Assembly (NCBI GenBank): GCA_027339745.1 | Contig: DAHWNW010000003.1 | Location: 45,868-109,867 of the forward strand | Source: Nitrososphaerota archaeon | GTDB lineage: Archaea; Thermoproteota; Nitrososphaeria; Nitrososphaerales; Gagatemarchaeaceae | DNA length: 64,000 bases | Direction of reading: 5' to 3' | Shown here: in pieces, positions 1-64,000 of the stretch | Layout: the number at the start of each line of letters is the position of its first letter | How positions within the stretch are numbered: position 1 is the stretch's first letter | Notes under the pieces: model-generated | What the model saw: the letters and a program-made list of their open reading frames with translations, nothing else | The model's database searches: none | What the model was told of the DNA's origin: nothing | Program-made: the position numbers and the translations under genes

Positions 1-621
1 GCTCGCACGGACCTGTCCATTGGCTTCAGATGGGACCTTCACTACCTTGAAGCCGGCCATGGCTGCGCTTGCAGGGTTCGTGCCGTGCGCCGAGTCAGGC
101 ACGAGGATCTCGTCCCTGGAGCCCCCTCCGTTGTTTCTGAGGAACTTGCGGATGATCAGGACGCCTGCGAGCTCCCCCTGGGCTCCCGCGGCTGTCGAGA
201 GGGAGAAGCGGTACATCCCGGTGACCTCGCTTAGCGCTCGCTCGAGGTCATAGAAGATCGAAAGGATCCCCTGGACGCTCTCAGTTGGCTGCAAAGGGTG
301 CGCCCCCTTCATCGAATCTGACGATGCGATCATCTCCGACACCTTAGGGTTGTACTTCATCGTGCAGCTTCCAAGCGGATACATGCCGAGCTCCACGGAG
401 AAGTTCATCTGAGAGAGACGGTTGAAGTGCCGCAGGACTTGTAGCTCTGAGAGCTCAGGGAGGTCGACCGAGCTTCTCCTCATCGACTCCGGGACGAGGG
501 CCGCGGGGTCCTTGAACTTCGAGCGGACAACAGGGTCAGACGGGACCTCGTTCCCCACCCTCCCCGGCCTGCTCAGTTCCTTGATCAGTGGCTCGTCCCA
601 ATGAGCCTGTGAGAACTTCAG
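1..621 (-). CDS. gcvPB: Glycine dehydrogenase (decarboxylating) subunit 2, partial
   Basis: Second half of split glycine cleavage P-protein, which decarboxylates glycine with PLP and passes the aminomethyl group to lipoyl GcvH. It is missing from the ORF track because it runs off the left edge. The reverse strand reads SQAHWDEPLIKELSRPGR, then ELGMYPLGSCTMKYNPKVSE and PDSAHGTNPASAAMAGFKV, all typical of GcvPB. The PLP lysine region lies beyond the window. No ATG, GTG or TTG lies near the conserved N-terminus; a CTG at 621 sits 9 bases after GAGGAGG, so I take CTG as the likely start. It follows gcvPA directly, as expected for the heterodimer. The identity is safe and the start is inferred. 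Confidence 0.93.
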   Translation of the reverse strand, partial: MKFSQAHWDEPLIKELSRPGRVGNEVPSDPVVRSKFKDPAALVPESMRRSSVDLPELSELQVLRHFNRLSQMNFSVELGMYPLGSCTMKYNPKVSEMIASSDSMKGAHPLQPTESVQGILSIFYDLERALSEVTGMYRFSLSTAAGAQGELAGVLIIRKFLRNNGGGSRDEILVPDSAHGTNPASAAMAGFKVVKVPSEANGQVRAS

Positions 622-622
622 A

Positions 623-2005
623 CTAGACGGCCTCCTCGATCGCCAAAGCGAGCCTTTCTATATCATCCCTGGTGTGGACCTCGGTGACGCAGTAGAGCCC
701 TGACTGGAAGCCCACCTCCCTGTGGGTGGGGTACCCCGCGAGCACCCCCTCCTTCGCGAGCCTCCTGTATACCACTTCCGCCTTCGCCCTCTTGTATGAA
801 ACGACGAACTCCTTGAAGTAGGAGCCCTTGAAGTGTGGTGAGAACACCCCGTCTATGCGCGAAAGCCTCTTCGCCGCGAAGTGAGAGTTGGCAATCACAG
901 TCTCTCCGAGCTTCCGGAAACCTTCCTTGCCCAGGAGAGACAGATAGCTGGCCGCGGCTACAGCCATCAACGACTGGTTGGTGCAGACGTTGGACATAGC
1001 ACCTTCCCTGCGTATGTGCTGCTCACGCGTCTGCAGGACCATGGCGAACGCCTTCCTTTGCTGGTCGGCCACGGGAGTGGTGAGCCCTATGAGCCTCCCT
1101 GGCATGCTGCGGGCCAGCTTGATGTCCTTGGCAGCGAATATGCCCAGATGGGGCCCACCGTAGTTCATCGGGATGCCCAACGGCTGCCCCTCCCCTACTG
1201 CTATGTCGACGCCGTACGCCCCGGGCTCCCTGACCAGCGACAAGGATATGGGGTCTACCCCTGCCACGGCGAGTGCACCAACACCGTGCACCATGGACGC
1301 CAAAACAGCAGCCTCATCCTCGATGACACCGAAGTAGTTTGGATTCTCGAAGTATAGGCAGGCGACGTCGTCCGATAGTTTCCTCTTCAGGTCATCCTGG
1401 TCGACCCGGCCCGTGGCGCGGTCGAAGGCTACCGTCTCAAGCCCCATGCCCATCGGCTCGGCGTAGGTCTGGATCACTCCCCTCCTCTGCGGACCGGTAT
1501 TGGCCCCCAGCAAGACCCTGCTTCGCCCCGTAACCCGCCCGGCCATCCTCACTGCCTCACCAGCCGCTGAAGCCCAGTCGTAAAGCGAGCTGTTGCAGGC
1601 CTCCATCCCGAGGAGGTCGCACATCAGGCTCTGATACTCGAAGAGAGCCTGCAGCATCCCCTGGCTCACCTCGGCCTGGTAAGGAGTGTAGCTAGTATAG
1701 AACTCCTGCCTTGAAATAATCGACTCCACGGCCGCGGGGACGTAGTGGGGCCAAACCCCGCCCCCCAGGAAGCAGAGGGCCCTGGGAGGCGTCTTGTTCA
1801 GGCCGAGCCGCTCCTGGACCTCGCGCCGGACCTGATACTCTGAGGTGCCTTCAGGAATCCGGAGAGGTCGTTTGATTCTCAAACAATCGGGGATATCCGA
1901 AAAGAGGTCATCCAATGTGGCCACGCCCGCCTTCCGGAGCATCCTGGCAACGAATTCGTCGTCGAGGTTCGGTAGAAATGGATGCCGCCGGTGGGCGCCG
2001 CTCAT
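623..2005 (-). CDS. gcvPA: Glycine dehydrogenase (decarboxylating) subunit 1
   Basis: First half of the split P-protein of the glycine cleavage system. At 460 residues it has the usual length for the archaeal or clostridial N-terminal subunit. Family blocks are visible: an N-terminal FLPNLDDEFVARML, the middle TPYQAEVSQGMLQALFEYQ, and VAVGEGQPLGIPMNYGGPH-like text near residue 270. This subunit lacks the PLP lysine, which GcvPB carries. The ATG start lies about 22 bases after a TATA-like element shared with the divergent gene at 2061, so the mRNA is probably leaderless. It is followed by gcvPB within one base. No gcvT or gcvH is seen in this window. Confidence 0.95.
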   Translation of the reverse strand: MSGAHRRHPFLPNLDDEFVARMLRKAGVATLDDLFSDIPDCLRIKRPLRIPEGTSEYQVRREVQERLGLNKTPPRALCFLGGGVWPHYVPAAVESIISRQEFYTSYTPYQAEVSQGMLQALFEYQSLMCDLLGMEACNSSLYDWASAAGEAVRMAGRVTGRSRVLLGANTGPQRRGVIQTYAEPMGMGLETVAFDRATGRVDQDDLKRKLSDDVACLYFENPNYFGVIEDEAAVLASMVHGVGALAVAGVDPISLSLVREPGAYGVDIAVGEGQPLGIPMNYGGPHLGIFAAKDIKLARSMPGRLIGLTTPVADQQRKAFAMVLQTREQHIRREGAMSNVCTNQSLMAVAAASYLSLLGKEGFRKLGETVIANSHFAAKRLSRIDGVFSPHFKGSYFKEFVVSYKRAKAEVVYRRLAKEGVLAGYPTHREVGFQSGLYCVTEVHTRDDIERLALAIEEAV

Positions 2006-2024
2006 TCCTCGGGGTCAAAAAACG

Positions 2025-2034
2025 CTTAAAATAA
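2025..2034. promoter_or_regulatory. Shared TATA-like element between gcvPA and the 2061 gene
   Basis: The sequence cTTAAAATAAg reads as an archaeal TATA box on both strands. It lies about 22 bases before the gcvPA ATG on the minus strand and about 28 bases before the TTG of the plus-strand gene at 2061. Both would then be leaderless or nearly so. This is inferred from spacing only. Confidence 0.5.
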
Positions 2035-2060
2035 GAACGTAGCGCCGTTGGAAAAGTCCT

Positions 2061-3740
2061 TTGAGGAACACTGCGTTAGTCCTGGCGATTTTGCTCATTG
2101 CCGCTTTCATCCCCATTCAAGGGGTGGTCCACGCCCAGGGGTCCCCGAGGGTCGACGTCAACAGTGTCTATTCCCTGAACAGGTATGGGTTCGCGACGAT
2201 AGAAGAGACCGTGATGTTCACGAACAATGGCACTTCGGCGGTCCAAGTGCCTACGGTGACCATCGGGTTCGGGGCATTGTCTTCCAATGTGGTGAAGACC
2301 AACCTCACGAGCGGGTTCGCGATGGGGACACCGCCGTCTGCGGGGGGGCCGTTCACGATAAGCAGCAGCGAGTCTGTCCCGCCGGGAGGGAATTCGAGTT
2401 TCGTCCTCAGTGCGCTCTTGAACAATGTAGTCTCGACCGCGAAGAACGATAGCCTTCTGGTGGAAGTCCTGTCTTCCCCTTCGATAAGCACCAAGGTCGC
2501 GACCCTGTTGAACGTAATCCAGATGCCCGCGCAGACCTCGTTCCTGTCGCCACCGAGCGGCCTGAAGGCTAGCATCCTTGGGACCAACAACACGTACTAC
2601 TCCAAGCTTTCCGACGTCATCCCCAGCGTAGCCAACACCTCCGTCAGGGCAGTGTCGTCGAACTCGGCGCAAGACTTCAACCCGCTCAAAGTCATCTACG
2701 CGCAGAGGACGATATCGATCGCATCCAACGGGACGCCTGAGGTCACCGACACGATCGAGTTCGAGAACATGGGCACCGTGGCCCTCGGGGAACTCTATGT
2801 TTCGCTCCTCGCACCAAGCTCCACCCAGGTGACGATAATAACGGGAACGGCTGACGAGCCGGTTCTCCAGAATCCGTTCAAGATGTCGCTCACAGGAGGG
2901 GCCATCGACCTCACATCGTTCGTGGTAGGGTATCCAACCGACGGGGTCCAGACGGGGACGGACTTCACACTCACTTACAGGTACCCTCTGGGGACGAACT
3001 ACTATTCTACCTCGGGCGGGAGGGTGACAATCAACATCCCGGAGACGCCGCTTGTCAAGGCGTTCATAGATTCTTACTCCTTGAATTTCAGTCTGAGCAA
3101 GGGTGCTGACGGCATCAAGACGACCCCTGTGAGCCTCGGAGCGGTAACCCCCTGGCATACTGGGGAGGCGACGTTCGCATATAGCCTCACACTTGGATGG
3201 TATCTCGATTCTGGGGTCCCGTTCGCCTCGGTCGCCTTCGTCCTCCTCCTGATAGGTCTGTTCGCCGTCAAGTCGGTCGCCTCCTCAGGCGAGGATGAAG
3301 CGTCCATGGAAGAGGAGACGTCCACCGAGATTGCTTCAGCGATGATACTCGCATTCGACGAGAAGACAAGTCTAATCAACGGCTTATGGTCTGAGATTGC
3401 ATCAAAGGACCCGAATGAGCTGGATAAGGCCTATTTCGACGGGATTCGAAGCCGCCTTGACTCGTTCCGGAACAGGGCACTGCAGAGGCTGAATGAAGTC
3501 AAACAAAAGTCGACCAGTCAAAAGTTCTCAGAGGTGGTGAGTCAGATTCAGACAACGGAGCGCGAAGTGGACAGGGCGTCGAAGGACAAGCTGAACCTAT
3601 ACCAGCAGTACTACCTGCGTCAGATGAGGAAGGAGGTGTACGACAGGCTGCTCCCGCAGTACACCAAGCGGCTCGAAAGAGCGCTGAATCAGCTTACCGA
3701 CGAGCTCCATACGGTCCAGAGAGAAGCGAAACTCCTCTAG
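2061..3740 (+). CDS. Exported membrane-anchored protein of unknown function
   Basis: I do not recognise a named family. The protein has a clear signal peptide (MRNTALVLAILLIAAFIP, cleavage likely near VVHAQG at about residue 27) and an extracellular part of about 360 residues rich in Ser, Thr, Asn and beta-type patterns. A single membrane segment follows at about 387-407 (VAFVLLLIGLFAVKSVAS). The last 150 residues are charged and helical, with likely coiled coil and many Lys, Glu and Arg, and should face the cytoplasm. The extracellular part contains many N-x-S/T sequons, fitting an S-layer-associated glycoprotein or a ribophorin/oligosaccharyltransferase-like accessory protein. The start is TTG, after the shared TATA element. 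The trxB gene follows closely. Confidence 0.8.
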   Translation: MRNTALVLAILLIAAFIPIQGVVHAQGSPRVDVNSVYSLNRYGFATIEETVMFTNNGTSAVQVPTVTIGFGALSSNVVKTNLTSGFAMGTPPSAGGPFTISSSESVPPGGNSSFVLSALLNNVVSTAKNDSLLVEVLSSPSISTKVATLLNVIQMPAQTSFLSPPSGLKASILGTNNTYYSKLSDVIPSVANTSVRAVSSNSAQDFNPLKVIYAQRTISIASNGTPEVTDTIEFENMGTVALGELYVSLLAPSSTQVTIITGTADEPVLQNPFKMSLTGGAIDLTSFVVGYPTDGVQTGTDFTLTYRYPLGTNYYSTSGGRVTINIPETPLVKAFIDSYSLNFSLSKGADGIKTTPVSLGAVTPWHTGEATFAYSLTLGWYLDSGVPFASVAFVLLLIGLFAVKSVASSGEDEASMEEETSTEIASAMILAFDEKTSLINGLWSEIASKDPNELDKAYFDGIRSRLDSFRNRALQRLNEVKQKSTSQKFSEVVSQIQTTEREVDRASKDKLNLYQQYYLRQMRKEVYDRLLPQYTKRLERALNQLTDELHTVQREAKLL

Positions 3741-3796
3741 TGCCGGTGCGCGCCGGGGGCAGATTTATGAAGCGGAAGGCGGCCCTAAACAAAGCT

Positions 3797-4741
3797 ATGG
3801 GGAAAGTCGAGAAACTGGTGATTATAGGGTCTGGGCCGGCCGGGCTGACAGCTGCCATCTACGGGTGCCGGGCAGACCTTGAGCCTCTTGTGTTCATGGG
3901 GACCAAGTACGGCGGACAACTGATGCTCACGAGTGAAGTGGAGAATTTTCCGGGGTTCCCTGACCCGGTCCTTGGGCCGGACCTGATAACGAAGATGAAG
4001 TCACAGGCGGAGAGGCTTGGTGCGAGGCTTGTCCAGGAAGATGTGGTCAAGGTCAACTTCAAGACTTACCCGTTTGAGGTATACACGAGCGGCGGAGTGA
4101 CGCAAGCCCTGACGGTCATCATAGCAACCGGTGCCAATCCAAGGAGACTCGACCTCCAGTCGGAGATGAGATTGATGGGAAAGGGAGTGTCAAACTGCGC
4201 CGTCTGCGACGGCTTCTTCTTCAGAGGGAAGAGGGTGGCGGTGGTCGGCGGAGGGGACACCGCCATGGAAGAGGCAACATTCCTGACCAAGTTCGCTTCA
4301 TCGGTGCAAGTAATCCACAGGAGGGACGAGCTCAGAGCGAGCGCCGCCCTGAAGAAAGAAGCGCTGGAGAATCCTAAGATCAGCTTCGTCTGGGACTCGG
4401 CAGTCACAGAGGTGATAGGGGAGGGGAAGGTCGAAGGGATCAGGGTCAAGAACCTGAAGACCGGGGTTGAAAGCCAGATGCCTGTGGACGGGCTGTTCGT
4501 CGCAATAGGCTATGAACCAAACACCGAGATATTCAAGGGACAGGTGGAGCTGGATCCCAAGGGTTACTTGGCTGTCCGCAACGGGACAGAAAGCAGCGTG
4601 CCAGGCGTCTTCGTAGCAGGGGACGTCCATGACTTCCGCTACAGGCAGGCAATCACGGCGGCGGCCGATGGATGTAAAGCTCTCCTCGACGCCGAGAAGT
4701 TCGTAAAGCAGAAGCTGGAAGCCAAGATACCTAGTCGGTGA
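3797..4741 (+). CDS. trxB: Thioredoxin-disulfide reductase
   Basis: FAD- and NADPH-dependent enzyme that keeps thioredoxin or glutaredoxin-like proteins reduced. The FAD motif GSGPAGLTAA lies near the N-terminus, the redox pair CAVC in SNCAVCDGFFF, the nucleotide motif GGGDTAMEEA, and the second FAD block GVFVAGDV near the end. The track starts at a GTG at 3740, but the ATG at 3797 (MGKVEKLVIIGSGPAG) gives the family's normal N-terminus and a length of about 314 residues. A TATA-like stretch near 3760 (ATTTATGA) supports this. Its 3' end overlaps the convergent radical SAM gene by 11 bases. Confidence 0.93.
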   Translation: MGKVEKLVIIGSGPAGLTAAIYGCRADLEPLVFMGTKYGGQLMLTSEVENFPGFPDPVLGPDLITKMKSQAERLGARLVQEDVVKVNFKTYPFEVYTSGGVTQALTVIIATGANPRRLDLQSEMRLMGKGVSNCAVCDGFFFRGKRVAVVGGGDTAMEEATFLTKFASSVQVIHRRDELRASAALKKEALENPKISFVWDSAVTEVIGEGKVEGIRVKNLKTGVESQMPVDGLFVAIGYEPNTEIFKGQVELDPKGYLAVRNGTESSVPGVFVAGDVHDFRYRQAITAAADGCKALLDAEKFVKQKLEAKIPSR

Positions 4742-5822
4742 CGGACACGAACCTGTCCTCAGAGAAGGACTTGCTGAGGGGTCCGACTATGGAGGTTCTG
4801 TAGCCGCACCGCCTGCACCTGCTCTTGCCGTCCAGGTTGTATTCTAGTATCTCATAGCCGTAGCGCTTGATGAGGACGGCTTTGCACCCAGGGCAGTAGG
4901 TGCTCTCGTCGGGATGGCCTGGCACATTACCTATGTAGACGTAGTTAAGGCCCGTCTTCCTCCCTATTGCGACGTGTCTCTCAAGAGTCTCGATCGGGGT
5001 CGAAGGGGAGTCCATCATCTTGTAGTCAGGATGGAAACGTAGGAAGTGGATGGGGGTGTCCGGGCCGAGGTTGTCGTAGACCCATCGGCTCAGCTTTTCT
5101 GCAGCTTCGAGGGAGTCCCCCACGGCGGGGACAATCAGGTCTGTAATCTCGATGTGGACGTCCGTCTTCTGCTTCAGGTCCAGCAGGGTTTGGAAGATAG
5201 CCTGAGCGTCTGGTATGCTGATGTATCGGCGTACGAAATCGGTCTCGCCGCTCCCCTTGAAGTCTACGGTGATGCAGTCGAGGAACTCCTTCATCATCGC
5301 CACAGCTTCGGGAGTATCGAAACCGTTAGAGACGAATATGTTGAAGAGCCCTCGGGACCTCGCGATCTTCCCGACGTCCCGGGCGTACTCGATGAAGACC
5401 GACGGCTGGTTGTACGTGTAGGCCACGCCTTCGCAACCATATTCGGCAGCCGTCGCCACCAGCTCTTCGGGTGTCTTTTGTATCCCCGACGCCTGTCTCC
5501 GCTGGCTGATGTCATAGTTCTGGCAGAAGCGGCATGCCCATGAGCACCCGCTGGTCGCGATTGAGAAGACCTTCGAGCCGGGACGATAGTGGACTACAGG
5601 TTTCTTCTCAATCGGGTCGATTTGAGCCGCCATTATCCTGCCGTAGTCAAGCAGGTAGAGCCTCCTGCCAACGACCCCTCTTATGCCGCAGAACCCCACC
5701 TGCCCCTCCCCTATCTGGCAAGCCCTGGCGCAAGCGGTGCACTGGATTCTCCCGTTCCGGAGGTCTCTGAACAGTTCAGCCTCCCTCCCTTCAGGCTTAG
5801 TGAGCCGGGGCACAGAAGACAC
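4731..5822 (-). CDS. amrS: AmmeMemoRadiSam system radical SAM enzyme
   Basis: Radical SAM protein related to pyruvate formate-lyase activating enzymes. C93, C97 and C100 (CSWACRFC) form the CxxxCxxC site for the 4Fe-4S cluster. An extra N-terminal cysteine cluster (C28, C31, C35, C45) and a C-terminal zinc-ribbon-like pair set (YCPGCKAVLI, CRRCGYRTS) match the AmmeMemoRadiSam family. In many genomes this enzyme travels with AMMECR1 and Memo proteins of unknown function, but neither is next to it here. The target of the radical chemistry is unknown. The gene is convergent with trxB and overlaps its end. Confidence 0.88.
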   Translation of the reverse strand: MSSVPRLTKPEGREAELFRDLRNGRIQCTACARACQIGEGQVGFCGIRGVVGRRLYLLDYGRIMAAQIDPIEKKPVVHYRPGSKVFSIATSGCSWACRFCQNYDISQRRQASGIQKTPEELVATAAEYGCEGVAYTYNQPSVFIEYARDVGKIARSRGLFNIFVSNGFDTPEAVAMMKEFLDCITVDFKGSGETDFVRRYISIPDAQAIFQTLLDLKQKTDVHIEITDLIVPAVGDSLEAAEKLSRWVYDNLGPDTPIHFLRFHPDYKMMDSPSTPIETLERHVAIGRKTGLNYVYIGNVPGHPDESTYCPGCKAVLIKRYGYEILEYNLDGKSRCRRCGYRTSIVGPLSKSFSEDRFVSVTD

Positions 5823-5910
5823 GTCTCCAATTCAGCCCCTTCCGCCCATTAAGTTTTGCAGAGTTCACCACAAGTGAGGCCCCAGGAGCAGATAGCGGGA
5901 GCAAATAGTT

Positions 5911-5924
5911 ATAACATATGTTAT
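5911..5924. promoter_or_regulatory. Perfect 14-bp palindrome, probable operator of the ZIP gene
   Basis: ATAACATATGTTAT is a perfect inverted repeat lying 14 to 27 bases before the GTG of the ZIP transporter. It coincides with the place where a leaderless gene would have its TATA box. A protein bound here should block TBP, so the simplest reading is a repressor site, possibly of a metal-responsive regulator. The regulator itself is not visible nearby. Confidence 0.6.
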
Positions 5925-5937
5925 TATCTCAGCCAAA

Positions 5938-6687
5938 GTGGCTGACTTCATGGAGGCAGTGGGCCTCTCTGCCGTCATAGGATTCTCCATCTACCTTTCG
6001 TTCCCACTCGTGATGCGAAAGGGGAAGAATCAAAGGAGCGTAAACTTCCTCAACGCAGTGGCCGCAGGAATCCTCATTTTCCTGATCGGAGACGTATTCC
6101 TTGACGCCGCTGGCACCCTGTATAATGGGTCGCTCTACGGTTATGGTTCGTCTCCCACCTACGATTTCGTGTTCGCCGTTGCCCTGGCCACGGGGTTTCT
6201 CGTGCTTTTTGGGGCAGGTAACAGGTGGAAGATGGTCCTTACCCCCACGCAGTTGGCTCTCGTGATAGCCCTAGGGATTGCATTCCAGAACCTCACCGAG
6301 GGGCTCCTCTTTGGCGCCCTGAGCGTAGGGATTGGGTTGACAGGTACGGCCCTGGTGGTGCTGCTAGGATTCACCTTCCAGAACTCGACTGAAGGGTTCC
6401 CCATCGCTTCCCCTTTTCTCGAATCGACCGAGGGCAAGGGAGCGGTGATAGCGGGCGCCCTGTTCGTCGGCGGGGTTCCGACGATACTGGGAGGGGCAGT
6501 CGGGTACTTCTACAATACTACCATTCTTGACCAAGTGTTCTATGGTCTGGCGGTAGGGACGATGCTCTACGTCATTCTTCCAATGCTGAGGCACCTGTTA
6601 TCGGCGTCAGACCCCGACAAGCTGCAGACAGCGTACGCGGGTGTGTTCGTCGGTTTCATTCTCGGGTTCGCGGTCAACCTACTCTGA
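5938..6687 (+). CDS. ZIP family metal transporter
   Basis: Predicted uptake transporter for Zn, Fe or Mn across the cell membrane. About eight hydrophobic segments are spread over 249 residues. The two central helices carry FQNLTEGLLFG and FQNSTEGFPIASP, which match the ZIP helices 4 and 5 (HNxxEG and HExxEG types), but both leading histidines are glutamine. The start is GTG at 5938, right after the palindromic operator, with no room for a ribosome binding site, so a leaderless mRNA is likely. A G+C-rich hairpin follows the gene. The substrate cannot be told from the sequence. Confidence 0.88.
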   Translation: MADFMEAVGLSAVIGFSIYLSFPLVMRKGKNQRSVNFLNAVAAGILIFLIGDVFLDAAGTLYNGSLYGYGSSPTYDFVFAVALATGFLVLFGAGNRWKMVLTPTQLALVIALGIAFQNLTEGLLFGALSVGIGLTGTALVVLLGFTFQNSTEGFPIASPFLESTEGKGAVIAGALFVGGVPTILGGAVGYFYNTTILDQVFYGLAVGTMLYVILPMLRHLLSASDPDKLQTAYAGVFVGFILGFAVNLL

Positions 6688-6739
6688 GACTCATCTTAGC
6701 AGGAAGGATGACTGGGAGAACCCGCGAGCCCACCGCCTC

Positions 6740-6756
6740 GGCCGCGTTTCGCGGCC
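6740..6756. terminator. Hairpin after the ZIP gene
   Basis: GGCCGCG-TTT-CGCGGCC is a perfect 7-bp stem with a 3-base loop, 53 bases after the ZIP stop codon. It may end or protect the transcript. No T-run follows, so a role as an archaeal terminator is only tentative. Confidence 0.35.
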
Positions 6757-7378
6757 CCGCAAGCTCCTAAACGCGCCTGTCGGCCCGGTCTAATCACTTT
6801 TGGCTCAGTCAGAGTCTTCCCCTTTGGGTCGTCGAAGGTCGATCAACGACTCCCCTACGCGCCCCTGCAATATCGGTGGGAGACACACTTCCTCGAAGGA
6901 GCGCCTTGTTGTAACCACTATGGCGGCCTTGTTGTTCATCCTAGTCGCGAGCGTCCTTGGCCTCTTGGATGCGAGGTTGACATTTTCTCTGCCGTCGCCT
7001 CCGCTGTGAGGTTGACAGACGCGGTTGGGATGGGTCCCGTACACGTGAATAAGGCCCCTCCCTCGGGATGTACACGTCTGCCAAAGTGAAGGTGCTTATC
7101 CCGCCGCGCTTAGGGCGACTAGCTAGGATTTACGTGTCGACATTCCCTTTAAGAGGAGCACCTTTGAATAGACTTCGTTATATCTGTACGCAACCTGAGC
7201 ATGATTCCTCCGCTAATCCTTTCCTCTGGAAGGATGATGAGTTTGGTTCGGTCGGGACTTTAGAGCTCTTTCTGGTTTCATGCGATGAACGCCGAAGATG
7301 TCTCAGTGCCGCTTGTAGGATGAGCGCGTTAAGGCGTTCGCTCATGTCCGCCAGTATCCTGGAGCCAGTCTTCGAGAG
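6757..7378. other. Region without a convincing gene
   Basis: Two ORFs in the track fall here (6800-7009 and 7068-7526 on the plus strand), but neither resembles a known protein or has the codon pattern of the neighbours. A short hydrophobic stretch starting at ATG 6920 (MAALLFILVASVLGLLDARL) could be one membrane helix of a tiny protein; I do not call it. The G+C content is lower than that of the surrounding genes, which fits an acquired or decayed region beside the recombinase. Confidence 0.5.
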
Positions 7379-7642
7379 TCATCGGGTCATACTCGATCCC
7401 CTGACCCATTCATCAGCGAATGAGCCAGTTGAAGTCAAAGCGCGGCCGTTCGATGCGGTCCCCGTCGCGGGCTCAAGCCATTTCTGGGCATCGGAAAATC
7501 TCCTAGTTTCTACAGTACCGATGTAGACTCGTCTTCTGTCTCCCGATTCCCCAACAAAAGCGGGGAATCCTCTCGTATCACAGGGATAGCCCGGGTACGT
7601 TAGCTTCGCGTTGGAACGATTTAGCGCAGGTACGTTAGCCAA
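7379..7642 (-). CDS. Small orphan protein, possibly foreign
   Basis: I do not recognise this 87-residue protein. It contains a fairly protein-like stretch (GYPCDTRGFPAFVGESGD, then RRVYIGTVETRRFSDAQKW), which could form a small beta-rich domain followed by a helix. The TTG start lies about 24 bases after CTTTTAAGCC on the minus strand, a plausible TATA box that also serves the opposite recombinase gene. Codon use is less GC-biased than in neighbouring genes, as expected for recently acquired DNA. It may be the rest of a longer mobile-element gene. Confidence 0.35.
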   Translation of the reverse strand: MANVPALNRSNAKLTYPGYPCDTRGFPAFVGESGDRRRVYIGTVETRRFSDAQKWLEPATGTASNGRALTSTGSFADEWVRGSSMTR

Positions 7643-7662
7643 AGCGGGATACGTGCCTTGGC

Positions 7663-7671
7663 TTAAAAGCG
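7663..7671. promoter_or_regulatory. Two-way TATA-like element before the recombinase
   Basis: GGCTTAAAAGC reads as a TATA box on either strand. On the plus strand it lies about 25 bases before ATG 7690, the likely original start of the recombinase; on the minus strand about 24 bases before TTG 7642. Confidence 0.4.
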
Positions 7672-7832
7672 AGGGGCGTGAAGTTCAGCATGGTCCAGAC
7701 AGGGACAAACCGGGAGCATGGGAGGTTCACCCCAGAGTGGGCCAGAGGAAGAAGCCATGGCTGCTGGTCGACCAGGTATGAGTCGTCCACACGAAGACCA
7801 TCGATAGGGAATCCCTCCAAGAGTTCCGGACC

Positions 7833-9041
7833 GTGAGGGAGTGGATAGAGAGGAAGAGCGAGAACGGCAAGATGCCGGCCCTCTACCACATGGCAGCGTA
7901 TCTCAGGTGGAGAGAGACGAAGGGACTCTCGGTCGACCCGGACCGGTGGGTCGAAGAGTGCAGGAACGGCACCAACAGGACCCTGGTAGAGCACCTGGAG
8001 CCGCTGGAACCGTGCGCCGAGAGTGAAATGTTCGATGGCGACGTGTTCTCCACGCGGCGCAAGTTCTACACCGATATCCGGAGTTTCTACTACAGGCACC
8101 TCGTCCCTCTTCCGCAGTCGAGGCTCGAGGTGGTCAGGAAGGCTGTGAAGGTGAAGGTGCAGGCCCAGGTCACGGCCACCGAGTTTCTGCATATGGCTCA
8201 GAGGGTCCTCGCGACAGAGATGCGTCCCCGGGACAGGTCCATCATGATTTCGATGATCCAGGGGGGCATGGATGCCTCGACCCTGGCCGAGGCGTTCAAC
8301 CACGTGGCGTTCCCCCAGCTCGCGAAACATTTCGGGACGCCCGACTGGAGCAGCTGGGAAGAGCGGAACGTCCCGGTCAGAGTCGACCTGGTCAGGCCGA
8401 AGACAGACTACCAGTTCTACACCTTCCAGGACGCAGACGCCATAGTCGCGCTCAGGGACTACCTCAACGTCAGGAAATCGGTGTTCGGACCCTTGGCGGT
8501 TCGACCCTCCGGCAACCCCCAGGTCATGGACACTTCCGACCCCATCTACGTCACGGAATATGCGGAACAGATAGACGCCAAGTACGTCAGCAGGATGTTC
8601 TACGAGTACGGCGTGAAAGCGGGAGTCAACGTCGTCCCCGGCGAGAGGCTCCCAGCATACAGGGGGGCCTCCAGGCGCTACCCCTCCCATTCGCACGAGG
8701 TGAGGGACACCCTGGTCACCCTGGCGAGGCGCGCCGGGGTGGAGCTCCCGGTCGCCAACTACTTCGTGGGCCACTCCATTGACAAGTACAAGTATGACAA
8801 GTCGCCCTGGGACGACCCGGAGCACTTCAGGGAGCAGCACATGCTCCTCGCCCCGTACCTGAACGTGATCTCTCAGAAAGAGACCCTAGCGAGAGAGAAG
8901 ACCGAACGCGGAATCGGCAGCAGTATGAGGGTGGTCGAGGAGGAGAACAGGGAGCTGGAGGCGAGGGTCCTCCAGGCCGACGACGACAGGAAGAGGCTAG
9001 CTGACCTCTATGCTGAGCTCAGGCGCAGGGGGGTCATCTGA
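7833..9041 (+). CDS. Tyrosine recombinase/integrase with decayed 5' end
   Basis: Archaeal phage-integrase-type site-specific recombinase. The catalytic core lies in the C-terminal half: HEVRDTLVTLARRAGVELP has the HxxR box, FVGHSID the GH box, and KYKYDKSPW probably holds the nucleophilic Tyr. The usual box I Arg is not obvious (GGMDASTLAEAF). A charged coiled coil closes the protein. The track starts at GTG 7833, but coding similarity seems to go further up. ATG 7690 follows a TATA box and encodes MVQTGTNREHGRFTPEWARG; then a frame change near 7755 leads into KPWLLVDQV, ended by TGA at 7779 in the main frame. The N-terminal part therefore looks broken, although the core is intact. Confidence 0.72.
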   Translation: MREWIERKSENGKMPALYHMAAYLRWRETKGLSVDPDRWVEECRNGTNRTLVEHLEPLEPCAESEMFDGDVFSTRRKFYTDIRSFYYRHLVPLPQSRLEVVRKAVKVKVQAQVTATEFLHMAQRVLATEMRPRDRSIMISMIQGGMDASTLAEAFNHVAFPQLAKHFGTPDWSSWEERNVPVRVDLVRPKTDYQFYTFQDADAIVALRDYLNVRKSVFGPLAVRPSGNPQVMDTSDPIYVTEYAEQIDAKYVSRMFYEYGVKAGVNVVPGERLPAYRGASRRYPSHSHEVRDTLVTLARRAGVELPVANYFVGHSIDKYKYDKSPWDDPEHFREQHMLLAPYLNVISQKETLAREKTERGIGSSMRVVEEENRELEARVLQADDDRKRLADLYAELRRRGVI

Positions 9042-9048
9042 CTGCTGG

Positions 9049-10317
9049 TGTGGACCACTCCACAGTAGAAACGCCTCAAGGTATAACGAACAGTAAAGGA
9101 GGAGCCTAAACGATGGTCTACCAGTCGAAGTGGAAGCCCGAGGAAAGTCCGGATCGTGATGGAGTCCATCAACATCTCCATCTCGATGTCTGAGCTCTGC
9201 AGGAGGTACGTAGTCCCGAACACCTTCTACGCGTGGAAGGAGAAGTTCCTGGAAGCAGGGAAGATGGGTCTCTCTGGGGGACTCAGGAAGAACGGTCATG
9301 CCAGCAAGGAGCTCGAGCACGAGAAGGAGAGGCTGAAGACCCTGATCGGGGAGCTGACGATAGCCAACGATTCTCAAAAAAGCGCTGGAAGGGGGGAGAA
9401 GATGACAGCCATCAGGCTGATGCTCGAGAAGGAGATGAGCCTCAGGAGGACCCTCCGATACTCTGGCATGTCGAGCTGCTCGTACTACTACAGGCCGGTA
9501 CCGCGCATTATCCAGCCTGACCCTGCACTCGTTGGGAAGGTCGAAGAGCTCACCGTGGAGAGGCCCTTCTAAGGCACCAGGAGGATGGCAGCTCAGCTCA
9601 CCAGAGAGCTGCATGTCTCGGTGAACCGAAAGAGGGTCCAAAGGGTCTTCCACATGCTGAACTGGAATGAACCCGCCAAGGCGAAGAACCCGATCCTCAG
9701 GTCCTCCGTAAAGGTCGTCAGGGCGTCCAGGCCGTACCAATTCTGGCAGACAGACCTCACCTACATCTGGTGTGGCGACCAAGATAGGTGGTCCTACCTC
9801 TTCAACGTGTTGGACGTCTTCCATCGCGAGTGGCTCGGCTACGCCTTCGAGAGGTCTGCGGTGAAGGAGCATGCGATAATGTCGGTCAACAACGCTCTCG
9901 CTTCTCACGACGAAGCTGTGCCAGGCGGGCTGACCCTCAGGTGTGACAACGGGCCGCAGTACACCTCTCGCGCGTTCAAAGACTCGATGGACGCCCTCGG
10001 CCTCAGGGCGGAGCACATCCTCTACCACACCCCTGAACAGAACGGGTACATCGAGTCCTTCCATAAAGACCTTGAAGAAGGAATACATCTGGACCAGAGA
10101 CTTCCAGAGCCACCGGGAGGCAGAGATCGCAATCGCCGAAGCGTTCGAGGACTACAACCATCGGGGGATTCATTCGTCGCTGGGGTACCTCACGCCGTCA
10201 GAGTACCTGGACGCGTGGAAGCAGGGTAACGTCATTCTGGAGGAGGCGAAGGTGAGCAGTTGACGGCGGAAACTATGAGGCTTGAGGGCCCAGAAACGCA
10301 TAAGGGACGGGTCCACT
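9049..10317 (+). mobile_element. IS3-family insertion sequence, inactive
   Basis: Element of about 1.27 kb with IS3-type OrfA and OrfB remains. Candidate terminal inverted repeats are GTGGACCnnTCC at 9050-9061 on the left and its reverse complement (GGAnnGGTCCAC) at 10305-10316 on the right. I see no clear target duplication. The transposase frame is broken at three points, so the copy should be immobile unless helped in trans. It sits between the recombinase and a winged-helix gene, whose 5' part it may have damaged. Confidence 0.65.
9113..10263 (+). pseudogene. IS3-family transposase (OrfA plus OrfB), broken
   Basis: Starting at ATG 9113 (MVYQSKWKPEE), the OrfA helix-turn-helix continues after a frame change near 9146 as VRIVMESINISISMSELCRR and VVPNTFYAWKEKFLEAG. 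OrfB text (MLEKEMSLRRTLRYSGMS) runs to VERPF, where TAA at 9570 replaces the Tyr codon of the usual PFYGxRRM. The same frame then resumes as GTRRMAAQLTRELHVS. The DDE core is visible: QTDLTYIW, RCDNGPQYTS and NGYIESFHKDL. A one-base shift near 10077 moves the end (KKEYIWTRDFQSHREAE to the TPSEYLDAW end) into another frame. Two frame changes and one stop mark it as a pseudogene. The first change could be a programmed OrfA/OrfB-style shift, but it lies too early for that. Confidence 0.85.
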
Positions 10318-10706
10318 CCAATCGTGGTCTGGGGATTCAAGAGGTAATTCCGGCTGAGGAGGAAGTATGCCGGCCTCTTCATCCGCGCGAAGAGCCTCAA
10401 GTCCTCTTGTCCTCGGGGAACTTCAACAGGATCCTCCGCCATTTTGAGGTCATCGACGAGGGGAGCGGCCGCTCCCCCAGGATGGCCTTCTACCAGATAG
10501 CGGACAACGAGGACAACCTGCGTAGGTGGGAGCGGAAGCTATGCGACGAGTGGAGGTTGGTGGCGAGGATCGAAGAGGGAAACAGGGTCTACTGTCGTAA
10601 GACTGAACTCGGGGAGAACCTGCACAGGATTCTGGAGAGCCACGAGTACGTCGGCCGTCTCTTCGAGGAACTCATCAGGGACAGATTGGCTCCTGGGAAC
10701 TGGTAA
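10260..10706 (+). CDS. Winged-helix DNA-binding-like protein, 5' end doubtful
   Basis: The C-terminal 95 residues (FNRILRHFEVIDEG, then WERKLCDEWRLVARIEEG and TELGENLHRILESHEYVG) resemble the small winged-helix regulators common in Thaumarchaeota. A beta wing is suggested by RIEEGNRVYCRKTELG. The first 50 residues read poorly and overlap the right end of the IS3 element. Another frame across the same bases gives the more protein-like RLRRKYAGLFIRAKSLK, so the IS insertion plus a frame change may have replaced the true N-terminus. It may not be functional as read. It is convergent with the Lrp gene. Confidence 0.5.
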   Translation: MTAETMRLEGPETHKGRVHSNRGLGIQEVIPAEEEVCRPLHPREEPQVLLSSGNFNRILRHFEVIDEGSGRSPRMAFYQIADNEDNLRRWERKLCDEWRLVARIEEGNRVYCRKTELGENLHRILESHEYVGRLFEELIRDRLAPGNW

Positions 10707-10758
10707 TCGCTTCACGCCCAGTCGGCGGAGTGCATATCGGGTTGGATGGTTCCCGGCC

Positions 10759-11208
10759 TCATCCCTTGATTTTCTCCAAAACCATCGATGGGCAGACCTT
10801 CCGGACCCCTTCTATCCTTCCTATCTTGTTCATGAGGACGTGCGAAAGGCGTGCGCTGTCTTCGCACCAGACCTCGATCATTATCATGTGATCTCCGCTG
10901 GTCAGGGCAAGGTACCTGACTTCAGGGAGCGCCTTCAGCTTCTCTGCGATTTCAAGCAGATGGATCGGGTCACCGTCGACTCCGACCAGCGCCGTGCTCT
11001 TCATCCCTAGCTTGTCAGGGTCTACAGAGACAGAGAACCTTGTTATCACCCCCTGCTCCCTGAGCTTAAGAATCTTCTTCCTCACCGTAGACTCGTCGAT
11101 GCCAGTCTTGCGAGATATCTCGGCGTATGACAGGTTGCCATCTTCCTGCAGCAGATGGACTATGCGTAAATCGGAATCTTTCAGCAAGGAAGTTTCCTGC
11201 CATAGCAT
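10759..11208 (-). CDS. Lrp/AsnC family transcriptional regulator
   Basis: Protein of 149 residues with the standard layout: an N-terminal helix-turn-helix (LSYAEISRKTGIDESTVRKK) and a C-terminal RAM ligand/oligomerisation domain (STALVGVDGDP through LALTSGDHMIMIEVW). It should bind DNA as a dimer or octamer and may respond to an amino acid. It is divergent from katG with about 70 bases between the starts, and the AT-rich spacer holds likely promoters for both. Local control of katG or autoregulation is possible but not shown. Confidence 0.92.
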   Translation of the reverse strand: MLWQETSLLKDSDLRIVHLLQEDGNLSYAEISRKTGIDESTVRKKILKLREQGVITRFSVSVDPDKLGMKSTALVGVDGDPIHLLEIAEKLKALPEVRYLALTSGDHMIMIEVWCEDSARLSHVLMNKIGRIEGVRKVCPSMVLEKIKG

Positions 11209-11218
11209 CTTTATTTGA

Positions 11219-13432
<2,214 letters not shown>

Positions 13433-13468
13433 CCAGCGCCTGCACCTTTGGCTTGGCTTGAGAGAAGC

Positions 13469-13651
13469 ATGAAGTGCTACTATTGCGACCAAGACTCTAG
13501 GGGCATCTGTAAGGAATGCGGTCGCGCCAGCTGCAAAGAGCATGCAACGACAACCGTTCATCACCTGCACATGACAACCGGATTCAAGTTTGTCTGTAAT
13601 GTGTGCATCGCGGCATACAAGACTCCGGGGGATACGGTTCCGTCGAAGTGA
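13469..13651 (+). CDS. Small zinc-binding protein (DUF2180-like)
   Basis: Sixty-residue protein full of metal ligands: CYYCD, CKECGRASCKEH, HHLHM and CNVC. The pattern suggests two zinc sites of the B-box or treble-clef type and resembles DUF2180 proteins of archaea. No enzymatic function is implied. The ATG at 13469 is preferred to the track's 13448 start because it begins exactly at the conserved MKCYYC. It lies just downstream of katG, so it may be co-transcribed and linked to oxidative stress; that link is inference. Confidence 0.75.
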   Translation: MKCYYCDQDSRGICKECGRASCKEHATTTVHHLHMTTGFKFVCNVCIAAYKTPGDTVPSK

Positions 13652-14059
13652 ACTGTGCCGGCCTATCCCACACAGTGCGCACTTGTTGTGTTAGACGTCA
13701 GAGAGCGGCTCGCGAATCAGGCAGGGCGCGTTATTTAGGGCGGCGGACGTTTACCTGATGCTGGACTTCGTGGTCGTCGTAACAACGGTCACGATGCGCG
13801 CCTGGGCCCCGGGCCGACGCCGTTTGATTGACCCGACACCATTTCACGGAAGCGTGAGTTCGTTTCGCCTGCATTCACCCTAGTGCACATGCTGTAGAAC
13901 TACCCGCCTTGGTCTTCACGGCACGTCAGTCAAATGTGGCTCGGTCGGAGAATCGGGTGCAACCTGTCTGAGGGCTGTACGTAATTCCATCTCATCTCGA
14001 CAGGGTTGCCAAATCCACCTGATTCCTGACCGTAATCCCCATCCCCCTGATTCGTCAGT
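13652..14059. other. Spacer between katG region and transposase
   Basis: No convincing gene. GCGTTATTTAGGG near 13728-13740 looks like a promoter, and an ATG at about 13759 after it opens a 41-codon frame beginning MLDFVVVVTTVTMRAW. That may be the start of a gene cut off by the later insertion. The rest should hold the left end of the IS element, whose terminal repeat I could not define because the right end is lost. Confidence 0.45.
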
Positions 14060-15286
14060 GTGTACCCAACTAACCAGAGGCATGGGGATGGAGCTGTATC
14101 GGGCTCCGAAGGGTCCTCCCAGAGGAGAGCAAAGGGAGGAAGGGACAAGAAACGTAAACCGATAAGGGAAGAATCTTTTCCAGCGGAGCTGTCTTCCAAA
14201 AGAACGACTTCACGTACATAGACCGAATCGTAGACCCGTTCAGGAAGGAGAGGGCGGGACCGAAGGGGTACCCTCCAAACGCGATGTTCATGGCCCTCCT
14301 CCTGATGTACCTGAAGGAGCTCAGGAGCGTCCTGGGCCTGATAGGCTTCATGAGTTCGAACCCGGAGTGGCTCAGGACGCTGGGCCTGAAGAGGAGGGTC
14401 AACGGGGTCGAGGTCTACTCTGTGCCTGACAGGACCAGGTTCTACAGACTCGCCCGAAGGATCGGCATCGACGGGATGATGCGAATCATCTCCGTCATGG
14501 TGGTCAGGCTGATGCAGAGAGGGGTCAAAGCGAGGAGCGTCTCGTTGGATGCCATCATAATCTCAGCATGGTTCAAAGACTGCAGGATCAGGAATGACGA
14601 GCAGCATCTGAAGAGGTGCAGGCACGAGAAGACGAAGGACAGGGACGCGTCCTGGGGGTACGACCTCCATCGGGACAAGTACGTCTACGGCTACAAGATC
14701 CACGTGTTGCTGGACTCGAAGACAGCCCTCCCCATTGCGCTCACAGTCACAGCGTCGGGATACGGGGAGAACAGGACGGTGCCATGGTTCGTCTCGATGC
14801 TCCTGGTGCTGGGCGTCAGGGTGAGGAAGTTCTTCGCTGACATGGGGTACGACAGCAACCGGACCAGGCTCCTGATCGCCCAGAAGCTGAGGGCGACCCC
14901 GTTCATCTCCCTGCTGGCAAGGAACGCGAAGGGCTCCACCCCCGAGGAGAAGACCGAGGTCCTCCAGACCCAGGTGGAGGAGTTCTCCATCCTCCTCTCT
15001 GACGTCTTCAACACCGATGCTACGAACGCCCCGCGCCTGATGTTCGTCTTCAAGGGGGCTCTCTACTACCTCTACACCTTCACGGACGACCCGACGTTCT
15101 GGGAGCTGTACAACCTCCTGCTCGAGTTCACCAGGAAGAGCGCCGGCGAGATCACTGACCTGCTGGGGAGGAGTGACGTGGAGCCCGAGGTCATCCACGA
15201 GACCATCGAGGCGATCTCCAAGCTCCCCAAGGACGCCTTCATGCCATTCATCAACAGGAGGCGTCTCTTCTCTGTCGCTGGATTCA
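14060..15286 (+). pseudogene. DDE transposase of an IS4/IS5-like element, frameshifted
   Basis: The recognisable frame starts at GTG 14060 (basic N-terminus ending KKRKPIREESFPAELSSK) and moves by -1 near 14198, at CCAAAAG, into NDFTYIDRIVDPFRKERAG. It continues through the track ORF at 14284. The first Asp lies in SVSLDAIIISAWFKD, a second block is KYVYGYKIHVLLDSK, and the next Asp is in FFADMGYDSNRTR. The expected C-terminal Glu block is not recognisable. From about 14930 on, the protein reads unlike a transposase, and at 15287 the frame runs into another gene's remains. The shift site could be a programmed slippery site or simple decay. Confidence 0.7.
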
Positions 15287-15736
15287 ATGGGATACCTGTG
15301 GCACGCAATAAACGGTGCGACATACGGAATAGCCTATACCCTTCTTTTTGGAAGCGGCTCCTGGCTGCTCGCCTTCGGATGGGGCACCTTCGTCTGGTCC
15401 GTCATGATGGCGTCTATGCCAAAGATGATGCCGATGGTGAAGCTTTCCTATCCGAAGTTCATGGTCATACCCCTGATTGCACACTTGGCGATGGCCATGC
15501 CGATTAGCTATTTCGCCCTAAGCTATGTCACGCCCGGAGCGTCGGCGACGAGCCTGCTCGGAGCTTCGCTCAACCACAAACACAACCGTAGCAATCAAAA
15601 TCCCACGGAAGATGCACTACCTCAATTGAACGCCTTCGCTATCAAGCTAAGGAAACTTGTGCATCTCTGGTTTCTCGCTAACTTCCTCTCCTTTGTGAAC
15701 CTTCATGTGCTTGTAAGCTTTGGCGCAGCGCTCTGA
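15287..15736 (+). pseudogene. C-terminal remnant of a small membrane protein
   Basis: In a frame different from the transposase, ATG 15287 opens GYLWHAINGATYGIAYTLLF followed by two or three more hydrophobic helices (WLLAFGWGTFVWSVMM and FMVIPLIAHLAMAMPISYF). The pattern resembles small archaeal or bacterial membrane proteins with repeated His/Gly-rich helices, but I cannot name the family. After about 15560 the sequence is polar and runs backwards into the convergent TRASH regulator. The upstream half seems lost at the transposon junction. Confidence 0.45.
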
Positions 15737-16150
15737 GTTGAAGTAGTACCTGCCTCCGTCGATGTACTCCACGTACGGTTTGCCGACAATGGGAGTGTGG
15801 CAGAACTCGCACTTGAACTGGACCATCATGTAAGAATCCACCGTCGCCCCGTACTCCTCCTTCGCGGTCTTGGTTATGACGAGGCTCGAGTAGCCGGTAA
15901 TCCACTTCACCTCCGAGAGCTTCTTCGAAACCAACTGTCCCAGTTCGTCCGGGTCCCTCGTTTCGACCTTGAGGACCAGAGAGTGAGCGCCCGTCGTCAT
16001 GTAAGTCTCCCTTACCTCCTTCATCGAGTTCAGCTTGCTCACCGCTTCATCGATGCTTGTCGGATCCAGCTGTAGAAGGACGAGGCCCCTGACCTTCCCG
16101 AATATCTTGTCAGGGTCAACTATGAGGGTGAATTTTTTTATCACGCCCAA
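15647..16150 (-). CDS. Lrp/AsnC-like regulator with C-terminal TRASH metal-binding domain
   Basis: The RAM-like ligand domain (GLVLLQLDPTSIDEAVSKL to ITGYSSLVITKTAKEEYG) is followed at about residues 113-150 by a TRASH domain, CEFCHTPIVGKPYVEYID and YYFNSERCAKAYK, whose cysteines are expected to bind a metal such as copper. Such proteins act as metal sensors in archaea. The reverse strand upstream still encodes GVSLPTVRTRVHRLTELG, the recognition half of a helix-turn-helix, but the first helix is unreadable (NPFCAGN) and a stop follows just before tRNA-Gln. The GTG at 16150 therefore gives a protein without its full DNA-binding domain. Either the start is unusual or the gene is truncated. Confidence 0.75.
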   Translation of the reverse strand: MGVIKKFTLIVDPDKIFGKVRGLVLLQLDPTSIDEAVSKLNSMKEVRETYMTTGAHSLVLKVETRDPDELGQLVSKKLSEVKWITGYSSLVITKTAKEEYGATVDSYMMVQFKCEFCHTPIVGKPYVEYIDGGRYYFNSERCAKAYKHMKVHKGEEVSEKPEMHKFP

Positions 16151-16266
16151 CTCCGTCAGGCGATGAACCCTAGTTCTGACGGTAGGGAGGCTGACCCCAT
16201 TCCCCGCACAGAATGGGTTGAGGAACCCCTTCCTCAGCGTTGCGCTAAATCGTGCTGAGAGTTAGA

Positions 16267-16340
16267 TAGCCCGGCTAGGATTCGAACCTAGGTCGAAGGC
16301 TCCAAAGGCCTCCATCCTTGACCAACTAGACGACCGGGCT
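16267..16340 (-). tRNA. tRNA-Gln(UUG)
   Basis: Full cloverleaf on the minus strand: acceptor AGCCCGG/CCGGGCT, anticodon loop CTTTGGA with anticodon TTG, T-arm CCTAG-GTTCGAATCCTAG type. No intron and no encoded CCA. The 74 bases end directly beside the damaged HTH region of the TRASH regulator. Confidence 0.93.
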
Positions 16341-16368
16341 GCGGATGAACGCACGCCGCCGTGGTGAT

Positions 16369-17421
16369 TTAGGCTTGTTTGGCAGCCTTCTCTATCTCCA
16401 TTGCTATCTTGGGGACTGGATCCTCCATCGAATCCAACACCAGTCTCGCTCTCTTGGCCAATCTGATCTTAGACGGACCGGAAAGAAGGCGCCTGGCCTC
16501 TGAGAGCACACTCAGGACGGTGCTTGCCTTCACCAGGAGGCCGACCTTCGCGAGGTACCTGTCGGTATATAGCGGCCCCTGGAACGCTGAGATGGTCGGG
16601 ACTCCCATCAGTGCAGCCTCTGCGTTCATCGTCCCACCCATCCCGATGAACAAGTCCGTGGCTGCCAGCAGGTCATGTCCTCCTACCACCTCCTCAGGAA
16701 CAATGACCTTTGACCCGAACTTGCCCTTCACTTCTTCAACCTGATAGTCATACCTGCAGAGCGCAACTATGTTGGCATGAGGGTATCCCTCGACCAACGA
16801 AGCGAGCACCCTGTCAGACCACCCCAGGTCTGCCCCGGCGAGATATGGTGCGTCGCTCTCCTGCACTCTTACCGTGATTGTGTCCTTAGAACTGTCCAGC
16901 TGAGGGACCGGGCCTGGGATGGGGGGCCTCTTCAGCCAAGCCGCAGGGTCCAGCGCTCTGTAGGTTGTCACCTGGTCCTTCCGGACCCCGAAGTGAGCCC
17001 AAGCGCGGTAAGGTATGACCCAAGGACACATGAGGTGGTGGCTCAAAGGGAGGGAAAGCCTCCCCGCCACTTCTGAGTGAGGTGAGTCGTTCACCGCCAA
17101 GTGCCGAATCCCGAGCCCATAGGCGACCCTGGCGCACACGGCCGACGCTGTGGAGATGGCGACCTGTGGCCCAAACCGCTTGACCAATGGTATCATCTCC
17201 TCCTGGCGCCTGGTGGCCGCGAGAAGCTGTTCCTCTCTGCCCCTGTGCCCTCTCTCGCCTACGAAGGTCAGCTCTAGCCGCGCCCGGTCTGCTAGAGGAG
17301 CCACCTCCCTGTAATTGCGGGAAGTGACAATGACCTCGGCCCCTCTGGTCCTGAGCTCGTTGACGACAGGCCCGAAGAATAGGACCTGTTTCGGTGTCAG
17401 TACGTCGAACCAGACTCTCAT
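16369..17421 (-). CDS. DUF354 family protein (GT-B-like)
   Basis: Member of the archaeal and bacterial DUF354 family, which has a glycosyltransferase GT-B-like or UDP-GlcNAc 2-epimerase-like two-domain fold. The N-terminus MRVWFDVLTPKQVLFFGPVV and the C-terminal GMGGTMNAEAALMGVPTIS (a nucleotide-sugar-binding loop) are typical. The ATG at 17421 is preferred to the track start at 17433, since MRVWFDVLTPKQ is the conserved beginning. Adjacent sugar-nucleotide genes on the other strand suggest a role in glycan synthesis. The substrate is unknown. Confidence 0.88.
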   Translation of the reverse strand: MRVWFDVLTPKQVLFFGPVVNELRTRGAEVIVTSRNYREVAPLADRARLELTFVGERGHRGREEQLLAATRRQEEMIPLVKRFGPQVAISTASAVCARVAYGLGIRHLAVNDSPHSEVAGRLSLPLSHHLMCPWVIPYRAWAHFGVRKDQVTTYRALDPAAWLKRPPIPGPVPQLDSSKDTITVRVQESDAPYLAGADLGWSDRVLASLVEGYPHANIVALCRYDYQVEEVKGKFGSKVIVPEEVVGGHDLLAATDLFIGMGGTMNAEAALMGVPTISAFQGPLYTDRYLAKVGLLVKASTVLSVLSEARRLLSGPSKIRLAKRARLVLDSMEDPVPKIAMEIEKAAKQA

Positions 17422-17538
17422 CACGGGCCTCACGATTACCGACCAGGCTGGTGTATACTAATCCGTTTGCCTCTGTTTCAACGTAAGGCCTTCCTTTCAA
17501 AGTATAATACCGAACTGTTGCTTAGCCAATAGGAGCCT

Positions 17539-18666
17539 TTGCCCAAGATACAGGTGGCGATGTTCGGCCTCACCAGCGAGGCATACAGGCTGGCTGCCGA
17601 CATCGGCGATAAGGCGCAGGTCACGATCGTCGACGAGACCCTTCAGATGGCAATGGAGCTGGAGCCGGGCTTCCTGAGGAAGAACCCAGCCTTGCAGGAA
17701 GTGATGGCAGACGAGCCTCTGCTCAGCCTTAAGCCGCTGGAGCAGGTCCTGGGAGAGGCGCAGGTGGTCTTCTTCACACCTAAATTGAGGCGGCCGTCAG
17801 AAGAGACCCTCATCGAAGCCGGCTCCAAGCTGCGGGACCTGGCGAAGTACCTCTCCAAGGGGGTCAGCCTCGTCAACGCGCTCCCTTCGGGCCCGGGAGG
17901 GAACTCTGAGAACATCATGCTCGTGGAGAAGCAGACCGGGCTCCAGGTAGGCTCTACGCTGACCTATGCGTACATGCCGCTGAGACCGAGGGAAAGCAAG
18001 CCGGCGGTGGTGGCGTTCGCCGGCGCCCAAGAGAAGGGACCACTGCAGAGCCTTGGTTACTCGCCGAGCTCCCAGAACGTCTTCTCCGCCGAGCTTGAAT
18101 ATGCGGTGACTGTGTTGGAGGCGGCCGTAGGCTCGGTGACGGAGATCGAGATGGCCAGGAAGGCGCGCGAGGCAAAGGTTTGGCTGCAGGGTTCTTCCGA
18201 GGTGTACTTGGATGAGTTCTCGAAGTACCTGTATGAGCTGAAGGCCATCCAAGCCAGCGAAGAAGCTGGCGAGTCGATTTCTTATTTGGCGGGGGCTGTA
18301 TTGAAGAGCTTCGACAACTACATCAGGTACGTCGTGGATGAAACTAGGGAGGCGTTGAAAGAGAAACAATTGAAAGCAAGCCGGACGAAGATATCCTTGC
18401 TCTGGGCGCTTGACAGGTATGAGATGCGCGGAGAACGACTGCAGGTGGCAGAAAGCATCCAGCAGCGGCTCAGAGACTACGTGACAGACGTGGAGCTCGT
18501 GGCAGGGAGAACCAAGGGAGGGTCGGAGCTATTCGACCCGCTCAAGCACAACGTGGCCATAGTGTGCTCCAAGGACGACTTGGAGGCTCTGAAGTCGTGG
18601 AGGAAGAGCACGAGGGGTGGTGAGACCACCCTAATCTCAGCGACCCCAGCCTTGAAGAGGGAATGA
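17539..18666 (+). CDS. UDP-sugar dehydrogenase-like protein, probably non-catalytic
   Basis: The layout resembles the UDP-glucose/UDP-ManNAc dehydrogenase family: an N-terminal Rossmann part (KIQVAMFGLTSEAYRLA), a block like the family's DVVFIAVPTP (AQVVFFTPKLRRPSEETLIE), helical middle, and a C-terminal domain ending AIVCSKDDLEALKSW. However, the glycine-rich NAD motif is degenerate and I find no catalytic Cys block (GGxCxPxD). At 375 residues it is also shorter than active enzymes. It may be a structural or regulatory partner of the pathway encoded next to it. It starts with TTG and is followed by the Gfo/Idh/MocA gene after 43 bases. Confidence 0.6.
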   Translation: MPKIQVAMFGLTSEAYRLAADIGDKAQVTIVDETLQMAMELEPGFLRKNPALQEVMADEPLLSLKPLEQVLGEAQVVFFTPKLRRPSEETLIEAGSKLRDLAKYLSKGVSLVNALPSGPGGNSENIMLVEKQTGLQVGSTLTYAYMPLRPRESKPAVVAFAGAQEKGPLQSLGYSPSSQNVFSAELEYAVTVLEAAVGSVTEIEMARKAREAKVWLQGSSEVYLDEFSKYLYELKAIQASEEAGESISYLAGAVLKSFDNYIRYVVDETREALKEKQLKASRTKISLLWALDRYEMRGERLQVAESIQQRLRDYVTDVELVAGRTKGGSELFDPLKHNVAIVCSKDDLEALKSWRKSTRGGETTLISATPALKRE

Positions 18667-18709
18667 ACGACATAACCCTAAATCCTGTTCCCTTAAGGCG
18701 GCGAAACTG

Positions 18710-19648
18710 ATGACCCGCATAGCGGTCGTCGGGACCGGGGGGTGGGGGAAGAACCACGTCAGGGTGCTGAACGAGCTGCAGTGCCTGGCCGCTGTGTGTG
18801 ACACGAACCAAGAGAGGGCGGAGGCTTTCTCGAAGAAATACCACGTTCCCGCCTACGCATCGCTGCAGTTGATGCTTGATAAGGAAAAGCTGGACGGCGT
18901 CACGATATGCACCCCGGCTACGACCCACTTTCAGATAGCCAGCCAGGCGCTGGCCGCGGGGCTCAACACGTTCGTCGAAAAGCCGCTGTCCACCACGGTG
19001 AAGGACGGTGAGGGTCTGATTGACGCGGCGCGGAAGGCGGATAGGGCACTCACGGTGGGGTTCATCGAGCGCTTCAACCCGCCGATTACCGCCCTCAAGC
19101 GGATGATATCCGAGAAGGAGCTCGGAGACCCAATCCTCCTGGAGTTCCATAGGGAGAACAGGAGGGGGGCAGGGATCAGCGATGTGGGCATCGTGCATGA
19201 CGCGTCTGTCCACGACATCGATACTGCCTGCTGGCTCTTCGGAGAGGTGCCGAAGGTCGTCTATTCGAGGGTAGGGTCCATGCGCGTCCCCCCGGAGCAC
19301 GAAGACTTCGCGACAATCCTGATGGGGTTCTCCGGACAGAGGACGGCGTTCCTTGTAACCAACTGGATAACCCCTAACCGCGTGAGAACCCTGAGCGCCG
19401 TCTTCTCCGGAGGGGTGGTGGACGTAGACTTCGTGACACAGGAGACCAGAATCCACGAGGGCGAGGTTACCACCGTCCCCACGAGGCCAGTTCAGGAGCC
19501 ACTTACGCTCGAGCTGAAAGAGTTCATCTCCGCGATTGAGGAGGAGAGGGAGCCCCTTGTCACAGGGAGAGACGGTCTCAACGTGCTTAGGGTGGCAAAT
19601 GCTGTGCTGGCGTCGAGCGCGTCGGGGGCACCGATCTACCTTGGGTGA
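18710..19648 (+). CDS. Gfo/Idh/MocA family oxidoreductase
   Basis: NAD(P)-dependent sugar oxidoreductase. The Rossmann motif VVGTGGWGKNHVRVL is at the N-terminus, the family's EKPLS block is in NTFVEKPLSTTV, and the active-site block VHDASVHDIDTACWLFG carries the His/Asp region. With the acyltransferase that follows it resembles the WbpB-WbpD pair, which in bacteria oxidises UDP-GlcNAc acid and then acetylates the 3-amino product. The substrate here is inferred from that context. The stop overlaps the start of the next gene. Confidence 0.9.
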   Translation: MTRIAVVGTGGWGKNHVRVLNELQCLAAVCDTNQERAEAFSKKYHVPAYASLQLMLDKEKLDGVTICTPATTHFQIASQALAAGLNTFVEKPLSTTVKDGEGLIDAARKADRALTVGFIERFNPPITALKRMISEKELGDPILLEFHRENRRGAGISDVGIVHDASVHDIDTACWLFGEVPKVVYSRVGSMRVPPEHEDFATILMGFSGQRTAFLVTNWITPNRVRTLSAVFSGGVVDVDFVTQETRIHEGEVTTVPTRPVQEPLTLELKEFISAIEEEREPLVTGRDGLNVLRVANAVLASSASGAPIYLG

Positions 19649-20132
19649 GAGCACGAAGGTAGTGAACTTCGTCTCCCCGGAAGCAAAGCTTGGGAGGAAC
19701 GTGCGCGTGTGGCACTTCTCGTACGTCGGGAAGGGTTCTGAGATAGGGGACGATGTCAAGATCGGCTCCTTGGCTCATATAGACTACGACGTGAAGGTGG
19801 GGAGCGGGACGATGATCGAAGGAAGCGTGTACATCCCCCCAATGTCCAGGATAGGGAAGGGGGTGTTCATCGGCCCCGCAGCCGTCCTTACCAACGACCC
19901 GTACCCACCCAGCAAGAAGATGACCGGAGTGACCATCGAAGATGGAGCGGTCATCGGCGCCAGGGCGGTCATCAAGGCGGGGGTGACTGTGGGGAGGAGG
20001 GCAGTGGTGGCTATGGGGGCTGTGGTGACCAAGGACGTCCCTCCCGAGAAGGTGGTCATGGGGGTCCCGGCCAGGGTCGTATACAGCCGGAAGGAATTCG
20101 ACGCTAAGATGAAGGCCTGGGAGCGCTCCTGA
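19641..20132 (+). CDS. Hexapeptide-repeat acyltransferase (WbpD-like)
   Basis: Left-handed beta-helix acetyltransferase. Hexapeptide repeats fill the protein (IGDDVKIGSLAHID, IGKGVFIGPAAVLTN, IEDGAVIGARAVIKAGVTVG). The block NDPYPP is characteristic of sugar N-acetyltransferases of the WbpD/WlbB type. The track start at 19536 is a read-through in the Gfo gene; TTG 19641, overlapping the upstream stop (TTGGGTGA), or GTG 19662 fits the family. It should act with the preceding oxidoreductase to make an acetamido sugar for surface glycans. It overlaps the convergent small membrane gene by 29 bases. Confidence 0.88.
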   Translation: MGESTKVVNFVSPEAKLGRNVRVWHFSYVGKGSEIGDDVKIGSLAHIDYDVKVGSGTMIEGSVYIPPMSRIGKGVFIGPAAVLTNDPYPPSKKMTGVTIEDGAVIGARAVIKAGVTVGRRAVVAMGAVVTKDVPPEKVVMGVPARVVYSRKEFDAKMKAWERS

Positions 20133-20355
20133 CCCTGGTTCGCACGTAAAGCCTGGTCAAGCCGTCTAGGACGATGAACCAGAGAGCGCCCAAGGCAAAG
20201 ATCAATAGCATCTTGAGCAGAGCGAGGGCCGTGTAGTCCGTGAGGGAGTGCGGGATGGGCCCGAGGGGGACGACGAAGGTGAAGAAGACGTATGTCTCCA
20301 GGATTATGAGCAGGAACGCCACGAGCTCTATCATATAGAGAGGGAAGAGCTTCAA
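20104..20355 (-). CDS. Small membrane protein, unknown
   Basis: Protein of 83 residues with two likely transmembrane helices (MIELVAFLLIILETYVFFTF and ALALLKMLLIFALGALWFIV) and a basic C-terminal tail. It begins one base after the stop of the GPT-type transferase and is almost certainly translated with it. A subunit or partner of that membrane enzyme is a fair guess, not a demonstrated function. Confidence 0.65.
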   Translation of the reverse strand: MKLFPLYMIELVAFLLIILETYVFFTFVVPLGPIPHSLTDYTALALLKMLLIFALGALWFIVLDGLTRLYVRTRVRSAPRPSS

Positions 20356-20356
20356 G

Positions 20357-21376
20357 CTAGAACACCCAGGTCAGCACTGAAGTGGCCACCGAGAAGACAC
20401 AAGCCACCGCGGTCAGCGCCACGATGCTCGTCACCAGTTCCACTTCGGTCATCGATGAGGTAAGGAGGACAAGTCGCACGAGGGTGTTCGGCGCGTCTTC
20501 CTCCATGGAGGCATGGAGCAGCCCGTCATCGCCGACATATGTCGGCCTTGCAATCTTCCTCCTCTCGACGAAGCCCCTGACACTGGAGAGGGTGTAGAAG
20601 GAGTTCAAAATCGCCGGGACGATGGCTATGATAGCGGCTATCTCGACCCCTCCCGTGACTGCGAGTCCCGCGAACGCCGCGCCGAACATGAGGCTACCGC
20701 TGTCCCCGTCGAAGGCCTTCGAGGGGTAGCGGTTGTAGAACAGGAAGGCGCCCGCGACCCCAACCAGGGGGAGGACGGAGGCCATCCTGGAGACAGAGAA
20801 TCCGCTCTGGAAGAGTGTTCGGAGCATGACGCCGACCAGGAGCGCCAGCGAGGTCAGGAGAGCGAACCAAGATATTTCGCCGTTGAACGCATCCATCATG
20901 TTGAACGCGTTAGCCACCACCGGGAACGCGACCACCGCCAGGATGGTGTAGATGATGAAATGGGGGGCCGTGTCGCCGAGGATCGGGAAGTAGATATCGG
21001 CCCGGTAGAGCGTGGGCTGCAGGACGGCGAGGGAGACAAAGGCGAGGCCTGCGAAGAACAGAAGGAGCGGCTTTGTCTTCCCCCCCAGGACATATAGGTC
21101 GTCGAACAACCCGATTGCAAAGGCGACGCCAGCCCCCGCCGCCACGGCGACGGGGACGAGGGTCCTGAACCCTACAGCCACCGCTACTTCGCCTACGACC
21201 AGGCCCGCGAACAGGAGCGGACCAGCGGGCATGGGGACCTTGGTAGGCGGGTTCTTGTGGGCGTCCTCGGCTAAGTGCCCCATCCTGGTGAGAGCCCTGA
21301 GATACGACGGGAACAGCCCCACCAAGAGGAAGAAAGGCGCAGCGAACGCTAGGATGAGAAGACCGCCCTCAACCAT
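20357..21376 (-). CDS. GPT/MraY-type phospho-sugar transferase
   Basis: Integral membrane enzyme of the polyprenyl-phosphate N-acetylhexosamine-1-phosphate transferase family, with about ten hydrophobic segments. The cytoplasmic loops carry the family acidic motifs: FDDLYVLGGKTK, NAFNMMDAFNG and FDGDSGSLMFG. In archaea the enzyme loads GlcNAc-1-phosphate on dolichyl phosphate, the first step of N-glycan assembly. The track starts at TTG 21388; ATG 21376 (MVEGGLLILAF) begins just before the first helix and is preferred. The neighbouring UDP-sugar genes support a glycan role. Confidence 0.9.
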   Translation of the reverse strand: MVEGGLLILAFAAPFFLLVGLFPSYLRALTRMGHLAEDAHKNPPTKVPMPAGPLLFAGLVVGEVAVAVGFRTLVPVAVAAGAGVAFAIGLFDDLYVLGGKTKPLLLFFAGLAFVSLAVLQPTLYRADIYFPILGDTAPHFIIYTILAVVAFPVVANAFNMMDAFNGEISWFALLTSLALLVGVMLRTLFQSGFSVSRMASVLPLVGVAGAFLFYNRYPSKAFDGDSGSLMFGAAFAGLAVTGGVEIAAIIAIVPAILNSFYTLSSVRGFVERRKIARPTYVGDDGLLHASMEEDAPNTLVRLVLLTSSMTEVELVTSIVALTAVACVFSVATSVLTWVF

Positions 21377-21485
21377 CCATGGGACCAACGGCTGGGGCAG
21401 CCAAACTCTTTCTCATTAAACGGTTTCCGAAGCCCCTACGGACGCTACATTGTTAAATAATACTTACAAGCGACCAGCGATTCAT

Positions 21486-21779
21486 ATGAACATACACGAT
21501 CTGCGCGACGGCATGAGGAGAGTCGACGCAGAAGGTGAGATTGTCGAGATGGCCGAGCCGAGGAACGTCAACCTGAGGACGGGGGGGGAGGCTAAGGTCG
21601 CCGACTGCATGCTGAAAGATGAGACAGGCCAGATCAAGCTCTCCCTCTGGGACGAACAGATAGACATGGTAAAGCAGGGCTCCAAGGTGAGGATCACCAA
21701 CGGGTACACGAACAGCTTCCGTGGGGAACTGAGACTGAACGTAGGGCGCTACGGAAAGCTCGAAGTGATCGAAGCCTAA
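21486..21779 (+). CDS. Single-stranded DNA-binding OB-fold protein
   Basis: Short OB-fold protein of 97 residues, like the SOSS-B/hSSB1 or crenarchaeal SSB type: VDAEGEIVEMAEPRNV, the central VADCMLKDETGQIKLSLW, and FRGELRLNVGRYGKLEVIE. It should bind ssDNA in repair or replication. ATG 21486 is preferred to the track start at 21450 because a TATA box (TTAAATAA, about 21452-21459) lies 27 bases before it. No acidic tail is present, unlike many SSBs. It is divergent from the glycan transferase. Confidence 0.85.
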   Translation: MNIHDLRDGMRRVDAEGEIVEMAEPRNVNLRTGGEAKVADCMLKDETGQIKLSLWDEQIDMVKQGSKVRITNGYTNSFRGELRLNVGRYGKLEVIEA

Positions 21780-21814
21780 AGGTTCTAAAACGGCAGAGAC
21801 CAGAAACCTCTGAT

Positions 21815-22342
21815 TTGGGTACCGGCGGAGTCTTCCTAAGGAGGCTCAGAGCCGTGGTGGCTGACAGCCCCACTGGGTTCGTCTGGGTCGAAGACAGGTC
21901 CCTCGCTGGGTCTGGCTACCCGGCGTCCAGGGAGCAGGTAGGGTGGTTGACTAAGAGAGGAATCGGCAGCATACTCACGCTTACTGAGGAGCCGCTCCCA
22001 GTGAAGTGGACGTCAGGGTTCTCTTTGGACCTGGGCCACGTGCCGATGCATGACCACCTTCCTCCCAGCGCAGAGTCGCTGGCGAAAGCAGTGGAGTACA
22101 TTTCAAGCCGCAGAGGAGAGGGAAGGGCTGTCCTGGTCCATTGCCTCGCAGGCGAGGGGAGGACCGGGTGCGTGCTGGCGGCGTATCTGATCCGAACTCG
22201 CCGCATGGGAGCCGATGAGGCCATGGCGACCCTGCGTTCTTTGAAGCGCGAGTTCGTCGAGCCAAAACAGGAAGGGGCGGTGCGTGGATTCGCGGCCCGA
22301 AAGGCACACGCGGACATGGCGGCGGGACCTTCCCATCTCTGA
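21815..22342 (+). CDS. Dual-specificity/tyrosine-type protein phosphatase
   Basis: Cysteine phosphatase of the DSP type with 175 residues. The P-loop is VHCLAGEGRTG with the nucleophile C110 and the phosphate-binding Arg; D80 in MHDHLPP is the likely general acid. The N-terminus (WVEDRSLAGSGYPAS) also matches this archaeal group. It could remove phosphate from proteins or from a small molecule such as an inositol phosphate. The track's TTG start at 21815 is plausible but uncertain. No partner kinase is nearby. Confidence 0.88.
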   Translation: MGTGGVFLRRLRAVVADSPTGFVWVEDRSLAGSGYPASREQVGWLTKRGIGSILTLTEEPLPVKWTSGFSLDLGHVPMHDHLPPSAESLAKAVEYISSRRGEGRAVLVHCLAGEGRTGCVLAAYLIRTRRMGADEAMATLRSLKREFVEPKQEGAVRGFAARKAHADMAAGPSHL

Positions 22343-22369
22343 ATCAGTCGTACGGCCCTTGCGCGGGGT

Positions 22370-23242
22370 CTAACCGCTCTGGTTGCCCAGAAAACGGACG
22401 ACCCGCTTCATGAATGCTCCCCTCTCCTCCCAAAAGGCGAGGTGGGAGCTCTTCGGAAAGATGGTCAACTCAGAGCCTTTGATGAGTCTGTGGATCTCCT
22501 TGGCGACCAAAGGCGAGACCTCGTCATACCTCCCGCCGAGGACGAGAGTCGGAACCCTTATCGTACTGAGCTGGCTGGTGACGTCCCAGTAGCGGATATT
22601 GCCTATTATAGTGAACTCGTTCGGACCGTTCATCGTCCCGTACACAGGCTTGCTGATGTGTTCCATGGAATAGCTCACCTCGGCTGGCCAGGGGTCCAGT
22701 CGGCACAAGTGCTTCTTGTAATAGACCATCACAGCGTCGGCGTACTCTGGATTTTCATACTCCCCGATGGACTCGTACTTCGTCATAACCCCCTGGACCT
22801 CCTTTGGGAGCTTCTTCTTCATCCGCTGCATCTCGCTTATCGTCAAGGGGACGCTGTGTAGCCCCCCGACGGTAGTCAGCGTCGACATGTTCTGCTGATA
22901 CTTCAGGGCGTAAGCTATCGCAAGCATCCCGCCCCAGCTGGAACCGATCAGGTGCGGCCGCCCCAGTTTCATCTTCCTGCGGAACTCCTCTACCTCCTCC
23001 ACGTAGTGCTCCGGTACGAAGAGACCGGGGTCCTTCGGAACCTGCGACCGTCCGCAGCCTAGCTGGTCGTAGAGGGTCACCCTGTAACCATGCTTAGCGA
23101 GGTCGGCCAGGGGGAGCAGATAGTCATGGGTGGCGCCCGGGCCCCCGTGAAGGCCGAGGACTTCTCCCTTTGTGGGGTCGCCGAACTGTCTATAGTAGAG
23201 GTCGTATCCGAGGACCGAAGCGTGCCCTTCTCTGCGCTCCAC
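22370..23242 (-). CDS. pip: Proline iminopeptidase-like alpha/beta hydrolase
   Basis: Serine peptidase of family S33, close to tricorn-interacting factor F1. HGGPGATHDYL forms the oxyanion hole, GSSWGGMLAIAYAL carries the nucleophile Ser, and the Asp and His lie in GGRYDEVSP and PKSSHLAFWEE. It should cut N-terminal residues, preferably Pro, from short peptides in the cytoplasm. The length (290 residues) is normal for the family. Confidence 0.92.
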   Translation of the reverse strand: MERREGHASVLGYDLYYRQFGDPTKGEVLGLHGGPGATHDYLLPLADLAKHGYRVTLYDQLGCGRSQVPKDPGLFVPEHYVEEVEEFRRKMKLGRPHLIGSSWGGMLAIAYALKYQQNMSTLTTVGGLHSVPLTISEMQRMKKKLPKEVQGVMTKYESIGEYENPEYADAVMVYYKKHLCRLDPWPAEVSYSMEHISKPVYGTMNGPNEFTIIGNIRYWDVTSQLSTIRVPTLVLGGRYDEVSPLVAKEIHRLIKGSELTIFPKSSHLAFWEERGAFMKRVVRFLGNQSG

Positions 23243-23735
23243 CTCTATGGGCGGTCACGTGAATAGCTTAAACTTTGAGCGTCAGGGCCGAACCCCTTGT
23301 TTCCCAGTGACCAGGGGCCGGTCGCCAATGTGTCCTACCTCGTCGCCAGCTACAGAACGCAAGTTGAAAGGAGGAGGCATCGCCTCCTGAGTCAGGAGAA
23401 ATCCCTGTGTCAACGGGGCTGATGAAGAGAGGGGAAGAACCCTGGCCCCTGATTCAGTCCGAGGTTGGTCACGGCGTGGGCCCACTTCTGAGCCGTAGTC
23501 ATCGCCGCCACGATGACGAAGCCGGGCGTTGAAGCTGAAACGACACTCACTATGACCTAAAGAACAAGAAGAACGTGCGAGACCATTACTATCCGAGTCG
23601 GGCGCTGCATTGCGAGATTCTGGAAATCGTACGTGACGACTCCCAGAGAAGGGTATCGATATCTCGAAGATGGTCAAAAGAAGGAGGCCATGTTATTTGA
23701 GATTTCTTGGATTCTGACGTGGGATCTTGGTTGAG
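23243..23735. other. Spacer without a convincing gene
   Basis: The ORF at 23282-23677 on the minus strand has no recognisable domain and an atypical composition. The only structure I note is the odd palindrome CTCCTGAGTCAGGAG around 23384-23398. I see no RNA gene except tRNA-Leu at the right edge. Confidence 0.5.
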
Positions 23736-23820
23736 TGCGGGGGGAGGGATTCGAACCCTCGAACCCCTAAGGGATGGGAGCCTCAGTCCCACGCCGTTGA
23801 CCATGCTGGGCGACCCCCGC
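23736..23820 (-). tRNA. tRNA-Leu(GAG)
   Basis: Type II tRNA of 85 bases with a long variable arm, acceptor GCGGGGG/CCCCCGC, anticodon loop CTGAGGC (anticodon GAG) and T-loop TTCGAAT. A TATA-like CTTTTTAGA lies about 26 bases upstream on the minus strand. Confidence 0.92.
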
Positions 23821-23933
23821 ACTGGCCTCGCCCCCGGCCGACGTTCTAAAAAGCATGCGAAGGGTTAAGGCAAGGACCTGGGCTCGCGCGAACTTGGATA
23901 GAGCGGGAAGCTGAGGGGGCGGCCGTCGCGGGG

Positions 23934-25077
23934 GTCAGATGCGTCTCTTGCGGTAATCGCTTCTCTTCAGCCAAAGTCCTCGGCACATGCCCTTACTGTG
24001 GGTCTATCCTGAGCTGCGAGTATGACTATGAAAGGGCCAAGGAGACGCTCACGCGTGAAAGCCTCAGGGGGAGGCGTAAGACCCTCTGGAGGTACAGAGA
24101 AGTCCGCCGTGATGTCGCACCGCAGAACATAGTGACCCTGGGTGAGGGGATGACCCCTGTCGTGAGACTGGAATCCGGCCCTCTCAAGGATGATGGCATC
24201 ATCCCCACTGGTACCTTCAAGGCGAGGGGGATGGCCGTCGCGGTGTCGAAGGCGGAGGACCTCGGCCTGGCGAAGCTGGCCGTGCAGTCGGCAGGAAACG
24301 CCGGGGCCGCCCTAGCGTGTTATGCGGCCCTGGGAGGGCTGGCGGCCCGGGTCTTCATGCCTACCGAGACCCCCCAGTCGATATTGGAGTGCGCCTGGTA
24401 CGGCGCTGAGGTGATTCTGGTGGACGGGAACATAGGAGACGCAGGGGCGAGGATGAGGACTAAGATGGACGGCTACTTCGACATGTCCACGCTCAAGGAG
24501 CCGTACAGGCTCGAGGGGAAGAAGACCATGGGCTACGAGATCGCAGAACAGACAGGCTTCGAGCTACCTGAGGCGATAGTCTACCCGACCGGGGGCGGGA
24601 CAGGCCTTTTGGGCATGTGGAAAGCATTCGATGAGCTGGAGAACCTAGGCCTGATAGGGAGCGAGAGACCGACGATGTTCTCGGTGCAGTCAGAGGCGTG
24701 CGCCCCCATAGTAGACGCCTTCTCCCCCGGGAAAGAGACCCCCGATGCGGACTTCCCCGACGGCGTCACGGCTGCGGTAGGACTCCGAGTACCGAGGCCG
24801 TTTGCTGGAAGGCAGATGTTGTCAGTGCTGCGCGAGAGCAAGGGAGGGGCGGTAAGCGTTTCCGACCCCGAGATACTAGCGGGCATGAGAGCGCTCGCAG
24901 GCGAGGGAGTGCTCGCCTGCCCGGAGGGAGCGGCGTCCCTCGCGGCGCATCGCAAACTCCTCAGAGAAGGGAACATCGCCAAGGACGAGAAGGTCTTGCT
25001 TTACAACACAGGGACGGGTCAAGTACCTCGACCTCGTCCAGCGAGTCCCTGATTCGAGTCAAGGCTTTATTGCATGA
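23934..25077 (+). pseudogene. thrC: Threonine synthase with no clear start and a 3' frame change
   Basis: PLP enzyme making threonine from O-phosphohomoserine. The track ORF (24132-25052) omits the N-terminal zinc ribbon, which is in frame upstream (RCVSCGNRFSS, CPYCGSILSCEYD). Fold-type II landmarks follow: a PLP Lys block GTFKARGMAVA, the SAGNAGAALACY block and PTGGGTGLLGMW. No ATG, GTG, TTG or CTG occurs in frame before the zinc ribbon, only GTC at 23934 and ATA at 23898. Near 25017-25020 the frame ends as TGTGQVPRP, while the expected KYLDLVQRVPDSS lies in the next frame, ending at 25077. One base added or two lost would explain this. It may be damaged or an assembly error; the core is otherwise intact. 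Confidence 0.85.
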
Positions 25078-25096
25078 TAAGCAGGGCCGAACTCGA

Positions 25097-25170
25097 GCCA
25101 GCGTAGCTCAGCCTGGTAGAGCGTTCGCCTCGTAAGCGAAAGGTCGCGAGATCGATGCTCGCCGCTGGCT
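25097..25170 (+). tRNA. tRNA-Thr(CGU)
   Basis: Acceptor GCCAGCG/CGCTGGC, D-stem GCTC/GAGC, anticodon stem TTCGC/GCGAA with loop CTCGTAA (anticodon CGT), T-stem GCGAG/CTCGC. The T-loop reads ATCGATG, so position 54 is A instead of the near-universal T. The tRNA is otherwise regular and has no intron. Confidence 0.9.
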
Positions 25171-25345
25171 CGTCTACGCACATATCTTTCACCGGGTGAC
25201 GGGCCAGTAACGGCACGGCGGCGTCTCCAAGAAACCCCAGGAGAGTCATGGTCGTCGCCGTCTGACGTCGTTGACGCAACCTAGCTTTGACGCAAGCCCC
25301 TTTGTTGAGACCGAGTGCTTGGGAGGATCAGGTTCGAGATGCATT

Positions 25346-26314
25346 CTATGCGGTCCCGAAGGAGAGCCCCAGCTGACAGAGCCACTTCCTGTACGCCACT
25401 GCTATCCTGTCTGACCTCAAGTGGAGCTCTGCCTGGAGGTCGAGCGGGAGCCGCTCCGGTCTTTGCGACTCCACCACGGGGATGTCCTGACTTGTAATCT
25501 CGTCCTGGCGAGCGGCTATGTCCTCTGCGGGGATGTCATGTCCATAGTCCATGGCGATCCAGAACCACGCAGTCGACTCGAACTCGCTGACTGGACAGAC
25601 GGTGGCGAAGATCGAGAAGGTCCCTTCGACTGTCTCCTTCGAGAGGTACATGGTGAGGGGGCGCAGGACTCTGTAGGTGTAGTTGACGTCTTTCCCTACG
25701 CCGGTCCCGTCGGGGTCTGGTTGCCAGATTCTGACGTCGCGAGCGATGATGCCTTCTTCTGATGCTTGGACCTCGTAGTCCAGTATCTCCGCGTGGGCCC
25801 TCTCGCCAAGAATCCCCTCGTGAACGAATGGGAGGTGGGCTACATCGAGGAAGTTCTCAACCGCCCTCGGTCCGCTCGCGCTGTAATGGTAAGGCCCGCA
25901 GGGGACTTTCCTGAATGCCGAAGAACCCCATTCTTCGAAGTCAGGTATATCGCGCGCGGGCTCTCCGAGGCAGACCCAAATCAACCCGTAGCGTTCTGCA
26001 CAGTGGTATGCCTTCACCCTCGCCTTCGGGGGGGGCTTCTGCTCGGGGTGGGCAGGAATCTTCACGCACTCGCCTGCCTGGTTGTAGGTCCATCCATGGT
26101 AGGCGCACTCTAGGAGGTCGCCATTGAGGCGGCCGAGGGAGAGCTTCGTCCCCCTGTGGATGCAGAGGTCCTGCCATGCTTTCACTACTCCGTGGACCCG
26201 CCAGGCGATTAAGTCCTCCCCGAGGAGCCTGAGAGGCAGGATTGAGGCCTCGCCGAGGTCCGAGGACCTGGCTACCGGGTGCCAGTCGTCAACCAGTACT
26301 GGGTCCTCTATCAT
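25346..26314 (-). CDS. Rieske non-heme iron oxygenase, large subunit
   Basis: Oxygenase of the ring-hydroxylating/demethylating type. The Rieske 2Fe-2S ligands are C51-x-H53 (CIHRG) and C70-xx-H73 (CAYHGW). The mononuclear iron site is in NFLDVAHLPFVHEG (D-x2-H-x4-H). At 322 residues it resembles short alpha subunits such as vanillate or amine O/N-demethylases. The reductase that would feed it electrons is not in the window. It follows an APC permease by 10 bases, so the substrate may be an imported amino acid, betaine or amine; that is inference. Confidence 0.9.
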   Translation of the reverse strand: MIEDPVLVDDWHPVARSSDLGEASILPLRLLGEDLIAWRVHGVVKAWQDLCIHRGTKLSLGRLNGDLLECAYHGWTYNQAGECVKIPAHPEQKPPPKARVKAYHCAERYGLIWVCLGEPARDIPDFEEWGSSAFRKVPCGPYHYSASGPRAVENFLDVAHLPFVHEGILGERAHAEILDYEVQASEEGIIARDVRIWQPDPDGTGVGKDVNYTYRVLRPLTMYLSKETVEGTFSIFATVCPVSEFESTAWFWIAMDYGHDIPAEDIAARQDEITSQDIPVVESQRPERLPLDLQAELHLRSDRIAVAYRKWLCQLGLSFGTA

Positions 26315-26324
26315 AGCGTTCGGC

Positions 26325-27932
26325 TTACTCAGGCGGGAGTTCCTTGTAGTTGATGGATATGTCCATCCCTCTCTTCTTGTGGTACCAGCTCGACGTCAGG
26401 TAGATTAGGGCCCCGGCGACCAAGGTGCCTATCGAGTAGGCATAGGTGACGTTGTTGAGTCCAGTGAAGCCTGGATTGGCCAAGAACAGATAGGCGACAT
26501 ATCCGAAGACGAGGACGTTGAGGAACCCTGCCAGAGAAAGGAGCCCCTTTGACAGACCCGACTCTTTCCTTACGGCGTGTACTACGGCAGCCAGGCCCAC
26601 GAACATGAAATAGACCATCGAGGCGATGATGGCCCCGAATATCCCGAATATGGTCCCGTAGTAGTATGCTGTGACTCCCACAAGGGCGATAGTGATGACC
26701 CAGTCGATCAGCATTGCGACCATCGGCGAACCGAACCTAGGGCTGACGTACGAGAGCCTGGACGGGAGGAACCTGTCAAGGGACTGAGCCAGCATGTACC
26801 TTGAGAATATTATTACGGCGTATGCAATCACAGCGAACTGGAGGGCCACCCACCCGAGCCCGATGACCCAGGCAACCCACGGGTTGTTTGCGATGCCCAT
26901 CGCCATGGAAAAGAAGTTGGGCCCAATGGTCGACTGGTAGGCGTAGTCGTGGAAGAGGCCGTTTATGTATGGAAGCCCACCGACGTAATATAGAACAGCG
27001 AAGGTCGACGTCGCGAAGACAAATGTGATTATCGCAGAGACGGGGACATTCCACTTCAGGGCCCGTGACCCCTTCATCTCAGAAGCCACGGCTGGTCCTG
27101 CATTGAGCCACGGGTACACGAAGGCGAACATCACAGGCATTATGTAGAGCATGTTGCCGAAGTTCAGGTCAAAAGGCATGCCTGAGGACTGGTACGTAGA
27201 AGACACGGCGGTGTAGGAGCTCGTGCCGTTCAATGCGATGTTGTTCGCGCCAGCGTAAGGACCTGTACCGTTGGCATAGTTCACGAGGGCCGAGTGCCCT
27301 CCCACTAACAAGACGGCTATGGCGATGACCAGCGTGACGGCTCCGAATACCGCCAGGACGGTGACGAACTTGTAGCCCGCCTTGGGCTTGAGTATGTTCA
27401 GGGCTATGACTATGGTGAAGGCGAGACCACCTACGACGAACTGCCAAAAGCCAGCCCCGAAGAGTACCGTCCAAGAAGCGGTGGGGAAACCGTACGCGAA
27501 TCCCATCTCTGCCCCCACCCCTCCGATTGAGTAGTCTAGGAGTATTACCACAAGTGCGATGAATGCCAAGGTCTCCATGGTATACCCCCAGAAGGAGAGT
27601 GTGCTGCCTGCGAACCCGCCGAAGTTCCTGGAGAGCCAGACGTAGTCCCCACCAGCCCTCGGATAGCGCCGGGACATCATGGTATAGATGACAATCTGAG
27701 GGATGGAGAGGCCGAATGCGATCATTGATGCGACCACCAAGTTCAGACCCGCCACGTTCGCGAAGAGGAGCGTGGCTGCTGAAGAGCCCGCGATTGTGGT
27801 GAGCAAAGGACCGACCGACATGTTGCTGAAGTTCAGGGCGATAGAGTCGATGAAAGAGACGTTCTTCACCAGGCCGGTGCTCTCCCTGACGAATACCGTC
27901 GGCTTCTTCTCGTCGGGCTGCGCGGCTCCCAT
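26325..27932 (-). CDS. APC family amino acid/amine permease
   Basis: About twelve transmembrane helices in 535 residues. The N-terminal block SFIDSIALNFSNMSVGPLL and the following GLSIPQIVIYTMMSRRYPRAGGDYVWLS are typical of the amino acid-polyamine-organocation family (the conserved RxPRAGGxYxW). It should import an amino acid or related cation by proton or sodium coupling. It is the first gene of a two-gene unit with the Rieske oxygenase, which suggests that the two share a substrate. Confidence 0.92.
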   Translation of the reverse strand: MGAAQPDEKKPTVFVRESTGLVKNVSFIDSIALNFSNMSVGPLLTTIAGSSAATLLFANVAGLNLVVASMIAFGLSIPQIVIYTMMSRRYPRAGGDYVWLSRNFGGFAGSTLSFWGYTMETLAFIALVVILLDYSIGGVGAEMGFAYGFPTASWTVLFGAGFWQFVVGGLAFTIVIALNILKPKAGYKFVTVLAVFGAVTLVIAIAVLLVGGHSALVNYANGTGPYAGANNIALNGTSSYTAVSSTYQSSGMPFDLNFGNMLYIMPVMFAFVYPWLNAGPAVASEMKGSRALKWNVPVSAIITFVFATSTFAVLYYVGGLPYINGLFHDYAYQSTIGPNFFSMAMGIANNPWVAWVIGLGWVALQFAVIAYAVIIFSRYMLAQSLDRFLPSRLSYVSPRFGSPMVAMLIDWVITIALVGVTAYYYGTIFGIFGAIIASMVYFMFVGLAAVVHAVRKESGLSKGLLSLAGFLNVLVFGYVAYLFLANPGFTGLNNVTYAYSIGTLVAGALIYLTSSWYHKKRGMDISINYKELPPE

Positions 27933-28009
27933 TAGAACTTGACAAAAAGGCTACTGTATATAACTGAGTCTTAGCACATACTTGTGAATCATGCCGTAGC
28001 GTGTGAAAA

Positions 28010-28207
28010 TCAGTATCCGATTTCGGAGCTGGGGCGGAGATGCCGCATCGACTTCACCCGGCCGCACCTCTTGCACCTGTAGAGGCCCCTCCCCCGAGGG
28101 TTGTAGTCCCTGGTGTCGACGACAGCTTCGTGCTCAGTCCTCGTCCCGCACCTTTCGCACCAGCGATACTCGGCCAAAGGCTCTGCCCTTGGAGCGTCCC
28201 CCTGCAA
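28010..28207 (-). CDS. Small zinc-ribbon protein
   Basis: Sixty-five residues with one zinc ribbon: WCERCGTRTEH and YRCKRCGRVKS give two CxxC pairs about 25 residues apart. It starts at TTG 28207, 33 bases from the start of the divergent membrane gene pair. No specific function can be inferred. Confidence 0.6.
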   Translation of the reverse strand: MQGDAPRAEPLAEYRWCERCGTRTEHEAVVDTRDYNPRGRGLYRCKRCGRVKSMRHLRPSSEIGY

Positions 28208-28240
28208 AAACCTTTAGCGGAAGTGGCGCAAATACCGCCC

Positions 28241-28471
28241 GTGATAGACATCGTCGTGGCAGGGCTCGTTCTCATCGCGGCGGGGGTGGTGATCGCCTTT
28301 GCCTCGTCCTTCTCGGGAGCTAGTGGAGAGGGAGGAGAGCTCAAGGGCGGCGCGGTGGTGATGATAGGTCCGATACCCCTGATCTTCGGGACAGATGCGA
28401 AGTGGACGGGCATCGCCATCGCCCTGGCAGTGGTCCTCATGCTGGTCTACATCCTAGGGGTGCTGCGGTGA
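28241..28471 (+). CDS. DUF131 (TIGR00304-type) membrane protein, first copy
   Basis: Small archaeal membrane protein of about 76 residues with two helices (IVVAGLVLIAAGVVIAFAS and WTGIAIALAVVLMLVYIL) joined by GGAVVMIGPIPLIFGTDA, the hallmark of the DUF131 family. The track's start at 28040 is a read-through; GTG 28241 begins just before the first helix. The function of the family is unknown. The stop overlaps the next gene's start as GTGA. Confidence 0.8.
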   Translation: MIDIVVAGLVLIAAGVVIAFASSFSGASGEGGELKGGAVVMIGPIPLIFGTDAKWTGIAIALAVVLMLVYILGVLR

Positions 28472-28713
28472 AGTCCCTGCTCGCGGCAGGCCTGCTGTTA
28501 TCTTTCGTCGGGTTTGCGCTAGTGCTCGTCGGGTCCCTGGTACAGGGCGGCTCGTCAGTAGGCGGGGCCGTGTTCATAGGCCCGTTCCCCATCGTGTTCG
28601 GGTCGGGGAGCGGGGGGTGGCAACTGGCCCTGACGTCACTTCTTGTCGGGGCGGTGATGGCGTGCCTCATGCTGCTCTGGGGATACCGCTTCTCAAGGAC
28701 GAGGGGCGGCTGA
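28468..28713 (+). CDS. DUF131 (TIGR00304-type) membrane protein, second copy
   Basis: Tandem paralogue of the preceding gene, with the same plan: helix (LLAAGLLLSFVGFALVLVG), the loop GGAVFIGPFPIVFGSGSG, and a second helix (LTSLLVGAVMACLMLLWG). The GTG at 28468 overlaps the upstream stop by four bases, showing translational coupling. The two products may form a heteromeric membrane complex of unknown role. The track's start at 28402 is too far upstream. Confidence 0.78.
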   Translation: MKSLLAAGLLLSFVGFALVLVGSLVQGGSSVGGAVFIGPFPIVFGSGSGGWQLALTSLLVGAVMACLMLLWGYRFSRTRGG

Positions 28714-28762
28714 CCACGGGAAAAAGCATTAAATAGAAAGGTGCAAGCAAGGCGTCTATAGC

Positions 28763-29113
28763 ATGCAACAGATACAACCCCTCGTCGTTATGACCCCGGT
28801 CGCCAGGCAGAAGCTTGGCGAGGTCCTGGAACAGGAGAAGGCCACCGATGCCTTCCTGAAGATCGAAGTCTATCAGGGAGGAGGATGCGCCTGCAGCGGA
28901 GGATACAGGTACGCTCTCAGCCTGGAGAAGCAGCCTGGGACCACCGACGTGGTGGAAGAGGTCGACGGGCTCAAGGTGATGGCAGCGAAGGGCGATGCAG
29001 AAGTGCTCAGAGGGTCGAAAATCGACTTCGTAGAAGGGTTCCAGAGGACCGGGTTCAAGATAGAGAATCCGAACGTCCCCGTTGGACAATCATGCGGCTG
29101 CGGCGGGCATTGA
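28763..29113 (+). CDS. HesB/IscA family iron-sulfur assembly protein
   Basis: A-type carrier or scaffold of 116 residues. Its family cysteines are present, one in the GGCACSGG region and the pair in the C-terminal SCGCGGH. It should bind a 2Fe-2S or 4Fe-4S cluster and hand it to target proteins such as the many Fe-S enzymes here. The ATG follows a TATA-like TTAAATAGAAA (about 28729-28739) by 24-30 bases. It is followed closely by fumC. Confidence 0.92.
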   Translation: MQQIQPLVVMTPVARQKLGEVLEQEKATDAFLKIEVYQGGGCACSGGYRYALSLEKQPGTTDVVEEVDGLKVMAAKGDAEVLRGSKIDFVEGFQRTGFKIENPNVPVGQSCGCGGH

Positions 29114-29156
29114 TTCGGGTAAGCACTTAAGAGCATACAAGTTCCCTAATCCTCCA

Positions 29157-30482
29157 ATGAAATATGTGGAGGGTTCGAAGAAGGTCTTTCTCAACACAGG
29201 CACGAGATTTCCGCGTGAGGTCATCTGGGCCGTGGGTGCGATCAAGCTCTCCGCGGCGAAGGCCAACGTGGAGCTGGGGCTCCTTGGGGGCGACTTGGGG
29301 AGGACCATACAGTCCAAAGCCAGGGAACTGATGGAAGGCGAGCACGACCAGGACGTGGTCGTGGATGTGTTTCAGACTGGCTCGGGCACAGGACTGAACA
29401 TGAACGCCAACGAGGTCATAGCGGAGCTCGCTTCTGCCGAACTCGGGAAGAAGGTCCATCCGAATGACCATGTCAACATGAGCCAGTCATCTAACGACGT
29501 TGGGCCCACGGCGGTGAGGGTAGCGGCGGCAGTAGCCGTGAACAGCGACTTGATTCCGGCACTCAGGGGTATGAGTAGGAGCCTGGAGGCGCTGGCCAGG
29601 AAGACCGCGAAGGTGTACAAAGCTGGAAGGACACACCTCAGAGATGCCCTCCCCGTGACCATGGGCCAGGAGTTCGGTGCTTACTCAGACGAATTCTCCA
29701 GAGACACCGAACTGGTCCACGAGACCACGCGCTATCTCATGGAGCTACCCATCGGCGGGACCGCGGTAGGCACAGGGGTCAACGCGGACCCCAGGTTCGG
29801 GGGGATGGTGGCCGCAGAGATAGCGCGATTGTCAGGGCTCCCATTCAAGAGCGCCAGGAACAAGTTCAGGTCCACGCGGCTACTGACAGATATGTCCGCG
29901 CTGAGCGGGACCATGAGGACGGTGAGCATCGGACTCTACAGGCTCTGCCAAGATCTCAGGTTGATGTTCTCTGGGCCCCTGACCGGCCTGGGCGAAATCG
30001 ACATACCGACCCAGGAAGAGGTCGCCGGGAGCAGCATCATGCCAGGGAAGACGAACCCGATAACGGTGGAAAGTGCCCTGCTGGCGTCAGCTGAGGTGGC
30101 AGGCCTGGATGGTGCGAACGCCATAGCCGCGTCCCTCGGCGAGTTCGAGCTCACCATGGGAGTGCCTCTAATGGGCTACAATGTGGTCCTCCAGGCGAAA
30201 CTGCTCTCAGAAGCATTGCGGAAGGTCGCATCGATGGTAATCGACCACGTCGTTCCCATGAAGGCCAAGGCACTGGCCTACGCGGAGACGAGCCAAGCTC
30301 TAATCACGCTGGTCTCGCCGAACATAGGGTACGACAAAGCGTCGGCGCTGGGGAAGAAGATAGCCAAGGGAACCCCAATCAGGCCTGCGCTGAGGGACCT
30401 TGGCCTGAGCTCCAAGGAGGTAGACGCGATTCTCGACATGGAGAAACTGGTCAAGCCCGGCATACCAGCGAAGAAAATCTAG
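29157..30482 (+). CDS. fumC: Fumarate hydratase class II
   Basis: Iron-free fumarase interconverting fumarate and malate in the citric acid cycle. Superfamily blocks are present: TGSGTGLNMNANEVIA, MSQSSNDVGPTA, RTHLRDALPVTMGQEF, GGTAVGTGVNADP and the signature GSSIMPGKTNP with the catalytic Ser loop. Aspartase is the main alternative; the GTAVGTG block and RTHLRDA favour fumarase. ATG 29157 (MKYVEGSKKVFLNTG) is preferred to the track's 29082 because CTTAAGAG near 29126 gives TATA spacing and the extra 25 residues overlap the IscA gene. Confidence 0.88.
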   Translation: MKYVEGSKKVFLNTGTRFPREVIWAVGAIKLSAAKANVELGLLGGDLGRTIQSKARELMEGEHDQDVVVDVFQTGSGTGLNMNANEVIAELASAELGKKVHPNDHVNMSQSSNDVGPTAVRVAAAVAVNSDLIPALRGMSRSLEALARKTAKVYKAGRTHLRDALPVTMGQEFGAYSDEFSRDTELVHETTRYLMELPIGGTAVGTGVNADPRFGGMVAAEIARLSGLPFKSARNKFRSTRLLTDMSALSGTMRTVSIGLYRLCQDLRLMFSGPLTGLGEIDIPTQEEVAGSSIMPGKTNPITVESALLASAEVAGLDGANAIAASLGEFELTMGVPLMGYNVVLQAKLLSEALRKVASMVIDHVVPMKAKALAYAETSQALITLVSPNIGYDKASALGKKIAKGTPIRPALRDLGLSSKEVDAILDMEKLVKPGIPAKKI

Positions 30483-30509
30483 TTGGTTTTCAGCCGAAAA
30501 CAGCGGTCT

Positions 30510-31007
30510 TCAGCGGCGGACCCTGACGCCAATCTTCTCCATGAGCTTCCCCAGCTCGGAGTCGTCCACAGCGTCCATCCTCAGGTACCGCAAGATCTCG
30601 TCTTCCTCCATCCCAACCCGCCTCGCTTCTGCGACCGTCGCTCTGTATGCTTCCAGCTCGGTGGGCCTCTCAACGTACTCGAAGGCTTGGTCATAGAGCT
30701 CCTTCCCCTCCAGGAACTGCCTGACGTGCACGAGCACATGGATGACGTCAAGATAGAGGAAGCCAGTCTTTGCTGAGACGAGATGTTTGGAGCCTATGCA
30801 TATGGTCCCAGTGTCCCTGTCTAGCCAGAGTCCCGAGTCCCCCCGCTCCACCCTCATCTTCAGGTGCCGCAGGATTTTTGCCATCTGAGCTTTGGAACCG
30901 AAGACCTTTGAAAGGGCAGGAGAGGTCTCGAGGCCCGAGAAGACTTCCGAGAGCTTGTATTCCCCCACACCCGCGGTCCTCCTGACCCTAAATTCCTTCA
31001 CTCTCAC
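30510..31007 (-). CDS. Conserved archaeal protein, degenerate HxxxH metallopeptidase-like
   Basis: The centre reads FLYLDVIHVLVHVRQFLEG followed by YVERPTELEAYR. This looks like an H-E-x-x-H zinc peptidase helix with a later Glu ligand, but the catalytic Glu is Val (HVLVH). The 165 residues show no signal peptide or membrane segment. I do not know the function. A protein that still binds metal but has lost hydrolysis is the most economical reading. It lies alone, convergent with fumC. Confidence 0.6.
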   Translation of the reverse strand: MRVKEFRVRRTAGVGEYKLSEVFSGLETSPALSKVFGSKAQMAKILRHLKMRVERGDSGLWLDRDTGTICIGSKHLVSAKTGFLYLDVIHVLVHVRQFLEGKELYDQAFEYVERPTELEAYRATVAEARRVGMEEDEILRYLRMDAVDDSELGKLMEKIGVRVRR

Positions 31008-31155
31008 ATATCCTGAGAGGTAAACGGGTAATCAAAAGTTCCGAACTCAAAAAGTCGTATTGTCGCGGTGAAGATTGATTCACACAAAAAGCCCACGAGG
31101 CGTCCAGGGGATATGCTTACTTTGTGCGCCCGAGGACTGATGAGGGGGAACTGAA

Positions 31156-32457
31156 TTGATCGCCTCCCTGAGCGGCATCAGAGGCATTCTCAACCAGGAC
31201 ATAGTCCTGCCGGACGTCGCGAGGTTCGCCACCAACTTCGCCAAGGCCGCTGGCGCGAGCGAGTTCCTCCTAGCTAGGGACACGAGGAAGACAGGGCCTG
31301 CTATGTGCAAAGCTGTGGCTGCAGGCGTCATGTCCGTGGGCGGGACAGTGCTGGACTACGGGATAATCTCCACTCCCGCCCTGTTCAGAGAGAGCCGAGT
31401 GAGGAACGCTCCGGCCGTGATGGTCACCGCCTCGCACAACGAACCTGAGTTCAACGGCTTGAAATTCATCGCAGGGGGGTCCGGGATCGGAAAAGAGACG
31501 TTCGACAGGGTGTTGGGCAAAGGAGGCGCCCTAGGCAGGCAGTTCACCCTCGGGCGCCTGAGGGAGGGAGGGAGGCCCTGCTACGTCGACGACCTGGCCG
31601 AGAGGTATGGGGAAGGCTCGTGCGAAGGGGTGAAGGTCGCGGTCGACCTCGGCGGAGGGGCGGCCATATCTCACGCTGTCCCTCTCCTGCGACGCCTAGG
31701 TTGCCAGGTCTCTTCTCTCAACGATAGCTACTCGGTTTTCACTCGCACCGTGGACCCCGTGGCAGACGACCTCGCGCTCCTCCGGCGGACGGTGAAGGAG
31801 AAGGGTTGCGCAATAGGCCTGGCATTCGACTGCGACGGAGACAGGCTCGTCATAGTAGACTCGGCGGGGAGGAAGAAGTCCGGGGACTACATGCTTACCC
31901 TCGCGCTCCGGCGACTGGTCCTGGAGACTGGCGAGAGGAAGGTCGTTGTCTCGGTGGACACCACCCAGGCCGTGGACGACGTGGCGAGGGAGTCAGGCTG
32001 CAGCGTGTTCAGATCCAAGGTAGGGGAGGCGAATGTGGTCCAGATGATGAAAGAGAAGGGCGCCCGCCTAGGAGGAGAGGGAAGCAGCGGAGGGGTGATC
32101 GACGGTGACTTCAACAACTGCAGGGATTCCTTGCTGGCGGCCCTGGCAATCATAAAGGCCCTGAGGAAGGAGGGGGACGCCCTGTATGCGAGGGTCCCGG
32201 CTTACCACCAGAACCGAATCGCCCTCCGCATGCCGAAGCGGAAGGTCAAGAAAGCGCTCAGGGTTATGGCACGGATGTATGAGCACCCCGAACTTACGGA
32301 TGGCCTGAAAGTCGTCATCCCGCGCAGGGGATGGGTCCTTGTGCGCCCGTCCGGGACCGAAGACGTGGTCAGGGTGTCCGCTGAAGCAACATCAGCCGCG
32401 AAGGCGGAGAACCTTACGAAAAGTTTCGCGGGGATGCTGAAGAGGCTGAGCAAATAG
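31156..32457 (+). CDS. Phosphohexomutase (phosphoglucosamine/phosphomannomutase type)
   Basis: Alpha-D-phosphohexomutase of 433 residues. All four family loops are visible: the phosphoserine loop TASHNEPEFNG, the metal loop DCDGDRLVIVD, the sugar loop GEGSSGGVIDGD and the phosphate loop RPSGTEDVVRVS. It moves phosphate between the C1 and C6 positions of glucosamine, mannose or glucose phosphates. It starts at TTG, and thiL follows after one base. A second mutase at 33410 shows only partial similarity, so the two likely serve different sugars. Confidence 0.9.
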   Translation: MIASLSGIRGILNQDIVLPDVARFATNFAKAAGASEFLLARDTRKTGPAMCKAVAAGVMSVGGTVLDYGIISTPALFRESRVRNAPAVMVTASHNEPEFNGLKFIAGGSGIGKETFDRVLGKGGALGRQFTLGRLREGGRPCYVDDLAERYGEGSCEGVKVAVDLGGGAAISHAVPLLRRLGCQVSSLNDSYSVFTRTVDPVADDLALLRRTVKEKGCAIGLAFDCDGDRLVIVDSAGRKKSGDYMLTLALRRLVLETGERKVVVSVDTTQAVDDVARESGCSVFRSKVGEANVVQMMKEKGARLGGEGSSGGVIDGDFNNCRDSLLAALAIIKALRKEGDALYARVPAYHQNRIALRMPKRKVKKALRVMARMYEHPELTDGLKVVIPRRGWVLVRPSGTEDVVRVSAEATSAAKAENLTKSFAGMLKRLSK

Positions 32458-32458
32458 C

Positions 32459-33424
32459 ATGACCGACGAGCTGGAGGTCATAGCAGCTATGGTAAAGGCC
32501 GCCGGGAAGCCCCCGAGCGGTTACACAGCCATAGGGGACGACGTCGCGATGGTCCCTCCTCGGCCGGGGAGAGTAGTCATGAAGACAGACATGCTTGTGG
32601 AGCACACGGATATGCCCCCAGGGATGACCTACAGGCAAGCAGCGAGGAAGGCCGTCGCGATGTGTGTCAGCGACTTCGCAGCCAAGGGCACGAGACCAGA
32701 CGCGTTCATGGTGTCGCTCGGCCTCAGAAGTGGAGTAGGGAAAGGGGAAGTGGATGGACTGGCACGTGGCCTGAGGGACGCCGAAGAGAGGTGGGGCACC
32801 CATTTAATCGGGGGGGATACAAACGAGGCCGAGGAGCTTGTCATCGGTTGCTCTATGGTCGGCTTTGCGCATAAGGTGGTCGACAGGGCGGGGGCATCGC
32901 CAGGGGATGTGGCGGTGGTAACGGGTCAGTTCGGTCTCCCTCCCGCCGGGCTGAAGATCCTAATGGCGGGAGCGCGCGCAGAAGCTCACTTCGCTCAAAG
33001 AGCGAGGAAGAGCGTGCTCAGGCCCGATCCTGACATAGAAGTTGGGGTCGCCCTCGCGCCGTATCTGACCGCGTCAATGGATTCGAGCGACGGACTTGCT
33101 CGTAGCCTCCACACACTGGCCAAGGCGAGCGGTGTGGGTTTCGTGGTCGAGAGGCTCCCCGCTGCCGAAGGAGTTATGGAATTCGCCGCTGCGAACGCGC
33201 TGGACGCGGACAAATTAATACTCGAGGGAGGGGAAGAGTACGTGATAGTGGGGACAGTGAAGCCGACAGAGATCCGGGCAGCCTTGAAGGCTGCTAGGAA
33301 AGCCGGGGGGGAGCTGATTCCGTTAGGTAGGGCGACGGAGCGGAAGGGCGAGGTGGTGCGGTTGACGGAGGGAGGAGTCAAGGATATCAGAGATGGAGGG
33401 TGGACGCACTTACGCCGAAGCTGA
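32459..33424 (+). CDS. thiL: Thiamine-monophosphate kinase-like protein
   Basis: Member of the PurM/ThiL ATP-binding family that phosphorylates thiamine phosphate to thiamine diphosphate. Typical blocks are AIGDDVAMVPP, MKTDMLVEHTDMPPGM, the ARKAVAMCVSDFAAKG loop and SMDSSDGLARSL. The 321 residues match ThiL. It is translationally linked to the upstream phosphohexomutase and overlaps the convergent second mutase by 15 bases. No other thiamine genes are nearby. Confidence 0.88.
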   Translation: MTDELEVIAAMVKAAGKPPSGYTAIGDDVAMVPPRPGRVVMKTDMLVEHTDMPPGMTYRQAARKAVAMCVSDFAAKGTRPDAFMVSLGLRSGVGKGEVDGLARGLRDAEERWGTHLIGGDTNEAEELVIGCSMVGFAHKVVDRAGASPGDVAVVTGQFGLPPAGLKILMAGARAEAHFAQRARKSVLRPDPDIEVGVALAPYLTASMDSSDGLARSLHTLAKASGVGFVVERLPAAEGVMEFAAANALDADKLILEGGEEYVIVGTVKPTEIRAALKAARKAGGELIPLGRATERKGEVVRLTEGGVKDIRDGGWTHLRRS

Positions 33425-34801
33425 CTTTGTTACTTTCGCGAACCTCTTGACCAACTGGTCTGCGCCTTCCTGAGAGTCAGACTCGGCGAATATCCTCACA
33501 ATCGGCTCTGTCCCGCTGGGCCTGACCAGGACCCAGGAATGGGCGCCGGTCCATATTTTGAGGCCGTCCAATTTCTCCGTCTCCCCTTGCGCTTGCTTCT
33601 CGACGGCCCTCATCACAGCATCCACCTTCTTGGGGACGACCTCGACCTTGGTCTTTGCTTGGAAGTACTTTGGGACGACGAAGGAGAGCACCTTGGAAAG
33701 CGACATGCCCTTCCTCGCGAGGCACTCGAGCATCAGAGCTGTAGTCATCCCGCCGTCGCGGACGGGGATGTGAGGCTGATAGATGCAGCCGCCGTTCTCC
33801 TCGAAACCGAAGACTGCGTTCCGCTCGATAATCGTCCGCGCTATCTCTACGGCCCCGACCTTTGTACGCAGCACCTTCGCCCCGTGCTTCTTCGCTACCG
33901 CCTCCACCGCTTGGCTGGAAGCGACTGAAGTGACAATGGTCCCGCCTGCGTGCCTGTCGAGCACAAAATCGGACACAAGGCAGCCGCTCTGGTCACCCCA
34001 GAGGACCCTTCCGTCTTCGTCGCAGAAGATGGACCTGTCGCCGTCTCCGTCGTAAGCGACCCCTAGGTCTGCCCCCGTGGCTTTCACAGCCGCCGATAGG
34101 TCGTTAAGGGTGTCGGGGGTTGGTTCAGGACCCCTCCCTGGGAAGCTCCCGTCGACCGTAGAGTTCAGGGTAATCACTTTGCACCCAAGGGACTCTACGA
34201 TATAGGGGGCGGCGACAGACTGCGCCCCGTTGCCCAAGTCCATGACCACAGTGAACTTCCTAGCTGCGATATCCTTGGCGTTGACCTTGGAGAGTACTCC
34301 ATTCTGGTAAGCTCTCACCACGGACCCCTCTTGCCTCGCCACGCCGATGGACTTCCAATCGGCCTTCGTCTGGGACTTCTCTGCGTAGATTTTCTCTATC
34401 CTCTGCTCGTCGAGCCTCGGAACCTCGACCCCGTCTGGGCCGGACACCTTCAGCCCATTGTACTGGGGCGGATTGTGGGAAGCTGTGACCATCACCCCTC
34501 CCCTGAAACCCATGGTCTTCACCGCATACTGGAGCGCAGGGGTGGGCACAAGCCCAGCCTCGGCTACGTCCCGCCCTGAGCTGAGGAGGCCGGAAGCAAC
34601 AGCGTTCGTCAGGGCCGGCCCCGAAAGACGGCCATCCCTACCTAGCAGCACTTCGCCGGTACCGAAGTAGGTCCCGATGGCTTCGGCCAGACATATGGCG
34701 AAGTCGAGATCGTGAGATACGCCCGGCACGAACCGGATGCCGTTGGTTCCGAATAGCCGCTGCTCAGTTGCGACCAACGGCCGAAGAGGGGCGCCAGACA
34801 T
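33410..34801 (-). CDS. glmM: Phosphoglucosamine/phosphomannomutase
   Basis: Second phosphohexomutase of the window, about 463 residues. It has FGTNGIRFVPG at the N-terminus, TASHNPPQYNGLK with the phosphoserine, YDGDGDRSIFCD for the metal, GFEENGGCIYQPH for the sugar and RPSGTEPIVRIF for the phosphate. This is the classical archaeal GlmM/ManB arrangement. ATG 34801 (MSGAPLRPLVATEQRLFG) is preferred to the track start at 34852. Its product could feed UDP-GlcNAc to the glycan genes at 17-21 kb. The gene symbol is a best guess within the family. Confidence 0.88.
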   Translation of the reverse strand: MSGAPLRPLVATEQRLFGTNGIRFVPGVSHDLDFAICLAEAIGTYFGTGEVLLGRDGRLSGPALTNAVASGLLSSGRDVAEAGLVPTPALQYAVKTMGFRGGVMVTASHNPPQYNGLKVSGPDGVEVPRLDEQRIEKIYAEKSQTKADWKSIGVARQEGSVVRAYQNGVLSKVNAKDIAARKFTVVMDLGNGAQSVAAPYIVESLGCKVITLNSTVDGSFPGRGPEPTPDTLNDLSAAVKATGADLGVAYDGDGDRSIFCDEDGRVLWGDQSGCLVSDFVLDRHAGGTIVTSVASSQAVEAVAKKHGAKVLRTKVGAVEIARTIIERNAVFGFEENGGCIYQPHIPVRDGGMTTALMLECLARKGMSLSKVLSFVVPKYFQAKTKVEVVPKKVDAVMRAVEKQAQGETEKLDGLKIWTGAHSWVLVRPSGTEPIVRIFAESDSQEGADQLVKRFAKVTKSASA

Positions 34802-34884
34802 GGTAAAACCTTCCGATTCGCCTCCTAGCCAGGACAACGGTGACGGTGGCAAAGCTTATGTCGAAACCAGAAGCAGCGCCCTGT

Positions 34885-35011
34885 GGGCCCGTAGCGCAGA
34901 TCCATGCTCGAGCGAAATACGGATAGCGCGGCAGAGGAGCTCGCCGATCCTTCTAAGCTGTAGGGAGCCTCAGGCTCGCAGAGGTCGTGGGTTCAAATCC
35001 CACCGGGCCCG
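34885..35011 (+). tRNA. tRNA-Arg(UCU) with three putative introns
   Basis: The ends are clear: acceptor GGGCCCG/CGGGCCC, T-arm GTGGG-TTCAAAT-CCCAC and D-stem GCGC/GCGC. The 127-base gene folds normally only if three insertions are removed. One is about 18 bases in a 28-base D-loop (34898-34925). One is AGGAGCTCGCCGAT (34935-34948), whose removal restores stem GCAGC/GCTGT with loop CTTCTAA (anticodon TCT). One is about 20 bases in the variable loop (34962-34986), holding the hairpin GAGCC-TCA-GGCTC. The mature RNA would have about 75 bases. The exact splice junctions are not resolved. A possible promoter (AAGCTTATG) lies about 28 bases upstream. Confidence 0.8.
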
Positions 35012-35687
35012 CTTCGCCTTCGCGGCCCTTTCCCTATCCCCGCCTGGCCCTTGAACAAGCTGCACGACCCAGAGTGGGTCGAGTTCACTTCGGACGTTCG
35101 AACTGTCATTATGACCCATGGAGGATGGCGACTAAGGAGGGGTCGGAGGGAGCCGCAGCGCAGGATCGGGGATAGTCGCGGTTCTCCTTCTCTTGGGGAG
35201 TCGACTCGACCTCAGCGGCGTGTTCAGCCGAGGGGCTCATCGTAGAGTTCTATTTCGAAGGGGGAAGAATACCTACTCGCTTCCGAGACGTGCTACAAAA
35301 CAGTAGGAGAATGACGTGTCGCGGAGCAGGAGGTATCTGAAGGTGTGGACGCCCCAGGAGGAGACGCAAGGAGGCTGGGAGCGCGCACAGCGTGCAATCT
35401 AGAAACCCAGGGCCAATATCGGTCTCGTCGTCCATCACTTCGCACTTACCCACCATGCACGTGAAAACGCCGACTCCTACTTCAACGCCATGTGCTGGGG
35501 CTGGGTTGAGCTCTAGCGCGGCTCCGTTCTTGTTGCTGTCACCGCTGCCGGAGGGGTAGGGGACCTGCGGCACGAAGGACTCGTGGATTTGGAGCCAAGA
35601 CTACCCCGCGGATGTCCCGCATTCGCGAGAATCTGGATGCGTCGCGGCGGGATCGGACGATGACGCCTCCGGGCGCAGCTGCACTGG
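35012..35687. other. Spacer with a possible gene remnant
   Basis: No intact gene is convincing. The minus-strand ORF at 35250-35573 contains a fairly protein-like run (SFVPQVPYPSGSGDSNKNG and GVEVGVGVFTCMVGKCEVMD) which could be part of an exported beta-rich domain. It has no signal peptide or clear start, and its C-terminal 35 residues look random. I treat it as a possible remnant. The plus-strand ORFs here are low-quality frames. Confidence 0.45.
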
Positions 35688-36620
35688 CTACCTTACCACG
35701 AATTCGAGGGAGGCAGCCGCGCCGTAGAGCTTGTTCTCGCCTTGCAGCCAGGCGACCGACTGTTTACCTTCCAAGACGTCGTCGGTGATCTCCAAGCCGC
35801 GGTGGGCAGGGAGACAGTGCATGACGACTGCCCCCTTGGGGGCAGACTTCATCAGCCCTGAGTTGACCTGGTACGACTTAAACGCCCTATGTCTCTCTTC
35901 CTCCTCCTTTTCTTCTCCCATGCTCACCCAGACGTCGGTGTAGACTACGTCCGCCGCCGCGACGGCGTATTTCGGGTCACGGACCACTTCGATGCTCCCG
36001 CCTGTCTTCTTGGCCAGCGACTTCGCCTTCTCTACGAGCGGGGCTTTAGGTTCGTAGCCTTCGGGAGAGGCGGCCAACACGTTCATCCCGGTGAGGGCCC
36101 CCGCCAGGAGCAACGAATTGCAGACGTTGTTCCCGTCCCCGACATAGGCTAGCGTGGTACCCCGGAGAGCCCCTTTGACTTCCTTGATGGTCAGCAGGTC
36201 GCTGACCGCCTGGGTGGGGTGCTCGGTGTCGCTCAGCGCGTTGATAACGGGCCTCCCTGAGCGCGCCGCAATCTCGACCAAGGTGTCTTGGGAGTAGACC
36301 CTACCCACTATGACGTCGAGATAGCTTCCAAGTATCCTAGCGGTGTCCTTGACAGGCTCTCCGCGGCTGAGTTGGAGTTCGCTGGCAGAGAGGTAGACCG
36401 GCGCCCCCCCGAGCTTCAATGTGGCGACCTCAAAGCTCGTCCTTGTCCTCGTGGAAGGCTTCTCGAACAGGAGCCCTACGGCTGAGCCAGACAAGAGCCG
36501 GGACAGCCGCCTTGACTTTATCCGCTTCTTCAGTGCCCCTGAGCGGGCGACGATGAATTCCAGCTCTTCAGGCGAGAGGTCGGCGACCGAAAGCAGGTTC
36601 CTCGGCGTCGATGACCCCAT
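35688..36620 (-). CDS. argF: Ornithine carbamoyltransferase
   Basis: Makes citrulline from ornithine and carbamoyl phosphate in arginine synthesis. Carbamoyl-phosphate site STRTRTSFE, the HPTQAVSDLLT block and the ornithine site MHCLPAHRG are intact; 310 residues is normal. The aspartate-transcarbamoylase alternative is excluded by HCLPAHRG. It lies about 20 kb from the argG-lysK operon, which supplies the steps before and after it. Confidence 0.95.
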   Translation of the reverse strand: MGSSTPRNLLSVADLSPEELEFIVARSGALKKRIKSRRLSRLLSGSAVGLLFEKPSTRTRTSFEVATLKLGGAPVYLSASELQLSRGEPVKDTARILGSYLDVIVGRVYSQDTLVEIAARSGRPVINALSDTEHPTQAVSDLLTIKEVKGALRGTTLAYVGDGNNVCNSLLLAGALTGMNVLAASPEGYEPKAPLVEKAKSLAKKTGGSIEVVRDPKYAVAAADVVYTDVWVSMGEEKEEEERHRAFKSYQVNSGLMKSAPKGAVVMHCLPAHRGLEITDDVLEGKQSVAWLQGENKLYGAAASLEFVVR

Positions 36621-36777
36621 GTGCCTCAGCCAGAAGCTGCCTCATAGATGAAGTTATACTGCACCCCACCATGCGTTCCATGGTTCCGCAAGGGCGCTCA
36701 CCCCAGGCCCCGCGGCGGCCAAAGGAGACTCCTGCTCCGATTCCGCGCAGGTGCTCCAGTCACCGGCTGGTGGTTTC

Positions 36778-37656
36778 TTACGCGACCGAGCCTTGGCCAT
36801 CTTGGAGGCGGCCCTCCGCGGCCAAGCCCCGTTCTTGCGCAAGGAGGGCCCTCTTCCTTCCGATCCCTAACCCGTAACCGCCCAGGCTCCCGTCCGTCCG
36901 TATCACCCTGTGGCAGGGTATTATCAGCGGGACAGGGTTGGACCCGCAGGCGTTCGCCACCGCCCTGACCGCCCGCGGCCGTCCTACCATCTCCGCTACC
37001 TCTTGATAGGACCGCGTCTCTCCGAGAGGGATGAGCCGCAGGGCTGTCCAGACCCTCATCTGGAAGTCGGTCCCCCGGATGTCCAAAGGGAACCTTGCCT
37101 CTTGGCCGCGAAGGTGCCGCTGAAGGGAGTCGAGATATTGCTTCGCATCTTTCGACCTCGTTATCTCGGCCCTGGGGAACTCGGCGACAAGTGCCTTCAG
37201 CAGCTCAGCATCGCTCCTGCCAGCCTTGACCGAGCATACGCCATAGCATGTGCTGGCCACGATGATGCGGCCGATGGGTGACATGCCTGTGGCGTAGCCG
37301 ATGCGCGCCCCCGCGCCCCCTCTCCTGTACGTTGCGGGAGTCATGCCAAGTCTCCTGTGGGAGTCTTTGTACAGCCAGCTCTGCGCGGAGTAGCCCGTCC
37401 CTCTCAGGGCGTTGACCACGGGCTCGCCGTTAGCCAGCCTCGACCTGAGGACGCCAAGCCTGTACTCCTCGAGATACTCCCGGGGTGACATCCCCATCAC
37501 CTCCGTGAAGGCCCTTAGTAGGTGGAAAGGGCTGGTGCAGAATATCTCGCCCAGTGTCGCCAGAGTGACCCGCGAAGTGGAGTTCTCCTTCAGATAGTCG
37601 CAGACCTGCTTCACAAGTTCGACCTTAGAGCGCCTCTTCGCAATTCCCCTCTGCAA
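36778..37656 (-). CDS. AraC-type HTH fused to methylated-DNA-protein cysteine methyltransferase
   Basis: Two-domain Ada-like protein of 292 residues. Residues 10-112 form an AraC-type double helix-turn-helix (LATLGEIFCTSPFHLLRAF, ALRGTGYSAQSWLYKDSHR). Residues 120-285 form the O6-alkylguanine methyltransferase, with the acceptor C248 in IIPCHRVIRTDG and the DNA-binding Arg block RAVRAVANACG. The N-terminal zinc domain of bacterial Ada, which senses methyl phosphotriesters, is absent. AraC-type regulators are rare in archaea, so bacterial origin is likely. The start is TTG. Confidence 0.9.
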   Translation of the reverse strand: MQRGIAKRRSKVELVKQVCDYLKENSTSRVTLATLGEIFCTSPFHLLRAFTEVMGMSPREYLEEYRLGVLRSRLANGEPVVNALRGTGYSAQSWLYKDSHRRLGMTPATYRRGGAGARIGYATGMSPIGRIIVASTCYGVCSVKAGRSDAELLKALVAEFPRAEITRSKDAKQYLDSLQRHLRGQEARFPLDIRGTDFQMRVWTALRLIPLGETRSYQEVAEMVGRPRAVRAVANACGSNPVPLIIPCHRVIRTDGSLGGYGLGIGRKRALLAQERGLAAEGRLQDGQGSVA

Positions 37657-37726
37657 TCGCTCGGTCGCAGGAGCAGTTTTGGTAATAAGGCGTTTTGTCT
37701 GGTTCTTGCGGACCTAGGGCGGCGCC

Positions 37727-38629
37727 CTAGCTGACCCTGATGTTGGGGAGCACGCCGTGGACGAAATAGCCGAAGACGTAGAGGGCTGCTGTAGCGCCGA
37801 ACAAGATAAGGAGAATCTCGGCGAAGTCTCTGAAGAACGTCTTCTGCTGGATCACCACGCTGTACCACGTCGTGACCGCCAATATCACCACGGCAAGGGT
37901 GAGGGAGGAAGACAGCGCAAATATCATGTTCCTCGTCAGGAAGTAAGGGGTCGCGAGCGTTATGGCGGTCAAGAAGTAGGACACCCCTGTGTAGACCGCG
38001 CTCAGCCGCGCCGACCCCTCGAAATCCCCCTGCTTCGCCTGTGCGAATGCGGCGGATGCCATTGCCAATGAAGCGGCGGCACCTGCTATCACCCCCGCGA
38101 GCCCGGCGATCTCGGTCTGGTCGTAGAACCCGAGAGATCCGGCGTGAATCCCTGATATCTCCACCAGAGAGTCGGCCAGGCCTAGCACGATGAACGAGAT
38201 GTAGCGGACCGCTGAGCTCTCCACCTTCACCTCCAGTGCCTTTTCGTGGTCCTTCTCGTCTGCCACCACCCCGTCGAAGGCGGCCTTGTCCTCCTCTGGG
38301 ATGAGGGACGCGACGCCCTGGTACGTCTTCACCACGTTCTCCTCGTGCCTGTCAAGGTACCGCGTCGCGAATGTGAGGCCCAGGAACCTCCTCAGAAAGA
38401 GGACCCAGTATAACTTCAGCTTGGCTAGTCTTGGCTCCTCTCCTGGGACGTATTTCCTCCAGAACTCGTAGTGCCTGTGCTCCGTGGCCGAGAGTGTCCT
38501 GAGGATCTCCGCGAATGGGCTGTCGCTGGACACTGTCTTCGAGAGCCTCTCGTAGAGGGTATAGTCGGACCACTCATCCGACATCCGGGCCCGAGCAACC
38601 TCCCTGAGCTCCTCCTTGCCGGATGCCAT
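37727..38629 (-). CDS. Ferritin-like/VIT1-type membrane fusion protein
   Basis: The N-terminal 140 residues form a rubrerythrin-like four-helix domain with acidic and His ligands (ATEHRHYEFWRKY, DEKDHEKALEVK). The C-terminal half carries about five membrane helices of the CCC1/VIT1 iron-manganese transporter family (FIVLGLADSLVEISGI, GVIAGAAASLAMASAAFAQ). Such proteins export iron or manganese, with the soluble domain sensing or oxidising iron. Nearby peroxide and metal genes suggest metal homeostasis. It starts with ATG and is divergent from nothing obvious; leuS lies further along on the same strand. Confidence 0.88.
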   Translation of the reverse strand: MASGKEELREVARARMSDEWSDYTLYERLSKTVSSDSPFAEILRTLSATEHRHYEFWRKYVPGEEPRLAKLKLYWVLFLRRFLGLTFATRYLDRHEENVVKTYQGVASLIPEEDKAAFDGVVADEKDHEKALEVKVESSAVRYISFIVLGLADSLVEISGIHAGSLGFYDQTEIAGLAGVIAGAAASLAMASAAFAQAKQGDFEGSARLSAVYTGVSYFLTAITLATPYFLTRNMIFALSSSLTLAVVILAVTTWYSVVIQQKTFFRDFAEILLILFGATAALYVFGYFVHGVLPNIRVS

Positions 38630-38906
38630 CAGTCCCTGCGGCCCTTGCAGGCGTATTTGAACCCTGAGCGTGCATGAGGCCCTGAACGCTCAAGCGTAGC
38701 CATTCAAGCGGGGTTCGGCCTGAGCACGCCCTGCAGCACATGGTGTCGGCGCGCCACATGAAGCGAGCCACATTTGGGACGAAGGCGCATCATCGCGCTC
38801 CCCTGTAGGACGGATGCACGCCACGCACGTGACCTGCCCCTCCGCGCGACCAAGACGGTCAAGACAGGTCGCTATGCCGGGTCACGGACTCGCGTCATCA
38901 TGCTCC

Positions 38907-41732
38907 TCACTCCAAGAAGAGCGCAGGCTTAGCTGGGAGGGCGTCCTTCGCCTTGTTGGCAGGGTCGTGCGTCTGCTTGCCGTCCTTCTGGATTACCACC
39001 TCCACTCCCAGTTCCTTCGACATGAATTCGGAGGCCTCCGAAAGGGACCTGAACTCGTTGAAGTCCCTGCTCGAAGCGAGCTTCCCTAGGAGCTCATCCC
39101 CCAACTCGTAGAGCACCTTGAAGACCCTGTCTGGTTGGATTTTCAGGTTCGCGTACTTTTTCAACACCTGTCCGACGTTGCCCTTGTTCTGTTTTACAGA
39201 GGTCAGTTCAAGGAAGTACGCCTTCGCCTCGTCCGAGCACACGTAGACGTTCAGTTTTGACTTTGACCCCTTGACCACTTTCAGCACGTTCCGCGCGTCG
39301 TCCAGCACCCTGTCAAGGACAGCCTCGGCAAGCTCCGCGCTCTCGTCGATGGGGAAGTCCTCCAAAGAGGGCCAGTCAGCCTGGGACACCAGCCCCCTCC
39401 CGCCAAGCTCGTGGTTCATGTCTTCGGCCATGAATGGAGCGAAAGGACTCATCATCCTGACCCAGGCACTGAACACGTCCATGAGGGTCTGCCTCCTAGG
39501 CGATTTGGTACGCCGGAGATAGTGCCTGACGTCATTCCAGATGTCTAGGAATATTGTAGCAGCCGCGCGCCTCACCTTGAGCTCCTCCATCGCGACCGTA
39601 CCCGTCGCTATCCTCCTGTGTAACGTGGAGATGAGCCAGGAGTCGAGCCCGTCCGCCTTCCTGTCCTTGGCTGACTTCAACGTCTTCTTTACGAAAGGGA
39701 GTATCGCCTCGACCTTTGCCTTGGCGTCCTCCGCCGCCCTGTCCCTCCAGTCGGCGTCGTCCATTCCGTCCGCGGTGAGCGCTAGGGCGAGTCTAAATCC
39801 GTCCGCGCCGTACTTCTCAAGGGCGCCCTTCCACGTGACGAAGTTGCCCATTGTCTTGCTCATCTTCTTCCCTTCGACTAGTATCATGCCGTTGATTCCG
39901 AAACCTTTCGGCCACTGCCGCTCTGGGAAGAGTGCTGCGTGGTGGAAGGCGTAGAAGGTTAGGTGGTTGGGGATGAGTTCCTTGGCGGAGTTGCGTAGGT
40001 CGACTGGGTACCAGTAGGAGAACTCCCCTCTGACCTCCTTGAGCGTTTTCTCCGTCGTCCCGGCCGCCTTCGCCAGGGAGGCAGGGACGCCTTTTCCGAA
40101 GAAGACGTAGTCGAGGACCTCGGGGGTAAGGCTCTCTGGGGCAAGCTTCTCCGCGTTGACGAACTTGCTGACGCAATAATAGGCCATGTATATCGTAGAG
40201 TCGCTGAGCGTTTCTACTATCCAGTCCCTATCCCATGGTATCTTGGTCCCCATCCCCGAACGTCTGGCGCATGGCCAATCGTTCAGCCACTCGATCGTCG
40301 AGTAGAACCCCTGCCTCGCGTCTTCAGGATAGACGGCGGCTTGCTCGACCACCCTCTTAGCCTGCGCCTTCCATTCAGGATTGGAGTAGTTCAAGAACCA
40401 CTGGTTCTCGAGCATCTTCACGTAACACCTGGTCCCGCACCTGCATATCACCCTCTCAGGCAGCTCGTACATACTCCCCAGCCTCTCGGTCTTGGCCAGG
40501 AGCTCTGCCGCCTTCGTCTTTGCTTCGCTGACCGTGAGCCCCGCCATCGGGCCCGAAGCCTGGGTCAGCACTCCACCGTGGAACTCTGCACTATACACCT
40601 CCGCCGTGGCTTCCTCGAGGCGGCTGTCGGTGGAGTCCTTTATCCCAAACCTCTCGACCGCATCCCTCGCGGGGACCTCCGAGTACCCCTCGACCGTGAG
40701 TATTGGGATGGGAGCCAGCGTGTCGGCTATCTCCTTCACCTGCCTCCCCGCCTCGACCCTCCTCTCCTGGATGTCCCTAAGGGCCGTGAAATCGTATGGG
40801 GCGTGGGCAGGGACGCTGAAGACCACGCCGGTCCCCAGAGTGTCGTCCACGAACCTGGCCGGCAACACCGGGAGGGACTTCCCGGTAAGCGGGGCCATGG
40901 CGTACCGTCCGATTAGATCTGCGCCATTGAACGTGCGGACAGGGATGACGTCGTGCTTCTGCTCCGCCAGCCTCCCCAGGGCGCTCGAGCTCACTATCCA
41001 CAGCTCGCCGTCTACTTTGGCTTCGCTGTATTCAGCGTCAGGGTTGACCCAGATATTAGTGGCTCCGTATATCGTCTCGGGACGGAGCGTGGCAGCGACC
41101 AGCGCCCACTCTCCGAAGTGGAACTTGATCAGGGTGAACTCCTGGGGGGAGACGCCCTCTCCCTCCATCCTGTCGTGGTCTCCTGTCGGGCTCTTGTCGT
41201 TGGGGCACCACGCCACAGGATGGGTCCCTTGGACAACATAACCGAGCTCGCGGAGGCGGAGATACTGCCACTCCACGAATTTTCTGAAGGCTGGGTCGAT
41301 GGTCCTGAACTCCCGGCGCCAGTCTATCGAGAAGCCGGTGTCTTTCACCACCTCGCGACTTGCCTTGGTGTAGTACGCTGCCAGGTACTCAGGGTCGGTG
41401 AACTTCTCCACCTCCTTCGCAGAGACGCCATCCGCCTCGAAGGCCCGGCGGACCGCGGCGTCACCCTGCTTGAGCCTCTGGCTCATCCCTACGATTGTCT
41501 TGCCGGTCCAGTGCCAAGCCCATGGGAAGAGGACGTTGTACCCCTGAAGGCGCTTGAAGCGGGCGTAGAACTCGACCCTGGACGCGGTGAACGCAGTCCC
41601 CACATGGACCGCGGCGTTCATGTAGGGGAAGGGGAAGGTCACGAAGGCCTTTTTCTTACCCTGCACTGGGTCAGGTTCGAAGACACGCCTGTCTTTCCAG
41701 ACCTTCAGCCAATACTTCTCTCGCGCAGACAT
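38907..41732 (-). CDS. leuS: Leucyl-tRNA synthetase
   Basis: Class I synthetase of archaeal/eukaryotic type, about 941 residues. The HIGH signature reads HVGTAFTASRVE after FPFPYMNAA. KMSKTMGNF is the second ATP signature. The CP1 editing domain lies between them (WCPNDKSPTGDHD, LRPETIYGATNIWVNPD). The track starts at TTG 41741, which would overlap the alaS stop; ATG 41732 is more usual and begins MSAREKYWLKVWKDRR. The gene follows alaS closely and is likely co-transcribed. Confidence 0.95.
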   Translation of the reverse strand: MSAREKYWLKVWKDRRVFEPDPVQGKKKAFVTFPFPYMNAAVHVGTAFTASRVEFYARFKRLQGYNVLFPWAWHWTGKTIVGMSQRLKQGDAAVRRAFEADGVSAKEVEKFTDPEYLAAYYTKASREVVKDTGFSIDWRREFRTIDPAFRKFVEWQYLRLRELGYVVQGTHPVAWCPNDKSPTGDHDRMEGEGVSPQEFTLIKFHFGEWALVAATLRPETIYGATNIWVNPDAEYSEAKVDGELWIVSSSALGRLAEQKHDVIPVRTFNGADLIGRYAMAPLTGKSLPVLPARFVDDTLGTGVVFSVPAHAPYDFTALRDIQERRVEAGRQVKEIADTLAPIPILTVEGYSEVPARDAVERFGIKDSTDSRLEEATAEVYSAEFHGGVLTQASGPMAGLTVSEAKTKAAELLAKTERLGSMYELPERVICRCGTRCYVKMLENQWFLNYSNPEWKAQAKRVVEQAAVYPEDARQGFYSTIEWLNDWPCARRSGMGTKIPWDRDWIVETLSDSTIYMAYYCVSKFVNAEKLAPESLTPEVLDYVFFGKGVPASLAKAAGTTEKTLKEVRGEFSYWYPVDLRNSAKELIPNHLTFYAFHHAALFPERQWPKGFGINGMILVEGKKMSKTMGNFVTWKGALEKYGADGFRLALALTADGMDDADWRDRAAEDAKAKVEAILPFVKKTLKSAKDRKADGLDSWLISTLHRRIATGTVAMEELKVRRAAATIFLDIWNDVRHYLRRTKSPRRQTLMDVFSAWVRMMSPFAPFMAEDMNHELGGRGLVSQADWPSLEDFPIDESAELAEAVLDRVLDDARNVLKVVKGSKSKLNVYVCSDEAKAYFLELTSVKQNKGNVGQVLKKYANLKIQPDRVFKVLYELGDELLGKLASSRDFNEFRSLSEASEFMSKELGVEVVIQKDGKQTHDPANKAKDALPAKPALFLE

Positions 41733-41737
41733 GCCAG

Positions 41738-44467
41738 TCAACTCGTGGCTGAGGGGAGGATGCCCTGGGCGAGGGAAGAAGCTTCGTCTATCTTGCTCAC
41801 GAGGGGACCGCCGCCTTGGGCAAAAGACTGCGACCCCCCGCCTGACCCGCCGAGGGCGGAGGCCAGCTTCCTGACGATTTCAACGGCGGAAAAGCCCGCC
41901 TTAGCGGCGGCCTGGCCGACGAAGCAGATTATGCGCGCAGACTTCCCGGTGGAGAACACCGTTATGTAGATCAGCGACGGCTCGGATGACACGCTCTTCT
42001 GTCCCTGAGCAATAATCTGTTCCTCGCCCAGAGGGGGGTTCTTTGAGACGTAAAGCTTTGCGTTGCCTACGCTCTTGGCCTCGGCGGCCACACCGGTAGA
42101 GGACAACTCGACTATGGTCTGCCCGAGGCTCTTCTCGCGGGCCCTAGACTCTTCGAGGTCTTTCAGGAGGCCTCTTGCCACCTTTGGGAGATTCTCCCTC
42201 TGGGTGTTCAGCACAGCCGAGAGCTCGCCTAGCTCAGAGTCCATCCTGTGCATGTATTCGATGGCCGCTTCTCCAGCTACGAATTCAAGCCTCTCGACCC
42301 CGTCCTGGACCCTTTCGGCCTTCGTGATCTTGATCAGCCCGACTTCGCCAGTGGCCCTCACGTGCGTCCCCCCGCACGCCTCTATATCCCACCCCCCTAT
42401 GTCGACCACCCTGACGTCCTTGCCTGGAACGACGCCTCCCTGGTACAGCCTGAAGCCATACCTCTCCTCCGCTTCTTGCCGCGGCATGAACGTGCTCCTC
42501 ACAGCCAGGTCCCGCCTGACGACTTCGTTGGCCAAGTCTTCGATCCGCTGCACCTCGGCCTCGGTCAGGCGCGAGAAGTGGGTGATGTCTAGCCTCCCGT
42601 AGTCTTCCTCCTTGAAGGCTGAGTGCTGCCAGACCCATGGCCCGAGCGCTTCCCTGGACGAGCCGTTGAGTATGTGAGTCGCGGTATGGATCTGGGTGAC
42701 CCTCCGCCGTCTCCTCTGGTCTACGTGGCACTCCACCCTCGACCCTGCTTTGGGTGCCTTCCCCTCCACTTTGTGGATTACCACGTCTCCATACTTTTCA
42801 ATGTCCGCGACCTTCGCCCCCCCAAGGGTTCCTCTGTCGGGCTCTTGACCCCCGCCTCTGGGGTAGAAGACCGTCCTGTCGAGGACGACGTATCCCCCCT
42901 GGAAGACCCTCAACACCTTCGCGGTGAAGTCAAGAGGGGCGCCCTCTTCGTAGTACCAGAGCCTAGTCGGCGGGAGCCTCCTGACGTCGAACTCTAGCTT
43001 CGGCTGCTCTATCTCACGGGTGAGGTGCCTGGCCTGGACTTTTTCGTAGAACCCCTCTGGCGGGCTCACCTTCGCGCCCGCCTCGACGAGCTGTTCCGGG
43101 GTGACCCCGTCAGAGTCGTACAGCTTCACAAGGTCATCGGCAGCCAGCTCTCTCCCGTTGGACGCGATAGAAGACACTATCTTTGTCACCCTCTCGGCTG
43201 AAGAGAGGAACCTGGACTCCTCGACCTCCAACACTTTCCTCACGTCGGAGTGGTGCTCTGTGAGCTCCGGGTACACCCCCCTGAGTTGATCAATGTGCCA
43301 GTCGACGAGTTCAGGGACGCTCAGCCTGAACTTGTAGTAATTGATGAAGTTCCTCGCTCGCCTGTAGATCATCCTCAGGTTGTACCCCCCACCAGAGTTG
43401 CTCGGGAGCATGCCGTCGGCGATGGCGAAGAGGAGCGACCTGGTATGGTCGGCGATTGCGTACATCGCCTCCAGGGCGCCGAACTGCTTTGTGAGTTGCG
43501 AGGCGTCCTTGCCCAGAGCCTTGGCGATCTTCACCCTCGCGTCGTCGAGGTTCTTGTACTCGTCCAAGTTGATCTCCCCCGCGAGCGCGGAATACCTCCT
43601 GAAGAGGCGCTCGTCGTACTCGACGGCGTTCTCCTCTCTCATCTTCTTCAGGACGGGGGCGAAGTACGAGTCATAGGCCGTCGGGGTGCCCTGGCTGAGC
43701 CAAGTGAGGCGCTCTAGCCCCGCCCCCATGTCTACGACCCCCTCCCTTAGCTGGACGTATTTCTCTGGGCTCCCTTCGAAGGCCGTGAAGACGGCGTTCC
43801 CGGTCTCAAGCCCCCTGACGTTGTACTGCAGCGAATAGCCGAAGGCCCCGTATCCCATCCAGACGTCCTCGTCGAAGGAAACATCCTCCTCGTTGATGCC
43901 GAAGACCTTCGTGAGGAGCTCGAAGTCGAGGTCGATTGTCCTGTCCTTCCAATACCCTTCCCTGTTCGCCAGGGCTGTCTGGCCGATCATGCAGAAGGAG
44001 GTGCCGTGCTTCCCGTTGACCCCGACGGTGGGGACGTCGTTGAACCTCAGGCACATCTGAGGGACGACGAGGGGGTTGGCTGGCAGGGCGAAGACAACCT
44101 TCCCCCCCTCCACCCTCTGAAAATCGATTATCGAGGCGACTGTGAAGTAGAGGTCTGGGCGCCATCGACTGACCACGGGGTATCGTTTTACAATGGCATG
44201 CCCATTCTTCTTGAAGAAGGCTTCGACGGCCTTCCATGTCTCGACGTAGCCGAGTCTCCTTGAGGTGGGCGGGTCACCGATGAAGGTATAAGGTGAGCAT
44301 GGCTGGTCGTCGCACCTTGTCCTTTCTGGCTTGAGGGTCCAGAAGTGCTTGCCACAGCTCTCGCACTTTTTCCTGACATATCCCTTCCTTCTGAAGAGGT
44401 CTACGACGTAGTACTTCTTGTAGTCCGAGGAGAACTTGGCCTTCAGGACCTGCTTCTTTTCGTTCAA
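41738..44467 (-). CDS. alaS: Alanyl-tRNA synthetase
   Basis: Archaeal-type AlaRS of 909 residues. An N-terminal zinc-binding segment (CESCGKHFWTL with later CDDQPC) precedes the class II core. The editing domain has HTATHILNG and CGGTHVRATGEVG, the two zinc-ligand blocks. The C-terminal oligomerisation part with coiled coil and a Gly/Ser-rich stretch follows. It overlaps or abuts leuS, giving an alaS-leuS unit. Confidence 0.95.
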   Translation of the reverse strand: MNEKKQVLKAKFSSDYKKYYVVDLFRRKGYVRKKCESCGKHFWTLKPERTRCDDQPCSPYTFIGDPPTSRRLGYVETWKAVEAFFKKNGHAIVKRYPVVSRWRPDLYFTVASIIDFQRVEGGKVVFALPANPLVVPQMCLRFNDVPTVGVNGKHGTSFCMIGQTALANREGYWKDRTIDLDFELLTKVFGINEEDVSFDEDVWMGYGAFGYSLQYNVRGLETGNAVFTAFEGSPEKYVQLREGVVDMGAGLERLTWLSQGTPTAYDSYFAPVLKKMREENAVEYDERLFRRYSALAGEINLDEYKNLDDARVKIAKALGKDASQLTKQFGALEAMYAIADHTRSLLFAIADGMLPSNSGGGYNLRMIYRRARNFINYYKFRLSVPELVDWHIDQLRGVYPELTEHHSDVRKVLEVEESRFLSSAERVTKIVSSIASNGRELAADDLVKLYDSDGVTPEQLVEAGAKVSPPEGFYEKVQARHLTREIEQPKLEFDVRRLPPTRLWYYEEGAPLDFTAKVLRVFQGGYVVLDRTVFYPRGGGQEPDRGTLGGAKVADIEKYGDVVIHKVEGKAPKAGSRVECHVDQRRRRRVTQIHTATHILNGSSREALGPWVWQHSAFKEEDYGRLDITHFSRLTEAEVQRIEDLANEVVRRDLAVRSTFMPRQEAEERYGFRLYQGGVVPGKDVRVVDIGGWDIEACGGTHVRATGEVGLIKITKAERVQDGVERLEFVAGEAAIEYMHRMDSELGELSAVLNTQRENLPKVARGLLKDLEESRAREKSLGQTIVELSSTGVAAEAKSVGNAKLYVSKNPPLGEEQIIAQGQKSVSSEPSLIYITVFSTGKSARIICFVGQAAAKAGFSAVEIVRKLASALGGSGGGSQSFAQGGGPLVSKIDEASSLAQGILPSATS

Positions 44468-44571
44468 ATGGGCTGCTCCACTGCCTTTTCACAAGTCCTC
44501 GCCCTGAAGTAGATAAACTTGGGACGCCTGGCGAGGGAAGGCTTAACGGGTAAGGTCGGGCCCTCCCGTCC

Positions 44572-45072
44572 GTGCCTGTCGGGATAACAATCAGGGAGGC
44601 GAGGGGGGACGAGATGGCTTTCGTCAAGCGCCTCTCAGTCGACGAGCTCCCAGACGAGCTGAGCGAGTGGGAGCGCCCCCAGGCTCAGGAGGCAAAGAAG
44701 TCGTTCGCCAGGGTCATGGACGCCCTCCTGAGGAAGAAGGGGACAGAAGTCTACGTGGCAGTGCTTGGGGGCGGACCTAAGATTGCAGGATACGTCTGGC
44801 TGGGTGTATCCGACAGGCCGTTCAGCGAGATGAAGGTCGGCTGGATATACGACATCCAGGTCGTCCCTTCAGAGAGGGGGAAGGGGGTCGGAGAGGCGCT
44901 GCTGAGGCACGCCCTGGAGGCTAGCAAGAGGAAGGGGTTCGTGGTCGCGGGGCTGATGGTCAGAGCCAACAACAAAGCAGCGTACTCGCTCTACGAGAAA
45001 CTGGGATTCTACCCAGAATACGTAGTTATGAGCCGGAAAGAGCCCGGACCTATTTCGCCTTCAAACTCTTAA
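44572..45072 (+). CDS. GNAT family N-acetyltransferase
   Basis: Acetyl-CoA-dependent acetyltransferase of 166 residues. The acetyl-CoA loop is VVPSERGKGVGEALLRHAL, followed by ANNKAAYSLYEKLGFYPEYV, typical of the fold's last strands. The GTG start lies about 105 bases from alaS on the other strand. It is followed by rpl12 after 34 bases. The target is unknown; in archaea, related enzymes acetylate ribosomal protein N-termini. Confidence 0.88.
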   Translation: MPVGITIREARGDEMAFVKRLSVDELPDELSEWERPQAQEAKKSFARVMDALLRKKGTEVYVAVLGGGPKIAGYVWLGVSDRPFSEMKVGWIYDIQVVPSERGKGVGEALLRHALEASKRKGFVVAGLMVRANNKAAYSLYEKLGFYPEYVVMSRKEPGPISPSNS

Positions 45073-45106
45073 ATACGGAACGTAGGTCGCCTGTCCACGA
45101 ATTAAA

Positions 45107-45412
45107 ATGGAGTACGTTTACGCAGCTCTCCTGCTTCACAAGCTGGGGAAGCCGGTCAACGAAGAGAACCTGACCAACGTGGTCAAGGCGACTGGGGCCG
45201 CCCCCGACTCCGTGAGGATCAAGGCGTTGGCTTCTGCCCTCAGCGAAGTGAACATCGACGAGGCCCTGAAGAACGCCGCGACAATGGCCGCTGCGCCTGC
45301 AGCAGCTACTGCAGCGCCTGGCGCTCCGGCGGCGAAGGCAGAAGAGAAGCCGAAGGAAGAGGAGAAGAAGGAAGAAGAGGCTCTACAGGGTCTCGCTTCG
45401 CTCTTCGGGTGA
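45107..45412 (+). CDS. rpl12: Ribosomal protein P1 (L12 of archaea)
   Basis: Stalk protein of 101 residues with the archaeal layout: N-terminal dimer domain ([20 protein letters not shown]), an Ala-rich hinge, a Lys/Glu run, and the conserved factor-binding tail LQGLASLFG. It recruits elongation factors to the ribosome. In most archaea it follows rpl10 in one operon; here it is on the opposite strand and convergent with rpl10. A TATA-like CTTAAATAC lies at about 45066. Confidence 0.93.
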
Positions 45413-45665
45413 GCAAACCACACTTTTCGTGCCTCATATGCCCCGGCGGTAGCTGTGGCCGAGGGCAGACCGAGCATCAGGAAATGTGGCTGGCTCGGAG
45501 GAAGTCTGTTCGCCATCGCCTCCCTACCTAGCGCATTTCGATGTTGAGTGCCAGACGCCCGGAATGGCCCTTCAAGACTCGTGAAAGTTCGTCCGCCCGT
45601 GGGATCGGAGGGCAACCCATCGACCGTTCCTGGCGCGCATGGGCTACAGCAGCGCGAGCGGATGC

Positions 45666-46538
45666 CTATTGCAGGCCCTTTTCCCTGGCTTTCGTTTCCA
45701 GAGCCATCGCTTCGGCCTCTGCCCTTCCGAGTATCAGAGGAGCGGTCTCCTTGTCGAGGAGCCCTGCTTCAACCTGTAGGCTCAGAGCCTCCCTGTAGGC
45801 CCTCGAGAGGATGTCCGGGGCGGTCTCCTTCGTGACGTAGCCTATCACTATAGCCAGGCCCCTGGAAGAGGCGTGGGCGTCGACGAGGCTCTTCCTGTAC
45901 TCCTCGAGGTCGATCGCGACCACTTCACCAGCGTAGATCAAACCGCTCTCGTAAGCGAGGGCGATCGCCAGGCCGGCCCGGATTGGTTTGATGTTCAGCT
46001 TGGAGAGGAGACTGGCAAGCTTGGGGGTAATCTCCCCGCCCTTCTTCACCGCCACCGAGTCCTTGTTGACCCATATGCTCCCTCCTTCGATCTTGGTCTG
46101 GATGCCAGCTTCCCTGAACTCGCTCAACACCGGGCCCGCTGGGAGGCTTGTATTCCCCGCCGGGACTACTATGTCCTCAGGGGCCTTGTCCCCGGCCCTG
46201 GCTGGAAGGTAGACCTTGTTCTTGTCGAGGGTGAGGAAGAGCTTGAACGGATCGTAGGTCGAGAAGATCAACGCGTTCTGTCCCGTAAGGTGCGAGAGGA
46301 GCTGGTCGGCGTTCTTGACCCCGGCCCTCTGCAACCCGCGTACAGCGAGCTTGTTCTTGACGACGAAGACCTCTGCATGCTGCCTCAGCGCCTTGCGCAC
46401 GGCCATCAGCTGGCTCGCCCTCACCTTCGAGAGGCTGGTCACGGCGATCACAGGGTACTTCTGTGCGAGCGAGGCTACGCGCTCGACGGTCTCGACCTTC
46501 TTCGGGCTGTGTTTGTGGACCTGGACCGTCTCGCTCAT
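45666..46538 (-). CDS. rpl10: Ribosomal protein uL10 (P0)
   Basis: Stalk base protein that anchors P1 dimers to 23S rRNA. The N-terminal RNA-binding domain and the archaeal insertion domain are visible (VPAGNTSLPAGPVLSEFREAG). The C-terminal helices that bind P1 dimers (residues 215-290) are present. The protein ends at KAREKGLQ and lacks the acidic tail with GLGALFG seen in many archaeal P0 proteins. It is the last gene of secE-spt5-rpl11-rpl1-rpl10, starting directly after the rpl1 stop (TAAATG). Confidence 0.94.
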   Translation of the reverse strand: MSETVQVHKHSPKKVETVERVASLAQKYPVIAVTSLSKVRASQLMAVRKALRQHAEVFVVKNKLAVRGLQRAGVKNADQLLSHLTGQNALIFSTYDPFKLFLTLDKNKVYLPARAGDKAPEDIVVPAGNTSLPAGPVLSEFREAGIQTKIEGGSIWVNKDSVAVKKGGEITPKLASLLSKLNIKPIRAGLAIALAYESGLIYAGEVVAIDLEEYRKSLVDAHASSRGLAIVIGYVTKETAPDILSRAYREALSLQVEAGLLDKETAPLILGRAEAEAMALETKAREKGLQ

Positions 46539-47189
46539 TTACTCCACCGCCTGCTTCGCGGGCTTGCCCATGGTCGTCTTGACCATGACCGCCTTGATGT
46601 TCCTGTCGCCGTTCGGGAGCTTCTTGGTCACTGCGTTGACCACGGCCACAATGTTCTCTGCGAGGTCAGCCTCCGACAGCTTGCTGTCCCCTACCTTGGC
46701 CATCACACCCAGAGACCCCCTGCTCCTGACCCTGATCGCCGTCCTAGTCCTGTTGATCATGGCCTCGATGGGGGAGTTAGGCGGGACCGGGGACGGTATC
46801 TTCCCCTTGGGGCCGAGCGCCTGACCCAGAATCTTGCCGACCCTCGGCATCAGCGCTGTGTCTGCCAGGAAGAAGTCGTATGACCTGGCCAACTTCTTGG
46901 CACCCCTCTTGCTCCCTCCGTAGTTCTCTAGCTGGGCCGGCTCCATGACCAAGTTCGCCTTAGCGTTCTTCGCTCTGACCGCAAGGTCACCTGACCCTAT
47001 GAAGCATACCTTGGCTTGTTTCGTGGTAGGATGGGGCAGGTAGACTATCTCGTTGATGTTCAGGTCGGTCTTCTTGGGGTCTACTTCCTTGAGCGAGATC
47101 AGTACTTCGACCGACTGGGTGAACTTCGTCTCTTTGGATTGGTCCTTACCCTTCTTGACCAGTTCTGCGAGCTGCTGATTCGAGAGCAA
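46539..47189 (-). CDS. rpl1: Ribosomal protein uL1
   Basis: L1 stalk protein of 216 residues. RNA-binding blocks are clear: ARSYDFFLADTALMPRVGKIL and LGPKGKIPSPVPP. In archaea L1 often represses its own operon by binding the mRNA; a mimic site was not searched here. It lies between rpl11 and rpl10 in the operon. Confidence 0.95.
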   Translation of the reverse strand: MLSNQQLAELVKKGKDQSKETKFTQSVEVLISLKEVDPKKTDLNINEIVYLPHPTTKQAKVCFIGSGDLAVRAKNAKANLVMEPAQLENYGGSKRGAKKLARSYDFFLADTALMPRVGKILGQALGPKGKIPSPVPPNSPIEAMINRTRTAIRVRSRGSLGVMAKVGDSKLSEADLAENIVAVVNAVTKKLPNGDRNIKAVMVKTTMGKPAKQAVE

Positions 47190-47247
47190 ACACTATTCAC
47201 GAGTTCCTTGCCGAGCCTTCAAACACCGGATAAAAGCCTTCTGCCCG

Positions 47248-47730
47248 TCACTGGAACTTAGAGTCCCACTTGCCTGCATCTATCTCTTTCATGAACTCCC
47301 TGGCGTCCTTCCCTTCGACTTTGACCCCCATGCTCACACAGCTCCCCACGACCTCCTTCACGGCGGACCTGACCGTGGCAGCGTAGGAGCCGGCTATCTT
47401 GCTCCTGGCGATGGCGACTACCTTGTCCATTGTCAGCTCCCCGACGAAGTCGACGTTGGGCTTCCCCGAGCCCTTGGGGATCCCCGACTCCTTGGCGACA
47501 AGTGCTGAGGTAGTGGGCGTACCGACGGAAATGACGAACTGCTTGGATTCCTTGTCGACCTCCACCTTGACGGGGACCCGCATCCCCTTGAAGTCGCCGG
47601 TCTGCTTGTTGATCTCGTTGACTATGCCGAGGACGTTCACCCCCAGCGGACCCAGCGCAGGGCCGAGGGGCGGTCCGGCACTCGCCTCGCCACCGGTTAC
47701 CAGCACGTTGATGACCTGCTTTTCACCCAT
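47248..47730 (-). CDS. rpl11: Ribosomal protein uL11
   Basis: GTPase-centre protein of 160 residues. The N-terminal domain has VTGGEASAGPPLGPALGPLGVNV, with the proline-rich helix region, and the C-terminal rRNA-binding domain ends CVSMGVKVEGKDAREF. It directly follows spt5 (7 bases) as in most archaea. Confidence 0.95.
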   Translation of the reverse strand: MGEKQVINVLVTGGEASAGPPLGPALGPLGVNVLGIVNEINKQTGDFKGMRVPVKVEVDKESKQFVISVGTPTTSALVAKESGIPKGSGKPNVDFVGELTMDKVVAIARSKIAGSYAATVRSAVKEVVGSCVSMGVKVEGKDAREFMKEIDAGKWDSKFQ

Positions 47731-47736
47731 CTAGGA

Positions 47737-48222
47737 TCACTTCTGCTCCGGCTTGGCCCTGGCCACGAGCTTAGCGTATGCGGCGTCGATGGTGATGGGC
47801 ATGGCGAACGCCGTGTCCAGCAGCGAGACTGTGATCTCCTGCTTCTCCTTCTCCACTCGGGAGATTTTCGCCCGCATACCTTTGAACGGGCCGGCGACTA
47901 TCTCGATGGTGTCTTCGGCGTTCAGCTCCGCCACCATGGACTTCGTGACCAAGAATTTCTCGATGTCTGAGTACTGCATCATCCCGGGAATCTTGCTCCT
48001 GACGTGCTTGAACCCTTGGATGCTCTCGTCAACCACCTGGCTGTTGGGAGCCTCGAAGAGGACGTATCCCTTCCAGGTATCGAGGGCCAGGACCGAGTAG
48101 ATGGGCTTCCCCTTCTGGACCGCCCTGTTGGCCACGAAGGTAGCCACCGTCTTCTCCTGACCTCCGGTGGTCTTGACCGGGAATATGGAACTGTTCCTCT
48201 CTTGGTCGCTCAGAACCGACAC
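47737..48222 (-). CDS. spt5: Transcription elongation factor Spt5 (NusG homologue)
   Basis: Processivity factor for archaeal RNA polymerase. The NGN domain (FPVKTTGGQEKTVATFVANRA to SKIPGMMQYSDIEKFL) is followed by a KOW domain (EDTIEIVAGPFKGMRAKISRVE). The length of 161 residues is normal. It lies between secE and rpl11, the standard archaeal order. Confidence 0.94.
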   Translation of the reverse strand: MSVLSDQERNSSIFPVKTTGGQEKTVATFVANRAVQKGKPIYSVLALDTWKGYVLFEAPNSQVVDESIQGFKHVRSKIPGMMQYSDIEKFLVTKSMVAELNAEDTIEIVAGPFKGMRAKISRVEKEKQEITVSLLDTAFAMPITIDAAYAKLVARAKPEQK

Positions 48223-48259
48223 GCTGAAAAAAGCCCGAGTTTCGTTGGCCTAATAACCT

Positions 48260-48427
48260 TTAGCCGAAGAAGATGGTCCCCACGAGCTTGATGAGGAACC
48301 CTATCGTCCCGACCACGGCGATCCCTAGCCCTACCAGTTTCAGATAGAGGGTGAACTCGTCCCTGTCGCTCTTGTGGGCGAGCCTGAATATGGCCGCGGA
48401 CGACCTCAGGAAGTCGCGGAACCCCAT
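48260..48427 (-). CDS. secE: Preprotein translocase subunit SecE (Sec61 gamma)
   Basis: This 55-residue gene is too short for the ORF track. The reverse strand gives MGFRDFLRSSAAIFRLAHKS, then DEFTLYLKLVGLGIAVVG and TIGFLIKLVGTIFFG. One amphipathic helix followed by one membrane helix is the SecE/Sec61-gamma plan. Its place before spt5 is the standard one in archaea. It forms the translocon with SecY and Sec61-beta. Confidence 0.93.
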   Translation of the reverse strand: MGFRDFLRSSAAIFRLAHKSDRDEFTLYLKLVGLGIAVVGTIGFLIKLVGTIFFG

Positions 48428-48546
48428 GGTACAGGGAGTGGCGGTTCAGTTCGTCTTATATGTCTAATGGCCGCCGCTCCCTGCGCGTCTGCGGAGGTGT
48501 GCTCTATCGCCCCAGCGTTAATACCCCGCCACTCGGGTAGGCCGCC

Positions 48547-49374
48547 ATGACCCCGCAGGGAGAGCCCGCCACGGTCATCCTGGCATCCACCACCGACCTG
48601 GCATCGAGGACGCTCGCTGCGGCCTTGGTCGAAGGCGAGGGGTTCGCGTCGACTGGCGTGAACTTCCTCGGAGAGCCGGTCTATCAGAAGGAGTCGTTCC
48701 TCCTTGCCCGGTTCGAGGGGATGATCGTCACCCCTCCAGACCTGGACGAATATTTCAACCCACAGGCGTACATATTCCTTTCGAGGCACAGCGCGGAGTC
48801 AGGCATCGCGTCCCTCACGGCCCACACGACGGGGAACTTCTCCGAGAAGACAGAGATTGGAGGAGTTGGGAGGGAGCTCGGAAGGGCGGACGCGTCGCTG
48901 CTCAAGAACTACCTGATCGCCCTCTGGGGCCATAGGGGGGAGGTGAGCGGGTACGAGATCACGATGGAAGCAACGCACCATGGGCCCACTTCTCTCCAGA
49001 AGCCGGTCCTCTTCGTCGAGCTCGGCTCGTCAGAGGAGCAGTGGGGGGACTCGAAGGCAGCGGGGGTGGTCGCGAAGTCGCTGATGGAGAGTCTCACCCA
49101 CAAGCGGACATGGGACAGAATCGCGCTCGGCTTCGGCGGGACGCACTACCCCGAGAAGTTCACCAGGTTGCTTCTTGACGAGGACCTGGCGATCCCGTAT
49201 GTCGCGCCTAAGTATGCGCTGGAGCACGTAGACGAGCAGATGGTGGGGCAGATGCTCCAAAGGTCCACCTCTGCCGTCAGGTATGCCGTCCTAGATTGGA
49301 AGGGGCTGGGACCCCACAAGGAGAAGATTGTGAGGCTCGCGAAGCAGTTCGGTCTGGAAGAGATAAGGGTCTGA
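48547..49374 (+). CDS. dtdA: D-aminoacyl-tRNA deacylase
   Basis: Archaeal/plant GEK1-type enzyme that frees tRNA from D-amino acids. Family blocks SRHSAESGIASLTAHTTGNF, TMEATHHGPTSL and GFGGTHYPEKFT, with the zinc-binding His residues, are intact; 275 residues is normal. It is divergent from secE with about 120 bases between the starts. Confidence 0.94.
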   Translation: MTPQGEPATVILASTTDLASRTLAAALVEGEGFASTGVNFLGEPVYQKESFLLARFEGMIVTPPDLDEYFNPQAYIFLSRHSAESGIASLTAHTTGNFSEKTEIGGVGRELGRADASLLKNYLIALWGHRGEVSGYEITMEATHHGPTSLQKPVLFVELGSSEEQWGDSKAAGVVAKSLMESLTHKRTWDRIALGFGGTHYPEKFTRLLLDEDLAIPYVAPKYALEHVDEQMVGQMLQRSTSAVRYAVLDWKGLGPHKEKIVRLAKQFGLEEIRV

Positions 49375-49377
49375 CAG

Positions 49378-50511
49378 TCAGGCGCTGCTCATGGAGACGA
49401 GCTGCCCTATGGCTTCCTTCGCCACCTCTATGCTGTCCAGATAGTCCTTGACGAGGACGACCTCCCCGTCGGTGTGGCTCGTCCCTGTAGCCCCCGGGCC
49501 GTAGGTCACGCAGGAGACCCCCTTCTTGCGGGCGAAGGTGTTCATGTCCCCGGTCCCGGTCTTCCTGACGAGGACGGGCTTCTTGCCGAGGCGGAGGATG
49601 ACCGCCCTCTGGAAGGCCCTGACCAGTCTCGACCCTGGGTCCACTTCGTAGGCTTCCGTGGGGGGGCCAGGGAACACCTCCACCTCTACACCGTCCCTGG
49701 ACCCCCCCACAATGGACCGGACGTCTCCCAGGACCTGAGCCGAAGGGAGCCCCGGGGGGACACGGATGTCGAAGGTCGCGTCGCAGAAGCGTGGGACCAC
49801 GTTCTGATAGGAGCCGGCGCTCACAAGCGTTGGGGAAATTGACAGGGACCTGAAGTGGTCCACGTTCTGCTGCGCTGCCTCGTAGTCCCTGAGCCTCCCG
49901 AGTAGGGAGACGAACTCGTCAAAGGCGCTCCTGTGGGCCCAGGGCGACCCCGCGTGCCCCCCGAGGGTCCGGACGACTACCCGAAGGCTCACCCTGCCCC
50001 TGTATCCTATGGTAATCCTCTCTGCCCCGCTGGGCTCGCCGAACACCGCGTAGTCGTAGGTTGAGGCGCCCCTGGCGAGCTCCTCAACCCCTGCGCCGTC
50101 CCCTTCCTCTTCTGTGGCCCCGGCGAAGGTTATCCTTACCCCTGAGTCCGCGGCCCTGGCCCCCGCCAGGAGGAGGGCGCACAGAGGCGACTTGGCGTCG
50201 GCCGCCCCTCTGCCGTAGACGGAGTCCTCGGTCATCCTCACCGGGAGCCTCCCGGGGACGGTGTCCATGTGACCGCAGAGGAGGAGCCTAGGCTTGCCCC
50301 TTCCCAACTCTCCGACCACGTTCCCCGCCGCGTCTCTCCTCACCCTCGAGTATCCCAGACGCCGCATGCTGTCTGCGAGGAAGGCCGCCAGCTCTCCCTC
50401 CTCCTTCGTGGGGGAGTAAATCTTCACGGAGTCGACGAGGAGCTTGACCGCCTCGTCGTCAGGGCCGCTCATCTCTCGCTGACGGCCCACTGCTGGAAGG
50501 GTGGGGCGCAC
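49378..50511 (-). CDS. lysK: [LysW]-lysine/ornithine hydrolase
   Basis: M20-family metallopeptidase that releases lysine or ornithine from the LysW carrier, the last step of carrier-bound synthesis. Metal ligands are in LLCGHMDTVPG, GRGAADAKS, ATEEEGDGAG and TSHTDGE near the end. The 377 residues include 13 extra N-terminal ones; an ATG at 50472 (MSGPDDEAVKLLV) may be the real start. It closes the argG-to-lysK operon. Confidence 0.92.
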   Translation of the reverse strand: MRPTLPAVGRQREMSGPDDEAVKLLVDSVKIYSPTKEEGELAAFLADSMRRLGYSRVRRDAAGNVVGELGRGKPRLLLCGHMDTVPGRLPVRMTEDSVYGRGAADAKSPLCALLLAGARAADSGVRITFAGATEEEGDGAGVEELARGASTYDYAVFGEPSGAERITIGYRGRVSLRVVVRTLGGHAGSPWAHRSAFDEFVSLLGRLRDYEAAQQNVDHFRSLSISPTLVSAGSYQNVVPRFCDATFDIRVPPGLPSAQVLGDVRSIVGGSRDGVEVEVFPGPPTEAYEVDPGSRLVRAFQRAVILRLGKKPVLVRKTGTGDMNTFARKKGVSCVTYGPGATGTSHTDGEVVLVKDYLDSIEVAKEAIGQLVSMSSA

Positions 50512-50527
50512 GGCGCGTCTCCCGTGT

Positions 50528-51718
50528 TCAGAACCGCCCCGCCTCCGCTTCGGTTATGACCCCGTCCAATACATCGAGCACCCTGGCCACCTGCGCATCC
50601 TCGACCACGAGAGGGGGGAGGAACCTGAAGGTGTCCCTCCCGGAGTATGCCGTGATGACCCCCCGGGCCTGCGCGGCCAGGAGCATAGAGTGTATGTCCA
50701 CCCTAGTCTGCAGGGCTAGCATGAGCCCCAGTCCGCGCACCTCCCTGACGAGCCTATGGGCGGAAGATATCCTGGAGAGCCCCGACTTCAGCGCCTCCCC
50801 CTTCTCCCTCGCCCTGGCGGAGAGGTCGTTCCTGGCGATGAAGTCGAGGGTGGCCGAGCCAGCGGCGCAGGAGAGCGGATTACCGGCGAAGGTGCTGGTG
50901 TGCTCGCCCCCCTTCAGGCTTTCGGCGACCTCGCCGGTGGAGACGACGGCGCCTATAGGGAGCCCTCCACCGAGCCCCTTCGACACGGTCATTATGTCCG
51001 GGACGACCCCCCAGTGCTCGGAAGCCCACATCATCCCCGTCCTCCCCAGGCCAGACTGGATTTCGTCGAAGATCAGCAGGGCCCCGTTCCTGTTGCAGAT
51101 CTCTCTCACCTCCTTGAAGTAGCCGTCAGGGGGGACGACGACACCGCTCTCCCCCTGGACTGGCTCGGCGATCACCGCCGCGGTGTCTCCGTCGACCATC
51201 GACTCCAGCGACTTCGCATCGCCGTAGTCAGCGAACACGAACCGGTCTAGGAGCGGGCCGAAAGGGTCCCTGTACTTTTTGTTCCACGTAGCCGAGAGGG
51301 AGCCGTAGGTCTTGCCGTGGAAGGCGCCTGTCATCGCCACCATCTTCTTCCTGGATGTGCGCCGCCTTGCTAACTTGATGGCCGCCTCCACCGACTCGGT
51401 CCCGGTGTTAGTGAGCAGCACCTTCTCCAACCCCTTCGGCGCGGCCTTCGCAAGCCGCTCCACGAAGCCGGCCCTGACGTCGTTGTAGTAAGAGCCGTGG
51501 CATGTAATCAGCCTTCCAGCCTGCTCCCGCACTGCGTCGACCACGAAGTCGTTGCAGTGGCCGACCAGGGCCACCCCGATCCCTGACATGAAGTCGATGT
51601 ACTCCTTCCCCTCAGAGTCCCAGACGAGGGACCCCTTCCCCCTCGCCAGAGCCAACGGGAATTTGTTGAAGGCGTGGGCCTCATAGGAGTCTTCCAGGCC
51701 GCGGGTCCGCTCAGTCAT
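50528..51718 (-). CDS. lysJ: [LysW]-aminoadipate semialdehyde/glutamate semialdehyde aminotransferase
   Basis: Class III PLP aminotransferase that aminates the LysW-bound semialdehyde with glutamate. The PLP Lys is in MTVSKGLGGGLPIGAV; other blocks are NTGTESVEAAIKLAR and FDEIQSGLGRTG. ATG 51718 overlaps the lysZ stop as ATGA, so the track's start at 51736 is less likely. In archaea with one copy, the enzyme serves both lysine and arginine synthesis. Confidence 0.93.
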   Translation of the reverse strand: MTERTRGLEDSYEAHAFNKFPLALARGKGSLVWDSEGKEYIDFMSGIGVALVGHCNDFVVDAVREQAGRLITCHGSYYNDVRAGFVERLAKAAPKGLEKVLLTNTGTESVEAAIKLARRRTSRKKMVAMTGAFHGKTYGSLSATWNKKYRDPFGPLLDRFVFADYGDAKSLESMVDGDTAAVIAEPVQGESGVVVPPDGYFKEVREICNRNGALLIFDEIQSGLGRTGMMWASEHWGVVPDIMTVSKGLGGGLPIGAVVSTGEVAESLKGGEHTSTFAGNPLSCAAGSATLDFIARNDLSARAREKGEALKSGLSRISSAHRLVREVRGLGLMLALQTRVDIHSMLLAAQARGVITAYSGRDTFRFLPPLVVEDAQVARVLDVLDGVITEAEAGRF

Positions 51719-52524
51719 GGCGCTATCACCGTGCACCCCTCGTGAGAGAGGGCCCTTGACAGGGGGGCGTCCTTGGTGCCAGAACAGATCACAGCCTCCT
51801 TGACTCCGCCCTTCACCGCCTCCACCGCGGCTATTACCTTCTTCTGCATGCCAAACCCTATCTTCGGGAGGGACGCCGAAGCCTCCACGGCGGAGAGACG
51901 CCTCACCAGCGACCCGTCGAGTCTGAGCCCATCCACGTCTGTCGCGAAGATCACCACGTCGGCCTTTGCCCCTGCTGCTATGGAACCCGCCGCCTTGTCT
52001 CCGTCTATGTTGAGCGGCTCCCCGTCCTCCCCCACAGCCACGGGCGAGACCACTGGGACGTATCCCGTGCCGAGGAGGAGGTCCAGGAGGGATGAGTTGA
52101 TCCCCCTGACCCTTCCAGTGTATCCCCCCTCGATGGCCACCCTCCGGCCCCTCTCGTCCACGATCACCAGCTTCGTCTTCCGCGAGGCGGTGATCAACGC
52201 CCCGTCTTCCCCCGCAAGGGAGACGCCCTTCACCCCCGCCCTGAAGAGAGACTGCACCAACCGCTTGGCGAGGAGGCCGCTCATGACCATCTGGTAGATC
52301 TCAGCCGTCTCCCTGTCCGTGTACCTGCTTCTGATCCCGTCTGGAGAGACTACGAAACGTTGCTCCTTCCCGAGCCTGGTCGCGTACTCAGTCACCACGT
52401 CCCCCCCGCCGTGCACGAGGACGAGCTGGTGGGAGGAAGAGAGCGTCGCCGCGTCCTGGACCAGAGCCTCAGGGACGCCGGCTTTCATCAGGCTCCCGCC
52501 AATCTTCACGACCACCCTCAACAC
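51715..52524 (-). CDS. lysZ: [LysW]-aminoadipate/glutamate kinase
   Basis: Amino acid kinase of the N-acetylglutamate kinase family that phosphorylates the side chain of LysW-bound aminoadipate or glutamate. VVKIGGSLMKAG binds phosphate, LVHGGGDVVTEY is the family block, and NIDGDKAAGSIAAG lies near the ATP site. The 269 residues are normal. It starts one base from the lysY stop and couples to lysJ by a four-base overlap. Confidence 0.93.
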   Translation of the reverse strand: MLRVVVKIGGSLMKAGVPEALVQDAATLSSSHQLVLVHGGGDVVTEYATRLGKEQRFVVSPDGIRSRYTDRETAEIYQMVMSGLLAKRLVQSLFRAGVKGVSLAGEDGALITASRKTKLVIVDERGRRVAIEGGYTGRVRGINSSLLDLLLGTGYVPVVSPVAVGEDGEPLNIDGDKAAGSIAAGAKADVVIFATDVDGLRLDGSLVRRLSAVEASASLPKIGFGMQKKVIAAVEAVKGGVKEAVICSGTKDAPLSRALSHEGCTVIAP

Positions 52525-52525
52525 G

Positions 52526-53587
52526 CTACACCGGGTGGAGGGACGCCATCGCCAGCCCCGACGCCTCGTCCAATCCTAGCATGAGGTTCATCGACTGGAC
52601 AGCGTTCCCCGCTGCCCCCTTGATCAGGTTGTCAGTGGCGCCCAGGGCGACTATCCTCCCTGTCCTCTCCTCCGTCTCGAATCCGACGTCGCAGAAGTTC
52701 GAGCCGATGACGAGTTTCGGGTCTGGGAGCCTGAAAGGACCATGCTTGTCCTTGACTATCCTGACGAAGCGGCACCCTGAGTAAGCTTCGCGGTACGCCT
52801 TCCATATGTCTATGGTATTCACTCTCCCTGACGCGAAGAGATGGGATGTGGTCAGGATACCCCTCACTATGTTCACCCCGTGGGCCGACATCGAGACCTT
52901 GATCCGGACGCCAGCGATAGCCGATAGGACCTGCTCTATCTCAGCGGCGTGCCTGTGCCCAGCCGGCTTGTAGGGCCTGACCACGTTGAACCTCTCCGAG
53001 AAGTGCGTCGCGAGGGAGGGCTTGCCTCCTGACCCGGACGAGCCGACCTTCGCGTCGACCACGATGTGTTCGGTGTCCACCCCCAGAGACTTCGTCCTGA
53101 GGAGCGGGGCGAGGGCGAGGATGGTGGTGATTGCGGTGCACCCGGGGGAGGCCACGAGCCTAGCACCCTTCACCTCCTCCCGGTTCAGCTCGGGAATCGA
53201 TAGGACGAACTTCTCTAGGAGGTCTGGGCGAGGGTGTTCGTAGCCGTACCAGACTGGATATTGGGCGCTGTCCCCGAGCCTGAAGTCAGCGCTGAGGTCT
53301 ACTATCCTGAGCCCCGCGTCTGCGAGCTGGGGTATCACCTTCGCCGACTCCCCGTGTGGGAGGGCCGCGAAAACGACGTCGGCCGAAGCCACGAGTTTGG
53401 ATGGGTCGAATGAGACGAACTTCAGGTCGGTGACCCCTCTGAGGTTCGGGTGGACCCTGAAGACGTACTCCCCGGCATACCTCCTCGAAGTGGCGTATGC
53501 CACCTCGGCTTCGGGGTGCTGAAGGAGCAGGCGGAGCAGCTCCCCGCCTATGTACCCTGAACCTGCGAGCACGCCCACGCGGACCAA
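52526..53587 (-). CDS. lysY: [LysW]-aminoadipyl/glutamyl phosphate reductase
   Basis: NADPH-dependent reductase homologous to ArgC. The Rossmann motif GVLAGSGYIGGELLRLL is at the start and the catalytic Cys is in SPGCTAITTILAL; HRHAAEIEQVL carries a further family block. At 353 residues it matches LysY. It lies between lysX and lysZ as in Thermus and other archaea. Confidence 0.93.
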   Translation of the reverse strand: MVRVGVLAGSGYIGGELLRLLLQHPEAEVAYATSRRYAGEYVFRVHPNLRGVTDLKFVSFDPSKLVASADVVFAALPHGESAKVIPQLADAGLRIVDLSADFRLGDSAQYPVWYGYEHPRPDLLEKFVLSIPELNREEVKGARLVASPGCTAITTILALAPLLRTKSLGVDTEHIVVDAKVGSSGSGGKPSLATHFSERFNVVRPYKPAGHRHAAEIEQVLSAIAGVRIKVSMSAHGVNIVRGILTTSHLFASGRVNTIDIWKAYREAYSGCRFVRIVKDKHGPFRLPDPKLVIGSNFCDVGFETEERTGRIVALGATDNLIKGAAGNAVQSMNLMLGLDEASGLAMASLHPV

Positions 53588-53589
53588 GG

Positions 53590-54441
53590 CTATCTCCTCG
53601 CCGATCCTGCAACGTAGCTGATCAGCCTCGAGGGGATGTCGAACCCCACGGCGGACTGGGCCCCCTTGAACTCGACGGTATTGTTGACTTCGTGAACAGT
53701 GTAGCCTGACTCAGGCTCCATGGCGTCGACCCCGAGTATGCCGCCACCCACTGCCTCGGCTGCCTTCAGGATGATCTCTGAGAGCTCGGCGTCGGGCTTG
53801 AACGCCTCTGATGTCGCGCCTCGGGCGACGTTGGTCCTCCACTCCCCTGGGGGGGCGACCCGGTGGACGCACGCGACGATGCTGTCGCCGGCAACGATCG
53901 CCCTGACATCCCTCGGCGGCCTGTTTACGTACTCCTGAAGGTAGTACATGTGCTGCTCCTGCGGGTTCGCGAGCTCCTCCTTGAACTCGATTAGCGAGTC
54001 CAGTGTTGCCCTGTCCCGGACCACGGTCACCATTCGCCCCCAGCTCCCGGTGAACGGCTTCAGCACCAGGGGGTAGCCGATGGTCTCTGCAGCCTGCTCA
54101 GCGGCCTCCGGGGTGAGGGCGAGGAGGGTGCGCGGCGTCGGGACGCCAGCGTTCGAAAGAGCGATGCTGGTGGCGAGCTTGTTGCTGCAGGTTTCGGCCA
54201 CCGCATGGCTGTTGACGACTTGCATACCCGCCCCCTCCAAAACTCTGGTGAGAAGCGACGACCTGTAGTGGCTGATGCAGCGCTGGAGCACCACGTCCCC
54301 AAACTCCGGTCGCTTCTTCGGGACCTCGAAGACGAGCCCTTTGACGTCGACGAGCGACCCCCCGATGCCAGCTGCTTCGGCGGCTTCGCTGAGCGCCTTC
54401 TCCTCCCACCTGAGCCTGTCGAAGGTTATGGTGAGCTTCAC
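53590..54441 (-). CDS. lysX: LysW aminoadipate/glutamate ligase (ATP-grasp)
   Basis: RimK-like ATP-grasp ligase that links the amino group of aminoadipate or glutamate to the C-terminal Glu of LysW. ATP-grasp landmarks are present: PLVLKPFTGSWGRMV, then VRAIVAGDSIVAC, and the metal block VHEVNNTVEFKG. The GTG start overlaps the lysW stop by one base. A single lysX here fits an enzyme accepting both glutamate and aminoadipate; a separate ArgX may exist elsewhere in the genome. Confidence 0.93.
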   Translation of the reverse strand: MKLTITFDRLRWEEKALSEAAEAAGIGGSLVDVKGLVFEVPKKRPEFGDVVLQRCISHYRSSLLTRVLEGAGMQVVNSHAVAETCSNKLATSIALSNAGVPTPRTLLALTPEAAEQAAETIGYPLVLKPFTGSWGRMVTVVRDRATLDSLIEFKEELANPQEQHMYYLQEYVNRPPRDVRAIVAGDSIVACVHRVAPPGEWRTNVARGATSEAFKPDAELSEIILKAAEAVGGGILGVDAMEPESGYTVHEVNNTVEFKGAQSAVGFDIPSRLISYVAGSARR

Positions 54442-54614
54442 TATTCTCCCCAGTCCTCTCCGACCTTCTCTGCCGGCTTGAGTACGGCACTGCCGTTGGA
54501 CAGCTCAGCAACCTCGTATTCGGACGAGCAGTCCCTGCAAGAGACGAGCTCCCCGACTATGGCGTCGTCTGGGACGGTCAGCGCGGCTCCGCACTCGTTG
54601 CAACTCGTGTTCAA
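54441..54614 (-). CDS. lysW: Amino-group carrier protein LysW
   Basis: This 57-residue gene is absent from the ORF track. The reverse strand gives MNTSCNECGAALTVPDD, a zinc site with C5, C8, C26 and C29 (SCRDCSSEYEV), and the diagnostic C-terminal EDWGE, whose last Glu carries the substrate. The TTG start overlaps the argH stop (TTGA). The protein protects the amino group during the following steps and is recognised through its acidic surface. The assignment is essentially certain. Confidence 0.96.
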   Translation of the reverse strand: MNTSCNECGAALTVPDDAIVGELVSCRDCSSEYEVAELSNGSAVLKPAEKVGEDWGE

Positions 54615-56095
54615 TCTACTGATTTCACCTCCCGGGTCAGTCCATCCGTCGTAGCGCGCAACCTCCGCTCCGACGCCGTCAGCTCTGCCTTCAGCGTGGA
54701 GAGTGATGACCGCGTAGAGGTGATGACTGCTTCGCGCTGCCTGATCTCCCTCAGCATGGACCGGGGGTTGGCCCCGCCCTTGGTAGCGATCCTCTCGAGG
54801 AACCGTTGGGGGTCGAGGAGGCTCTCGATGGTCACCCGGTCCACTGAAACCTTCTTCCCCAAGTCTGCAGAGACGCGTGCGAGCCTAGACACCGCCACCT
54901 CCTGGAGGGGGCTCCCTGACTCCGCCGAGGCTCTCACGAGCTCGCCCACCATTGCGTGGGCCTGGCGGAAGGAAATTCCACGCTCGCTGACGAGATAGTT
55001 GGCGAGCCCCACCGCCGTCGAGCCGTCACCGGAGACCGCCGAGTTCAGGCGCCCCTTCATTAGCGAGGCAGACGCGACCATGCCTGCGAGGACGCTCAGG
55101 GACGCCGTCGCGTCGTCGATTCCACGCCAGAGATGAGGTGTGATCTCTTGGAGGTCGAGGTTGTAGGAATATGGGAGAGCTTTCAGGATGGCGCAGGCCG
55201 CGACCAGCCCCCCTATGACTGACCCTGCCTTGGCCCTGGCCATCTCAGCGGTCACTGCATTCTTCTTCTGGGGCATTATGCTGCTGGAGGCCGCGTAGGA
55301 ATCGTCGAGCTCGATGAACCCGAACTCCGCGGAGCTCCAGAGGATCAGCTCTTCGGCAAGCCTGCTGGCGTCCAAGGCGGCGATGGCCGCGAAGGAGAGC
55401 GCTTCCACGGCGAAGTCCCTCGATGAGACCGCGTCCATGGAGTTTCTGACCAGGCCGGAAAAGCCGAGGAGCCCTGCGACGTACCTCCTGTCGAGCTTTA
55501 CCGACGTCCCGGTCATGGCGGCAGACCCCATGGGGGAGAGGTTGACGCGCGTGTAGAGCTGGAGCGCCCTCTCAGCGTCGCGCTGGAAGGCGTCGAAGTG
55601 GGCGAAGAGGTGGTGCGCGAAGGTCGTCGGCTGGGCTCTCTGCAGATGGGTGTACCCTGGGACTAGGACAGCGCCGTGCTTCCTCGCCTGGCTCAGCAGG
55701 GCCGACTGGAGCCCTGCGACTGAGCTGACAAGGGCGATAATCGAGTCTCTTAGCTCCATCCGTATGGCGGTGGCGACCTGGTCGTTCCTGCTCTTCCCGT
55801 AGTTGATGAACCCTGCCGTTTCCACGCCGAGGGCGTCGACCGCAGCCTGTTCGAGCTGCTGGTGGAAGTCCTCTGCCTTGGCGCCTGGCAGTATCTCTGC
55901 GGAGGCCCCGGCAAGAAACTTCGCGCACCTCGCCCCGACCTTGCGGTCCACCTCCCCTGCCCTGACAAGGGCTACCATGTGGGCCAAGTTCACCAGGATG
56001 ACCTTGCGGGCGATGCGCCCGTCGTCGGCCATCGAGGAGGTGAAGGCGAGGGCCTCGTCACTGGGCTTCCTTAGCCTTGGTCCTCTGATGTCCAT
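54611..56095 (-). CDS. argH: Argininosuccinate lyase
   Basis: Last step of arginine synthesis, releasing fumarate. The superfamily signature is SSSIMPQKKNAVTAEMAR. Other blocks are FINYGKSRNDQVATAIRME and GYTHLQRAQPTTFAHHL with the catalytic His. The 494 residues are normal. It is overlapped by argG upstream and lysW downstream, and so is tightly coupled in the operon. Its fumarate can enter the cycle through the fumarase at 29157. Confidence 0.95.
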   Translation of the reverse strand: MDIRGPRLRKPSDEALAFTSSMADDGRIARKVILVNLAHMVALVRAGEVDRKVGARCAKFLAGASAEILPGAKAEDFHQQLEQAAVDALGVETAGFINYGKSRNDQVATAIRMELRDSIIALVSSVAGLQSALLSQARKHGAVLVPGYTHLQRAQPTTFAHHLFAHFDAFQRDAERALQLYTRVNLSPMGSAAMTGTSVKLDRRYVAGLLGFSGLVRNSMDAVSSRDFAVEALSFAAIAALDASRLAEELILWSSAEFGFIELDDSYAASSSIMPQKKNAVTAEMARAKAGSVIGGLVAACAILKALPYSYNLDLQEITPHLWRGIDDATASLSVLAGMVASASLMKGRLNSAVSGDGSTAVGLANYLVSERGISFRQAHAMVGELVRASAESGSPLQEVAVSRLARVSADLGKKVSVDRVTIESLLDPQRFLERIATKGGANPRSMLREIRQREAVITSTRSSLSTLKAELTASERRLRATTDGLTREVKSVD

Positions 56096-57302
56096 TATCT
56101 TCTTTTTCCTCTGCTCGCGAGCTGAGCCCGGAGGCGACCCTAGACTGGAGCCCCCAGAGCTCTATGAAGCCAACAGCGCTCTTCTGGTCGAAGGTAGAGC
56201 CTCGGCCATAGGTGGAGAGCCCTATGTCGTAGATGGAGTATTCAGACGACCTGCCCACTACCCTGGCGGACCCCTTGTATAGCTTCAGTTTCACCGAACC
56301 CGTCACCCTGTGCTGGGTTGCGGCGATGAAGCGGTCCAGGGCCGGCCTGAGCGGCTCCAGCCAGAGCCCCGAGTAGACCAGCCATGCCCACTCCCTCTCC
56401 ACTTGCGCCTTGAAAGCGAGCTCGTGGCGGGTCAGGACGAGCTTCTCCAGGTCCCTGTGGGCGTCTATGATGACCGACGCCGCTGGGCATTCGTAGACTT
56501 CGCGCGACTTTATCCCCACCAATCTGTCTTCGATGTGGTCTATCCTCCCGACGCCGTGCGAGCCTGCGAGCTCATTCACGTAGCTGACCAGCGCGAGGGG
56601 ATCCATGGCCCTTCCGTCGACCCTCGTGGGGACCCCCTCCCTGAAGCCGAGCTCCAGGTACCCGGGCTCGTTCGGCGCTTCCTCGGGGGAGGCGGTCCAT
56701 TCGAAGGCGTCCTCTGGCGGCTCTGTCCCGGGATTCTCGAGGGGTCCGCTTTCCACAGACCTTCCCCATATGTTCTGGTCGACGCTGAATATCGACTTCG
56801 ATGGTTTGACCGGGAGCCCGCGCTCCTGGGCGTAGGCGATCTCCTCGTCCCTGCTCATGTTCCACTCGCGGACGGGGGCTATGACCTGCAGGGACGGGTT
56901 CATCGCCCTCACCGTAACGTCGATCCTCACCTGGTCGTTCCCCTTCCCCGTGCAGCCGTGGGCAACCGCGTCGGCGCCTTCCTTCTCGGCCACCTCGACG
57001 AGCTTCTTCGCGATGAGGGGCCGTCCCAGGGCGGTGCTGAGGGGGTACTTCCCTTCGTAGAGGGCGTTGGCCTTGATCGACGGGAAGACGTAGTCCCTGA
57101 TGAATTCATCCTTGGCGTCTATGGTGTAATGATTCCTGGCGCCGATCTCTCTAGAGCGCTTCGCGACATCTGCCATATCGTCCCTCTGACCGAGATCGAG
57201 CGTGACAGTGACGACCTCGGCGTCGTACTTCTCCTGGAGCCACTTGACGGACACGGAGGTGTCAAGGCCTCCGGAGAACGCGAGAGCAACGGTTCGGCGC
57301 AA
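56058..57302 (-). CDS. argG: Argininosuccinate synthase
   Basis: Condenses citrulline and aspartate with ATP. The PP-loop is LAFSGGLDTSVSVKWLQ; GCTGKGNDQVRI and PVREWNMSRDEEI are family blocks. The C-terminal extension (EEKEDNGHQRTKAKEAQ) overlaps argH by 38 bases. The TTG start lies about 26 bases after a minus-strand TATA box at 57329-57338, so the transcript is probably leaderless. It leads the operon argG-argH-lysWXYZJK. Confidence 0.95.
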   Translation of the reverse strand: MRRTVALAFSGGLDTSVSVKWLQEKYDAEVVTVTLDLGQRDDMADVAKRSREIGARNHYTIDAKDEFIRDYVFPSIKANALYEGKYPLSTALGRPLIAKKLVEVAEKEGADAVAHGCTGKGNDQVRIDVTVRAMNPSLQVIAPVREWNMSRDEEIAYAQERGLPVKPSKSIFSVDQNIWGRSVESGPLENPGTEPPEDAFEWTASPEEAPNEPGYLELGFREGVPTRVDGRAMDPLALVSYVNELAGSHGVGRIDHIEDRLVGIKSREVYECPAASVIIDAHRDLEKLVLTRHELAFKAQVEREWAWLVYSGLWLEPLRPALDRFIAATQHRVTGSVKLKLYKGSARVVGRSSEYSIYDIGLSTYGRGSTFDQKSAVGFIELWGLQSRVASGLSSRAEEKEDNGHQRTKAKEAQ

Positions 57303-57328
57303 ACTTCGTGACGGACGGCCTGAACAAC

Positions 57329-57338
57329 GCTTTTATAG
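57329..57338 (-). promoter_or_regulatory. TATA box of the argG operon
   Basis: On the minus strand CTATAAAAGC lies about 26 bases before the argG TTG. It is a near-consensus archaeal TATA box and places the transcription start at or next to the start codon. The inverted-repeat operator lies 22-54 bases upstream of it. Confidence 0.7.
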
Positions 57339-57359
57339 ATTTTGGACAGGATAGCTTCG

Positions 57360-57392
57360 TTTTGGTCAAACATGACCAAAAATTGGTCAAAA
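57360..57392. promoter_or_regulatory. Inverted-repeat operator between argG and the ACT-domain gene
   Basis: TTTTGGTCA-AACA-TGACCAAAA is a perfect 9-bp inverted repeat with a 4-base spacer. It is followed after one base by a third half-site, TTGGTCAAAA. It ends about 10 bases before the ATG (57403) of the plus-strand gene, so a bound protein should shut that gene off. For argG it lies upstream of the TATA box, where an activator or a TFB-helping factor would sit. The protein that binds it is unknown; the neighbouring ACT-domain product is the obvious candidate. Confidence 0.7.
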
Positions 57393-57402
57393 CGGCCTCT
57401 GT

Positions 57403-58069
57403 CATGAAAGCGGTCAGAGAAGAGGTGGACTCGGACCTCTCCGTCCAGGACGCCCTCGCGAGGGACTACGCGAACCTTAGCGCCCTCGCCAGGATGCTTG
57501 CCCCTAGGGTGGCGGCCAGGACCGGGAGGGGGGCGAAGGGGGTGAGCGAGGTGGGGGTCGCAACAGCCCTCAAGCGCCTCCGGGGTTCGTATTCGCCGGC
57601 CCCTCCGAAGGTGAGCAGGGTGCTCGCGGGGAGCGTAGTCAACGTAAGGACTCACGTCTCCAGGATATCCGTGGAGAAGACAAAGCGGACCCTTCAGGTC
57701 GTCGGCGTGCTGCTCTCAGGCAACCACGAGGATTTCATCCAGGTGTCGGAGTCGCTCTCGTCCATCACGCTAATCTTCGACCAGAGACTCCACCGGATGG
57801 TCAAGAAGGCGCTCGGGAACGCCGAGATACTTGACGAAGGGGAGGAGGGGGCGGCCATAACGGTCCACAGCCCCGAGGACATAGTCACCACGCCTGGGTG
57901 CGTCAGCGCGCTCTACAACCAGCTGTTCAGGAAGAAGGTGAACGTCGAGGATACGGTCAGTTGCTTCACCGACACCATCATGGTGGTAGGGATGAAAGAC
58001 GCGAGTAGGGCCTTCGAGGCTATGACCGAGCTGGTGGGCGAAGAGCAGAGGAGGCTCGGCGAGGAGTGA
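57403..58069 (+). CDS. ACT-domain protein, probable amino acid-responsive regulator
   Basis: The N-terminal 70 residues are helical and could form a winged helix (SVQDALARDYANLSALARML, then VSEVGVATALKRLR). Two ACT-like ligand modules follow (SVVNVRTHVSRISVE and TTPGCVSALYNQLFRKKVNV to SCFTDTIMVVGMKDAS). ACT modules bind amino acids and change shape. The track starts at 57308, but that would run through the operator; ATG 57403 just after it is preferred. Its place opposite argG suggests lysine or arginine feedback control. The name is inferred from domains and context. The nitrilase gene overlaps its stop. Confidence 0.65.
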
Positions 58070-58878
58070 GGTTGAACACTGGACCGCAGGGGAGGACGGG
58101 GGACCATGTCATTAAGGTCACGGTCTGCGAGATGCCCGACGAGAGGTCTGCGTTCGGGCTCTGGTGGGAGCGTCTCGGGGCGCACGCAAAGCACGAGGGG
58201 AGCGACCTAGCGCTCCTCCCCGAGATGCCGTTTTCCGGGTGGTTGTTCGCCGACCCGAAGTTCGGCCGAGCTGCGTGGGACGACTCAGTCGAAGCGCACA
58301 GGCGATGGATTGAGAGGATCCCCGAGCTCGGGGTGGCCATCGTCGCCGGGTCTAGGCCGGTTGAAGTCCGCGGGAGGAGGTTCAACGAAGGCTTCGTGCA
58401 GACCGCCGACGGGATGACAGGAGAGCACAGGAAGCGCAATCTCCCTGACCAGCCCGGCTTCTACGAAGCCTCATGGTACGTGCGTGGAGGTAAGAGGTTC
58501 TCCGTCTTTGAAGTACACGGCTGGAAGATCGGTTTCCTCATCTGTAGCGACCTCTGGTCGGTCTGGAACGCGAGAGCCTATGGGAAGCGTGGCGCTGATG
58601 CGATACTGGTCCCCAGGGCCACGGGGCTCGGCGTCGACAAGTGGCTCGCGGGCGGAAGGACAGCGGCGGTGGTGTCTGGCGCGTACTGCCTTTCATCGAA
58701 CAGGTCGGGGGGAGTCGGCGACGCTAGGTTCGGGGGGATGGGGTGGGCCGTGGACCCTGATGGTGAGGTCCTCGGGATTACGACCCCCGACGAGCCGTTC
58801 GCGACCGTGGAGTTGGACATGAGGAAGGCGCGGAAGGCGAAGAAGACGTACCCAAGGGACGCATTCGGAGAAGACTAG
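58066..58878 (+). CDS. Carbon-nitrogen hydrolase (nitrilase superfamily)
   Basis: The catalytic Glu-Lys-Cys triad is visible: LLPEMPFSGW, TGEHRKRNLPD and IGFLICSDLW. The 270 residues match amidase-type members such as omega-amidase or N-carbamoyl hydrolases. The GTG start overlaps the upstream ACT gene's stop (GTGA), so the two are coupled. It could hydrolyse an amide linked to amino acid metabolism. Substrate unknown. It is convergent with ftsY. Confidence 0.88.
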   Translation: MRLNTGPQGRTGDHVIKVTVCEMPDERSAFGLWWERLGAHAKHEGSDLALLPEMPFSGWLFADPKFGRAAWDDSVEAHRRWIERIPELGVAIVAGSRPVEVRGRRFNEGFVQTADGMTGEHRKRNLPDQPGFYEASWYVRGGKRFSVFEVHGWKIGFLICSDLWSVWNARAYGKRGADAILVPRATGLGVDKWLAGGRTAAVVSGAYCLSSNRSGGVGDARFGGMGWAVDPDGEVLGITTPDEPFATVELDMRKARKAKKTYPRDAFGED

Positions 58879-59783
58879 CGCCCCATCAGAGAGTTCAGGA
58901 AAGCTTTGGCGTCGAAGGGGGAGAGGTCGTCGTATCCTTGGCCCACGCCAAGGAAGAGGACGGGCTTGCCCGTCGTGTAGACTATTGACAGGGCGGCCCC
59001 GCCCCTGACGTCTGCGTCAGCCTTTGTCAGGATCGCCCCGTCGAATCCGACGTGCCGGTTGAAGAGCGCGGCCTGGGAGACAGCGTCGTTCCCGGTCAGG
59101 GCGTCAGCCACGAAGATTCGGAAGTCAGGCTTGACCACCCTGGCTATCTTTGCCATCTCTTCCATCAGGTTCTGGTTCGTCTGCATCCTACCGGCCGTGT
59201 CTATCAGGAGGCAATCCACGTGGTGCGCTCTAGCGTAAAGGACGCCGTCGCGGCCTACCGCTGCCGGATCAGCTCCATAGCCCTGCGCGACGACCTTGAG
59301 TGAGAGCCTGTCTGCGTGCTCCGACAGCTGCTCGATGGCACCAGGCCGATGGGTGTCGCCGGCCGCGCAGACGACGGAAAGCCCGTTCTTCTTCAGGTAG
59401 TGGGCAAACTTGGCCACCGTCGTCGTCTTGCCGGTGCCGTTGATCCCCAGGAAGAGGATGACGTAGGGCTCGCCCGTCTTCGCCTTGTCTCTGACATTGG
59501 ACACGATGTCGACGGTCCCTGCCCGTGCGAACGCTGACTCCAGGGAAGCGTTCAGCCGTTCCCCGACCACCTCCCCCGTGTCGACTGAGCGGTCTACCTT
59601 CGTCCCCTCCAGGGTCTTCTGCACCTCTGCGGTGAGGGCTTCGGCGACAGTCTGCGCCACGTCGCTCTCGATCAGCGAAATCTGGAAGTCGAAGATCACG
59701 CTGTCGAAGTCGCGACCGCTGAGCTGCTTTTCCCTTACGGCGCTGGTTATCGAGGAGAATGCCTGCTTCAGCCTGTCGAACAA
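58875..59783 (-). CDS. ftsY: Signal recognition particle receptor FtsY
   Basis: SRP GTPase of 302 residues with the N domain (MFDRLKQAFSSITSAVREK) and the G domain. G1 is GINGTGKTTTVAKFAHYL, DTHRPGA follows, G3 is DTAGRMQTN and the G4-like block is TKADAD. It docks ribosome-SRP complexes to SecYE. The acidic A domain is short or absent. It ends the rnp4-to-ftsY operon, a conserved archaeal order. Confidence 0.95.
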   Translation of the reverse strand: MFDRLKQAFSSITSAVREKQLSGRDFDSVIFDFQISLIESDVAQTVAEALTAEVQKTLEGTKVDRSVDTGEVVGERLNASLESAFARAGTVDIVSNVRDKAKTGEPYVILFLGINGTGKTTTVAKFAHYLKKNGLSVVCAAGDTHRPGAIEQLSEHADRLSLKVVAQGYGADPAAVGRDGVLYARAHHVDCLLIDTAGRMQTNQNLMEEMAKIARVVKPDFRIFVADALTGNDAVSQAALFNRHVGFDGAILTKADADVRGGAALSIVYTTGKPVLFLGVGQGYDDLSPFDAKAFLNSLMGR

Positions 59784-59787
59784 GGAG

Positions 59788-60219
59788 CTACCCCTGCTGG
59801 CTGCGGGTCACGAGGCTGTTCAGCAAGTCCCTGTCCGAGTTCAGCCTCTGAGCTATCTCGTTCCTCTGGTTGACTATCGATACTAGCGTCTTCTCGATGT
59901 CTCTCCCCCTCTCCTCGAGAATCGCCACCGCCTCCTCCCTCGATTTCTCCACCACGACGTTGGCGCCTATGCTCACGAGTACCCGGTCAGTCTCAGGAGG
60001 GCTCGACCTGAGCATGATGCCTCCGCCTGCCTGGATGAGCACCTCGCCGGAGCTCTGGCCGGACAACCCCTTTATGGCGTCGAGGGCGGCCCGCCCTTCG
60101 AGCATCGCCCTCTCGAGCAGGTTCTGCCTCGCCGAGAGCTCGTTGTAGGTCCCCTCGAGGACCCTTATCTCGACGACCAGGGCGTTGACCGTGTCCTCGG
60201 CAGTGGAAAGCTCGCTCAT
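59788..60219 (-). CDS. pfdA: Prefoldin alpha subunit
   Basis: Coiled-coil chaperone subunit of 143 residues: two long helical arms (VNALVVEIRVLEGTYNELSARQ and GRDIEKTLVSIVNQRNEIAQ) join through a beta-hairpin core (VLIQAGGGIMLRSSPPETDRVLVSIGANVV). It captures unfolded proteins for the thermosome. It lies between eif6 and ftsY. In many archaea rplX (L18a/LX) sits between eif6 and pfdA; no such gene fits the 12-base gap here. Confidence 0.93.
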   Translation of the reverse strand: MSELSTAEDTVNALVVEIRVLEGTYNELSARQNLLERAMLEGRAALDAIKGLSGQSSGEVLIQAGGGIMLRSSPPETDRVLVSIGANVVVEKSREEAVAILEERGRDIEKTLVSIVNQRNEIAQRLNSDRDLLNSLVTRSQQG

Positions 60220-60231
60220 CCCGGTTACACT

Positions 60232-60897
60232 TCAAACGCTCAGAGCGCGCGTTATAAACACGAGCTCCGGTCCGGTCGTCTGGCTCCCAGCGACGGCGTT
60301 ATGCGAGTTGGCCACCAGGCCGGAGGAGACGAAGGGGACTCCGCTGTTGACGGAAGTAGGATAAGCGTCCACCCCCAGCACGGAACCTATTCTGGAGACT
60401 TCGGCTTCGTCCAGGCCAGGATACACCGCGGCTCCGCGGTTGGTCGCCACAGCCAGGGAGCCAACCTGGTAGTACTCGCCTATGGGGCCCTGGTGGACCT
60501 CTGTCCCAAGGACGTCCCTGACTTGGAGCAGAGCTCTTTGGTCCAGGACGGGGGAAGCCAAGGCTCTCTTGTCGTTGGCCACGACGAGGTTCCCCACCGC
60601 CGTGAGCTTCGACTCAAGCCGAGAGACGTTGAGTCCCGTCGCGGCCCTGATCTCCCTGATCTCGGCGTCTTCTGCCAGCCTAGACACAATGACCCCGTTC
60701 CCGTTCATGGTCGCGAGAGCCCCCAGCAGCCTGGACTCGCCGATCGACGTGGGGACGGCCGAGACATGGAGGCGTTCGCAGAGCTTGTCGGACTTCGTCT
60801 GCGCGAGTCCCTTGGGAACCAGCAGGAACCTATCGCTGGCCCGCATGAAGATCCCTATGTTGGGGCTCCGGTAGATGTCCATCAGGTAGAGACCCAT
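60232..60897 (-). CDS. eif6: Translation initiation factor aIF6
   Basis: Anti-association factor that binds the large ribosomal subunit. The pentein-fold repeats are visible (SPNIGIFMRASDRFLLVP, NGVIVSRLAEDAEI, GSLAVATNRGAAVYPGLDEAE); 221 residues is the normal length. It is four bases from rpl31e. Confidence 0.95.
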   Translation of the reverse strand: MGLYLMDIYRSPNIGIFMRASDRFLLVPKGLAQTKSDKLCERLHVSAVPTSIGESRLLGALATMNGNGVIVSRLAEDAEIREIRAATGLNVSRLESKLTAVGNLVVANDKRALASPVLDQRALLQVRDVLGTEVHQGPIGEYYQVGSLAVATNRGAAVYPGLDEAEVSRIGSVLGVDAYPTSVNSGVPFVSSGLVANSHNAVAGSQTTGPELVFITRALSV

Positions 60898-60901
60898 CGG
60901 G

Positions 60902-61183
60902 TCACACTTGTTCTGACTCTGGGAGGCTGACCGTGACGACGCCGTCCTCGTCTCTCTCCATCTCGAGGGTGATGCGCCGAGGCGGGTGCTTGATCCCCCT
61001 TGCCCAGAGGAGTTCGTTGACCTCGGTGCCTATGCTGACCTGGCGCGCCTTCATGTGACGCGTCGCAAAGTCCCGGATGACCGCCACGGCCTTCTTCGCC
61101 CTCCTGTACGGAGGCGCCTCATAGACCACGCCCAGCGGTACGACATAGGTGCGGGTCAGCTCGTCCATCCTCTCTTCAGACAT
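60902..61183 (-). CDS. rpl31e: Ribosomal protein eL31
   Basis: Ninety-three residues with the eL31 blocks LTRTYVVPLGVVYEAPPYRRA, VIRDFATRHMKARQVSIG and ARGIKHPPRRI. A second ATG four bases upstream in another frame is not used. It follows rpl39e as in most archaea. Confidence 0.94.
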   Translation of the reverse strand: MSEERMDELTRTYVVPLGVVYEAPPYRRAKKAVAVIRDFATRHMKARQVSIGTEVNELLWARGIKHPPRRITLEMERDEDGVVTVSLPESEQV

Positions 61184-61189
61184 TCATGG

Positions 61190-61348
61190 TCACCTGAGCT
61201 TCAGCTTTCGCTGCCTCCAGTGTCTCCGCTTGGGGTTCGACCTTACTTTCCTGTTGGTCTTGACTATGACCCAGGTAGGCACAGACCGCGCCTGCCTCCC
61301 TGCTTTCATGATCCTGTTCTTCTTCGAGGTATCCTTTACCCTTGCCAA
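61190..61348 (-). CDS. rpl39e: Ribosomal protein eL39
   Basis: This 52-residue gene is missing from the ORF track. The minus strand reads [37 protein letters not shown] and ends [11 protein letters not shown], the complete eL39 pattern. The start is TTG. It lies between pdcd5 and rpl31e, the usual archaeal order. Confidence 0.95.
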
Positions 61349-61349
61349 C

Positions 61350-61622
61350 TCAGATCCTCCTTATCTTGATCTCCCGCTTCTTCTCTTGGAGGGCTCCGAG
61401 CATCTGCTTGACCTGCTCGTCGTCGACTGGTTTGCGGAGCTTTCCTGACGAGGCCAGCTGGATGACGTACTCTTCGACCGACCCTGCGAGGTCGGGCCTC
61501 ACCATCTTCACGTTGGCCAGGCGCTGCCTAGCGTCGGACGTGAGGGCCATCCTCAGGGCCGCCTCCCTCATCATCTTCCGGTCCGCGGCTTCCTTGTCGG
61601 GCTGCTTCTGTTGCTCGGCCAT
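61350..61622 (-). CDS. DNA-binding protein of the PDCD5/TFAR19 family
   Basis: Ninety-residue three-helix protein. [23 protein letters not shown] and [17 protein letters not shown] are the family blocks. The track's ORF begins 102 residues too early by reading through rps19e; ATG 61622 ([17 protein letters not shown]) is the proper start. Archaeal members bind DNA and have been linked to a chaperone role. It follows rps19e by two bases. Confidence 0.92.
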
Positions 61623-61624
61623 GC

Positions 61625-62077
61625 CTAGGCGTACCTCTCGAGTCCCTTCTTCTCCTTGCTCAGCTCCAGTAACAGCCCGTTGCTGATCTTGTCTAGCGTA
61701 GCGCGTCCCTTGGAGGTGAGCACCCTCCCCTGGGGCGTCTTCGAGACCAGCTCCGCCTGTTCCAGCTGCTTCAGTATCAAGCGGATGGACGACCCGCCGG
61801 CGTCCCTGTGGTGCTTTGGGAAATAGTGCAGCGCTTTGCTCCCGCCGTAGGCGCGCTCCAGGTCGCTCAGCCCCACCGGGCCGTGGAGGTATACCTTGCG
61901 CAGCAAGGAGGCGGCCCTTGTGAACCACCAGTCGGGGCTGGCCGGGGGGCGCTCGGCGTGGGAGCCGGTCTTGACGAACCTCGCCCAGTCGGGCATCTGG
62001 ACGGACGGGACCGACTTCATCTGCTCCGCTAGGGCGGAGATGAGCTTCCCTGACGGGACGTCGCGTGCGCTAACCAT
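61625..62077 (-). CDS. rps19e: Ribosomal protein eS19
   Basis: Small-subunit protein of 150 residues. Typical blocks are ARFVKTGSHAERPPASPDWWF, RAASLLRKVYLHGPVGLSDL and RLILKQLEQAELVSKTPQGR. It lies between rnp4 and pdcd5 in the operon. Confidence 0.95.
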   Translation of the reverse strand: MVSARDVPSGKLISALAEQMKSVPSVQMPDWARFVKTGSHAERPPASPDWWFTRAASLLRKVYLHGPVGLSDLERAYGGSKALHYFPKHHRDAGGSSIRLILKQLEQAELVSKTPQGRVLTSKGRATLDKISNGLLLELSKEKKGLERYA

Positions 62078-62119
62078 AACGTTTCACGTGGTGAAATTTT
62101 GAGCCTCGGCCTACAGTAT

Positions 62120-62428
62120 TTAAGTTTCCTCGACCACTTTTCGGTTCAGGTGGCCGCAGTCGAGGCAGGTCACCCGGACCATGGTCGGCTTCCCATGGCC
62201 GAGGCGCACCCTGGCGTTGACCCCCGGGACGAGGAGGCCTTTGCACCCGCGGCAAGTGAAGGACCGGAGGTGCGGCTCCAGTCGGATGTTGAACTTGAGC
62301 TTCACCTTCCTGGCAAGGGCGGCTTGGGCCCGGGCCATGGCGGGGTCGGTGTGGGAGAGGTCGATGGCGGACTCGATGAGCATGCTCACCACGGTGGCCG
62401 CCTCCTCCTTCGCGCTTCGCCGCTTCAC
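62120..62428 (-). CDS. rnp4: RNase P protein subunit Rpr2 (Rnp4)
   Basis: Protein component of ribonuclease P, which trims the 5' ends of pre-tRNAs. Two N-terminal helices (EEAATVVSMLIESAIDLS) precede a zinc ribbon with FTCRGCKGLLVPG and VTCLDCGHLNR; 102 residues is typical. It begins the operon that runs to ftsY. Confidence 0.92.
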   Translation of the reverse strand: MKRRSAKEEAATVVSMLIESAIDLSHTDPAMARAQAALARKVKLKFNIRLEPHLRSFTCRGCKGLLVPGVNARVRLGHGKPTMVRVTCLDCGHLNRKVVEET

Positions 62429-62478
62429 GCCCCCCAGGGAGAGCGGAAGGTCTTAACAGTACGCCCAAGAGCGCGGAT

Positions 62479-63153
62479 GTGTTGCTTAGTTTCGTCCTTG
62501 CGGAGGCGGCGCTGGAGCTCGTCCCCAGAGAAATCTGGAGGCACCCGGCCGTGGCGTCAGATGCGAAGCGCAGGGGGAAGGAGCCGGGGAGGGTGCTCCT
62601 AGACAGGAGCTTCCACCACTCTGCGATGGCAAGGCTGAGCGAGCCGGGGAAGAGAGGGAGACCTGACCTAGTGCACGAGGCGTTGCTGAGCGTGACGGGG
62701 ACGCCGCTTTACCTGGAAGGTGGGGTGAAGGTCTGGGTGCACACCTGCGGAGGGATGGCGGTAGAGATAGCAGAAAAGACCAGGGTCCCGAAGAACTACA
62801 TCAGGTTCAGGGGGCTGATAGAGGAGGCGCTCGCAGGCGAATCAGAGGGTAGGCTGGTGCGGGTCAGGGTCGCGGGGATCAAGGAGCTGATCAGAGGTTT
62901 GCGACCAGAGAAGGTCTTCGGGTTGTCTGTCCTCGGGAGGAAGGGGACAGTTGAGTGGCTTGCGGCCGAGGTGGCAGCGCTGAAGGCCCCCGCGGTCGTG
63001 GTTGGAGGGTTCCCCAGAGGCCACTTCTCTGAAGAGACAATGGCGACGATAGACGAGTTGGTGAGGATCGACCCCACACCCCTGGAGGCGCATGTGGTGG
63101 CGGCGAGGGTGGTATATGAAATCGAGAAAGCCGAGGGGAGGTTCAACGATTAA
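62479..63153 (+). CDS. nep1: 16S rRNA pseudouridine N1-methyltransferase Nep1
   Basis: SPOUT-type methyltransferase of small-subunit biogenesis. Blocks include VLLDRSFHHSAMARL, RGRPDLVHEALLSVTGTPLY and VVVGGFPRGHFSEET, the last forming the SAM knot. The length of 224 residues is normal. The track's TTG start at 62479 is preceded by GTG at 62476, which could also serve. It is divergent from rnp4. Confidence 0.94.
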   Translation: MLLSFVLAEAALELVPREIWRHPAVASDAKRRGKEPGRVLLDRSFHHSAMARLSEPGKRGRPDLVHEALLSVTGTPLYLEGGVKVWVHTCGGMAVEIAEKTRVPKNYIRFRGLIEEALAGESEGRLVRVRVAGIKELIRGLRPEKVFGLSVLGRKGTVEWLAAEVAALKAPAVVVGGFPRGHFSEETMATIDELVRIDPTPLEAHVVAARVVYEIEKAEGRFND

Positions 63154-63157
63154 AAAC
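63149..63157 (+). promoter_or_regulatory. TATA box of tRNA-Gly
   Basis: GATTAAAAACTC overlaps the nep1 stop codon and lies about 28 bases before the tRNA-Gly 5' end, the usual archaeal spacing. Confidence 0.5.
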
Positions 63158-63181
63158 TCATGGTGGCGCTCGCCGGCCTGT

Positions 63182-63295
63182 GCGGTCGTCGTCCAGAGCG
63201 GGTCTCGGGGTCTTCGCACCCTGGCGCGCGGAGAGTCTGGTCCAGGACATCAGCCCTCCAAGCTGGTAACCCGGGTTCAAATCCCGGCGACCGCA
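63182..63295 (+). tRNA. tRNA-Gly(UCC) with putative D-loop intron
   Basis: Acceptor GCGGTCG/CGACCGC with discriminator A, D-stem GTCC/GGAC, anticodon stem TCAGC/GCTGG and T-arm CCGGG-TTCAAAT-CCCGG all pair. The space between the D-stem strands is 50 bases (63195-63244) instead of about 10, so about 40 bases should be spliced out. The anticodon loop reads CCTCCAA (anticodon TCC), so position 33 is C rather than the near-invariant T. The gene totals 114 bases, and the mature RNA about 74. The splice junctions are not resolved. Confidence 0.82.
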
Positions 63296-63428
63296 TCCGT
63301 TTCACCTCTCTCTTGTCCTGTCTTGCACGTGCACGTGCGTCGCCCTGCGAAAGCGAAAGGGACCTCGCTCAGTCAAGAGGCAGACAGGCAGAGAGAAGCT
63401 ATAACGGGCGGCCGCAGGATAGAGCGAC

Positions 63429-63829
63429 GTGCCGTTCCATCAGGTCGACATATCGGAGAAACCCGTGGTCTATCGTGAGGCTGTCGCCACGGGTCGGATC
63501 AAGCTCAAGCGGACCACGATCGAGCTGATAAGGAAGAAGAAGCTGGAGAAAGGGGACGCAGTCTCCCTCGCCGAAGTTGCTGCCATCTCCGGGTCCAAGA
63601 AGACCCCCGATTTGCTGGCGCTCTGCCATCCGCTAAGGATAGAGGAGGTCCAGCCGAGCGTGAAGCTCGGGGACGTCTGGGTGGAAGTCACCGTGAAAGT
63701 GGCAACTCATGAGAAGACCGGCGTTGAGATGGAGGCGTTGACCGCCGTCTCTGCAGCCCTGAGGGCCAGTACCCCGGGACTGCCATCGAGTCAATCAGGG
63801 TCGTGAGGAAGGTAAAGAGGGCCGCGTGA
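63429..63829 (+). pseudogene. moaC: Molybdenum cofactor biosynthesis protein C, internally deleted
   Basis: MoaC joins MoaA in turning GTP into cyclic pyranopterin monophosphate. The first 110 residues are good MoaC (FHQVDISEKPVVYREAVATG, LALCHPLRIEEV, EKTGVEMEALTAVSAAL). The track frame then ends as RASTPGLPSSQSGS. In the neighbouring frame the proper ending follows at once, GQYPGTAIESIRVVRKVKRA, closing at 63829. About 15-20 codons that normally lie between, including the conserved DMxK-type catalytic segment, are missing together with a frame change. As read, the enzyme cannot be active. A small deletion in the genome or an assembly error would both explain it. Confidence 0.85.
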
Positions 63830-63888
63830 AAGAAGACAGAGACCCTGACGAACGCATCTTCTTCAGGACGTTCTGGCGACCCAACTGG

Positions 63889-64000
63889 TCAGTGATGGAG
63901 CGAGGCGGTCCCGTCCCTCATGACGTATGTCCGGTCGGCAAGCCTCCCGTCTTCTTCGTCTTGGCTGGTGAAGATTACGTCGATGCCCGAGTCTGATGCG
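63889..64000 (-). CDS. ABC transporter ATP-binding protein, C-terminal end
   Basis: Only the last 36 residues lie in the window: ASDSGIDVIFTSQDEEDGRL and ADRTYVMRDGTASLHH. The strand before the switch residue (usually VTHD, here FTSQDE) and the RDG end match an ABC ATPase. The switch His is Gln, which is uncommon. No TOBE domain follows, unlike molybdate ModC or WtpC, so it resembles the short LolD/MacB type. The remainder lies beyond the right edge. Confidence 0.6.
   Translation of the reverse strand, partial: ASDSGIDVIFTSQDEEDGRLADRTYVMRDGTASLHH

Follow-up and report, generated by a model that had tools for sequence, protein, structure and literature searches.

A conserved phased array of TTGGTCA half-sites at the divergent argG/ACT-gene promoter of Nitrososphaerales, a probable operator of arginine biosynthesis

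The 64,000-nucleotide stretch of DNA analysed here (the window) carries a predicted regulated arginine operon on its minus strand, headed by argG (argininosuccinate synthase, TTG start, 56058-57302). From argG onwards, the order is argH (argininosuccinate lyase, 54611-56095), lysW (a 57-aa carrier protein with the C-terminal EDWGE, 54441-54614), the argX/lysX ligase gene (53590-54441), argC (52526-53587), and the genes for an argB-type [LysW] kinase (51715-52524), an argD-type aminotransferase (50528-51736) and an argE/lysK-type hydrolase (49378-50511). On the plus strand, a gene at 57362-58069 (the ACT gene) encodes a predicted regulator with a helical N-terminal domain and two aspartokinase-like ACT domains. 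It is followed, with overlapping ends, by a nitrilase-like gene (58066-58878) and then by the convergent ftsY (58875-59783), an order also seen in G019 and G040 (L136, L137). The argG and ACT promoters appear to share a single TATA box at 57330-57339, recognised by reading the sequence as CTTTTATAGA on the plus strand (ACT) and TCTATAAAAG on the minus strand (argG); both the box and its distance to the array described below are kept in relatives.

Between argG and the ACT gene, an earlier note on this DNA had described three half-sites at 57360-57392, and this repeat is real. Sequence reading gives an inverted repeat, TTTTGGTCA-AACA-TGACCAAAA (57360-57381), and a third copy, TTGGTCAAAA (57383-57392). 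The full inverted repeat, TTTTGGTCAAACATGACCAAAA, matches once in the window and never in 100 dinucleotide shuffles, and with up to three mismatches it occurs a single time in 762 kb of the source genome (control matches, 0). The three half-sites stand as described, but the array is longer, with four members at this locus and up to five in relatives. The fourth, H1, is a degenerate TTGGACA (57342-57348, plus strand), which lies 4 bp from the TTTATA of the TATA box and overlaps the BRE position of argG. The others are H3 (TTGGTCA, 57362-57368, plus strand), H4 (TGACCAA, 57373-57379, minus strand) and H5 (TTGGTCA, 57383-57389, plus strand), so that the half-sites start at 0, +20, +31 and +41 from H1. 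At the window's own locus, those downstream of H1 outscore H1 itself.

The array lies between argG and the ACT gene, as had been claimed, but it is not wholly intergenic: upstream of the ATG at 57404 the ACT frame stays open, also across the repeat block, which overlaps the ACT coding start. The gene probably starts at the TTG at 57362 (57362-57364, within H3), the ORF start at 57308 and the ATG at 57404 being less likely, since relatives without a start codon at the point equivalent to ATG 57404 point to the TTG. This codon stands about 27 bases past the TATA box, which would fit a leaderless message, and its use as the start would place the last two half-sites within the first ACT codons.

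The named relatives belong to Nitrososphaerales/Nitrososphaerota. In Nitrososphaerales, the order that includes soil ammonia oxidisers, argG and the ACT gene are divergent in 80 of 80 loci, and the array alternates TTGGTCA with TGACCAA at a spacing of one half-site per helical turn, has at most five half-sites and ends 4 bp off the TATA box. With positions anchored on that box and a half-site counted at a match of at least 5/7, H1 is the best conserved across 31 genera, being present in 88% of them, mostly as TTGGCCA or TTGGTCA. Peaks lie at 0, +11, +20/21, +31/32 and +40-43 from H1, mostly in alternating orientation, against 1.4% in the shuffled control. At least two sites are found in 80/80 loci (shuffle maximum 48) and at least three in 76/80 (shuffle maximum 21), counts that measure conservation, not 80 independent events, as the loci share ancestry. 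Family f13 (f-numbers are the family labels of the comparison tool) has four loci whose start codon is further downstream, and there too the array abuts the TATA box. The array is thus kept wherever the gene order is kept within the order, and it is found where the earlier note had placed it, upstream of the arg promoter and across the beginning of the ACT gene. On this comparative evidence, the window repeat is a single instance of an array that is both ancient and widely conserved, and its conservation at the divergent promoter makes it very probably an operator, as had been proposed.

The distribution of the array was compared with that of the ACT gene, which is missing from 20 genomes, 12 of them also without argG and eight with it. 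In none of these eight are half-sites found within 600 bp upstream of argG, and array profile scores are at chance level. The eight are confined to few clades, namely f10 and two genera of f8, which we take to be Nitrososphaeraceae; the losses of the gene represent a small number of events. The 12 genomes without either gene include all seven ACT-less ones of the source organism's own genus, G018, G033 (96% complete) and five others, and this joint absence suggests arginine auxotrophy in parts of that genus.

Further copies of the motif, which the earlier note had suggested looking for, do not occur elsewhere in the 762 kb of the source genome but do occur in other families. In the own genus the arg genes are united in one operon, which accounts for the single array site. 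In 10 Nitrososphaeraceae genomes a second array precedes argC; six of the 10 played no part in building the profile, and one of these six comes from a genome in which about 9 kb separate argC from argG. The argC array has no divergent gene and borders on the TATA box from the side that it also occupies at argG, so the layout is tied to arg promoters and not to self-control alone. Outside Nitrososphaerales, f40 and f27 keep both the argG/ACT arrangement and the half-sites, while in f25, f20 and f45 it is carA-carB that lies divergently opposite the ACT gene, with half-sites kept at that promoter; no array was found at the distant argG promoters of these three families that are unlinked to the ACT gene. 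A profile search of 36 genomes gave no match outside arg promoters below E=1e-3. Lysine genes, proposed earlier as additional targets, were therefore not recovered in that search, the extra targets being argC in Nitrososphaeraceae and carA in other families. The earlier suggestion that the ACT protein binds the array gains support, as the array accompanies the ACT gene and is not found where this gene is missing, which makes this protein the likely binder.

No Pfam or NCBIfam model covers the ACT protein, ACT_7 and aspartokinase models matching weakly. Among 54 homologues scanned against both collections, ACT_7, ACT_9 and aspartokinase were the only recurring models, and no AsnC-type HTH or RAM domain was matched; nor did the scans match the N- or C-terminal domain of ArgR. 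The predicted structure (pLDDT 88) consists of N-terminal helices and two ACT domains, and the top Foldseek matches listed for the whole model are aspartokinase regulatory domains (E about 4e-7), in agreement with a tandem ACT fold. The N-terminal domain modelled alone (pLDDT 81) has no solved look-alike in Foldseek, Lrp entries appearing only at E ~8, and PDB sequence searches with the whole protein and with its N-terminus returned nothing useful. It would be the DNA-binding domain, and it is a candidate for a new one. The protein or a relative of it is presumably held in COG2150 ("predicted regulator of amino acid metabolism, contains ACT domain"), which is likewise archaeal, of similar size and equipped with an ACT domain; the literature searched describes no target, operator or function for that group.

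Several known systems resemble parts of this arrangement. Activators of the archaeal Lrp type occupy a site immediately upstream of the BRE, their distance from it being tightly constrained, and have more sites further upstream; the reading frame of Ptr2 overlaps the control region of its target, and LysM is the regulator of a LysW operon (PMC2995911). Like the sites of LysM and Ptr2, the array is of activator type, situated directly upstream of the BRE and lying 4 bp from the TATA box of both argG and argC; the ACT protein differs in having no Lrp/AsnC HTH or RAM domain by Pfam/NCBIfam, in its overall build and in its DNA word. With bacterial ArgR/AhrC it would share the control of arginine genes and amino-acid sensing in the C-terminal part, although it matches no ArgR model, and TTGGTCA is unlike the ARG box. 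With the regulatory domains of aspartokinases it shares the tandem ACT fold and weak profile similarity, but it lacks the kinase domain and has an unrelated helical N-terminal domain instead. It would thus work like an Lrp activator, yet by domain content falls within neither Lrp nor ArgR. In the open literature we found no earlier description of the operator or the ACT protein, nor of any arginine regulator of Nitrososphaerales.

Leaving the direction of control aside, we consider it likely that the array is the ACT protein's operator and controls the arginine pathway, because the array follows the ACT gene and is absent before argG where that gene is absent. Several results weigh against it: the N-terminal domain matches no solved DNA-binding domain, the unlinked argG promoters of f25, f20 and f45 are free of arrays, f32 and f56 keep the argG link but not TTGGTCA, and the loci have common ancestry, with few losses of the ACT gene among them. 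The array, its geometry, the constraint on its DNA, its link to the ACT gene and its arg targets are read from sequence, and from there we infer binding, ligand and regulatory direction. In the mechanism we propose, the ACT protein would act as a one-component regulator that responds to an amino acid and governs arginine biosynthesis in Nitrososphaerales and in Thermoproteota related to them. Its copies would sit on alternating TTGGTCA half-sites one helical turn apart and would all contact the same face of the DNA over about 49 bp. At one end the array stops a few bp upstream of the BRE/TATA that serves argG, argC (in Nitrososphaeraceae) or carA (in some other families); at the other it extends over the start of the gene for the regulator itself. 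Under scarcity of the end product, the bound protein would aid TBP/TFB at the arg promoter and block its own gene. This end product is probably arginine, given that the target genes belong to the arginine pathway, and it would bind the ACT pair and switch the regulator off. If the array is indeed this operator, activation of the arg genes is slightly the more probable outcome and repression of both genes nearly as probable. The Lrp-activator-like layout at argG, argC and, as read from the sequence, carA weakly favours activation with roadblock-type self-repression, as in Ptr2/LysM, and weakly because H1 overlaps the BRE. The proposal in full, namely a new archaeal transcription-factor family combining an unrecognised DNA-binding domain with aspartokinase-type ACT domains, which serves as arginine regulator across much of Thermoproteota and acts through a phased five-half-site array by the TATA box to activate arg/car genes and block its own, is offered tentatively, at somewhat less than even confidence. 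Protein, DNA word, layout and targets can now be named, and conservation is sufficient for testing in cultured Nitrososphaera. The system also offers a comparative case of regulator and target rewiring, from argG to carA and with argC gained, while the DNA word persists.

The same regulator and operator could instead serve end-product repression, the usual logic of biosynthetic operons, with the arginine-bound protein covering H1/BRE and its own gene start. We regard this as a serious possibility, at about one chance in three, since the half-site with the strongest conservation, H1, overlaps the BRE position at argG as well as at argC; a repressor would leave unexplained that four of the five half-sites run upstream, away from the arg promoter, even at argC with no divergent gene. 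It is rather unlikely that a different regulator, for example of Lrp type, occupies the array while the ACT protein is a mere neighbour, perhaps an enzyme-free amino-acid sensor. The N-terminal domain of the ACT protein matches no known DNA-binding fold, and phased arrays of this kind are bound by archaeal Lrp proteins (PMC2995911), but the half-sites move with the ACT gene from argG to carAB and are absent before argG in ACT-less genomes.

That the repeat is a by-product of coding is very improbable. The start of the ACT protein, LVKHDQKLVK, repeats the codons TTG GTC AAA, the frame crosses the block and its residues show partial conservation; however, H1 lies outside the gene, the array of other families precedes the start codon, and that of argC stands before a different gene. 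Across 15 own-genus genomes, codons -14 to -5 in the array are identical in 84% of synonymous pairs, compared with 60% on average in the ACT gene body, and none of 193 ten-codon body windows reaches this constancy. As judged by codon use, the array is constrained at the DNA level despite overlapping ACT codons, and we rejected the coding reading on this excess constancy and on the arrays lying outside the gene. Least probable of all is an RNA hairpin or attenuator within the ACT transcript, rejected despite the folding of the window RNA at -14.1 kcal/mol (z -3.25), since relatives fold weakly (z -1.1 to -1.9), changes in one arm lack compensation in the other, and the argC array lies upstream of its promoter.

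Distant homologues of the ACT gene adjoin argG-argH (f32, f41, f56), carAB near lysW (f28, G260) or an amino-acid ABC transporter (f43 and, in f28, G347), the carAB and transporter genes being named from sequence and not by family search. In f43/f28 (L186, L190, L192) the homologue diverges from the genes of an ABC transporter for polar amino acids, with binding protein, permease and ATPase, which may be an arginine importer. In f56/f32 (L165-L167, L193, L196, L197) argG is divergent from an ACT homologue of about 30% identity; the promoter stretches read show no TTGGTCA, though the argG link is kept, and the DNA word may be altered there. A second, distant family of like build in the own genus and f10 combines an HTH-like N-terminus with ACT at about 23-26% identity (L198:4578-5267; L202:4888-5550), and its genes lie next to either a thermosome gene with an Lrp-like ORF or Hsp20/Cdc48-like genes.
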